Source: Chloroflexi bacterium OHK40
GTDB taxonomy: Bacteria; Chloroflexota; Chloroflexia; Chloroflexales; Chloroflexaceae
DNA length: 38,206 nt
NCBI GenBank assembly: GCA_004367505.1
Contig: SFCB01000147.1
Location: 1 to 38,206, forward strand
Direction: 5' to 3'
This document shows, piece by piece, positions 1 through 38,206 of this stretch. Both the position numbers and the translations under genes were made by a program. The notes beneath the pieces are model-generated. The model did no database searches, had not been told where the DNA came from, and worked only from the letters and a program-made list of their open reading frames with translations. Every line of letters begins with the position of its first letter. Positions within the stretch are counted from its first letter, which is position 1.

Positions 1-111
1 CGAGCCCTAGAACAGGTATGGTCCATCATCGGCTTTTCCGCAACAGTATCCTCCCCTGTGGCATCGTGTCGCTAATTGGGGCCAAACTTAGGTGATAGAA
101 AGGATGCCCAT

Positions 112-1140
112 ATGCGCGACGCGCGCCTGCGGCGGCCACAGCTCAATCCGATCATCGTGCGCGAAGTGCGCACACGGATGCGCGGCGTGCGCCCCTACCT
201 CATCCTGACGGCCTTCCTGATCCTGCTCGCGGGGGCCGGGGTGGGCATCTACCAGCTCATGGTCCAGCAGGCCCGCTTCGGCGTGATGCTGCTGAGCCCA
301 CAGGTAGGCCAGGCCCTCTTTAAAGGGCTGGCGTTCGTCGAGTTGCTGCTGGTGGTCTTTCTGGCTCCCTCGATGACCAGTGGGGCGATCAGCGGTGAGC
401 GCGAGCAGCTCACCTATGACATGCTCGTGGCCACGCCGCTACGGCCAGGGCAGATCCTGTGGGGCAAGCTCATCGCGGCGCTCAGCTACTTGCTCCTGCT
501 CATCTTTGCGGCGGTCCCGGTCTTTAGCGTGGTGCTAGTCTTCGGTGGCGTGGAGTTGGGGGCGCTGCTGAAGGCCCTGGCGCTCCTGCTGGTGGCAACC
601 GTCTTCTTCGGGGCGGTGGGATTGTTCTGTTCGGCCCTGGGGACGCGCACGGCGCGGGCCACGACGATCGCCTACACCCTGGTGCTGCTACTGATCGGAG
701 TGCCGGTGCTGCTGGCCTCGGTGTGGGGTCAGTTCTCTACCCCGCCAGGCCAGATGCCGCCGCCCGAGCTGATTTATCTCAACCCCTTCAGCGCCTTGAT
801 CTCGGTCACGACGATCACCCCGGGGGTTGACCCGGCGATGCCGTTCTTTGGCTATGGTGACCCGTTTGGGGGGCTTCCGCTCATTGGCATGCTCGGGCCC
901 GGGGTCGTCTACTACGGGCCAAACGGGCCGGTGGTGATCCCGATCTATCGAGCGACGCTGCTGTGCTACGGGGTGCTGACGGTGCTCCTGTGCTGGGTGA
1001 GCTCACACATGGCGCTGCCGAGCCGCCGCTGGCGCCCGCGCTGGAGCGATCTCGGCTTCCTCCTGGCGCTCGCGGCGCTGCTGGCGCTCGCCTACTTCAC
1101 CCGTAGCTGGTGGCACGTTCCGCCGCCCAACCCGTTTTGA
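112..1140 (+). CDS. ABC-2 type transporter permease subunit
   Basis: Integral membrane protein of 342 residues, likely the membrane half of an ABC exporter. The charged N-terminus (about 1-27, with NPIIVREVRTRMRG) precedes about six or seven hydrophobic segments, starting at residues 29-47 and about 75-95. The cytoplasmic loop SGAISGEREQLTYDMLVATPL is typical of ABC-2 permeases of the gliding/Nos type. A large extracytoplasmic Pro/Gly-rich loop lies before the last two segments. The frame is open from a TTG at 76, but the ATG at 112 has an AAAGGA 8 nt upstream and is preferred. The ATPase partner is not in the window; a TAG at 8-10 may end the upstream gene. The substrate cannot be read. Family assignment is good; exporter role is inference. 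Confidence 0.85.
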   Translation: MRDARLRRPQLNPIIVREVRTRMRGVRPYLILTAFLILLAGAGVGIYQLMVQQARFGVMLLSPQVGQALFKGLAFVELLLVVFLAPSMTSGAISGEREQLTYDMLVATPLRPGQILWGKLIAALSYLLLLIFAAVPVFSVVLVFGGVELGALLKALALLLVATVFFGAVGLFCSALGTRTARATTIAYTLVLLLIGVPVLLASVWGQFSTPPGQMPPPELIYLNPFSALISVTTITPGVDPAMPFFGYGDPFGGLPLIGMLGPGVVYYGPNGPVVIPIYRATLLCYGVLTVLLCWVSSHMALPSRRWRPRWSDLGFLLALAALLALAYFTRSWWHVPPPNPF

Positions 1141-1176
1141 CCACGCAAAGCGCGAGCATCTACGAGCGAACAACCA

Positions 1177-1213
1177 CGAAAGGCGCGAACCAACCGCTGG
1201 TTCGCGCCTTTCG
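1177..1213. terminator. Perfect 16-bp hairpin between convergent genes
   Basis: Arms 1177-1192 and 1198-1213 are exact reverse complements (arm starts CGAAAGGCGCGAACCA) around a 5-nt loop. The hairpin sits between the ends of the permease and lexA, so it can serve both strands. There is no clear T-tract, so intrinsic termination is not certain. The sequence CCACGCAAAGCGCGAGC at 1141 resembles the left arm, which suggests a dispersed intergenic repeat. Confidence 0.6.
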
Positions 1214-1239
1214 CGTTCGCACCTTGCGCCGGTCGTGGT

Positions 1240-1899
1240 CTAAAACAGGCTGCGCAGGACCCCCACCACGCGCCCCTGGATGCGCACATTGTCCGGGGTG
1301 GTGTAGATCGGCTCCATCGTGCTGTTGGCTGGCTGGAGCCGCACGCGGCCCCCCTCGTGATAGAACTTCTTGAGCGTGACGGCGTTCTCGTCTAGCAGGC
1401 GGGCCGCAACCATCTCGCCGTTCTGCGCCGTCTCCTGGAAGCGCAACAGTACGATGTCGCCGTCGTCGATCAGGGCGTCGATCATCGACTGGCCCCGCAC
1501 CCGTAGCGCATACACGTCCTTCAGCTTCTCAGGTGATGCGAGATCAGACGGGACCTCGACGCGCGGCGCGTCGCTCGCGTCAACCTCCTCCGGGTCCGGC
1601 AGGGGGGAGCCGGCTGTGATCACGCCGAGCAGCGGCACGAAGAACCCTCCTACGCCCGACGGCGCGGGTGCGGGCACCAGGTTCGGCACGGTAATGCCCC
1701 GGGAGACCTTGCCGTCTCGGGTGATCTTGCCCTTCTCCTGCAGCGCCTTCAGGTTGTAGGCCACGACTGACGTCGAGCTGATCTTCAGGTCGCTCTGGAT
1801 GTCGCGGATGGCAGGTGGGTAGCCGTTCTTTGTCAGAAACTCCTGGATGTAATGGAGAATCTTTTCCTGCCGTGGCGATAGCCCGTCGGCGGTGCGCAT
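1240..1899 (-). CDS. lexA: LexA SOS-response repressor (S24 autoprotease)
   Basis: Transcriptional repressor of DNA-damage genes, inactivated by RecA-stimulated self-cleavage. The protein has 219 residues. The N-terminal winged helix is about 1-70 (LSPRQEKILHYIQEFL, then the recognition region ISSTSVVAYNLKALQEKG). The cleavage site is Ala96-Gly97 (VITAGSP). The catalytic pair is Ser138 in GQSM and Lys177 in AVTLK. The frame is open to 2052, but the ATG at 1899 gives the normal LexA N-terminus and has AAAGGA/AGGAC upstream. The predicted transcription start near 2032 excludes longer forms. The gene is divergent from the ROK kinase and convergent with the permease. Autoregulation is expected from the family. 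Confidence 0.97.
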   Translation of the reverse strand: MRTADGLSPRQEKILHYIQEFLTKNGYPPAIRDIQSDLKISSTSVVAYNLKALQEKGKITRDGKVSRGITVPNLVPAPAPSGVGGFFVPLLGVITAGSPLPDPEEVDASDAPRVEVPSDLASPEKLKDVYALRVRGQSMIDALIDDGDIVLLRFQETAQNGEMVAARLLDENAVTLKKFYHEGGRVRLQPANSTMEPIYTTPDNVRIQGRVVGVLRSLF

Positions 1900-2021
1900 A
1901 GACCCTGTCCTTTCCCTGGCCGCAGCCCGGACGGGGGCCGACGGCGAGCTTGCGTGCGAAGGGCGCCGGATCCATGCGGCGGGCTGACCCGCGCTCCGCT
2001 GCCGCCGCGCCCGGCACAGTA

Positions 2022-2033
2022 GAACTTTTGTAG
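2022..2033. promoter_or_regulatory. Weak candidate LexA operator at the lexA start site
   Basis: GAAC-TTTT-GTAG overlaps the predicted lexA +1. It matches only one half of the Gram-positive-type box GAAC-N4-GTTC, so this is a candidate by position more than by sequence. Confidence 0.2.
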
Positions 2034-2038
2034 CATCG

Positions 2039-2068
2039 ATTATATCAAGCAAACACTTGTGCTGTCAA
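2039..2068 (-). promoter_or_regulatory. Consensus sigma-70 promoter of lexA
   Basis: On the minus strand TTGACA (2068-2063) and TATAAT (2044-2039) are both perfect hexamers, 18 nt apart. This predicts transcription starting near 2032 and a leader of about 130 nt before the lexA ATG at 1899. A promoter this strong is usual for genes held down by a repressor. Confidence 0.75.
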
Positions 2069-2086
2069 GCGTTTTCAGCCGATCAA

Positions 2087-2095
2087 TGCTATACT
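2087..2095 (+). promoter_or_regulatory. Extended -10 promoter of the ROK kinase operon
   Basis: TGC-TATACT is an extended -10 element ending 7 nt before the ATG at 2103. Transcription would start at or next to the start codon, giving a leaderless mRNA. No good -35 is visible at 16-18 nt, as is allowed for extended -10 promoters. Confidence 0.5.
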
Positions 2096-2102
2096 GCGGG
2101 GC

Positions 2103-3041
2103 ATGGATCACGTCATCGCCGTTGATCTGGGCGGTACGCAACTCCGGGCGGCGCTCGTAGCCGCCGATGGCCAGATCGTGGCTCACGCACGCACGCCCAC
2201 CCTGGTCCATGAGGGGCCCCAGGCGGTGGTCGGGCGCATGCTCGCCCTGATCGAGCAGATGCGTAGCGCCGCCCCTCCTGGTGCCCCGCCGCGTGGGATC
2301 GGCATCGGTGCGCCAGGCCCGCTCGATCCGTTCACGGGCATTGTGTACTCGCCGCCCCATCTTCCCGGCTGGCAGCGCATCCCTCTGCGCGCCATGGTGG
2401 CCGAGGCGACCGGTTTGCCGGTGGTGCTCGGCAACGATGCCAACGCGGCCGCGCTGGCGGAGTGGCGCTTTGGCGCCGGTCAGGGCTGCGCCAATCTGGT
2501 CTATCTCACCGTGAGCACCGGGATCGGCGGTGGGGTGATCAGCGATGGGCGGCTGCTGCTCGGACGCATGGGGGCCGCTGCCGAGCTCGGCTTTCTCATC
2601 CTCGACGCGGAGCACGGGGTGGTCTGGGAGGATCAGGCCTCGGGTACCGGGCTCGCCCGTGCTGCGGCCGCCGCGATGGCGGATCGCCCCGAGAGCGCGC
2701 TGCACCGTCTGGCTACCCCTGCCACGGTCACTGCGGCCCACGTGTCGGCTGCCGCCGCCGCCGGCGACCAACTGGCCCGGGAGTTGATGGCTCGCGAGGC
2801 CTGGCTGCTCGGCCTGGGGTTCGCCTCGATCCTGCATGCCTTCAGCCCCGAGATCATGCTGGTGGGCGGGAGCGTGATCATCCACAACCCCGACTTGCTG
2901 GTCCACGCCCGCGAGGTGGCCTACGCCCACGTGCGGGTGGAGCTCTACCGCGAGGTGCCGATCGAGCCGGCCCGCCTCGGCGAGGCTGCCGGTATCCTTG
3001 GGGCTGCCGCGCTCTTCCTCACCGCAGGCGAGGCCCCCTGA
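2103..3041 (+). CDS. ROK-family sugar kinase-like protein lacking the zinc motif
   Basis: Probable ATP-dependent sugar kinase of the ROK family, 312 residues and full length. The N-terminal phosphate loop is DLGGTQLRAAL (8-18). IGIGAPGPLDP, the catalytic Asp112 in LGNDANAAALAEW, and LTVSTGIGGGVI (135-146) follow in normal order. The ROK zinc site is missing: the usual histidine of ELGHM is Phe164 (ELGFLIL), and the CxCGxxGCxE block is replaced by a cysteine-free stretch ending in ASGTG. Glu161 is kept. Glucokinase is possible, but the substrate cannot be deduced; other ROK sugar or amino-sugar kinases are alternatives. It is the first gene of an operon, and its TGA overlaps the next ATG. Confidence 0.85.
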   Translation: MDHVIAVDLGGTQLRAALVAADGQIVAHARTPTLVHEGPQAVVGRMLALIEQMRSAAPPGAPPRGIGIGAPGPLDPFTGIVYSPPHLPGWQRIPLRAMVAEATGLPVVLGNDANAAALAEWRFGAGQGCANLVYLTVSTGIGGGVISDGRLLLGRMGAAAELGFLILDAEHGVVWEDQASGTGLARAAAAAMADRPESALHRLATPATVTAAHVSAAAAAGDQLARELMAREAWLLGLGFASILHAFSPEIMLVGGSVIIHNPDLLVHAREVAYAHVRVELYREVPIEPARLGEAAGILGAAALFLTAGEAP

Positions 3042-4147
3042 TGCACCTGGCCCTGGCCCCCAGGCGCCGCCTCGCCGCCCTCGCTGGCTCTGCCGCCCCG
3101 GAGCTCCTTGCTGCCCTCGACGCCGCTCTGGCCGCCCGTGCCGCCGCCGGGATCGCTAGCCTCGCCTACGATCCCGAAGTCGGTGTGCCGGCGCTCGGGC
3201 TGCCACCCGCGCCTCTGGAGCCCGCCGCCTTGATCAGCCAGGTCAAGGCTGCCGATCGTGCCCTGGCCGCCTGTGGTGAGGCCGTCGAGAGCCTGTGGAT
3301 CGTCGGTGGGCCCCGGGCATTGCCCTTCGCTGGCCTGCCCAACCCCATGCCGGACCGGGATGGCCCGCTCCGCACCGATGCGCCCTACGGGCTCGCCGGC
3401 CCGGACGAGCTCATCCCCCGCTGGCCTGTTGGGCGAACCCCCGATGCCGATCCGCCTGTCCCGGGCCTGCTAGCGGCGCTGCTCCGCGCTGTGGCGGCTG
3501 CTCACGTGCGCGCTCCGCGCTGCTCCACCGGCGGTGTAGTAGCCCTCGGGGCCGCCCGCTGGGCTGCCGTGACCGCCGAAGTGCTCGCCAACGCTGGCCC
3601 GGCGCTCGTCCTTTCATCCCCTCCGATTCGGAGCGGTTCGGCCGAACTAGGTTCCCTCGCTGGCGCGCGGGTTGTATACTGTAACCTGCACGGGGTGCGC
3701 GGGCGCGATGCATGGTTTGGCCAGGCGCCCGGCGATAGCGAGCTCGTACCGGCTTTGCATCCGGCTGATCTCGCCGGCCTGCGGCTCGATGGCGCCGTTG
3801 TCATCACCCAGGCATGCTTCGGTGCTCGCCTCGCCGCCGTCGAGGATCAGTTGCCCCTTGCCGTGACGCTATTACGTGCCGGGGCCACAGCGCTCTTCGG
3901 CGCGATCGGCCTCACCTATGGCGCGCCCGAGTTGCCCCCTGGCGAGTCCGATCTGCTGGCTGCCGCGCTGCTCTCCGCGCTGCGGCGGCCCGGGGTCCGG
4001 CTCGGCGAAGCCCTCTTGATGGCCCAGATCTCCGTGTTGCGCACGGCGCTCCGGCGCCAGGGCGCGCTCGACCCGGATGAGGTCAAGACCTTGCTCGGGT
4101 TTATGCTCTACGGCGACCCGGCCCTGTCGCTGGAGGGGAGTGAGTAG
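3041..4147 (+). CDS. Gingipain-like (C25/caspase-fold) putative cysteine peptidase
   Basis: Protein of 368 residues without a signal peptide. It carries landmarks of the C25 gingipain group of clan CD. IPRWPVGRTP (125-134) matches the 'IxIGRxP' stretch. YCNLHG places the catalytic His at 217. VVITQACFGA places the nucleophile Cys at 259. LLGFMLYGDPALSL at the C-terminus matches the 'LLGDPALxL' end of C25 domains. The N-terminal 90 residues are Ala-rich and unassigned. The ATG overlaps the kinase stop (TGATG), implying translational coupling, and the next gene starts 4 nt after its end. With no export signal it is probably cytoplasmic, unlike gingipains. CHAT-type caspase relatives are the main alternative. 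No substrate can be proposed. Confidence 0.65.
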   Translation: MHLALAPRRRLAALAGSAAPELLAALDAALAARAAAGIASLAYDPEVGVPALGLPPAPLEPAALISQVKAADRALAACGEAVESLWIVGGPRALPFAGLPNPMPDRDGPLRTDAPYGLAGPDELIPRWPVGRTPDADPPVPGLLAALLRAVAAAHVRAPRCSTGGVVALGAARWAAVTAEVLANAGPALVLSSPPIRSGSAELGSLAGARVVYCNLHGVRGRDAWFGQAPGDSELVPALHPADLAGLRLDGAVVITQACFGARLAAVEDQLPLAVTLLRAGATALFGAIGLTYGAPELPPGESDLLAAALLSALRRPGVRLGEALLMAQISVLRTALRRQGALDPDEVKTLLGFMLYGDPALSLEGSE

Positions 4148-4151
4148 TACC

Positions 4152-4526
4152 ATGATGTCAAAACAGCGCGGCGCGCTCGGCCGCTCGCGAACAACTCCGC
4201 GCGATGAGCGTCGAGTCCCGCCCGTCGTAGACGCCGAAGCTGCCAGGATCGCCGCTGCCCGTCGTGTGGCTGCCCGATTCGTGAACGACCACTGGCCCGA
4301 GCTCGCCGGGGTGGTCCCTACCGTCACGTTCCGTCACCTTAACCCGCCCAGCCCCGAGTTGCTCCAGCGCGCTGGGGTTGATCCGGCTGAGCTGCGGGCC
4401 TACGGGGGCGCCGTCTACACCTTCACCTTCGCTGGCATGCGCGCGGCCCCGGAGGGCGCGCCCCTGGTGGCCGCCGTGACGGTCGATGGCCAGCACCGTA
4501 TCGTCAAGGCGAGCGTCACGCGCTAG
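4152..4526 (+). CDS. Small conserved-looking protein of unknown function
   Basis: Protein of 124 residues, not recognised. The N-terminus is basic and disordered (about 1-28). An Ala/Arg-rich helix follows (VDAEAARIAAARRVAARFVNDHW). The last 40 residues have a beta pattern ending VAAVTVDGQHRIVKASVTR, reminiscent of a PepSY-like strand-strand-tail but not assignable. ATG at 4152 follows GGAGGGGAG by about 10 nt; the ATG at 4155 is an alternative. It lies 4 nt after the C25-like gene and 1 nt before the FecR-type gene, so it is certainly in the same operon. No membrane segment or signal peptide is seen. Confidence 0.7.
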   Translation: MMSKQRGALGRSRTTPRDERRVPPVVDAEAARIAAARRVAARFVNDHWPELAGVVPTVTFRHLNPPSPELLQRAGVDPAELRAYGGAVYTFTFAGMRAAPEGAPLVAAVTVDGQHRIVKASVTR

Positions 4527-4527
4527 T

Positions 4528-5940
4528 ATGCACCAGCTTCAGCCATCTGCCGTGCCGCAGGCCGCCTCGCCCGAGCGCACGCTGCGCCTGGCCTGGCTCA
4601 CGCTACTGTTCTTCGTTCTGCTCTTCGCCGTCTTGCTCGGCTGGGCCGGCCTGACGCTGCGCGGCGTCTATCTGGGGGCCACTCTGGGCCACGGCGCGAC
4701 GCTCTTCCTGCGTGGCCCGGCGGAGACGATCGCCTGGCGGCCCGCCGACCGCACCCTCTTTCAGGGCGCCGCCGATCAGCAGCCCCTCGCCCAGGGCGAC
4801 TCGGTGCGGATTGCGGCCGCCGCCGGCTATGGCCAGGTGGCAAGCATCCGCCTGTTCGAGCAGAGCCAGCTCGACCTCTGGGCTGGTACCGAGGTAACGC
4901 TAGAGACCCTGCGCACCAGTCGCTGGCATAGTGGGACGCTCGAGGTGGCCCTGCGCCAGCATAGTGGCTATGTGCGCTACGATCTCAAGCCCGCTCTGCC
5001 CTTCGAATCCGTCGTCTACACACTGCATATTGGCGATGCCAGCGTTGCCCTGGAGCCTGGCGGAAGCTATAGCGTGGAGATGCGCGCGCCGGAGCGGCCG
5101 GTGGAGCGGGCCGATGGTGGCAATCGCCTGGTGGCTGATGTGGCCGTCCGGAGCGGTCAGGCGGTTGTCTATGGCGCGAACGGTGCGGCCGTTGAGCTAC
5201 GGACCCGCGAGCGGGTGCTGGTGGACGCGGCGGGCGTGCCCGGGCTGGCTGTGCCGGCCCGCTGGGAGCTCGTGCGCGACGGTGGCTTTAGCCAGTTCAG
5301 TGAGCTTGAATATAACAACACCACCAGCCCCGATCCGACGGTGCCCAGGGCGGATACCTGGCAGGTCTATGGCATTCCCGACCGGCCCCCGGAGAACCGG
5401 GGCTATTTCCGTCTCTCCCAGATCTGCCGCCCGCCGGCGGTCGATAATACCTGCGGGAGCGCCGACCGGCGTACAGCGGCCTGGTTCTATCGTACTGGCG
5501 GCCAGACGACGAGTTTCACCACCGGGATCAAGCAGGACCTTGGCCCCAACGGCCAGGGTGTCGACATCTCGGAGTACCGCTCGCTCTCCTTCAGCCTCTG
5601 GGCCCGCATTCTCTACCAGTCGCTCAACGATGTGGGTGATCGTGGCTCGGAGTGCCCGGTGATGATCCGCCTGGTGGCGAAGCGCAGCAGCCCTGCCGAT
5701 CCTGAGGAAGAGCGGGTGATCTGTGTGTACACGGATGCCGATGGCCAGCCACCCGCTGTACGCGAGCCCGGCGTGCAGTACTTGCTCGTTGAGCGGGCTG
5801 CATGGTCGCAGGTAATCCTGGACCTGCGCGATCCCGTCTGGCTACCGGACTACCGTTACCTGCGCAGCATCCAGATCTACGCCAACGGCCACGATTACGA
5901 CTCGCGGGTGGCGGAGGTCTCGCTGGTGGGTGAGCAGTAG
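4528..5940 (+). CDS. Membrane-anchored FecR-domain protein
   Basis: Protein of 470 residues. One membrane segment (about 19-41, WLTLLFFVLLFAVLLGW) anchors an extracytoplasmic region. Residues about 80-260 follow the FecR pattern: LEVALRQHSGYVRYDL, then VYTLHIGDASVALEPGG, then VRSGQAVVYG. The C-terminal 200 residues contain Cys pairs and strands resembling a carbohydrate-binding beta sandwich, unassigned. FecR proteins usually pair with an ECF sigma factor and a TonB receptor. Neither is nearby, so a signalling role is not supported; a structural or ligand-sensing role is possible. The ATG at 4528 follows the previous TAG by 1 nt, implying coupled translation. It is the last gene of the four-gene operon. 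Confidence 0.7.
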   Translation: MHQLQPSAVPQAASPERTLRLAWLTLLFFVLLFAVLLGWAGLTLRGVYLGATLGHGATLFLRGPAETIAWRPADRTLFQGAADQQPLAQGDSVRIAAAAGYGQVASIRLFEQSQLDLWAGTEVTLETLRTSRWHSGTLEVALRQHSGYVRYDLKPALPFESVVYTLHIGDASVALEPGGSYSVEMRAPERPVERADGGNRLVADVAVRSGQAVVYGANGAAVELRTRERVLVDAAGVPGLAVPARWELVRDGGFSQFSELEYNNTTSPDPTVPRADTWQVYGIPDRPPENRGYFRLSQICRPPAVDNTCGSADRRTAAWFYRTGGQTTSFTTGIKQDLGPNGQGVDISEYRSLSFSLWARILYQSLNDVGDRGSECPVMIRLVAKRSSPADPEEERVICVYTDADGQPPAVREPGVQYLLVERAAWSQVILDLRDPVWLPDYRYLRSIQIYANGHDYDSRVAEVSLVGEQ

Positions 5941-6056
5941 GCGGCGATGGGGGGACGCTCACCCCCGGGTTGATCGTGTGCGAGCGTTGGTTCTGCGTGG
6001 GGGCCTGTGGCCTCTCCGAACCCCCCGCCGACGCACCCTATCGAGCGGGACGTGCC

Positions 6057-6503
6057 ATGATCTATCACGGCGTGGACATTGTGGAGGTAGCTCGGGTACG
6101 GCGTGCGGTGGAGCGCTGGGGTGAGCGCTTCCTGGCGCGCGTCTTTACGCCTGCCGAGCTCGCCGACTGTGAGGCAACGGGCCCCACGCCGCGTTTCCAT
6201 TCCCTGGCCGCCCGCTGGGCGGCCAAGGAGGCCGCAGCCAAGGCCCTCGGCCTGGGCCTCAGCGGGTTGGCCGCTGGCCCGTCCGGTGGCCACCTGCACT
6301 TCCACGAGCTCGAGGTGGCGCGCGGGCCGGGGGGGCGACCGATCCTCCACCTGCACGGCGGGGCCGCCGCCGCCGCCGCCGCCGCTGGCCTTGGCGAGCT
6401 CGCCCTGAGCCTTTCGCATACCGAGCACCTCGCCGTCGCGAGCGTGGTGGCGCTGGCCGCTGGCCCTGGCCGTAGCCCGGCATCGGGCCATGGTGTAGAA
6501 TAG
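6057..6503 (+). CDS. acpS: Holo-[acyl-carrier-protein] synthase
   Basis: Transfers the phosphopantetheine arm of CoA to a serine of acyl carrier protein for fatty-acid synthesis; cytoplasmic. The protein has 148 residues. Mg-binding Asp7 sits in YHGVDIVEV and Glu58 in RWAAKEAAAKAL, the two signature motifs. The C-terminal strand LALSLSHTEHLAVASVVA is typical. An eight-Ala run (103-110) replaces a loop. The frame is open from 5970, but the ATG at 6057 gives the normal start and has GAGCGGGA upstream. The gap of 116 nt after the FecR gene may hold its own promoter. The last residues (PGRSPASGHGVE) are an extra tail. Confidence 0.93.
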   Translation: MIYHGVDIVEVARVRRAVERWGERFLARVFTPAELADCEATGPTPRFHSLAARWAAKEAAAKALGLGLSGLAAGPSGGHLHFHELEVARGPGGRPILHLHGGAAAAAAAAGLGELALSLSHTEHLAVASVVALAAGPGRSPASGHGVE

Positions 6504-6530
6504 AGCGAATCTGTGTCATACCGAATCGCC

Positions 6531-6560
6531 TTGACGGCACCGCATGGACTCGGTTTTCAT
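6531..6560 (+). promoter_or_regulatory. Possible promoter of the nnrE/D gene
   Basis: TTGACG (6531-6536) is followed after 18 nt by TTTCAT (6555-6560), a weak -10. It lies in the 153-nt gap after acpS and would start a leader of about 90 nt. Confidence 0.25.
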
Positions 6561-6656
6561 GGCTCCACGGCGTCTGGTGCGGGGGTGGTGGCGCGGTGGG
6601 GCGCACGCCGGATCACGCGAAGCCGCCAGTGCTGATTCGTATCAGGCGGGGGAAAG

Positions 6657-8279
6657 ATGCGCCTGGTAACCGCCGCGCAGATGCGCGCTCTGGAGCAGGC
6701 CGCTGTTGCTGCCGGAGCGACCTGGGAGGGCCTGATGGAGCAGGCCGGCTGGGGAGTGGCCCAGGAGGCCTTGCGGCTCCTCGGCGACCCGGCGCGGCAG
6801 CAGGTGATCGTGCTGGTTGGTCCCGGGAACAATGGCGGTGATGGCCTGGTTGCGGCGCGCCATCTCCACGATGCCGGTGCGGTCGTCGAGCTGTATATCT
6901 GGCGCCGATCGCCTGATACGGCCGCGACCGACACGAACTGGCAGCGCTGCCGGCAGCGCGGGATCCGCGAGTGGCTCGCGGCCGACGATCCCGACCAAGC
7001 GGCGCTACGCTCGCTCCTCGGGACGGCCAGGCTCGCGATCGATGCGCTGCTCGGCACCGGCGCCTCCCGCCCGGTTGAGGGCTCCCTTGCGGCGATCATC
7101 ACTGTGCTGAATGATCGAGCTGGATCGCTCCGAGTCCTGGCGGTCGACCTGCCGAGTGGCGTGGATGCCGACACAGGCGCTGTGGGGAGCGTGGCCGTGC
7201 GGGCCGATCTGACGGTTGCAACCGGCATGATCAAGCGCGGTCTGTTATGCTACCCCGGACGAAACTACACCGGCCGGCTGGCCCTGGTCGAGATCGGCCT
7301 GCCGGCGGAGATCGAGGAGGTACCCATGAGCGAGTTGCTGACCCGCGACTATGCCCGGCGACTGCTTCCGCCCCGCCCTGCCGACGCCCACAAGGGGAGC
7401 TTCGGCAAGGTGCTGGTGATCGCCGGCTCCCTGAACTATCCCGGCGCCGCAGCCCTGGCGTGTGGGGGCGCGGCCCGGGTCGGCGCCGGGCTGGTAACCC
7501 TTGGCGCCGGGCGTACAGTGCTCGCCGCTGCCGCCAACCGCCAGCCGGAGATCACGCTGCTCCCTCTGCCCGAGGGCGATTGGGGCGCGATCGGGCCTGC
7601 GGCCATCGACGAGCTTGGAAAGCACCTGGAGGGCTACGCCGCAGTGCTGATCGGCCCCGGCCTCGGCCAGGCTGAGTCGACCGTCGCGTTCGTGCAGCGC
7701 CTCTTCGGCCTGGACAAGGCGAAGGCCCGCGCCCGGGTCGGGTTTCTCGCGACGCAGCCCGGCGCCGAGGCGCCGGTCGACCCTGTGCTGACCGAGCTCC
7801 CCCCGCTCGTGCTCGACGCCGACGCGCTGAACATTCTGGCGGGAATCGCCGATTGGCACGAGCGGCTTCCCCGGGGGCGCCTGGTGCTCACCCCCCACCC
7901 CGGTGAGATGCGCCGCTTGCTGCGGGCTGAAGAGTTGCCGGGCGATGCGCCAGCCGCCGCCGCCGCTGCCGCCGCCAACTGGGGCCAGGTGGTGGTGCTC
8001 AAGGGCGCGACGACGGTCATCGCTGCACCGGATAGGCGCACCCTCATCCACGACGGCGGTAACCCTGCCCTCGCGACCGCCGGCACCGGCGATGTGCTCG
8101 CCGGGGCGATCGTCGGGCTGCTCGCCCAGGGGCTGGCCCCCTTCGATGCGGCGGCCCTGGGCGTGTACCTCCACGGCGCTGCGGGGGCCCGGGTCCGTGA
8201 CGATCTGGGCGATGCCGGAGCTCTCGCGAGCGATGTGCTGCCCGAACTGCCTCGGGCAATCAAGGCGCTCAGGGGGTAG
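6657..8279 (+). CDS. nnr: Bifunctional NAD(P)H-hydrate epimerase / dehydratase
   Basis: Repairs hydrated NADH and NADPH: the N-terminal epimerase (YjeF_N, about 1-215) interconverts the R and S forms, and the C-terminal ADP/ATP-dependent dehydratase (YjeF_C, about 230-540) restores the cofactor. LVGPGNNGGDGLVAARHL (53-70) is the epimerase signature. In the dehydratase, HKGSFGKVLVIAGS, LDADALN, LTPHPGEM and ATAGTGDVLAG (catalytic Asp478) are all present. The length of 540 residues is normal for the fused form. The ATG at 6657 follows GGGGGAAAG. The next gene follows after 57 nt on the same strand. Confidence 0.95.
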   Translation: MRLVTAAQMRALEQAAVAAGATWEGLMEQAGWGVAQEALRLLGDPARQQVIVLVGPGNNGGDGLVAARHLHDAGAVVELYIWRRSPDTAATDTNWQRCRQRGIREWLAADDPDQAALRSLLGTARLAIDALLGTGASRPVEGSLAAIITVLNDRAGSLRVLAVDLPSGVDADTGAVGSVAVRADLTVATGMIKRGLLCYPGRNYTGRLALVEIGLPAEIEEVPMSELLTRDYARRLLPPRPADAHKGSFGKVLVIAGSLNYPGAAALACGGAARVGAGLVTLGAGRTVLAAAANRQPEITLLPLPEGDWGAIGPAAIDELGKHLEGYAAVLIGPGLGQAESTVAFVQRLFGLDKAKARARVGFLATQPGAEAPVDPVLTELPPLVLDADALNILAGIADWHERLPRGRLVLTPHPGEMRRLLRAEELPGDAPAAAAAAAANWGQVVVLKGATTVIAAPDRRTLIHDGGNPALATAGTGDVLAGAIVGLLAQGLAPFDAAALGVYLHGAAGARVRDDLGDAGALASDVLPELPRAIKALRG

Positions 8280-8336
8280 AATGTCGTGCTGCTGCCGGCC
8301 CGAGCCCGCGCTGTGTGGAGCAGAGGAGTGTCTACG

Positions 8337-9641
8337 ATGCGCATGGTTGACCTGATCGCGAAGAAGCGGGATGGCCACGCGCTCACCCGTGAGGAGATCG
8401 ACTGGCTGGTGGCTGGCTATGCCACCGGTGCCGTGCCCGATTACCAGATGAGCGCCTGGGCGATGGCCGTGGTGCTGCGAGGCATGGACGACCGCGAAAC
8501 GGCCGACCTGACCCTCGCGATGGCGCGGAGCGGCGATATGCTCGATCTTCACGACCTCGCGCCGATCACCGTGGATAAGCATTCCACCGGCGGCGTGGGA
8601 GACAAGACGACTCTTGTGCTCGCGCCCATGGTGGCGGCGGTTGGCCTTCCGGTGGCCAAGATGAGTGGTCGGGGTCTCGGCTTTAGTGGTGGCACCGTCG
8701 ATAAGCTGGAGAGCATTCCCGGCCTGCGCACCGATCTCGATGCGACTGAGTTTCGCCGCCTGGTGCGCGAAGTGGGCCTGGTGGTGGTCGCCCAGAGCGG
8801 CGAGCTTGCCCCGGCCGACAAGAAGCTCTACGCCCTGCGCGATGTGACGGCGACGGTCGAGTCGATACCGCTGATCGCCGCGAGCGTGATGTGCAAGAAG
8901 CTCGCCGCTGGCGCCGATTGCATCGTGCTCGACGTCAAGTACGGCAGCGGTGCGTTTATGCATACCCTGGCCGATGCCCGCGAGCTCGCCCGACGCATGG
9001 TGGCGATCGGCCGCCATGCTGGCCGGCGGGTGGCCGCTGTGATCAGCTCCATGCAGCAACCGCTCGGCCACAATATCGGCAACGCCCTGGAGGTGCGCGA
9101 GGCGATCGGGGCGCTGCGTGGCGGCGGGCCGGACGACCTGGTGGAGCTCTGCCTGACCCTCGGCGCCCAACTCGTCCTGCTCGCCAGGCGCGCCCCCGAC
9201 GAGGCAGCCGCCCGAGCCCTGCTCCGCGATGCGCTGGTGGGCGGGGCCGCCTGGGCCAAGTTTCGCCAGCTGATCAGCGCCCAGGGCGGCGACCTGCGCT
9301 ACGTCGATCAGCCCGAGCTCCTGCCGGTCGCCCCCGTTACGCTTCCCGTGCCGGCGCCCCGGGCCGGCTCCGTGGCCGCGATCGACGGTATGGCCCTGGG
9401 CCTCGCCGTGAACGACCTCGGCGGGGGACGTGCCCGCAAGGAGGATGTGATCGACCCGGCGGTGGGCCTGGTGCTCCACGCCAGAGTAGGGTCCCGGGTG
9501 GTGGCTGGCGCGCCCCTGCTCACCATCCACGCCGCCACGCGCGCCGATGCCGAGCGCGTTGCGCCGCGACTCGCTGCCGCCTATACTATCACCGATGGGC
9601 CGGTGGACCCGCCGCCACTGATCGAAGAGATTGTGAGCTGA
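8337..9641 (+). CDS. Pyrimidine-nucleoside / thymidine phosphorylase
   Basis: Phosphorolytic cleavage of pyrimidine nucleosides to base and (deoxy)ribose-1-phosphate in nucleoside salvage. The protein has 434 residues, the usual length. Phosphate-site residues lie in [14 protein letters not shown] (80-93). The family signature is [18 protein letters not shown] (108-125), with Ser in place of the more common Thr before [14 protein letters not shown] and the C-terminal PyNP domain ([19 protein letters not shown]) complete the fold. The ATG at 8337 follows AGAGGAG by 8 nt. The frame extends to 8286 but lacks a ribosome site there. deoA and pdp cannot be told apart by eye. The FmdB-type gene starts 2 nt after its stop. 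Confidence 0.94.
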
Positions 9642-9643
9642 CG

Positions 9644-10048
9644 ATGCCGATCTACGAGTATCTCTGCCCTGCCTGCAACGGCAAGTTTCAGAAGCTGGTG
9701 CGCGGTTTCAGCGACCCGGCGGGGCTCGCCTGCCCCCGCTGCGGTAGCACCGAGGTGCGCCGCGCCGTCTCCCGTTTCGCCACCCTCAAATCCGACGATG
9801 ACCGGGTTGAGGCGCTGGCCGACCCCTCGACCCTCGCCGGCCTCGATGAGAGCGACCCGCGCTCGATCGCGCGCTGGGCCAAGCGCCTGGGCAAGGAGCT
9901 TGGCGAGGATGCCGGCGAAGACTGGGACGAGATGGTGGACCAGATGCTGGAAGAGGAGTTGTCGGAGGACGAGGATGAGGGCGACGATGGCGATGGCCCC
10001 AAGACGAAGCGCGCCACGAAGAGCCCCGACAATCTCGGGTGGGCGTAG
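9644..10048 (+). CDS. FmdB-type zinc-ribbon protein with acidic tail
   Basis: Protein of 134 residues. The N-terminal FmdB/regulatory zinc ribbon begins MPIYEYLC and has Cys8, Cys11, Cys30 and Cys33. The middle is helical (IARWAKRLGKELGED). The C-terminus is strongly acidic (LEEELSEDEDEGDDGDG) and then turns basic (KTKRATK). The ribbon is usually linked to regulatory or assembly proteins, but the function of this subgroup is unknown. It lies 2 nt after the phosphorylase and 45 nt before ftsY. The ribosome site is poor, which suggests translation by coupling to the upstream gene. Confidence 0.8.
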   Translation: MPIYEYLCPACNGKFQKLVRGFSDPAGLACPRCGSTEVRRAVSRFATLKSDDDRVEALADPSTLAGLDESDPRSIARWAKRLGKELGEDAGEDWDEMVDQMLEEELSEDEDEGDDGDGPKTKRATKSPDNLGWA

Positions 10049-10059
10049 CGCCGTTACGC
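10043..10059 (+). terminator. Small hairpin between fmdB-like gene and ftsY
   Basis: GCGTAGC (10043-10049) pairs with GTTACGC (10053-10059), one pair being G-T, around a 3-nt loop. The TAG stop of the upstream gene lies inside the stem. There is no clear T-tract, so it may only attenuate. Confidence 0.3.
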
Positions 10060-10093
10060 TCCCCTCACGCCGTTGATGGAGTATAGCTAGCCA

Positions 10094-11065
10094 ATGTTTA
10101 AACGACTGTTTGGCCGCGGGCAGGATGCGCCCCGTACCGAAGAAGAGGCCCGGCGCGAAGAACAGCAGGTGACCCAGAGCCTGGAGAAGTCGCGCCAGGG
10201 GATCTTCGGCCAGATCTCGCGCATGTTCCAGACCGACGAGCCGATTACCGATGCCCTCTGGGACGAGTTGGAGGAGGCGCTCATCCAGGGCGATGTGGGC
10301 CTGGAGACGACCCAGTACCTGGTGAGCCGCACGATCGACCGCACCAACCGCTATGGCACGAAGAAGGCTCGCGAGGCCCGGGAGCTGCTCAAGGCCGAGA
10401 TGGTGCGGGTCTTTCAGGACCAGGTGAAGCCACCTCCCAGTACGACTCCGGTGCCCTACGTGATCCTGGTGGTGGGCGTGAATGGCGCCGGCAAGACGAC
10501 TCTGATCGCCAAGCTGGCCCATCGCTACAAGAATCGGTTTGGCAAGCGGGTGCTGCTCGCGGCCGGTGACACGTTCCGCGCGGCAGCCACCGAGCAGCTC
10601 GAAACGTGGGCCGAGCGGGCCGGGGTGCCTTGTGTGAGCCTTGGTCAGGGCGCCGACTCGGCCGCCGTTGTCTTTAAGGCGATCGACGCTGCCCTGGAGC
10701 AGCAGGTCGAGGTGCTGATCATCGACACCGCCGGGCGCCTGCAGGCCAAGTACAACTTGATGCAGGAGCTTGAGAAGGTGCGCAATATTATTGCCCGAAA
10801 GCTGCCCGGCGCGCCACACGAGGTGCTACTGGTGATCGATGCAACCACCGGCCAGAATGGCGTACTGCAGGCCAAGGCCTTCCTCAAATCGGCGGGTGTG
10901 ACGGATGTGGCCGTGACGAAGATGGACGGCACTGCCAAGGGCGGGATCGCCTTTGCGATCGCCCAGGACATCGAGCGACCGATCCGCTATCTCGGCACCG
11001 GTGAGAAGCTCGACGATCTGGCGCTCTTTGACGCCCAGGCATTTGTTGATGCCCTGTTTGCGTAG
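10094..11065 (+). CDS. ftsY: Signal recognition particle receptor FtsY
   Basis: SRP-family GTPase that docks ribosome-SRP complexes at the membrane for co-translational insertion. The protein has 323 residues: a short charged A region (1-45), an N domain (about 46-110) and a G domain. G1 is GVNGAGKTTLIAKLA (128-142). DTFRAAATEQLE is the SRP-GTPase insertion-box motif. G3 is DTAGR (211-215). G4 is TKMDG (275-279), followed by TAKGG. It has the compact acidic N-terminus common outside proteobacteria. GGAG about 12 nt upstream of the ATG is a modest ribosome site. The small zinc ribbon and lipoprotein genes follow on the same strand. Confidence 0.97.
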   Translation: MFKRLFGRGQDAPRTEEEARREEQQVTQSLEKSRQGIFGQISRMFQTDEPITDALWDELEEALIQGDVGLETTQYLVSRTIDRTNRYGTKKAREARELLKAEMVRVFQDQVKPPPSTTPVPYVILVVGVNGAGKTTLIAKLAHRYKNRFGKRVLLAAGDTFRAAATEQLETWAERAGVPCVSLGQGADSAAVVFKAIDAALEQQVEVLIIDTAGRLQAKYNLMQELEKVRNIIARKLPGAPHEVLLVIDATTGQNGVLQAKAFLKSAGVTDVAVTKMDGTAKGGIAFAIAQDIERPIRYLGTGEKLDDLALFDAQAFVDALFA

Positions 11066-11086
11066 GTAGAGTGGGAGCGTGGCCCT

Positions 11087-11290
11087 ATGGCCGTTGAGTT
11101 TGTGCGTTGCCCGGCCTGCCGGCAGAAGCTGGCGGTGCATGACTATGTGCTTGAGGGATCGCTGGTGGTGTGTGCGAATCCGAAGTGTGGTACCAGCCTG
11201 CGTGTGGCGCGGCGTAAGCCTCTGCGAGTGGAGTTGGTGCCCGAGGTGGAGACATACCGTGCGGATTATCGGCCAGAGTCGTATGGCTGA
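11087..11290 (+). CDS. Small zinc-ribbon protein
   Basis: Protein of 67 residues, probably cytoplasmic. The zinc ribbon has CPAC (residues 8-11) and a second half CANPKC, so four cysteines are available. The C-terminal half is basic and then acidic and aromatic (RKPLRVELVPEVETYRADYR). The ATG at 11087 follows GGGAG. It begins 21 nt after ftsY, and its last 8 nt overlap the next gene. Function is not recognised; nucleic-acid binding is a possibility only by analogy. Confidence 0.75.
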   Translation: MAVEFVRCPACRQKLAVHDYVLEGSLVVCANPKCGTSLRVARRKPLRVELVPEVETYRADYRPESYG

Positions 11291-11717
11291 GCGGCGGGCC
11301 GGCGATGGCTTCGCTCGCCGTGGGCCCGCCGGGGGCCTGCTCCTCGCGCTGCTCGGGCTGATCTGCTCGGGCTGTATGTTGATGAGCGGCCAGGAAACGA
11401 CGATCGACGTGGCCGATGGGACGGGCAATGTGCTCACGCGCTTCGTGAGCGCCGAGGGTGGCGAGGAGGCGTTGATCGATGTCGGTCTCTCTGCCGCCGA
11501 GGTGCAGGTGATCGCCATTGTCGGCGTCGACTCCGGCGACCTGGAGCTTACGCTGCTGCAGCCCGACGGCGCTGCCGCCTTCACCGTGGCCTCGCGCCCC
11601 GACACCGAGGTGACCCGCTCGGGTGGGGTGCGCACCGATGAGGAGGGCCGGCTGCGCTACCGTGTCAGCGCTCGTGGTGCGCGCGACGGGAGCTACCAGA
11701 TCTTTGTGCAGCCGTAG
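11283..11717 (+). CDS. Putative small lipoprotein
   Basis: Protein of 144 residues. A basic N-terminus (MAERRAGDGFARR) leads to a hydrophobic stretch (GGLLLALLGLI) and a Cys at 31 within ICSGC, a slightly atypical lipobox with Cys at -3. The mature part is beta-rich with an acidic start (DVADGTGNVLTRF), resembling extracellular pre-peptidase-type sandwich domains (LELTLLQPDG). It ends SYQIFVQP. Its ATG lies within the end of the zinc-ribbon gene, so translation is probably coupled. It is convergent with the M50 gene. Confidence 0.7.
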   Translation: MAERRAGDGFARRGPAGGLLLALLGLICSGCMLMSGQETTIDVADGTGNVLTRFVSAEGGEEALIDVGLSAAEVQVIAIVGVDSGDLELTLLQPDGAAAFTVASRPDTEVTRSGGVRTDEEGRLRYRVSARGARDGSYQIFVQP

Positions 11718-11746
11718 GCGGGCCGCCGCACGCGGCGACCCTACGG
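11712..11746. terminator. Two-part hairpin between convergent genes
   Basis: CCGTAGG (11712-11718) pairs with CCTACGG (11740-11746). Inside, GCCGC (11722-11726) pairs with GCGGC (11732-11736), separated by a 3x3 internal loop. Both flanking genes' TAG stop codons lie in the outer stem. It is well placed as a bidirectional terminator but has no T-tract. Confidence 0.45.
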
Positions 11747-14700
11747 TGATGGCTGCAACTCGCGGATGCGCGCCGTACCGATGCGCTCAAGGCCCCGCGC
11801 GGCGCCCCCACTGCGCAGGAGATCGGCTACCGTCTGATGGGGGAGAACCAGCAGCTCCACGGGGGTAGTTGCCACCACACTGGCCATCGGCGGTGTGCCT
11901 CTGAGGAGCTCCAGTTCGCCGAAGAGCTCGGCCGGGCCAAGCCGCGCCACCACCGCCGTGGCGCCTGTTTCGTCGCGCCGGAGCACGGCGGCACTGCCCG
12001 CCACGATTACGAAGATGCGCCCGCTCGGGTGGCCCTGGCGGATGAGAACGCTGCGGGCAGGGAGATGGACGTGTTCGGCGGTGCGGGCAAGTGCCCGTAG
12101 CGCCTCACGGGGCAGGTCGTGGAAGAAGGGCGCCCGTTCGAGTGAACGCACCGTGTGGGCGAGGGCGAGGCCATCGGCGGCGTGAGGGGCCGCCTCCCGC
12201 GCTAGCTGGCGCAGCTCGTCCAGGCTGAGAAAGAGCAGGTCGCTATCGACGCTGGCGCGGTAGTCCAGGGACGAGGGTTGCTCGGTGTCCAGCCCGGTGG
12301 CGCCGAAGCATTCGGCGCGGTGCAGCTCCTCCACCACGCGCGTGCCGTCGCGGGCAGTCACCTCACCTGCCTCGACGATCCAGAGGCCGGGCGGACATAC
12401 GCCCGCGCCGAGCACCAGGGTTCCCGCCGCGGCCCGACGCGGAACGAGCGCGGTCGCGAGGGCGGCGAGTTCGGCATCGTCGCAGCCGGCGAAGCGCTCG
12501 ACCTCGCGCAACAGCCGTATGCGGGCGGCCCGGGCATCGCCGAAAGCCCGGGAGAGCTCGCGGGCCCAGGGCGTGTTGGGGAAGCAGCGCCGGTCGGCGG
12601 CCTCGCGCTCGGGCCAGGGGAGCGCGTCGTAGGCAACCTGGATGGCGCGGCGGGCGAAGGTGGCCCCGGCGAGCCCCTCGATGGTCGCCACGGCGTAGCG
12701 CAGCACTTCGGCGTAACGCGCGCCCTGGGTATCGATCGGCGCTCCGGCCAGTTCGGCGCCAATGCGCGCTTCGTCCCGGTCGAGCGTAATCTGCCAGTTG
12801 GCCGTGGCTGCGAGCACATCCATCCGGTCGTCGAGGGCCCGGGCGCGCCGGGTGCCGTGATGCTGACGTAACATCCAGTACAGCCCGGCGTAGGTGTGGC
12901 GGAAGGCCCGCTGCAGGCGCGCGGCTTCGCCTCTGGCAGGCTCCATGGGCCAGCTGAGGCTCCGCGACACGCCCTGCCGCAAGACCACCAGGTGTGAGCA
13001 CCAGGCGGCTGCCCACAGCCCTGCCGCGAGCACTACGGCGGCGTGGGCTACGGCGCTGCCGCGCCAGGCGGGCAGCAGTTCGAGCACGTAGGCCGGTGTC
13101 TGCGCGGCGATACCCACCCAGAGCAGCAGCCAGCTTGCCAGCAACCGCGACTCGTGCAGACCGGCCACCTGTGGCAACAGCAGCGCCAGTGCCATCGCGC
13201 TGGTGTAGACGGGGGCGGCATTGACGACGCTCAGCAGGAAGGGTTCGCCGGGGCGCGCCGCCTGGAAGAGGCCGATCGTCAGGCCGCCGGCCAGGAAGGC
13301 CAGGGCCATCAGCAAGGCGCTGCCGGCCAGTTCACCCGGCGGCGACTGGCGCAGGTCGATATCGAGCAGAGCGACCAGTCCGGCGAAGAGCAGGAGCGCG
13401 AAGCCCAGGTTCTCCATCGCCGACCAGAGCGGCGCCTGGCCCGGGAGCAGGCGGAAGCCTAGCTGGGCGATCACCTCGATGCCGGTCACGACCAGGAAAC
13501 AGTCGAGCGAGCGCGCCACGGCCGCCCCCCGGTAGTCGGCGTGGAGCGCCAGTTGGGCCGCCAGCGCCGCCAGCCAGAGCAGCGGGGCCAGGAGCGAGCT
13601 GTCGAGAGCGCTGCCGTAGCGTAGCGGAAGCGTGGCGAAGGCGACAGCCAGGAGGGCCAGGGCGCCAGCCACGATGGTGGGGCTGCGGCTGAGCCCCTGC
13701 CGGCCTACCCACGCGGCGGCGGCCTGTAGCAGGCCCCAGGCCGCCACGAGCAGGCCCAGGCCAACCGGCACGACCACACCGAGTACGATCAGGACCGCCA
13801 GAGCTTGTCCGCCTGGCCCGGCAGCCCAGAGCGCGGCGACCGTGCCCGCAAGCTGGACGCGCCAGAAGACGAGCGCCAGGGCTATGGCGAGGGCGGTATA
13901 GAGGGCTGCCAGGGCGCCGTAGAGCGTAAAGATACGCTCCTCACGGCTCAGCCTGGCGAGGAGTGCGCCGCGTTCGGGGCCCGGAGCCGCTCGCAGCTTC
14001 TGCCAGAGTGGCCCACGGATGAAGGCGAGCGCCCGCTGGCGCAGGTTTGGAAGGCCCAGCCAGTCGCTGAGCATGTAGTAGCCGTCGAGCTCCAGCAGAG
14101 GGTTCAGGTTGCAGAGCCCCGCGAGGTACGAGGCAACCGCAAGGGTGTAGGCAGCCGAGCCGGCTGACCCCGGCAGGAGAAAGGTGGCAGCGATGGCTGC
14201 TAGCGAGCCCAGGAGCGCATCGCAGATCGGCCCGGCCAGCGAGGTGATCACCCGCGCTCGCCGGCCCGCCAGCCAGATGTCGCTCGTATCGACAAAGGCG
14301 GCGGGCATACCGAAGTACATCATCACCCCGGCCCGCACTACGCGCCGCCCGAAGTGCTTGACCGCAAGGGCGTGGGCCAGTTCGTGCAACACGAACGATA
14401 CGAGCAACGCGGCCCAGAGCCCGAGCAAGCTCAAGCCCACCGTGCCCACGCCGATCGTCGTGGCTCCGTCGCCGGCCCACTGCGGCGACAGACGGGCAAA
14501 GCACGCCAGCCCCGCCGCGATCGTCAGGCCGATCAGGACTGCCGCCGGCCACGTGAAGAGCGCCCAACCGCCCCAGCGGTAGAGCGCGCCGGCCAGTTCA
14601 TCGACACCCCCGACCGGCAGTGTGTACGATCGCAGGGCGCCTACGAGGCGGCGCCCCCACCCCTGTACCGTGCGGGCCTCCAATCGCCCCTGCATGCCTC

Positions 14701-15178
14701 GGTAGAGCCCCACCGGCGAGTCGACCAGGAACCCGTCCTGCCGCAGGCTACGCACCAGCCCGTCAACGGGGAGCAGCTGGCGGAAGCGCAGAAAGCCCAT
14801 GGTCGCCAGGTCGGCTACGCTACGGCTGCCATCCATCGCCGCCCAGAGCTCGCGCTCGGCGGGGGTGAGCCGCAGGTAACGCCCGGCAGGGCTACGCAGC
14901 ACCGTGTAGGTCGTGCCGTCCTCCGTCACCGTCTCTTCGACCACGCCCTGGATGGCCAGCGGATGATAGGCCGCCGGGTCAGTGCGCCGGGCGAGGGTAC
15001 TCCAGATCCCATCGACCGGGCTCGCCGGGTGCATGGTGAGGTGGGCGGCTAGCGCGGCGTAGACCCCGGGCTGGCCATGATCCTCGGCGGCCCGCGCGGC
15101 GAGATCAGCCCAGAGGCGGTTGGCGGCAGGGGTCGTGCCCGCTATGCTGCGTAGTGGCGCGCCAAGATCAATAGCCAC
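11741..15178 (-). CDS. PqqD-like / M50 metalloprotease / double cNMP-fold membrane protein
   Basis: Polytopic membrane protein of 1145 residues. Residues about 78-155 resemble a PqqD-type winged domain (LRLTPAERELWAAMDGSRSV). An M50 site-2-type zinc protease core follows: HELAH at 265-269 and NPLLELDGYY with Asp365. Many hydrophobic segments then run to about 720. A helical region (730-890) leads to two cyclic-nucleotide-binding-type folds, 893-1000 and 1013-1123. Neither phosphate cassette is complete: the first has FGAT but keeps Arg (YRAS); the second keeps FGE but has Met for Arg (PPMAS). The start is GTG with GGAG 7 nt upstream. Related M50 proteins act on membrane or peptide substrates. 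The target here is unknown; the divergent 67-residue gene is a candidate partner. Confidence 0.85.
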   Translation of the reverse strand: MAIDLGAPLRSIAGTTPAANRLWADLAARAAEDHGQPGVYAALAAHLTMHPASPVDGIWSTLARRTDPAAYHPLAIQGVVEETVTEDGTTYTVLRSPAGRYLRLTPAERELWAAMDGSRSVADLATMGFLRFRQLLPVDGLVRSLRQDGFLVDSPVGLYRGMQGRLEARTVQGWGRRLVGALRSYTLPVGGVDELAGALYRWGGWALFTWPAAVLIGLTIAAGLACFARLSPQWAGDGATTIGVGTVGLSLLGLWAALLVSFVLHELAHALAVKHFGRRVVRAGVMMYFGMPAAFVDTSDIWLAGRRARVITSLAGPICDALLGSLAAIAATFLLPGSAGSAAYTLAVASYLAGLCNLNPLLELDGYYMLSDWLGLPNLRQRALAFIRGPLWQKLRAAPGPERGALLARLSREERIFTLYGALAALYTALAIALALVFWRVQLAGTVAALWAAGPGGQALAVLIVLGVVVPVGLGLLVAAWGLLQAAAAWVGRQGLSRSPTIVAGALALLAVAFATLPLRYGSALDSSLLAPLLWLAALAAQLALHADYRGAAVARSLDCFLVVTGIEVIAQLGFRLLPGQAPLWSAMENLGFALLLFAGLVALLDIDLRQSPPGELAGSALLMALAFLAGGLTIGLFQAARPGEPFLLSVVNAAPVYTSAMALALLLPQVAGLHESRLLASWLLLWVGIAAQTPAYVLELLPAWRGSAVAHAAVVLAAGLWAAAWCSHLVVLRQGVSRSLSWPMEPARGEAARLQRAFRHTYAGLYWMLRQHHGTRRARALDDRMDVLAATANWQITLDRDEARIGAELAGAPIDTQGARYAEVLRYAVATIEGLAGATFARRAIQVAYDALPWPEREAADRRCFPNTPWARELSRAFGDARAARIRLLREVERFAGCDDAELAALATALVPRRAAAGTLVLGAGVCPPGLWIVEAGEVTARDGTRVVEELHRAECFGATGLDTEQPSSLDYRASVDSDLLFLSLDELRQLAREAAPHAADGLALAHTVRSLERAPFFHDLPREALRALARTAEHVHLPARSVLIRQGHPSGRIFVIVAGSAAVLRRDETGATAVVARLGPAELFGELELLRGTPPMASVVATTPVELLVLPHQTVADLLRSGGAARGLERIGTARIRELQPSP

Positions 15179-15241
15179 CAGTTCACTCCACGACGCAATC
15201 GCTCATCTGCTTCTCATCAACGTACGAGAACTATTGAACCG

Positions 15242-15295
15242 GGTGCTTCGTCATAGAGAGTGTAAGCACCATACGATGTGAGTCTAGCGTATACG
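15242..15295. promoter_or_regulatory. Divergent control region with inverted repeat
   Basis: GGTGCTT (15242-15248) and AAGCACC (15264-15270) form a perfect 7-bp inverted repeat with a 15-nt spacer, centred between the GTG of the M50 gene and the ATG at 15306. A TATACG (15290-15295) could be the -10 of the rightward gene, leaving a very short leader. The repeat could be an operator for both genes. Confidence 0.35.
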
Positions 15296-15305
15296 GGGAA
15301 CAACG

Positions 15306-15509
15306 ATGAACGAGCGCGCTCTGACGTTGAAGGCCGACCTGCGTGTGTGGCAGGACGAGCGCTTCGGCCAGCTCTGGCGGGTGGCCTACCGTGATGGCGA
15401 TGAGGTGACGATCGTCAGTTTCCCGGACTCCGAGGCGCTCGGCGATTTTATCGCCGAGCAGTTCGGTGTGGGCCTCGACGATAGTGAGCCGCTCGTCGCG
15501 GCGGCCTAG
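15306..15509 (+). CDS. 67-residue protein divergent from the M50 protease
   Basis: Small soluble protein, not recognised. It begins MNERALTLKADLRVWQDE, has a beta-like middle (QLWRVAYRDGDEVTIVSF), then a helix (SEALGDFIAEQFG) and a short tail ending in AAA. It has no cysteine, no membrane segment and no signal peptide. The composition is acidic. Codon use matches the neighbours and both hairpin and promoter context fit a real gene. It stands alone on its strand, sharing the 127-nt control region with the M50 protein, which makes it a candidate substrate, partner or regulator. That link is inference from position. Confidence 0.65.
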   Translation: MNERALTLKADLRVWQDERFGQLWRVAYRDGDEVTIVSFPDSEALGDFIAEQFGVGLDDSEPLVAAA

Positions 15510-15536
15510 TAGAGCAGCCCCAGAGGGGCGGCTCTA
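15510..15536. terminator. Strong bidirectional hairpin
   Basis: TAGAGCAGCCCC (15510-15521) pairs with GGGGCGGCTCTA (15525-15536) with a single mismatch and a 3-nt loop. It sits between two convergent genes: it starts right after the TAG of the 67-residue gene and ends in the TAG of the subtilase. Confidence 0.65.
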
Positions 15537-18500
15537 CTCCCTGGCCACCATCGGTGTGTACTCGCGCCGCGCCAGGTAGACGATGTCGAAGGGCAAGAGG
15601 CCCAGATCGCCGGCCGCCGCAAGGTCTGCTGAGCTGCTCAGCTCCAGGACGCCGAGGTAGCGCCCGGCGGCATCCGGGTTGGTTGCGAGTGCCCAGTGCA
15701 GTTCGACGGTGAAGGGCTCCTCAGCCCGCGCCCGCGCTGGTCCGATTACTGTGATGGTGCCGCTGGACGTGCCTGGCACCAGGTTCACCAGCAGGCCAAT
15801 TTCCTCCTCCGCTCTTCCCGAGCCTTCGAAGATCTGTACTACCACGATGAGGCGGCGTGCCGCGCCCGGGGTTCCCGGGAGGTCACAGCGCTCATCCGAC
15901 CAGCGCCCAGCGCTGGCGCAGATCAGCTCCTCGGCCTGGGGCGCGCCGTCGGCCGGGCCGCCCGCTCCATCCTCAAAGACGAACAGGTCTGTGTCGGGTG
16001 CCGTAGACTCAACGATCGCCAGGTAGGCCCGGGGCGTGTCTGCCGGTAGATCGAGCGCCAGGCTGGCCGTGCCCGAGCCGTGATCGAGCGGGTCGAGGGG
16101 CGTGGGATCCTGCGCGGCGCGCAGGGCGCGCATCCTCCCCAGGCTCGGCCCGAGGACTCGCAGCGTGAGCGTATCGGTGGATCGGGTGCGGATGGCACCA
16201 GTGGTATAGGCGCCCGTTGCGCTGGCGGTGGTGATGGTCGGGGGCGCAGGCAGGACCGCGCTCGGGGCATTGAGGGCTACGGGCAGGCGCGCACGTGGCG
16301 CCAGGCCACGGACCTCGTCGAAGATCACGGCGCCGGAGAGATAGCTGCCCTCCGGCGTGGGCGCACCGGGAGCCACCTGCGCCGTGATCGTGATCGTCTG
16401 CGTTGCTCCGACAGCGAGGGTGAATCGGGATGGCTCGATGCGCAGGCTCAGGCGAGTGTCACCCTCGGCGCTGGCCTGCCATGTGGCTGGAGCGCCAAGG
16501 GCGTTGCGCACCATGCGTGTGAAGACACACTGCTCCAGGCAGAGGGCGCTGCTGAGGCTGGCCAGGTTCAGCGTCGACGGATCGCCCCTCAGGGCCGGGT
16601 CGGCGGCGGCGAAGGCGGCCGGCGACTCGTCCAGTAGCAGGCCGGCGCGAGCGGCCAGTTCGACCCGTATCCGTCCCGAGCCTGCATCGTGGGGAGTTGC
16701 TGCGGCTTCGTCGCGATCGCGGCGGAGCGTGGGGAGTGCGGTGGTCATCAGGGCCGAGCGGATCTCCATCGGCGTCCAGTCGGGGTGTAGCTGTCTGAGC
16801 AGGGCGGCGGCGCCGGCGGCGTGAGGCGCGGCCATCGAGGTGCCGCTGAGGAAGGTATAGTCAGGGTTGGATGGGTCGTAGTCGGCACTCGCGGCGAGAA
16901 TGTTCAGCCCGGGCGCCACCAGGTCGGGCTTGAGTGTACCGGGTACGAGCTCATTTGGCCCCCGTGCGCTGAACCAGGCCACGGTGTCGCGGGGGGCGCT
17001 GGTGTCGCGGGTGGTAGGGCCGATCGCCGCCCGGTGCCCGCTCCCGCTGGCGAGCCAGGCAAGCAGCGGTGCCGCCGTGGCCGCGTCGAGCGCGACCGTC
17101 GGGAGCTCCAGCAGTTCGACGAAAGGTTGCGGGCCAGCCTCGGGTGGCCAGACGATCACCAGACCGCCGGCACCGGCCCGGGCAGCATACCGGGCGACGG
17201 AGGAACTGGTGAGGAACGGCCGGCAGACGAGGATCGCGCCGTTCAGGTCCACGTGGGGCGCGAAGGGTCCGCAGGACGGATTGGACAACGAGAGGGAGCC
17301 GGGTAGCTGCGCGGCATCTACCAGCGGAGCAGGCCCCAGACTCGCCGATCCAAAACCCACGCCCCGCAGTTCGCCGGGTGGCGGAGTCGCGCCGCCGCTG
17401 AGGTCAGTGAGGGCTCGGGTGTAGGTGCGGCCGTGGCTGGAGGCGCCCACAGCGATGACCCAGGGAGCATTGGCTGGCGCGCCGATGCTGGCGGGCGAGG
17501 GACCGCCGTTCCCGGCGGCCACGGAGGCGAGCACCCCGGCTTCGAGTGCGCCGAGGAAGGCGAGCGCATCGGCGTCGGCCCATGGATCGCCGGCGAAGCC
17601 GCTGATCGAGTAGTTCAGCACCGCCACACCGTCGGCGGCGGCCTGATCGATCGCCGCGACGCTTGCCTCCAGGGGGCAGAGGCTACCCTCGGGTGTGCCG
17701 CAGACATCGTAGACCACCAGGCTGGCGTGGGGCGCAACGCCCGTCACCGCGCCGGTGTTCACCCCGGCGACGCTCGTGGCTGGCACGAGGTTTCCGCCGA
17801 GGGTGCTGGCCGTGTGCGAGCCGTGGCCGTCGTCGTCGAAGGGGCTCGGACGCCCCGCCGGGTCGGGGAGTGCGGCGGTTGCGGGGTAGCTGTGGGCGCC
17901 CACGAGCTTCTCATTGCAGGGAAAGTCGGGCCGGTAGCTGGCGGCGGCGGGGTCGCAGACCCCAAGGTACGCGCCGGGACCTCGCGGGTTGGCGTGGGCG
18001 TAACCATCGGGCGCGGGGTCGGCAAAGGAGGGGGTGAACGGGTTGATGCCCGTGTCGGCCACGCCGGCAAGCACGCCTTCGCCACGAGCCGGGAGCAAGG
18101 TGCCGGTGATCTCGCCTTCGGGGAGGTTCGAGGTGGTGATGACCAGCGAGGCCTGACCCTGGAGGAGCGCATCCTCGGTGGCGGCAAGCGTGAGGCCCGG
18201 CGCGACGCCGAGTTGCAGCTCGCCGGCGAAGAGATCGCCGTCTGGAGCGGCGAGCGGTGTCAGGTCGAGCGCGAGGCCAGGGGGCAAACCGGGCCTGGCG
18301 ATGAGGAGCCAGGCGGCCACGGGTGGCCCGGAGAGGCCCTGGTAGGCGAGTTGCACACCGACCTGGCGGGTGAGAGCGTTGTAGGTGAGCACTGCGCGGC
18401 CACGGGCAGGGCCGGAGCCACGTAGTTCGGCGGAGAAGAGGGCCGGGCGCAGGTCGGCCTGGGCCGCGCCGATCAGGCCTGGGCCGCTGTCGGTGGCCAG

Positions 18501-18986
18501 TGGGCGCGGCACGTCCCGCTGGACGAGGCGCACCCCGGGGAGGTTTGCGACGATGGCAGCCTCGGCCGGGTTCAGGCTGAGTGCTACGCCGTTGAGTGCG
18601 TAGCGGTAGCTGTGGCGCGGCGCGACAGGCCTCCCGATCGCGGCGCCGATCGTGCGGAGCGCCGCTGCCTGGCGACCATCCAGATAGGTGAGATAGGCAC
18701 GCGCGGCAGGCGATTGCGTGTCGAGCCGCGCAGTGCCAATGGCGCGGGGGCTGGTGGCGGCCAGGCCGGAGAGGCCGCCGCCATAGCGGGCGAGGGGCAG
18801 GTCGTCAAGGACAACGAGATAGGTACCCGGCCCGCTTTCCGCTCGTACATCGGCCTTCGACAGGCCCCGTGGCGTGAGCCGGGGTAGGCTGCTATCGGCG
18901 GCCACCGGCGTGGCCGGGGCGGGTCGGCCCGCCAGGGCAGCGAGGGTGAGCAGTATGCAGAGGGCGGTCAGAGCGCGGGGCAGCAT
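15534..18986 (-). CDS. Secreted subtilisin-family (S8) protease with degenerate CHRD-like domain
   Basis: Extracellular serine protease of 1150 residues. It has a signal peptide (1 to about 25, ending APA) and an I9-type propeptide (about 53-160). A region at 182-297 aligns with the CHRD domain of the paralogue at 21841 but has lost its EVPP, HIH and NIHT motifs. The S8 core follows: Asp311 (ADTGI), His388 (DGHGSHTA), oxyanion Asn493 and Ser717 (SGTSMAAPH). A protease-associated insert lies at about 555-640. C-terminal beta domains include TDLFVFEDG. It ends EYTPMVARE, similar to other secreted proteins here. ATG is preceded by CGGGAA. It begins 12 nt after the beta-CASP gene, so the two are probably co-transcribed. 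Confidence 0.92.
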   Translation of the reverse strand: MLPRALTALCILLTLAALAGRPAPATPVAADSSLPRLTPRGLSKADVRAESGPGTYLVVLDDLPLARYGGGLSGLAATSPRAIGTARLDTQSPAARAYLTYLDGRQAAALRTIGAAIGRPVAPRHSYRYALNGVALSLNPAEAAIVANLPGVRLVQRDVPRPLATDSGPGLIGAAQADLRPALFSAELRGSGPARGRAVLTYNALTRQVGVQLAYQGLSGPPVAAWLLIARPGLPPGLALDLTPLAAPDGDLFAGELQLGVAPGLTLAATEDALLQGQASLVITTSNLPEGEITGTLLPARGEGVLAGVADTGINPFTPSFADPAPDGYAHANPRGPGAYLGVCDPAAASYRPDFPCNEKLVGAHSYPATAALPDPAGRPSPFDDDGHGSHTASTLGGNLVPATSVAGVNTGAVTGVAPHASLVVYDVCGTPEGSLCPLEASVAAIDQAAADGVAVLNYSISGFAGDPWADADALAFLGALEAGVLASVAAGNGGPSPASIGAPANAPWVIAVGASSHGRTYTRALTDLSGGATPPPGELRGVGFGSASLGPAPLVDAAQLPGSLSLSNPSCGPFAPHVDLNGAILVCRPFLTSSSVARYAARAGAGGLVIVWPPEAGPQPFVELLELPTVALDAATAAPLLAWLASGSGHRAAIGPTTRDTSAPRDTVAWFSARGPNELVPGTLKPDLVAPGLNILAASADYDPSNPDYTFLSGTSMAAPHAAGAAALLRQLHPDWTPMEIRSALMTTALPTLRRDRDEAAATPHDAGSGRIRVELAARAGLLLDESPAAFAAADPALRGDPSTLNLASLSSALCLEQCVFTRMVRNALGAPATWQASAEGDTRLSLRIEPSRFTLAVGATQTITITAQVAPGAPTPEGSYLSGAVIFDEVRGLAPRARLPVALNAPSAVLPAPPTITTASATGAYTTGAIRTRSTDTLTLRVLGPSLGRMRALRAAQDPTPLDPLDHGSGTASLALDLPADTPRAYLAIVESTAPDTDLFVFEDGAGGPADGAPQAEELICASAGRWSDERCDLPGTPGAARRLIVVVQIFEGSGRAEEEIGLLVNLVPGTSSGTITVIGPARARAEEPFTVELHWALATNPDAAGRYLGVLELSSSADLAAAGDLGLLPFDIVYLARREYTPMVARE

Positions 18987-18998
18987 CGCGAATTCCCG

Positions 18999-21569
18999 TT
19001 AACCTGCCGTTTCGACGCGCAGCGTGAGCCGCCAGCCAGTGCGCTGGTAAAATACCCGGGCGGCCTCGGCCACCGCCTCAGGCGTAGCGGTGCCGCCAAC
19101 GCGCAGTACGGCCTCGTGGGTCGCGCTCTGCAGGGCCGGATTGCCCAGCGCCACAAGGCCCGGGGGCACGGCCTCGCGCGCGGCCTGGATCAGCGCCTCC
19201 TGGTGGGGCTGAGGCCAGAGCCGCACCGACCAGCCGATAAACGCCGCCAGTTCGATCAGCTGAGCCTGATAACGGGCACGAGCGACCGTTGGGAAAAAGA
19301 ACCGGAGCGTCACCACGCCGGAGCTCTGGTCGGCGCTGGCCTTGTAGCAGCCGCTCTCGGGCCCAAACCAGGCGCGGGCTGTGCTGAGCGCGAAGTTGAG
19401 TTCGCTGCGGGTGGCCTCTGGTGGCGCACGAAACAGCTCATCGTCGGAGGCTTCGGTTGTGGCGGCCGGCGCTGTCTCGGCGCCAGGCAGCCGGATGTGC
19501 AGGCGCAGCCCGGTTCGAGCGGCGAAGGCGCTCTCTGCGGCGGTCACCACGGCCTGTTCGGCGGTGCCCAGGCAGCGGAGCTCCACGCGGCCCGCTTCGT
19601 GGTAGATCGCCGGCGGTCGGGCCGCGCTCAGACCAGGCGGCAGTACGGCGAGGGCTGCAGCGGCGAGTTGGCCCTGGTGGGGCTGGGGCCACACGCTCAC
19701 CTCTACGCCAGCCTCGGCGGCCACGCGCCCGATGGCTGCGGCATCGCGTGGAGCGGCCATCCGTGGGAAGAAATAGCGCAGTGTCACCGCGCCGGTGTCG
19801 GGATCGACGCCGCGCTGATACAGGTCTGGCGCGTGGCCGAGGTGCCGATCCACAATCGCCAGAATCCTGGCGGTGTCGGGGCGGGGGCTGGACCGCAGGG
19901 GCTGGCCGGCGGTGGCAGCCCGGCGGGCCTCGACGGGCGTGAGGAGACGCCAGAGGCCCGGCGCGTGGGGCAGGGGCGCGAACCATGGGCTTCCGGCCTC
20001 CAGCGCCTCGGCGATGTGCTGCTCCTCCTCGGCGCCAGCGGCAGGGCCGAACCAGGCGCGGGCCAGCTCGCGCACGCTGCATGCCTGGGCGCCGGTACCA
20101 TCACGTAGCGCCAGCCAGAGCCGTTCCAGGCCCGCTACGGTGAGGGGATCGCCGCCGCCAACTGGCGCGGCGGGGGCTGGAATGACCGGCACGGCGATCC
20201 TGTGGCCACCCCGCTCCGCAGGAGCGAGGGTGAGCGCCTGGCCGTCACGGGGGATACACACCTCGGCCAGGTCGCGCAGGCGGGCGGCGAGAGCAGCGCG
20301 GGCCTCCGGATCGCCGTGCACCAGGGCAACCACGCGGGGCTGAAGGGCGCGAACCATCGCGGCCAGTTCATCGCCATCAGCGTGGGCGCTCAGGTTGTAG
20401 CGGCCCACCTGGCAAGCCACCTGCAACACCCGCTCGCCAAAAGCCAGCCGGCGGGCCTCGGGCGGGGCCTCAGCTAGATCCAGCAGGCGTCTGCCGGGCG
20501 CCTCCTCATCGACATAGCCGCTGAAGAAGATCGCGGCCTCGGGTCGCTCGACGAGGCGCTCAGCGTACCAGACCGAGGGGCCGCCCGTGAGCATGCCGGA
20601 AGAGGCGATGATCGCGCAGGGTGGGCCAGCGAGGATTCGCTCGCGCTGCTGGAGGCTCTCGACGGGCTGGACGCTCCCGCCAAAGAAGGGGCGGCCGCCG
20701 TTGAGGAGGTGGCGGCGCAGGGCGGGGGTGAGCGCCTCGGGGAAGGCGGCGTAGGCGGCGCACACGGCGCGTACCAGGCCATCCACCGCCACCGGAAACG
20801 GCGGAATGATCCCGTCGCGCTGGCCGCTGCGCAGGATGAGGATGATCTCCTGGGCGCGCCCAAGGGCGAAGGCGGGGATGAGGCAATGGCCACCCCGCTC
20901 GATCACCGTGGCCACTGCTTCGGCGAGCCGGCGCTCCTCCACGGCCCGGTTCGGATGCAGGCGGGCGCCGTAGGTACTCTCGAGCACCAGCAGGCCCGGG
21001 CGCCTGGGCGCAAGCGGCGCGGCGCCGAGGATGCTGCGTTGCGGTGTGGCGCTCACATCGCCGGAGATCGCCAGGCGCGCGGTGCCGGCCTCGAAGCCCA
21101 GGCTCACCGCGCCGGCAATATGGCCGGCCCGATGGGCGTGGACGGTCACGCCGGGAAGCTCGGGGAGCGCCTGGGCGCCCAGTTGGAGCGGGCGCAGGCG
21201 GCGCAGGGTGGCGGCCACCAGGGCCTCATCGTAGAGCGGCAGCTCCAACTCCTCCGCAGCGCGACGGGCCATCACCCGCACGGCGTCGCCGAGCATCACC
21301 TCCATGAGGCGGATGGTGGGCGGGCTGGCGTAGATCGGTGTGGCCGGGAAACGGTCGGCCAGAAGTGGAAGCGCGCCGATATGGTCGGCGTGGGCGTGGC
21401 TGATCAGGATGGCGTCCAGTGCCACCCCATCGAGGGCCGCCAGGTCCGGCAGGCGGTCACGGCCATCCATGCGCACGCCGGCGTCCACCAGCAGGTGATG
21501 GGGGCCGATCGTCACCAGATTGCAGGAGGCACCAACGCCGCTTGCGCCGCCGAGGAACTGGATCTCCAT
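18999..21569 (-). CDS. Beta-CASP metallo-beta-lactamase nuclease with duplicated C-terminal domain
   Basis: Probable RNase of the CPSF73-like group, 856 residues. The metallo-beta-lactamase core has HAHADH (58-63), His150 and Asp171 (SGDVSAT). Beta-CASP motifs are Glu197 (LESTYG), His396 (NLSAHADGDEL) and His418 (VHGD). Residues about 475-547 look like a winged helix ending LWRLLTP. Two tandem copies of an unassigned domain then occupy about 564-694 and 722-853. Each has GxVTLRxFFP, then WPQPHQ, PPGL, and ends TGxRLxxR. The ribosome site is weak. It lies upstream of the subtilase at 15534 in the same transcription unit. RNA as substrate is inferred from the family. Confidence 0.87.
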   Translation of the reverse strand: MEIQFLGGASGVGASCNLVTIGPHHLLVDAGVRMDGRDRLPDLAALDGVALDAILISHAHADHIGALPLLADRFPATPIYASPPTIRLMEVMLGDAVRVMARRAAEELELPLYDEALVAATLRRLRPLQLGAQALPELPGVTVHAHRAGHIAGAVSLGFEAGTARLAISGDVSATPQRSILGAAPLAPRRPGLLVLESTYGARLHPNRAVEERRLAEAVATVIERGGHCLIPAFALGRAQEIILILRSGQRDGIIPPFPVAVDGLVRAVCAAYAAFPEALTPALRRHLLNGGRPFFGGSVQPVESLQQRERILAGPPCAIIASSGMLTGGPSVWYAERLVERPEAAIFFSGYVDEEAPGRRLLDLAEAPPEARRLAFGERVLQVACQVGRYNLSAHADGDELAAMVRALQPRVVALVHGDPEARAALAARLRDLAEVCIPRDGQALTLAPAERGGHRIAVPVIPAPAAPVGGGDPLTVAGLERLWLALRDGTGAQACSVRELARAWFGPAAGAEEEQHIAEALEAGSPWFAPLPHAPGLWRLLTPVEARRAATAGQPLRSSPRPDTARILAIVDRHLGHAPDLYQRGVDPDTGAVTLRYFFPRMAAPRDAAAIGRVAAEAGVEVSVWPQPHQGQLAAAALAVLPPGLSAARPPAIYHEAGRVELRCLGTAEQAVVTAAESAFAARTGLRLHIRLPGAETAPAATTEASDDELFRAPPEATRSELNFALSTARAWFGPESGCYKASADQSSGVVTLRFFFPTVARARYQAQLIELAAFIGWSVRLWPQPHQEALIQAAREAVPPGLVALGNPALQSATHEAVLRVGGTATPEAVAEAARVFYQRTGWRLTLRVETAG

Positions 21570-21763
21570 ATGAGCTGCCGGGGTTCATCCGAGGGGATCA
21601 GAGGCTCGGAGGGGGCCTCGCCCGAGGCCGATTGGCGCCCCTCCACCAGTTGCAGCGGAGGGGTGGTGTCCGGGCCCCGCGTCGTTGCTCCGAGCTCATG
21701 CGCATGGTAGCACACCCGTAGCGGCTTCGGGAGGCCCGGGACTGTTGGGGGTGGGAAGCGAAA

Positions 21764-21825
21764 GGCGCCCCTGGTGGGCGCCCCCGGGAGTTGCGTTGCA
21801 GGGGCGCCCCTGCATGGGGCGCCCC
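21764..21825. repeat. Cluster of GGGGCGCCCC palindromes downstream of a subtilase gene
   Basis: Four copies or near-copies of a GGGGCGCCCC core. GGCGCCC (21764-21770) pairs with GGGCGCC (21776-21782) over a 5-nt loop. GCAGGGGCGCCCCTGC (21798-21813) is a perfect palindrome. Another full core is at 21816-21825. GGCGCCCCTGGTG occurs twice (21764 and 21818). It lies 16 nt past the end of the minus-strand subtilase gene, so it may also end its transcript. Confidence 0.6.
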
Positions 21826-21840
21826 TGGTGTGCACACGCC

Positions 21841-24800
21841 CTACCGACGGGTCATGGGCACGAACAGGCTATACGGGTCAAAGACCACATCTATCAGGGC
21901 CAGGCCCAGGTCGCCGTCGGCGGTCGGCGAACTGCTCAGGCGCATCCAGCCGATATAGAGATCCTCCTCCTCGGCCCCCGTCAGGTCGTAGCTGAACGTG
22001 AGGTCAAAGCTGTTGCCGGCCGGGTTGGTCTCGGGCGCGGTCAGGGTGAGGTTGCCGGCGGCGCTGTTACCGACGATCCCGCTGAAGACACGGAAGGTGT
22101 CCGTCGCGGCGCCAGACCCCCCGTAGTTCTGGATGAGCACAAGCAGGGGCAGGGCAGAGCTGATTGGCCCGGTCGTCGAGAAGATGTCGCAGGATTCCTC
22201 GGCCAGGGAGGTTGCGCTGACGCAGATCAGCTCGTCTTCCTGGGGGATGCCATCAGGAGTGACAAGGCCATCGAGGAAGACGTAGAGATCCAGGTCCGGC
22301 GCGGTTGAGTCGCGGGTGCGGACGTGGTAGCGCGTCGATCCGGCGGGGATCGTAACCTGCGTGATGCTGATACCCTCGGTGCTATCGAGGAGATCGTTTG
22401 GAGTCGGGTCTTCGGCCAGGCTCCCCTCTACAGGCGTGGTCCGTACCAGGCCAAAGAGCTCTTGGGTGAGGTCACTCACCGCGATCGATCGAATCGTGGT
22501 GCTGTCGCTGCCCTCTTCGGCGCGGGCCGTGATCGTGATGCGGTCCGGTAAGTCCGAGGCGGCGGGCTGGATAGCGACGGGGATCCCGGCCGCGGGCACG
22601 CTGGCGATATTGGAGCTCAGGGTCACCTGGCCGAAGAGGTAGCCGGCGTCCAGGGCGGCCGTCTCAACATCGGCGGTGATGCTGATCGTCTGGGTGGCGC
22701 CGGGGGCGAGGGTAAAGCTGGCCGGCTCAACGGTGAGGGTCATGTTGGGCGCACTGGCGACAGTGGCGGTCCACTCGGCGCTGGCGCCCAGCGTGCTGCG
22801 CACCGTGCGTACGAAGGTGCAGGTGACGATACAGGCGTCTTCGGCGACGCTGGCGAGGTTGAGGGAGTTGGGGCTCCCACCGGTCTCGGGATCGGCGGCG
22901 ATCATCTCCGCGGTGGTCACATCGAAGACGAGGCCGGCCCGGGCGGCGGCGGCTACATCGATCCGGCCACCACCTACATCGAAGGGATCGGTCGGCGTGG
23001 CGCCATCCTCCTTGAGCACGGTAGTGACGCCGGTGCTCATGAGGGCCGACTTGATCTCAGCGGGGGTCCAGTCGGGGTGGATCTGGCGTAGCAGGGCGGC
23101 AGCGCCGGCCACGTGGGGCGACGACATCGAGGTGCCGCTGAGGAACGCGTAGTCAGCCTGGCCAGGGGCGCCGTTGGCGTCGATCCCGACGGCGAGGATA
23201 TCGACACCGGGGCCCGAGACGTCGGGCTTGAGCACATCGGGGACGAGCGAGTTCGGGCCGCGCGAGCTGAAGGATGCCATCACGTCGCCAGAGGCGGGGT
23301 CGACATCCCGGATGGCGCCGCTGATGGCAGCCGTGCAGTCGCTACAGCCGGTGAGCCATGCCTTCAGGTCCACGCCGTCGTCGTAGCTGATATGCACGCC
23401 CGGGATGGGGTACACATCGCCGGAGAGCGAGTTCCCGCTCGCGGCATTGTTCATCAGCACGTAGCCCACACCGCCGGCAGCCTGAACGTTCTCGGCCTTC
23501 TCCACCCGGCCGTAGGTGCCGCGATCGCAGGCGACGATCTTCCCGGCCACCTGAGTGGCCTGGGCGCCGGTGAAGGGGCCACACAGCGCGTTGCCCACAT
23601 CCCCGGCATAGACGATCGAGGTGCTCGTTATGCCCAGAGAGAAGCCTTTGCCGATGAGTGCGGCGCTCGGGCGCGTGGCGGCGCTGCCACCGGCGAAGTT
23701 CTGCAGGTTGTTGATGAACACCCGGTCGTGGGTGCTGGCGGCGACGCTGATCGTCCACGGAGCGCTGGCGACATCGCCATCAAGGGATGCCGCGCCGGGG
23801 CCGCTGTTGCCGGCCGAGCCGACCGGAACGATCCCGGCGGCGAAGGCGCCGAGGGCGGACAGGGCATCGAAGAAGGTCCATGGGCTCAGCGCGGCACTGC
23901 CGATCGAGCGATTGAAGACGTCCACCCCGTCGATGGTGGCCTGATCCACGGCGGCGGCCACGGTGGCGAGGCTGCAGAGCAGCGAGTTCCCGGGTGTCAG
24001 CGGGAGCTCATCGATCCCGCAGACATCGTAGACGATGATGTTGGCGTGCGGGGCCACACCGGTGATCGCGCCGGTGCTCACGCCGTTGATGCTGGTGCTG
24101 TTCACCACGTTCCCGGCGGCGGTGCTGGCCGTGTGTGAGCCGTGGCCATCGTTGTCGGCGGGGCTCGGGTCGCCCTGCGGGTCCGGGTAGCCGTCGGTCA
24201 CGTCGAAGGTGTAGGCGCCGATTACCTTGTCGTTGCAGGGGAAGTCCGGGTTGTAGGTCGCGTTCTCCGGGTCGCAGACGCCCAGGTAGTTCCCGCTGCC
24301 GAGAGGATTGGTGTGGTTATAACCGTCGTCGCCGACATCGGCGAAGGAAGGGTTGTCGATATTGATGCCCGAGTCCAGGATGCCGACGATCACGCCCTCG
24401 CCGCGAGAGGGCGTGATCTGGCCCCGGATCTCGCCGCTCGGGTTCGCATCGGTGTGAATATTGAAGTAGAGCCCACCGTCCAGCAGAGCGGCCTCGATCT
24501 CGGCTGCGGTCTGGTTCACCGGTGCACCGACATCCACAATCGTTTTGGTGCCGATGAAGGCGCCGGCGGTGCCAGGAGTCCCAACGGCGGTGTCGAAGAT
24601 GTCGAGCACCACTCCTCCGGAGACACCAGGGTCGCCGATGTGGATGTGGGCGAGGGTGGGCGCCCCGCTCAGGCCCTCGTAGGAGACGCTGAAGGAGATC
24701 TCATTGCTGTCGGCGTCGTACGTTACGACGGCGCTCCCACTCGCCGTGGTCGTTACCGGCGGAACCTCCTGGTCGCCGCTGAGGCTGGCCTGGAAGACGG

Positions 24801-25374
24801 CCGGCTGCAGGTCGTCCTGGGCGGCGCCGATAAACGTTGGGCCGCGGTCGGTCTGCAGCGACACCAGCTGGTCGCGATCCACCCGCCGGACACCAGGGAG
24901 CGCGGCGATCGCGGCTGCCTGTGCCGGCGTGAAGCGCGCGGCGAACCCATTGATCGTGTAGCGGTACGAGTGGGCGGGCGTCACCGGGCCGCCGACGATC
25001 CGCTCGACCGCCGTGAGTACACTGCGCTGGCGGCCATCGAGGTAGCGGAGGTAGGCCCGGGCTGCGGGGCTGTTCGCATCCACCCTGGCGCTGCCGGTGG
25101 CGGCGGCGCTGGTGCCCGCCAGGCCGGCGATGCCCCCATCGTAGCGGGTGAGTGGGGGCTCGGCCAGTTGCACCACATAGAGGCCGGGGCCGTCGTCATT
25201 CTCGGCGATCGGGGTGAGCTTGCTGCTGCCGGCGCTGATCGCCTGAAGGCCCGGATTGGACTGGGCCGGCTGCGTACCCACAGTGTCCTGGTACACGGCG
25301 TAGGTTGGGACGCTGCTGGCAGCGATCCCGAGGATGAGCAGGAGACTTCCGAGGCCGAAGAGGCGTCTAACCAT
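21841..25374 (-). CDS. Secreted subtilisin-family (S8) protease with intact CHRD domain
   Basis: Extracellular serine protease, 1177 residues, paralogue of the one at 15534. The signal peptide is about 1-26 (ending TYA). The I9-type propeptide is about 65-172. A CHRD domain at 193-318 shows SGDQEVPPVTT, HIHIG (243-247) and LYFNIHTDANPSGEIRGQ. The S8 core has Asp334 (LDSGI), His411 (DGHGSHTA), Asn523 and Ser749 (SGTSMSSPH). A PA-type insert lies at about 590-680. C-terminal beta domains include LDLYVFLDG, and the tail is LFVPMTRR. The frame is open to 25461, but the ATG at 25374 has GGGAG 7-8 nt upstream and begins a proper signal peptide. A consensus-like promoter about 400 nt upstream implies a long leader. 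Confidence 0.93.
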   Translation of the reverse strand: MVRRLFGLGSLLLILGIAASSVPTYAVYQDTVGTQPAQSNPGLQAISAGSSKLTPIAENDDGPGLYVVQLAEPPLTRYDGGIAGLAGTSAAATGSARVDANSPAARAYLRYLDGRQRSVLTAVERIVGGPVTPAHSYRYTINGFAARFTPAQAAAIAALPGVRRVDRDQLVSLQTDRGPTFIGAAQDDLQPAVFQASLSGDQEVPPVTTTASGSAVVTYDADSNEISFSVSYEGLSGAPTLAHIHIGDPGVSGGVVLDIFDTAVGTPGTAGAFIGTKTIVDVGAPVNQTAAEIEAALLDGGLYFNIHTDANPSGEIRGQITPSRGEGVIVGILDSGINIDNPSFADVGDDGYNHTNPLGSGNYLGVCDPENATYNPDFPCNDKVIGAYTFDVTDGYPDPQGDPSPADNDGHGSHTASTAAGNVVNSTSINGVSTGAITGVAPHANIIVYDVCGIDELPLTPGNSLLCSLATVAAAVDQATIDGVDVFNRSIGSAALSPWTFFDALSALGAFAAGIVPVGSAGNSGPGAASLDGDVASAPWTISVAASTHDRVFINNLQNFAGGSAATRPSAALIGKGFSLGITSTSIVYAGDVGNALCGPFTGAQATQVAGKIVACDRGTYGRVEKAENVQAAGGVGYVLMNNAASGNSLSGDVYPIPGVHISYDDGVDLKAWLTGCSDCTAAISGAIRDVDPASGDVMASFSSRGPNSLVPDVLKPDVSGPGVDILAVGIDANGAPGQADYAFLSGTSMSSPHVAGAAALLRQIHPDWTPAEIKSALMSTGVTTVLKEDGATPTDPFDVGGGRIDVAAAARAGLVFDVTTAEMIAADPETGGSPNSLNLASVAEDACIVTCTFVRTVRSTLGASAEWTATVASAPNMTLTVEPASFTLAPGATQTISITADVETAALDAGYLFGQVTLSSNIASVPAAGIPVAIQPAASDLPDRITITARAEEGSDSTTIRSIAVSDLTQELFGLVRTTPVEGSLAEDPTPNDLLDSTEGISITQVTIPAGSTRYHVRTRDSTAPDLDLYVFLDGLVTPDGIPQEDELICVSATSLAEESCDIFSTTGPISSALPLLVLIQNYGGSGAATDTFRVFSGIVGNSAAGNLTLTAPETNPAGNSFDLTFSYDLTGAEEEDLYIGWMRLSSSPTADGDLGLALIDVVFDPYSLFVPMTRR

Positions 25375-25754
25375 AGTCGGGACTCCCTGTATGACGAGAT
25401 CCTTCCGCGGGGCCGGGGCATAGAGTGGATGCGGATGCCCGTTGCGCTCCTTGGAAACCACCGCAGGCGTTCGAAGGCGTCAGGAAGGACGCAGCACGCT
25501 GTGTCGGCATGGCGGTGCCGGTGGACCAGGGGTGCTAAAACGAAGCCAGGCCTCCTTTCCGCTCGGATAGGGCACAGCAACGCGACGGTCACCTGGTGGC
25601 CGCCGGTGCGCTGGAGAAAACGATCATCGAGTTAACAGCACAGCCGCATTGCTGTCTGGAGCTCCTGTGGAATGGGCGTACGTCTCGCGCAGCGGCAGGC
25701 AGGGCCGCTAGCGTGAGGTGCAAACAGGTGGTGTACGGGGGCAGTTACGCGCCA

Positions 25755-25783
25755 ACTGTACTACGTAGGCTGGCTTCTGTCAA
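25755..25783 (-). promoter_or_regulatory. Sigma-70 promoter of the CHRD subtilase gene
   Basis: On the minus strand a perfect TTGACA (25783-25778) is followed after exactly 17 nt by TACAGT (25760-25755). Transcription would start near 25748, about 370 nt before the ATG at 25374. Confidence 0.6.
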
Positions 25784-25930
25784 TGGCGTGGAGGTTTGCT
25801 GACACTCAGGCCACGCGTGCGAGTCGGGGGCGCCGGCCCTTCGGCTCCGCCGCCGCTGTGGCCGAAGGTTCCAGGCTGGGCCGTGGGAATGGTGGACGGT
25901 GCGCAGGCCCGGAGCGGCCACCGGCGCTCC

Positions 25931-25959
25931 TTGACGCCCGATCGCCACTCGGCTACAAT
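25931..25959 (+). promoter_or_regulatory. Sigma-70 promoter of the aminotransferase gene
   Basis: TTGACG (25931-25936) and TACAAT (25954-25959) are separated by exactly 17 nt. Transcription would start near 25967, giving a leader of about 50 nt with AAGGAG at 26004-26009, 6 nt before the ATG. Confidence 0.65.
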
Positions 25960-26015
25960 CCCTGGTCGGTACCACGGGCCGGCAATGGCGCTGGCATACA
26001 GCTAAGGAGCACCAC

Positions 26016-27368
26016 ATGACCACCCTCCCCGAGATTCCAAGCTACGGCAGCGACTATATGCCCACCGATGTACCCGGCCCGAAGGCTCGCGCGCTCGTGG
26101 AGCGCGACGGCCACGTTCTGGCGCCGATGGGCCGCGTCTACCCGCTCGTGATCGACCACGCCGCTGGCTGTGAGGTGTGGGACGTGGATGGCCACCGCTA
26201 TCTCGACGTGAATGCTGGCATCGCCGTGCTGGCTGCCGGCCACTGCCACCCCCGACTCGTCCGGGTGGGGCAGGAGCAACTCGCCCGCTTCACGCACATG
26301 GCCGGTACCGACTTTTACAACGAGCCGATGGTCAAGGCCGCCGAGAAGCTCGTCGCGCTTATGCCGGGCGGTGCGGGGTGGCAGGTCTTCTTCTGTAACA
26401 GCGGCACCGAGGCGATCGAGGCTAGCGTGAAGCTTGCGCGCTACGTAACTGGCCGCCAGAATGTGATCGCCTTCTACGGCGCCTTCCATGGCCGCTCGTA
26501 TGGCAGCCTCTCCCTCACGGCCTCCAAGCCTCGCCAGCGCCGGGGCTTCTTCCCGCTTTTGCCCGGCACCTTCCACGCCTTCTATGCCAACCCCTACCGG
26601 CCGCCGCTCGGCAGCGACCCGGCCCGCGTCACGGAAACCTGCCTGGCCTTCATCGAGCAGACGCTCTTTACCACCACTTGCCCGCCCGAGGAGGTGGCCG
26701 CGATCGTGGTTGAGCCGATCCAGGGTGAGGGTGGCTATGTGGTACCAGCCCCTGGCTTCCTCGCGGGCTTGCGCGCCCTCTGCGACCGGCACGGGATCAT
26801 GCTGATCTGCGACGAAGTGCAGAGCGGGGTGGGCCGCACCGGCAAGATGTGGGGCTTCGAGCATGAGGGCATCGTGCCCGATATTGTGGCCTCGGCCAAG
26901 GGTCTTGGCGGCGGTCTGCCGATCGGCGCTATGATCGCCCGCCGCGAGTTGGCCCAGCGGTGGCAACCTGGCTCCCACGGGAATACCTACGGCGGCAACG
27001 GCCTGACCTGCGCTGTCACCCACGAGTTGCTCTGTCTCGTCGAGGAGGAGTTGATGGCCAACGCGGCCCGCGTGGGGGCGCGCCTCAAGGCCCGCCTGGA
27101 CGATCTGCTGCCTCGCTTCGCTCAGGTGGGTTGCGTGCGCGGCCGCGGCCTCATGATCGGTGTCGAGTTGATCGATCCGTCTAGTGGGGCGCCCGACCAC
27201 GACCTGGCCGAGGCGGTGATGGCCGAGTGTTTCCGCAAGGGCCTGCTCGTGCTGACCTGTGGCGCATCCACGATTCGCTTCTGCCCGCCTCTCACCTTGA
27301 CTGCCGAGCAGGCCGACGAGGCCGTTGAGCGCTTCACGCTGGCGCTGGCGGCCTGTGTGGCGGCGTAG
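26016..27368 (+). CDS. Class III PLP-dependent aminotransferase (acetylornithine/GABA type)
   Basis: Cytoplasmic transaminase of 450 residues, using pyridoxal phosphate. SGTEA (129-133) binds cofactor phosphate. AFHGR (156-160), EPIQGEGG (233-240) and Asp266 in CDEVQSGVGRTG follow. The Schiff-base lysine is Lys295 in SAKGLGGGLPIGAM. The extended N-terminus (about 1-35, PSYGSDYMPTDVPGP) and overall length fit the 'acetyl ornithine aminotransferase family' group that includes GABA and ornithine transaminases rather than short ArgD. The donor amino acid cannot be fixed. It has its own promoter and a strong AAGGAG. No arginine genes are adjacent, which argues against a role in arginine synthesis. 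The downstream neighbour is a repeat cluster. Confidence 0.92.
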   Translation: MTTLPEIPSYGSDYMPTDVPGPKARALVERDGHVLAPMGRVYPLVIDHAAGCEVWDVDGHRYLDVNAGIAVLAAGHCHPRLVRVGQEQLARFTHMAGTDFYNEPMVKAAEKLVALMPGGAGWQVFFCNSGTEAIEASVKLARYVTGRQNVIAFYGAFHGRSYGSLSLTASKPRQRRGFFPLLPGTFHAFYANPYRPPLGSDPARVTETCLAFIEQTLFTTTCPPEEVAAIVVEPIQGEGGYVVPAPGFLAGLRALCDRHGIMLICDEVQSGVGRTGKMWGFEHEGIVPDIVASAKGLGGGLPIGAMIARRELAQRWQPGSHGNTYGGNGLTCAVTHELLCLVEEELMANAARVGARLKARLDDLLPRFAQVGCVRGRGLMIGVELIDPSSGAPDHDLAEAVMAECFRKGLLVLTCGASTIRFCPPLTLTAEQADEAVERFTLALAACVAA

Positions 27369-27476
27369 GACACGGTGGTACATGGCCACTGTGCCCGGGT
27401 CTCGGAGACATGGCGTGGATCTGAGCGGATAGCCAGACGAGCTCTGCACTTGAGTCCCCGCCTACGCGGGCTCCCA

Positions 27477-27520
27477 AGGCCGCCACCAGCGGCCTGCTCC
27501 CCGCTTGCGCAGGGGGGAGC
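27477..27520. repeat. Two adjacent perfect hairpins
   Basis: AGGCCGC (27477-27483) pairs with GCGGCCT (27489-27495). GCTCCCC (27496-27502) pairs with GGGGAGC (27514-27520). They form the left part of a REP-like cluster about 110 nt after the aminotransferase and may end its transcript. Confidence 0.5.
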
Positions 27521-27537
27521 CGCGCGGGAACCCAGTG

Positions 27538-27785
27538 CTGCCGGCGTCGATCGTGTAGCGGCAGGTGATGTCGTTCCCGCGGAAGCGGGAAGCCAGCGCA
27601 GGCGGGACCCCCGCGCAGGCGGGAACCCCGCGCTGCCGGCGTCGATCGTGTGGCGGCAGGTGATGTCGTTCCCGCGCAGGCGGGAACCTCGCACTGCCGG
27701 CGTCGATCGTGTAGCGGCAGGTGATGTCGTTCCCGCGCAGGCGGGAAGCCAGCGCAGGCGGGAACCCCGCGCAGGCCGGACCCCA
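27538..27785. repeat. Three tandem REP-like direct repeats with inner palindrome
   Basis: The unit starts CTGCCGGCGTCGATCGTGT at 27538, 27633 and 27694. Copies 1 and 3 are about 95 and 92 nt; copy 2 is 61 nt, lacking an inner segment. Each contains GATGTCGTTCCCGC followed by a palindrome of the type TTCCCGC-n-GCGGGAA, with further GCGCAGGCGGGA units after it. This resembles the widespread intergenic palindromes with a TTCCCGCG...GCGGGAA core. It is not a CRISPR: no constant spacing and no unique spacers. The rest of the 526-nt gap (27369-27895) holds no gene. Confidence 0.7.
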
Positions 27786-27879
27786 GCCTCGCGCGTCCCC
27801 GGGGATTGGCGGGTGCGGTGGCGGCGCCCACGGCGTGCTCGCGTACACGATGAGACGTCCCACCCGCTACGCGCTGCCA

Positions 27880-27888
27880 TGCTATAAT
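27880..27888 (+). promoter_or_regulatory. Extended -10 promoter of the methyltransferase gene
   Basis: TGC-TATAAT is a perfect extended -10 that ends 7 nt before the ATG at 27896, with no ribosome site between. The mRNA is therefore predicted to be leaderless, with the same geometry as at 2087-2103. Confidence 0.6.
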
Positions 27889-27895
27889 CTTCCAT

Positions 27896-28612
27896 ATGCG
27901 GAAACGGGCGCTCTGGTGGCTTGGCGGCGCGATCGGCGGCGCGGCACTGATCTACTGGCAGATCGTGATCGCCGAGGGCGCCTACCTCGGCCCACGGGTG
28001 GTGCGCCTGATCTACCGGCTTGGCGCGCCCTACTACGACGCTGTGCGCCGGCCCGTCCAGGCCGCCGCCGATGACGTCCTGCGCCCGCTGCTGATCCGGG
28101 CGATCGCCGGGCTCCCCCGGCCCAGCGTCCTGGACGTGGCGACGGGCACGGGCCGTGTTCCGCTGCTACTCTGTGCCGAGGCGGCCTTCGCAGGCCAGAT
28201 TGCCGCCCTGGATCTGACGCCCCGGATGCTCGCTGCCGGAGTGGCCAGGCAGCGGCACTGCTGCCCTGGCGCTTCCATCGGCTGGCACCTGGGTGAGGCT
28301 GGCGCCTTACCCTGGGCCGGCGAAAGCTTCGACCTTGTGACGTGCCTTGAGGCGCTGGAGTATCTGGCGCGCCCCCGGCGGTCCCTGGCAGAGATGGCCC
28401 GGGTGCTGCGGCCAGGAGGGGCGCTGGTCGTGAGCCGCTGGCCCGACCACTGGGCGCGCATGCTGCCTGGCCGGGCCTTCACCGCTGCCACCCTGGCCCG
28501 GGAGCTGCAACGCCTCGGCTTTGAGCAGATAACATCGCTGCCCTGGCAGCCCGGCCACTACGATCTCGTAACCGCGTGGAAGCCGCTCGCCCACCCTGAG
28601 TCTCGGTCCTGA
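27896..28612 (+). CDS. Class I SAM-dependent methyltransferase with N-terminal membrane segment
   Basis: Protein of 238 residues. A short hydrophobic segment (about 8-25) could anchor it or act as a tail helix. The SAM-binding motif I is VLDVATGTGRVPLLL (78-92). A second acidic position is ALDLTPRML, and motif IV is FDLVTCLEALEYL. LRPGGALVVS is the post-motif strand. It is of the UbiE/Methyltransf_11 kind, and the substrate is unknown. Predicted start at 27896 sits directly after an extended -10, so it is probably translated from a leaderless mRNA. The pseudokinase gene follows 35 nt after the stop. Confidence 0.87.
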   Translation: MRKRALWWLGGAIGGAALIYWQIVIAEGAYLGPRVVRLIYRLGAPYYDAVRRPVQAAADDVLRPLLIRAIAGLPRPSVLDVATGTGRVPLLLCAEAAFAGQIAALDLTPRMLAAGVARQRHCCPGASIGWHLGEAGALPWAGESFDLVTCLEALEYLARPRRSLAEMARVLRPGGALVVSRWPDHWARMLPGRAFTAATLARELQRLGFEQITSLPWQPGHYDLVTAWKPLAHPESRS

Positions 28613-28647
28613 AGGCCCGGCGCTGCGGCCCGCTATTCCGTTTCCAG

Positions 28648-30093
28648 GTGCCACTACCGTCGATGCAAGAGGCGCACATCACCCCAACCGCCGCCCCGAT
28701 GCTCTTCGGACGCTACCGCGTCACCGAGCAACTCGGCGCGACGCGGCTCGCGGCGGTCTATGCGGCCACCGATGAGCGGCTGCAGCGCCGGGTCCTCGTG
28801 CATCTGCTGCGGCGCGAGCTGGTCGGCCAGGAGCGCCCCCATGCGCGCTTCGTCGCCGAGGCTGGCCAGATGGCGCGTCGCTCGCATCCGGCGCTGCTCG
28901 AGGTCTTCGACAGTGGGGAAGCCAACGGGCGGCCCTTTCTGGTCACTGAGCACTGCTCCGGCCGTCCGCTCTACGCCATCGGGGCGCTCACCGTCGAGCA
29001 GGCGCTACTCTATGTGCGCCAGGTGGCCGGCGCAGTCGCAGTCTGCCAGGCGCGGCGCGGCCCCGACGCCCCTCACGGCCTCTACCACCCGCCGATCAGC
29101 AGCAGTAATGTCCTGGTCGTGGACGAAGGCCGGGTCAAGCTAGTCGATAGCTGGCTGCTGCCGGTTGCCGAGATACCCGCCGACCTGGCCCACTACCGGG
29201 CGCCGGAGCTGAGCGAGGGTCGCCCGGCTACACCGGCGAGCGCCGTCTATGCTCTCGGGTTACTGCTCTACGAACTGCTCACCGGGGTGCGCCCGGTGCA
29301 TGGCGCCGACGCGCGGGCCACCGCGCTGGCCCATCTCAACGCCCGGATCCCGCCCCTGGGCCAGGTGCGGCCGGCCCTCTTCATGCCCACCGCCGAGCAA
29401 TTGCTGGCGCGTGCCACGGCCCGGTTGCCCGAGCAGCGCTTCCCCGATGCTCAGGCCTTCGGGGCCGCCCTCGATACACTCTGGCGTGCCGCAGGGAGCG
29501 AAACGCAGCGGCTGGCCTCGCCCGCCGCGCGGATGGCCCGCCCTCGCCCCGCCGCGCAGGCCCCTCAGGCGCCCAACTCGCAGCACGACGCGCCGCAAGC
29601 GGCCATCCCACCCTCCGCGCCGCGTCCGGCGCGCCAACAGCCGGTGAACGCTGCCAGACTGCGACGGCAGGGCCTCGTGCGCAACCTGGTGGGCTGGCTG
29701 GTGATGATGGCCCTGCTACTCGCCGTAGCGCTCGCCAGCTACCTCGCGGTTACCGCGATCGCCGATCGACTGGCCGGGCGCCTGCCAGCCCCACGTGTGC
29801 CGGGCCTCCCCAGTCTCCCCGAGGGATCGGCGGATGGGCCGTTAGGCTGGTTGGATCAGCTGCTCGGGCGCGATGAGATCTATATCGTGAATATCGCCGA
29901 AGGACTCAACCTGCGCAGCGCCGCCGATGTCGAGGCGCAGATCCTGGCGGTAGTGCCAAATGGGACACCGGTGCGGCGGCTGGAGGGCCCCGTTGTGGAG
30001 GATAATATTCCCTGGCTGCGCGTTCGCGCCGAAGTGGGTGGAGAACCGATCGAGGGCTGGATGTCGCTAAACTACCTCCGGCTAGAGGAGTAA
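28648..30093 (+). CDS. Membrane-anchored pseudokinase with SH3b domain
   Basis: Protein of 481 residues. Residues 20-285 have a Ser/Thr-kinase fold. The glycine loop is degenerate (LGATRLAAVYAA). The VAIK lysine is His52 (VLVHLL). The HRD motif reads HPP (147-149), losing the catalytic Asp, though Asn154 is kept. DFG reads Asp167-Ser-Trp. The APE motif (185-187) and the helix-C Glu71 remain. A Pro/Ala/Gln-rich linker, one membrane helix (about 347-371) and an SH3b domain (about 413-478, LNLRSAADVEAQ) follow. Phosphotransfer is unlikely; scaffolding or sensing with an extracytoplasmic wall-type domain is more plausible. The start is a GTG at 28648; the ATG at 28663 is a fair alternative. Confidence 0.85.
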   Translation: MPLPSMQEAHITPTAAPMLFGRYRVTEQLGATRLAAVYAATDERLQRRVLVHLLRRELVGQERPHARFVAEAGQMARRSHPALLEVFDSGEANGRPFLVTEHCSGRPLYAIGALTVEQALLYVRQVAGAVAVCQARRGPDAPHGLYHPPISSSNVLVVDEGRVKLVDSWLLPVAEIPADLAHYRAPELSEGRPATPASAVYALGLLLYELLTGVRPVHGADARATALAHLNARIPPLGQVRPALFMPTAEQLLARATARLPEQRFPDAQAFGAALDTLWRAAGSETQRLASPAARMARPRPAAQAPQAPNSQHDAPQAAIPPSAPRPARQQPVNAARLRRQGLVRNLVGWLVMMALLLAVALASYLAVTAIADRLAGRLPAPRVPGLPSLPEGSADGPLGWLDQLLGRDEIYIVNIAEGLNLRSAADVEAQILAVVPNGTPVRRLEGPVVEDNIPWLRVRAEVGGEPIEGWMSLNYLRLEE

Positions 30094-30119
30094 GCCGCCT
30101 GCTGCGGCTGGGAGAGGCT

Positions 30120-30731
30120 ATGAGCGAGGAGAGAGGGATGCGTACGCTCCATGGCCGCCGGGTGATGCTCCGCACCTGGCAGCGCGGCGACACGCTCGCC
30201 CAGGAGCTCTGGCCCCGCTATACTGAGCCCTTCAGTTCACTGTGGAACATCCCCCGCACGGCCCATTTCGACGATTTCCTGAGCCGTGGCTCTGGCGGCC
30301 AGCGTTATGTCTGGGCCGTAGAAGACGAGGCCCGCCGCCTGATCGGTCGGATCTCCCTGCGCGAGGTGGACCCGAAGGCGGGCAGCGCGCGCCTCGGCAT
30401 CTCCCTGGCCCAGACCCATGTCGGCCAGGGGCTCGGCACGGAGGCCCTGGCGATCTTCCTCGATCACTTCTTTGGCCCACTCGGCTTTAGCGCCATGCGC
30501 CTCGATGTCGCCGCATTCAACCGGCGCGCCGTGCGGTGCTACGAGCGCCTCGGCTTTAGCTACGTCGAGAGTGAGTGGCGGAGCGCCGGCAGCGATCCGT
30601 CGCTGCGGCTGCTCGACGATCCGCGCCACGCGGATGTGCTGCCCTTCTTCCGGCGCAATCGCTTCGATACCTTCGTCGAGTTCTACGAGATGCTGCTCAC
30701 CCGCGCCGATTGGCTCCGCCACCGACCGTAA
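30120..30731 (+). CDS. GNAT-family N-acetyltransferase (RimJ/RimL-like)
   Basis: Acetyl-CoA-dependent acetyltransferase of 203 residues. The N-terminus HGRRVMLRTWQRGD is the usual first strand and helix. The acetyl-CoA loop is QTHVGQGLGTEAL (98-110). LDVAAFNRRAVRCYERLGF is the conserved C-terminal half of the fold. The C-terminus continues about 50 residues past the core (VLPFFRRNRFDTFVEFYEML), longer than the minimal domain. The acceptor is unknown: a protein N-terminus, amino acid or aminoglycoside cannot be told apart. The ATG at 30120 follows GGGAGAGG; the ATG at 30138 is possible. It lies 26 nt after the pseudokinase gene. Confidence 0.88.
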   Translation: MSEERGMRTLHGRRVMLRTWQRGDTLAQELWPRYTEPFSSLWNIPRTAHFDDFLSRGSGGQRYVWAVEDEARRLIGRISLREVDPKAGSARLGISLAQTHVGQGLGTEALAIFLDHFFGPLGFSAMRLDVAAFNRRAVRCYERLGFSYVESEWRSAGSDPSLRLLDDPRHADVLPFFRRNRFDTFVEFYEMLLTRADWLRHRP

Positions 30732-30739
30732 TACGCACG

Positions 30740-30748
30740 TGGTATGCT
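30740..30748 (+). promoter_or_regulatory. Possible extended -10 for the nucleotidyltransferase gene
   Basis: TGG-TATGCT in the 198-nt gap before the gene. It would leave a leader of about 175 nt in which nothing further is recognised. Confidence 0.25.
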
Positions 30749-30929
30749 CGTGCCAGCGTCTGGGCGATGGGGCGGCCAGCTCCGATGGCTGTGTGTCGGG
30801 GCAGTTCTGGCACCCGGTCGCTCCAGCCCACGCCCCAACACGGGTTTTCACGTTTGATTGTTGCCTCAGCTCTGCGAGCAGGTTGCCCCGCAAACACCGC
30901 CGCCACATCGTACTCCTCGGGAGCCAGCC

Positions 30930-31520
30930 ATGTCACTGATCGCCGGGAACCTCGCCGTCGTCCAGCGCCTGCTCGACTCGCAGCACCTGCCCTGGGGCGT
31001 CTTTGCGGGTGCGGCTGCGCATCTCTACGGCCACCGCCGCCCCATTCAGGATGTCGACCTGCTGGTGCCTCGTGGGCAGATCGCCGTCGTCGTCAAGCTG
31101 CTCCAGAACAGTGGCAAGGCCGTGCAATACGACGGCCAGCGGATCCTCTGGCGTGGGATCAAGATCTTCGACGACCTGACGGTACGCCGCGCCGGCCGGT
31201 TCTACCCCTTCATCTTTGATGGGCCGATGCAGGCCCGGCTCCGGCGTCTGCCGCTCCTCGGCGCGCCGGTGCGGTTGCTTGCGCCAGAGGACGTGATCGT
31301 CCACAAGCTGCTCCTCGCCCGTGGGCCTGCCGAGGGCAAGCATGATCTGACCGACGCGGCGGTGGTCGCGCGGCGCCAGCATCTAGATCTGGACTATCTA
31401 TGGGAGCGTGTGCGGCTCGCGCAGGCTGAAGCGCTGATCAAAGAGGCGCTGGAGGGGCTGCTCGCCTCGGGCGACGGAGAGGATGGCTCGGAGGTTGCGC
31501 GGGAGCCGGCGGCCGTGTGA
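30930..31520 (+). CDS. Nucleotidyltransferase-fold protein (AbiEii/MNT-like)
   Basis: Protein of 196 residues. FAGAAAHLYGHRRPIQDVDLLV (25-46) matches the nucleotidyltransferase signature: a small-residue helix followed by D-x-D (Asp41, Asp43). LLAPEDVIVHKLLLARGPAEGKHDLTDA is the typical downstream segment of AbiEii-like and related minimal transferases. The ATG at 30930 has GGGAG 7 nt upstream, while the open frame reaches 30858. No partner antitoxin (AbiEi, HEPN) is adjacent, so a toxin role is not supported. The substrate is unknown. It is convergent with the fur-like gene, with only 14 nt between. Confidence 0.8.
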   Translation: MSLIAGNLAVVQRLLDSQHLPWGVFAGAAAHLYGHRRPIQDVDLLVPRGQIAVVVKLLQNSGKAVQYDGQRILWRGIKIFDDLTVRRAGRFYPFIFDGPMQARLRRLPLLGAPVRLLAPEDVIVHKLLLARGPAEGKHDLTDAAVVARRQHLDLDYLWERVRLAQAEALIKEALEGLLASGDGEDGSEVAREPAAV

Positions 31521-31534
31521 CGGCGGGCGTACCG

Positions 31535-32008
31535 CTAGCAGTCGCGGCACATGGCGCAGCGCCCATAGAGCTGCAGGAGGTGGCTCTCGATGGCAAAGCT
31601 CGTCTGGGCTGCCAGGCGCGCCACAAGCTCATCGAGCGCACATCCCTCGAAGGCAATCACGACGCCGCAACTGGTGCAGACGAGGTGGTGCAGGTGGCCC
31701 GGGAAGCTCGGCACGTAGCCGGCCTCGCTGCCCTGCTGGTGGATGCGGGCGAGCCAGCCGGCGCTATGGAGTTGCTCCAGGGTGCGGTAGACAGTCGCCC
31801 GGCCGGTGCGGTCGTCACGCCGGGCTTTGAGGGCGGCGTAGAGATCCTCGGCACTGAAGGGCACCCTGTAGCGGCTGATCGTCTGTAGCACGCGCAGACG
31901 CGGCCCGGTGGCCCGGAGGCCGCCGGCCTGCCAGGCGCCCTGGACGGCCTGCATCCAGCTAGATGGGTCAACACGCGCAGGCTGTTGGGCGACGTCGTGG
32001 GTGGACAT
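31535..32008 (-). CDS. Fur-family metal-dependent repressor
   Basis: DNA-binding regulator of 157 residues, of the Fur/Zur/PerR family. The winged helix is about 28-92 (ATGPRLRVLQTISRY, then RATVYRTLEQLHSAG). The dimer domain has HLHHLVCTSCG with Cys111 and Cys114. A C-terminal CAMC (Cys151, Cys154) completes the structural zinc site, followed by RDC. Regulatory-site histidines are present (105, 107, 108). The metal cannot be decided by eye. Its nearest neighbour upstream on the same strand is rpsR, which hints at zinc (Zur). The ATG has no good ribosome site. A shorter start at Met19 would still keep the domain. Confidence 0.92.
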   Translation of the reverse strand: MSTHDVAQQPARVDPSSWMQAVQGAWQAGGLRATGPRLRVLQTISRYRVPFSAEDLYAALKARRDDRTGRATVYRTLEQLHSAGWLARIHQQGSEAGYVPSFPGHLHHLVCTSCGVVIAFEGCALDELVARLAAQTSFAIESHLLQLYGRCAMCRDC

Positions 32009-32026
32009 GGTGGGGAAGGAAACGAA

Positions 32027-32070
32027 CAGGGGGACAGGGCCTGGCGCAGTGCCGAGCCGCTGTCCCCCTG
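32027..32070 (-). terminator. Intrinsic terminator of rpsR
   Basis: CAGGGGGACAG (32027-32037) and CTGTCCCCCTG (32060-32070) are perfect 11-bp arms with a 22-nt loop. On the minus strand the stem is followed by TTCGTTTCC, moderately T-rich. It lies between the end of rpsR and the start of the fur-like gene, so it may also lie in the fur leader. Confidence 0.6.
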
Positions 32071-32083
32071 GCGCGTCCTGAGG

Positions 32084-32350
32084 CTAAGCGCGGGTGTGCG
32101 AGGGCGCCGCCGGGAGCAGGGCGAGGTGCCGTGCCCGCTTGATCGCGGTCGAGAGGCGGCGCTGCATCTTAGCCGTGACACCGGTGCGCCGGCGGGGCAG
32201 GATCTTGCCCTGGGCCGTGATGTACTTCTGCAGCCGCTTGATGTCCTTGTAGTCGGGGAGGATACCGAGCTTGGTGAACTCGCACTCGCGGCGCCGGCCA
32301 CGCAGCCCGCCGCCCATGCGCCCACCACCACCCATCCGGGAACGGTTCAT
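32084..32350 (-). CDS. rpsR: 30S ribosomal protein S18, zinc-site-free form
   Basis: Small-subunit protein that pairs with S6 on the platform. The protein has 88 residues. The core [25 protein letters not shown] and [12 protein letters not shown] is diagnostic. The N-terminal extension is Gly/Arg-rich ([15 protein letters not shown]). Where zinc-binding S18 proteins have a CxxC, this one has CEFT and only one cysteine in all, so no zinc ribbon. The frame is open to 32875, but the ATG at 32350 gives the normal protein and has AGGAGAAGAG upstream. It is not next to rpsF, ssb or rplI, so it is an isolated copy, with the fur-like gene downstream. Confidence 0.96.
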
Positions 32351-32389
32351 AGCGCGAACTCTTCTCCTGCAATACAACCATCGGGCGGA

Positions 32390-32425
32390 GTGCCCGAAGC
32401 CGGGCACACTCTCGCTAGTATACCA
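32390..32425 (-). promoter_or_regulatory. rpsR promoter and leader hairpin
   Basis: On the minus strand TGG-TATACT (32425-32417) is an extended -10. The leader then forms a perfect 7-bp hairpin, GTGCCCG (32407-32401) with CGGGCAC (32396-32390), loop GCTT, about 40 nt before the ATG. Ribosomal-protein leaders often carry autoregulatory structures; that role here is only a possibility. Confidence 0.45.
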
Positions 32426-32585
32426 CAGCTCGCGGCCCGGCGGCGCAGCGTGGCGATGACAAGGGTGTGGCGTATGGTTCTGCAACCCCCCACGTGCCGT
32501 GGCGCTGAAGCGCGCGGCCATGGAGGGCGGAGCCTGCCTGCGTGGGCTCCCGCTTCCGTGGGAACGGCCCCACCGGCGCACCGGT

Positions 32586-32694
32586 GTCACGCCCGCGCGG
32601 GCGGGCGTCCCGAGCGTGACGTTCGAGGGCGCGGAAGGGCTGCTCCACCAGTTCAACGTGTCACGCCCGCACGGGCGGGCGTCCCGGGCGTGAC
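32586..32694. repeat. Two copies of a GTCACGCCCG inverted-repeat element
   Basis: Copy 1 has GTCACGCCCG (32586-32595) and CGAGCGTGAC (32611-32620), one mismatch. Copy 2 has GTCACGCCCG (32660-32669) and CGGGCGTGAC (32685-32694), perfect. Both have a 15-nt loop containing CGGGCGGGCGTCC. The whole gap 32426-32825 between the rpsR promoter and the gatA end has no gene and is rich in such GC palindromes. Confidence 0.6.
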
Positions 32695-32825
32695 GCCAGC
32701 GATCCGGCCCCACGCATGCGGGGGCTGGGGCATCCTGATGGAGCAGAAGCCGCGTGGGATCGAGGGGCTGTCCGTCCCTCAAAGCCAGCAGGGGAGGGCT
32801 CGCCGGAGCATGGTGGGGCCGGTGC

Positions 32826-34277
32826 TCAGAGGGCAGGCCGGCGGGTATGCCAGTCGGTTGCGCGCTGGTAGGCATCCCCGGTGCGCAGGAGAGTCTCTTC
32901 GGCGAAGGGCCTGCCGATCAGTTGCAGGCCGACCGGGAGCCCCTCGCTGAAGCCGCACGGTACCACCAGGCTTGGCATGCCAGCGAGGTTGATCGGCAGC
33001 GTGCAGACATCGGTAAGGTACATGGCCAGGGGGTCGTCAAGCTTCTGGCCGATCTTGAAGGCAACCGTCGGCGACGTAGGTGTTGCCAGCACATCGACCT
33101 GTGCGAAGGCCTCCTCGAAGTCCCGTTTGATCAGCGTACGTACTTGCTGGGCGCGCTTGTAGTAGGCGTCGTAGTAGCCAGCCGAGAGGGCGTAGGTGCC
33201 GAGCATGATCCGCCGGCGCACCTCCGCACCGAAGCGCCGGCCCCGCGTTAGCTCGATCTCGTCCCACATCGTCTCGCCGGGCTCTCGTGGGCCGTAGCGC
33301 ACCCCGTCGTAGCGCGCGAGGTTCGCGCTTGCCTCAGCCGGCGCGATGATATAGTAGGTGGGCAGGGCGTACTTCGTGTGGGGCAACGACACCTCGACCA
33401 CATCGGCGCCCAGGTCCTTGAGCGCCGCGATCGCCTCGCGGGTGGCGGCCTCGACGCCAGGCTCCATGCCCTCGACGAAATACTCGCGGGGCACGCCCAC
33501 CCGCAGGCCGCGTATCTCGCCCGTCAGGGCCGCGCGATAATCCGGCACCGGTATGGGAGCGCTGGTGCCGTCGCGTGGGTCGTGCCCGGCGATCACCCCG
33601 AGGATGAGCGCCAGGTCGGCCGCCGTCCAGGCGAAGGGGCCGATCTGGTCGAGCGAGGAGCCAAAGGCCACCAGCCCGTAGCGGCTGACCCGCCCGTACG
33701 TGGGTTTGAGGCCGCTCACTCCGCAGAGCGCGGCGGGCTGGCGGATGGAGCCACCCGTGTCTGTGCCGAGGCTGGCCGGAGCCATGCCCGCCGCCACGAC
33801 CGCCGCGCTGCCGCCGCTACTACCGCCCGGCACTCGCTCCGGATCCCAGGGGTTGCGGGTGATGTGGTAGGCGCTCGTCTCGGTGCTGGAGCCCATGGCA
33901 AACTCGTCGCAGTTCAGTTTGCCGAGGCTCACTGCCCCCGCCGCCTCAAGCCGCTCGACCACGGTGGCGTCGTATGGCGGCACAAAGCCCTCGAGGATGG
34001 CTGAGCCGCAGGTGGTTGGCACCCCGTTAGTGCAGATCACATCCTTGATTGCCAGGGGCACGCCGTGCAGCGGGCTGGAGTCGGCCCGGCGAGTAGCATC
34101 GGCCCGGCGGGCTCGTTCCAGCGCCCGCTCGGCGGTGATCGTCAGGAAGGCCCGTACGGTGGGCTCAACGGCTTCGATCCGGGATAGGTAGGCTTCAGTG
34201 AGCTCCGCCGAGCTGAGCTCACCCGCTGCCAGGGCGGCGCTCGCGGCGGCTACGGTGGTAGGGTAGCGCTCGGTCAT
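32826..34277 (-). CDS. gatA: Aspartyl/glutamyl-tRNA amidotransferase subunit A
   Basis: Amidase subunit of GatCAB, which converts Glu-tRNA(Gln) or Asp-tRNA(Asn) to the amidated form. The protein has 483 residues, the usual length. The amidase triad is Lys78 ([10 protein letters not shown]), Ser153 ([11 protein letters not shown]) and nucleophile Ser177 (TGGSIRQPA). [12 protein letters not shown] and the C-terminal [26 protein letters not shown] are GatA-specific. The ATG at 34277 has GGAG 7 nt upstream; the frame is open to 34334. gatB and gatC are not in the window, so gatA is expressed alone here. Confidence 0.95.
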
Positions 34278-34322
34278 GACACTCTCCAGGCTTGGCGCCG
34301 CCCAGGGGCGCCGCTCCGACCC

Positions 34323-34328
34323 ATTATA
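34323..34328 (-). promoter_or_regulatory. -10 element of gatA
   Basis: A perfect TATAAT on the minus strand, predicting transcription near 34316 and a leader of about 40 nt. No good -35 is visible. Confidence 0.45.
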
Positions 34329-34396
34329 GCGCACCGTCGACCGCCCTTGCTCGCGCCGTGGCGTGCAAGCCGATACGCTCCTGAGCCTTCCGTGGA

Positions 34397-34425
34397 TTGC
34401 CGGTCGCCACGCAATGCGCTATCCT
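34397..34425 (+). promoter_or_regulatory. Possible promoter of the clostripain-fold gene
   Basis: TTGCCG (34397-34402) and TATCCT (34420-34425) with a 17-nt spacer; start near 34433, 39 nt before the ATG. Confidence 0.35.
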
Positions 34426-34471
34426 GCCACTAACCGCGTTTGCTCCCGCGCTCGATCAGGTATCTCAGGCT

Positions 34472-37252
34472 ATGAATCGTCTTGCTCCTGCGCTGCTGCT
34501 GATCCTCGTGCTGGTTGGCCTTACCCCGCCCGCCCGTGCCCAGATCCTTCCCACGCCCTTCCGCCCCGATCTTCCAGCACCGGCGCCTCCCCCGCTGGTG
34601 CCGGCGGCTCCTGGTAGCCTTACACCTTCCCAGACGGCGTTGCGCTGCACCGAGGCGCTCAGCGATGGAAGCGTTGACATAACAAATCCTGCACAGTCGC
34701 CGTGGCTCGAGTACCGTCGTGTGCGCATCCTGACGACCGGCGAGTCCAGCTCGCCGCCCGGCGCGATCCTGATGCTCGAGGACAACGACGGCGATCCGGG
34801 CACAGGCCTTGATAGCGACTCTACCGGCCAGGAGATCGCCGTGCCCTCCAGCCTGAGTGAGCTGTACGGGAGTCTGCGCTTCCGCTACGCGAGCGGCTCC
34901 ACTGGCCCGGGTGACCGGCTGCGGATCGAGCTGTATGAGGTGGGGCGGATCACCAGCGCCGGCCTGCTGGCGCAGATCGATCTCGATGTGGCGGCGCGTG
35001 ATGATGGCACCTGGCAAACCTACGAGTGGGAACTGATCGACCAGGCGACGATCACACGGCTGCGGGGCCTCGGCCGGGTGGCGCTGCTCTTCACAACGGT
35101 CAATGCCGATAACGGCGCTCCCCAGCAACTCTGGCTCGACGACCTGAGCGCGAGCGTATGTGTGCCGGCGGCCAGCCTCAGCGGGCAGGTGCTACAGGCG
35201 GGCCAGGCTGCCGCAGATGCCGAGATGGTTGTGCTCACGCGCACCGAGGGTGGGGCGGGCGGCGCAACCAGCCTCGTCGCGGTCACACAGGCTGCTGCCG
35301 ACGGCAGCTACCGCTTCAGCGCGGTGCCGGCACTCACTGGCGGCGCCAGCTACCGGGTCTGGTATCTCAACGCCCCCACGGTCGCCACCCGCAGCGGCAA
35401 TCGCCTCGGTTTCTGGGCCGGCCCACTCGTCACGATCCTCTCGGATGGCGCCCAGGCTACCAGCCTCAACCTGGAGGTCGGCGATGTGGAGTTGATCGAG
35501 CCCGCGCCGGGCGCTACCGTGGTGGCCAGCGATGCCCAGCCCGCGCGCTTCCGCTGGTTTGGCCGTGGCCTGGGCAGCGAGCGCTTCCAGTTCTGCCTCT
35601 ACGATCCGGAGCGGGGCGATCTGACTACGGGACTGCCGCGCCAGCTCTGCGGGCCGATCATTAGCCCGTCCGGTGGTGCGCTCACCTTTGAGCTCGGGCC
35701 ATCCAGCTTCGCATCGGCCCCCGGCTTTGGCTTCGCCTATGGCCGGACCTATCGCTGGTACGTGGTTGTCTACGACCGTGACCCCCGGTTCGATGATCGC
35801 TACCAGTACGGCTACAGTTTTGCCGAGCGCTCGGTGACCTTTGTGGCTACGGCGCCACTGGTCGGAGGCGAGCCGCCTACCGCCGAGAGCGGCGACCCCG
35901 CGCCTGGCGCCGCCGGCGCGGATTGGACGCTGCTGATCTATGCTGCCGCCGACAACGCCCTCGGCGACCCGGCCCGCGCCCCACGCCTGGCCAGGCCCGC
36001 CGCGCAGCTCGCGCGCCTGCCGGTGCTGGCCGCTGCCGCGCCGAACGTGAATCTGCTGAGCCTGACCGACGACTATGGCAACAATGGCGCGCTGCTCTGC
36101 GCCTACCCGGCGGGTGCCCCGGCCGACTGCCGGCGTCGCAGCGAGCCAGACAGCGCCGACCCCCAGACGCTCGCCGCCTTCATCGCCGATGGGCTGGCCC
36201 GCTACCCGGCTCGCCAGACTGCTCTGCTCATCCTCTCTCCCGGCCAGGCTGCCGGCGAGCTCGCGCTCGACGAAACCGGCGCCGGTCACCCCCGGCTCAC
36301 CCTTGCCGGGCTTCGGGCGGCCTACGCGGCAGCTGGCCTGGGCGCCGGCACCCGGCTCGACCTGGTGATCTACCAGGCGCCCTTGCTCGGCAGCCTGGAG
36401 TTGTTGCGCTCCACCGCGCCCTACGCGCGCTACATGGTAGCCGCCTCCGACCAGATCTGGCAGCTGGCGCCCTACGAGCGGCTAGTGCCACTCCTGGCCG
36501 GCCCGGCGCGCACGGACGCGGCCGCCGCCGCTCGGGGCGCCGTCACCGCCTACCGCGACACAGCGGACACTTACGGTGCGGGCCTTGCCGTGAGCCTCGC
36601 CGCCTACGATCTGGGGCGTGCCGATGCGATCACTCAGGCCGCCGACGAGCTCGCCGTGGCTCTGCGCAGCGCCCTGGCCAGCGACTCCGCAACCATGCGG
36701 CCTGTTCTCGATGCCGTGCGCGCCGCCGTTCGGGTCTACGACTCGTCTGGCAATGGCCGTCACGATGAGCAGGCCGCCGGGGGCGGAACGGTGGCGCTCG
36801 AAGAGGATGCGCTCGTGGACCTGCGGGACCTTGCCGCGCGGTTGAGCCGTGCAGTCGGTACGCCGGCGGAGGTCGTGGGCGCCGCCGAGGGGCTCATCGC
36901 GCTTCTCGATGCCCCGGCCAGCACCCCCGTGATCGCCTCGGTGCAGCGTTCGGGGCGGAGTATCTCGGGCGCCTTCATTCATCTGAATGGGGCGAGCGGG
37001 CTCGGACTGTTCTTTCCGAATGGTAACCGGCTGGGCGGGCAGCCTGCACTCGTCGACGCGGCCCTCTACGGTGCGAGCGATGGCCCGCCCCGCGACGGCT
37101 CCTGGGGCGACCTGCTGCGTGGCTACCTTGGAAGCACGCTCGGCCTGGGGCCGGGCGGGGTCACCGAGGGCCTGGATGGCGCCGGGGCCTTCGAGCCGCT
37201 CCCCGGCGGCCTGATCGCCACCGACCTCGTGCTGCCGCTCGTGCGACGCTAA
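34472..37252 (+). CDS. Secreted clostripain-fold (C11) pseudopeptidase with N-terminal beta domains
   Basis: Protein of 926 residues. The signal peptide is 1-23 (cleavage after ARA). A Pro-rich linker is followed by a carbohydrate-binding-like beta sandwich (about 58-230), a carboxypeptidase-regulatory/CNA-B-like domain (about 234-340) and a further beta region to 460. The C11 fold begins at WTLLIYAAADNALGD (485-499). The catalytic His position (normally WDHG) reads LSPG, with Pro590, and the catalytic Cys position (FDACLM) reads YQAPLL, with Pro637. Both active residues are gone while flanking fold motifs stay (SLELL, YMVAASDQ, LEEDALVDLRDLA). It ends LVLPLVRR. The ATG at 34472 begins a clean signal peptide; the frame is open from 34397. 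A binding or structural surface role is inferred. Confidence 0.83.
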   Translation: MNRLAPALLLILVLVGLTPPARAQILPTPFRPDLPAPAPPPLVPAAPGSLTPSQTALRCTEALSDGSVDITNPAQSPWLEYRRVRILTTGESSSPPGAILMLEDNDGDPGTGLDSDSTGQEIAVPSSLSELYGSLRFRYASGSTGPGDRLRIELYEVGRITSAGLLAQIDLDVAARDDGTWQTYEWELIDQATITRLRGLGRVALLFTTVNADNGAPQQLWLDDLSASVCVPAASLSGQVLQAGQAAADAEMVVLTRTEGGAGGATSLVAVTQAAADGSYRFSAVPALTGGASYRVWYLNAPTVATRSGNRLGFWAGPLVTILSDGAQATSLNLEVGDVELIEPAPGATVVASDAQPARFRWFGRGLGSERFQFCLYDPERGDLTTGLPRQLCGPIISPSGGALTFELGPSSFASAPGFGFAYGRTYRWYVVVYDRDPRFDDRYQYGYSFAERSVTFVATAPLVGGEPPTAESGDPAPGAAGADWTLLIYAAADNALGDPARAPRLARPAAQLARLPVLAAAAPNVNLLSLTDDYGNNGALLCAYPAGAPADCRRRSEPDSADPQTLAAFIADGLARYPARQTALLILSPGQAAGELALDETGAGHPRLTLAGLRAAYAAAGLGAGTRLDLVIYQAPLLGSLELLRSTAPYARYMVAASDQIWQLAPYERLVPLLAGPARTDAAAAARGAVTAYRDTADTYGAGLAVSLAAYDLGRADAITQAADELAVALRSALASDSATMRPVLDAVRAAVRVYDSSGNGRHDEQAAGGGTVALEEDALVDLRDLAARLSRAVGTPAEVVGAAEGLIALLDAPASTPVIASVQRSGRSISGAFIHLNGASGLGLFFPNGNRLGGQPALVDAALYGASDGPPRDGSWGDLLRGYLGSTLGLGPGGVTEGLDGAGAFEPLPGGLIATDLVLPLVRR

Positions 37253-37255
37253 TTG

Positions 37256-37269
37256 AAACCATGCGGTTT
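37256..37269. terminator. Small hairpin between convergent genes
   Basis: AAACC (37256-37260) pairs with GGTTT (37265-37269) over ATGC, followed by GTTCGG. Short and weak, but placed just after the stop of the clostripain-fold gene. Confidence 0.25.
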
Positions 37270-37305
37270 GTTCGGTACCTCGTCGAGCAGCATGTGATAC
37301 GAACC

Positions 37306-38206
37306 TTACGGCATGCCCAGGTGCTGCTCGAAGAAGGCGAGGGTGCGCTCAAAGTAGAGGCGCTCTTGCTCGCCGCGAAGCGTATGCGGCCCGCCCTCGT
37401 AGAGGTACAGGGTCACATCTTTGCCGGCGGCTCGCAGCGCGTCGGCGATCGCGATGCTGGCCGAGGCGTCCACCGTGGTGTCGGCCGTGCCGTGGTGGAG
37501 CATCACCGGGGCCTGCACCAGCTCGAAGTAGCTTATCGGCGAGACGCGAGCGTAGGCTTCTGGATTGGCCTCAGGCGGGAAGGGGAAGGTATCGCTGCCG
37601 GGATTGCCGCCGCTCTGCCGGAAGCGGCGCGCGTAGTCGGCGGCCAGGTCGGCGGGGGCGGGCGCATAGATCACCGCCGCAGCGATCTGGTCGCTCACCG
37701 TGATTGCGGCGACGGTGCCGGATGCGCCACGGCTATGGCCCCACATGCCGACCTTGCCGGGGCGAGCCTGGGGCAGGCGCTGAGCAAGGGGAATCACACT
37801 GAGGATGTCGGTGTAGTAGCCCGTGTAGAAGGGATTGGGGCCATCGTCTCCGCCAGCGTAGCCACGGTAGTCGGGGGCCACCACCAGGTAGCCGCGCTGG
37901 GCGAAATAGTCGCTGAAGGCCCGGCTGTCCATGCCTGGCTGGTAGCGCTCACGGTCGATGTGCCCGCGGTTGGCGATGATCACCGGGAATGGCCCCTCGC
38001 CGTCGGGCAGGTGCAGGAGGCCCGTCAGGCGCAGCCCATCGGCCGAAGGATAGCTGATGCGGTAGCTGGTGTAGCCTGGGCCGCGGTTGTACACCTCGCC
38101 GATGCTTATCGCGCCCTCGCCGTACGGCAGCGCCCGCAGGTCAGGGATCGTCAGACCCGCCACCGGGTCGGGAGTCGGCGAGGGCGCCGGGGTGGGCGAG
38201 GGCGCC
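37306..38206 (-). CDS. Alpha/beta hydrolase (S9/dienelactone-hydrolase type), 5' end outside window
   Basis: At least 299 residues, cut at the window edge. The nucleophile is Ser in WGHSRGASG. The acid is Asp in HHGTADTTVD and the His lies in GGPHTL. The order and YLVVAPDYRGYAGGD, with VIIANRGH before it, fit prolyl-oligopeptidase-like or dienelactone-hydrolase-like enzymes. At the edge the frame reads a Pro/Thr/Ser repeat (APSPTP twice, then DP), a linker typical of secreted or lipid-anchored proteins, so the signal sequence is presumably just outside. A GTG at 38163 could be taken as start, but the linker continues through it. Substrate unknown. It is convergent with the clostripain-fold gene. 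Confidence 0.88.
   Translation of the reverse strand, partial: APSPTPAPSPTPDPVAGLTIPDLRALPYGEGAISIGEVYNRGPGYTSYRISYPSADGLRLTGLLHLPDGEGPFPVIIANRGHIDRERYQPGMDSRAFSDYFAQRGYLVVAPDYRGYAGGDDGPNPFYTGYYTDILSVIPLAQRLPQARPGKVGMWGHSRGASGTVAAITVSDQIAAAVIYAPAPADLAADYARRFRQSGGNPGSDTFPFPPEANPEAYARVSPISYFELVQAPVMLHHGTADTTVDASASIAIADALRAAGKDVTLYLYEGGPHTLRGEQERLYFERTLAFFEQHLGMP

Follow-up and report, generated by a model that had tools for sequence, protein, structure and literature searches.

An RRE-bearing M50 membrane protease of Chloroflexales and its candidate cyclase-linked NHLP-clan peptide

RRE-M50 peptidases are already known from RiPP pathways. According to PMC10036551, MpaP is an intramembrane peptidase that depends on an RRE and cleaves off the daptide leader. 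In its family, MpaP/DapP (NF041824), the RRE precedes an intramembrane M50 core. An M50 core also serves RiPP maturation in the YydH/LiaK metalloproteases of epipeptides (NF058609). Among peptide loci, Os1348 of Pseudomonas is reported to lie among genes of the acetyltransferase, gluzincin-like and SagB types (PMC7726476). Enzymes of the soluble adenylyl cyclase (sAC) type combine tandem class III domains with AAA and TPR regions. Here, we describe a protein, PROT, encoded in a 38,206-nucleotide stretch of Chloroflexi bacterium OHK40 (the window), in which an RRE and an M50 core are joined to tandem CNB (cNMP-binding) folds. No paper on RRE-M50-CNB proteins was found in the open-access literature searched.

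Domain architecture of the protease

The PROT ORF (positions 11741–15178, minus strand; 1145 aa) begins at a GTG codon with the sequence GGAG 7 nt upstream, and 34 of 61 Chloroflexales genomes hold a relative that is full length or close to it. Its parts follow in the order RRE/PqqD fold, M50 site, extra membrane helices, conserved helical region and two CNB folds, bearing out the initial annotation, which had described a PqqD-like domain, an intact M50 protease and two nucleotide-sensor-type folds fused in one membrane protein.

Structure comparison places an RRE/PqqD-like winged-helix domain (βββ-ααα) at residues 71–153 (14720–14968, minus strand), within the segment, residues 70–160, for which a PqqD-like fold had been proposed. 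The best match is a lasso-peptide B1 protein with bound leader (6jx3; Z 9.8, 2.3 Å across 79 residues), with further matches to TbiB1 (5v1v, Z 9.2), PqqD (5sxy, Z 8.3) and the PbtF RRE (8t19, Z 7.9). Canonical RRE structures were not top-ranked by Foldseek alone, whereas VIA-align ranked them top among the same candidates. Pfam PqqD (PF05402) gave no sequence match to the PROT domain at E ≤ 1; when the whole genome was searched its match fell on another gene, and two relatives scored weakly (12.4 and 22.6 bits against a cut-off of 23.4).

The M50 core spans residues 256–372 (14063–14413, minus strand) and contains HELAH (265–269) and NLNPLLELDG (357–366). The HExxH residues H265, E266 and H269, together with N359, P360, D365 and G366, are invariant in all 24 relatives aligned, so the metal site is intact, as originally claimed. 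The closest curated families to PROT are RiPP leader peptidases: NF041824 matches residues 85–455 at 147 bits, below its curated cut-off of 300, and NF058609 reaches 41 bits, well under its cut-off of 225. No protein anywhere in the genome exceeds the NF041824 cut-off. PROT differs from MpaP/DapP in its extra membrane and helical regions, its two CNB folds and a neighbourhood with no recognised daptide genes, and from YydH/LiaK in its domain make-up. Residues 751–890 (12509–12928, minus strand) form a region that is highly conserved in the alignment of the long Chloroflexales form and has no Pfam or NCBIfam match; compact relatives pass directly from M50 to CNB with no equivalent of it.

Two cNMP_binding stretches (PF00027, 104 bits) make up the C-terminal tail. 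The first, at about residues 893–1000 (12179–12502, minus strand), has a degenerate phosphate-binding cassette in which the Glu is retained in only 7 of 24 relatives. The second, at residues 1018–1125 (11804–12127, minus strand), mostly retains FGE and has Pro in place of Arg; across the 24 relatives this phosphate-binding position is P in 20, A in four and Arg in none. The presumed nucleotide sensors are thus present as folds but have lost their binding residues, and judging from these substitutions canonical nucleotide binding by the PROT tail has probably been lost. The tail may be an interaction or regulatory module. Compact relatives share the tandem CNB tail, and many of them have the phosphate-binding Arg and appear, by sequence, capable of binding cyclic nucleotide. 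PROT also matches TIGR03896 (bacteriocin-type transport-associated protein) in its CNB part, at 36 bits, under the cut-off of 161; this family, with two CNB domains and, as its name says, a bacteriocin context, has neither protease nor RRE.

An NHLP-clan peptide and a cyclase encoded in trans

In other Chloroflexota, precursor-like ORFs of the NHLP clan (Os1348 family) lie near genes for RRE-M50 relatives at 12 of the 20 loci examined, typically about 1–4 kb from the protease gene; at the other eight no NHLP-clan ORF was found nearby. The RRE-M50 relatives at these loci mostly have intact cNMP domains. In Chloroflexales, the peptide gene lies apart from that of the protease: an NHLP-clan member of 72 aa is encoded immediately 3′ of the gene for an sAC-type adenylate cyclase. 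This peptide passes the cut-offs of both models of the Os1348-family NHLP-clan/Frankia_peptide group (86 against 40 bits for NF038399; 81 against 48 bits for PF14407), to which it belongs by score. Unlike most RiPP cores it is conserved up to its C terminus, and no gene for a modification enzyme could be recognised next to its own.

Where the Pseudomonas Os1348 locus has its own set of neighbours, the gene upstream of the 72-aa peptide is here the cyclase. This enzyme has tandem class III catalytic domains followed by AAA and TPR, as in other sAC-type enzymes, from which it is set apart by the peptide gene that directly follows its own. As for a role in defence, the PADLOC matches were to cyclase, CNB and TPR domains. 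Bicarbonate activation has been reported for Chloroflexus enzymes (PMC11006738), which may or may not include the cyclase of this operon. Among the 20 outside loci a cyclase near the protease was found in one weak case only (L175), and the cyclase linkage is therefore treated here as a feature of Chloroflexales.

PROT, peptide and cyclase occur together across genomes. Among 37 family genomes a strong peptide match is present in 26 of the 27 with PROT and in one of the 10 without it (26/1/1/9, p = 8e-7), and among 61 genomes the cyclase is present in 32 of 34 with PROT and in 1 of 27 without (p = 8e-14); in these Fisher tables a gene that falls into a gap of a fragmented assembly counts as truly absent, and the p-values overstate independence because the genomes are related. 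Cyclase, peptide or both are found in all 27 PROT-bearing family genomes and in two of the 10 PROT-less ones, and four partial cases (G008, G022, G024 and G030) have contigs that end within the cyclase gene. Within genus g4, one genome (G026) has all three genes, a second (G003) has lost PROT and cyclase and kept the peptide, and in a third (G018) PROT and cyclase are likewise lost and the peptide gene is broken. In a partial FtsY tree there are weakly supported signs of more than one loss.

We consider it fairly probable that PROT is an RRE-guided, leader-type M50 membrane protease of the cyclase-linked NHLP-clan peptide encoded in trans. PROT would then belong to the RiPP leader-peptidase branch of site-2-type (M50) membrane metalloproteases. 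Its N-terminal RRE most likely docks a peptide of the Os1348/Frankia-peptide family, which the M50 core would cut at, or within, the membrane. Chloroflexales would supply this peptide in trans, as the 72-aa product of the gene just 3′ of the tandem adenylate cyclase–AAA–TPR gene; any control by the cyclase is likewise conjectural. The possible peptide-processing role first suggested for this locus is supported in this form by the RiPP-peptidase families and by the NHLP-clan neighbours of the relatives, but not with the 67-residue protein SMALL, encoded divergently from PROT, as the processed peptide.

An ordinary RseP/S2P-type enzyme of regulated intramembrane proteolysis, acting on an anti-sigma factor or some other membrane regulator and using its RRE-like domain as a generic protein-binding winged helix, would also fit an M50 core with additional membrane helices and the absence of recognised modification genes beside PROT, and a fold by itself shows no function. 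We regard this as unlikely in view of the closest curated families, which are RiPP peptidases and not RseP, the NHLP-clan genes found linked to those of RRE-M50 relatives and the co-occurrence of PROT with the peptide. The loss pattern within g4, the lack of any association for SMALL at the same sampling and the fact that the two families are independently linked elsewhere in Chloroflexota make it less likely still that PROT and the cyclase-peptide operon share a vertical history without acting together, even though the genomes are related, both traits are largely clade-wide and the two are unlinked in most genomes.

The divergent small gene and its upstream DNA

SMALL (15306–15509, plus strand) is a genuine conserved gene, as had been assumed from its ORF, found in 25 of 158 class genomes, all within one family. 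The protein is β-β-β-α with a short C-terminal tail that in relatives often ends in -LAA. A fold search returned nothing significant; the model (pLDDT 71) reached a best structural Z of 6.0, with YkuJ and AP2-like folds compared. Assignment to a known family failed, with no match in Pfam, PHROGs or PADLOC and two insignificant matches in NCBIfam. SMALL is also rejected as a RiPP precursor, because what is conserved in it is a folded core and not a leader with a variable core, and because it does not co-occur with PROT.

A conserved neighbourhood had been proposed as a test of the pair, and SMALL does adjoin PROT in 17 of the 18 genomes with both genes, but the two do not co-occur: 18 of 37 family genomes have both, nine PROT only, seven SMALL only and three neither (Fisher p = 1), an outcome that the initial annotation had itself named as counting against the pair. 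All Roseiflexus-like (f4) genomes searched have PROT without SMALL, and no PROT remnants were found at SMALL-only loci. In one genome a transposase gene lies inside SMALL next to an intact PROT, and in G001 the two genes are apart.

The DNA between the genes contains a conserved element (15202–15252, plus strand) missed in the initial annotation, comprising TCATC-N6-TCATC (15203–15218), an 11-bp direct repeat, and GAAC-N17-CGTC (15228–15252). GMAC-N17-CGTM occurs upstream of SMALL in 17 of 24 cases (shuffled mean 0.56), and we infer that the element is an ECF-sigma-like promoter. The conserved gap DNA tracks SMALL and not PROT, and the promoter-like element is kept at SMALL where PROT is missing. 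A wide regulon was rejected: the exact element occurs once in the genome, and every other match carries two mismatches and has no GAAC/CGT boxes after it. The inverted repeat to which attention was first drawn (15242–15270; 7-bp arms GGTGCTT at 15242–15248 and AAGCACC at 15264–15270) is at chance level, with about 0.4 such pairs expected in the 127-bp gap by our own arithmetic, and is not found in relatives. A 14-bp hairpin (15508–15538; arms 93% complementary, 3-nt loop) at the point where SMALL and an S8 protease gene converge is a probable terminator.

That SMALL is a substrate, partner or regulator of PROT, as originally suggested, is thus very improbable despite a divergent adjacency that persists in g4, g13 and g14 next to different flanking genes, and SMALL as the sole substrate is not plausible; SMALL is a separately controlled neighbour.

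A tentative cyclic-nucleotide-linked peptide system

The favoured reading of PROT as the protease of a trans-encoded peptide could belong to a broader scheme, which we think possible and hold only tentatively. Chloroflexota would have a peptide system linked to cyclic nucleotides, in which an NHLP-clan peptide is transcribed together with an sAC-type cyclase, possibly bicarbonate-sensing, and is released or destroyed by an intramembrane protease that is guided by its RRE and carries tandem CNB folds. Compact relatives would be gated directly by cAMP, and in Chloroflexales the CNB tail would have taken on a new role and control would have passed to the peptide operon.

In the open-access papers searched we found no RRE-M50 peptidase with tandem CNB folds and none linked to an adenylate cyclase and an NHLP-clan peptide. 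The system is testable because the candidate genes are, we presume, present in cultured Chloroflexus- and Roseiflexus-type organisms. If true, it would connect second-messenger signalling with peptide processing in a phylum from which few peptides have been characterised.

Architecture of the membrane protease

The 1145-residue protein is encoded on the minus strand (11741–15178) by the ORF initially annotated. A structure model of residues 1–180, built from five sequences of the window's protein and its relatives, contains a confident βββ-ααα domain at residues 71–153. Its nearest solved structure is a lasso-peptide B1 protein with leader bound (Z 9.8, 2.3 Å, 79 residues), followed by TbiB1 with leader (Z 9.2), PqqD (8.3) and the PbtF RRE (7.9), and it also scores 8–9 against several other enzymes with a similar winged helix. 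The PqqD-like assignment thus holds at the level of fold, without a match of the N-terminal domain to the Pfam PqqD model. Pfam identifies two cNMP-binding (CNB) domains and an M50 match under threshold; the M50 residues are invariant across 24 relatives, consistent with an intact protease as originally read. Additional predicted membrane helices follow the M50 core, and residues 751–890 are very strongly conserved without a family assignment. The two nucleotide-sensor folds stand as folds, but a sensor role is unsupported for this protein, because the cassette Arg of the second CNB is replaced by P or A in all 24 relatives and the first is more degenerate still. In genome G042, the C-terminal CNB region is present a second time as a 168-residue fragment (L067:15058–15564), at a distance of ~3 kb from the complete gene.

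The divergent 67-residue protein and surrounding genes

The initial annotation proposed the divergently encoded 67-residue protein (15306–15509, plus strand, ORF as described there) as substrate, partner or regulator of the protease. A family-database search with it gave no significant match, and its homologues in a profile search are confined to the family of this genome. The two genes are adjacent in 17 of the 18 genomes holding both, also where flanking genes differ, and are split in the remaining one (G001). Despite this adjacency, they do not co-occur: among 37 family genomes, 18 hold both, nine the protease only, seven the small gene only and three neither (Fisher p=1). The nine include G020, where a transposase-like gene interrupts the small gene after about nine codons (L091:3606–4300), leaving its upstream element and an intact protease gene. 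Loci with the small gene only contain no protease remnants. Adjacency without co-occurrence fits better with a shared divergent intergenic region than with shared function.

A common 127-bp gap separates the genes, and the inverted repeat reported there is a 7-bp match no better than chance. The gap holds a conserved element, TCATC-N6-TCATC then GAAC-N17-CGTC, the latter with a spacing resembling that of an ECF-sigma promoter. GMAC-N17-CGTM occurs in 17 of 24 regions upstream of the small gene versus 0.56 expected from shuffling, a contrast inflated by kinship of the sequences. The element belongs to the small gene, since it is kept beside it in four protease-less loci (L082, L083, L084, L086) and is absent upstream of the protease in loci without it (Chloroflexus-like, Roseiflexus-like, G005). 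A C-terminal -LAA or -AA is common among homologues of the small protein (window 15495–15506); it resembles an ssrA-type degradation tag and could shorten the lifetime of the protein.

Elsewhere in the window, a second 67-residue protein follows ftsY (11087–11290); it is LysW-like and Cys-rich (CPAC/CANPKC), and several relatives share it (cluster c7). The GTG ORF at 11079–11717 is probably an over-extended call of a lipoprotein gene that sits behind this one and has a lipobox-like LICSGC. Two S8 subtilases, each bearing a CHRD domain (15534–18986 and 21841–25461), flank a beta-CASP metallo-hydrolase (18999–21569) with aCPSF1 and type VII Cas14 model matches, both under cut-off.

A candidate trans-encoded peptide and the adjoining cyclase gene

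Two other genes track the protease: a 72-residue NHLP-clan peptide of the Os1348 family, conserved along its whole length in Chloroflexales, and a cyclase. Counted as both/protease alone/partner alone/neither, peptide and protease distribute 26/1/1/9 over the 37 family genomes (p=8e-7), and cyclase and protease 32/2/1/26 over 61 Chloroflexales genomes (p=8e-14). Related genomes are counted as independent, so the association is strong while the figures are no exact probabilities. Both genes were reached through neighbours of outside relatives after the small gene had failed the same test, rather than by a wide gene-family screen for co-occurrence. Four genomes (G008, G022, G024, G030) seem incomplete, their contigs ending within the cyclase gene; G022 is the sole genome with a cyclase fragment and no protease. 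In genus g4, G026 has all three genes, and G003 and G018 lack protease and cyclase, with the peptide gene intact in G003 and broken in G018 at the same syntenic place. Loci L220, L221 and L225 of this genus represent stepwise decay of the cyclase–peptide operon: complete, cyclase lost, and cyclase lost with the peptide gene broken. A partial FtsY tree sets apart two more protease-less genomes, with weak support.

Apart from the g4 losses, the peptide gene lies directly downstream of the cyclase gene in loci read with a complete region, mostly at gaps <60 nt (512 nt in L220, whose called ends may be off). Peptide and protease genes lie ~50 kb apart in G042 and ~37 kb in G026. The cyclase (1420–1530 residues) has a tandem class III cyclase-AAA-TPR architecture, as in soluble adenylyl cyclase. 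Its activity is plausible from sequence, because the C1 metal Asp motifs and the C2 GDAVN-AAR motif are kept in most sequences checked. According to a review (PMC11006738), Kobayashi et al. reported that bicarbonate activates cyclases from Chloroflexus, which may or may not be the enzyme of this operon.

RRE–M50 relatives and a proposed function

A profile search finds relatives across many families of the phylum Chloroflexota. Most of 20 loci read encode compact RRE–M50–CNB proteins (~700–750 residues), many with the cassette Arg intact. At 12 of these 20 loci the protease has an NHLP-clan ORF (Os1348 family, NF038399/Frankia_peptide PF14407) in its neighbourhood, as called with a model built in part from five of those same ORFs; NF038399 independently recovers most of them, and coordinate lists of both families contain further close pairs. 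At six loci (L163, L164, L170, L174, L178, L179) a 71–84-residue Cys-rich, zinc-finger-like protein, possibly an accessory factor, adjoins the compact protease. A 1229-residue relative (L180, G085) carries three FHA and three CNB domains N-terminal to PqqD–M50 (PqqD 22.6 bits, cut-off 23.4), so sensor modules differ around one constant RRE–M50 core.

Peptide processing, as first proposed, remains the apparent character of the protease, but pairing it with the small protein was mistaken. We class the system as a new variation on the RRE–M50 kind. Judged by the curated NCBIfam model NF041824 (daptide biosynthesis intramembrane metalloprotease; 147 bits on residues 85–455, cut-off 300), it falls outside the daptide family. 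A second-messenger link is suggested because compact relatives have intact CNB cassettes and the Chloroflexales operon has a cyclase; we treat it as a hypothesis because these features sit in different lineages. In daptides, the leader is removed by an RRE-dependent M50-type peptidase (PMC10036551). The most economical reading is that the RRE would recognise the NHLP-clan peptide and the M50 core would cleave it, which might mature, export or destroy the peptide.
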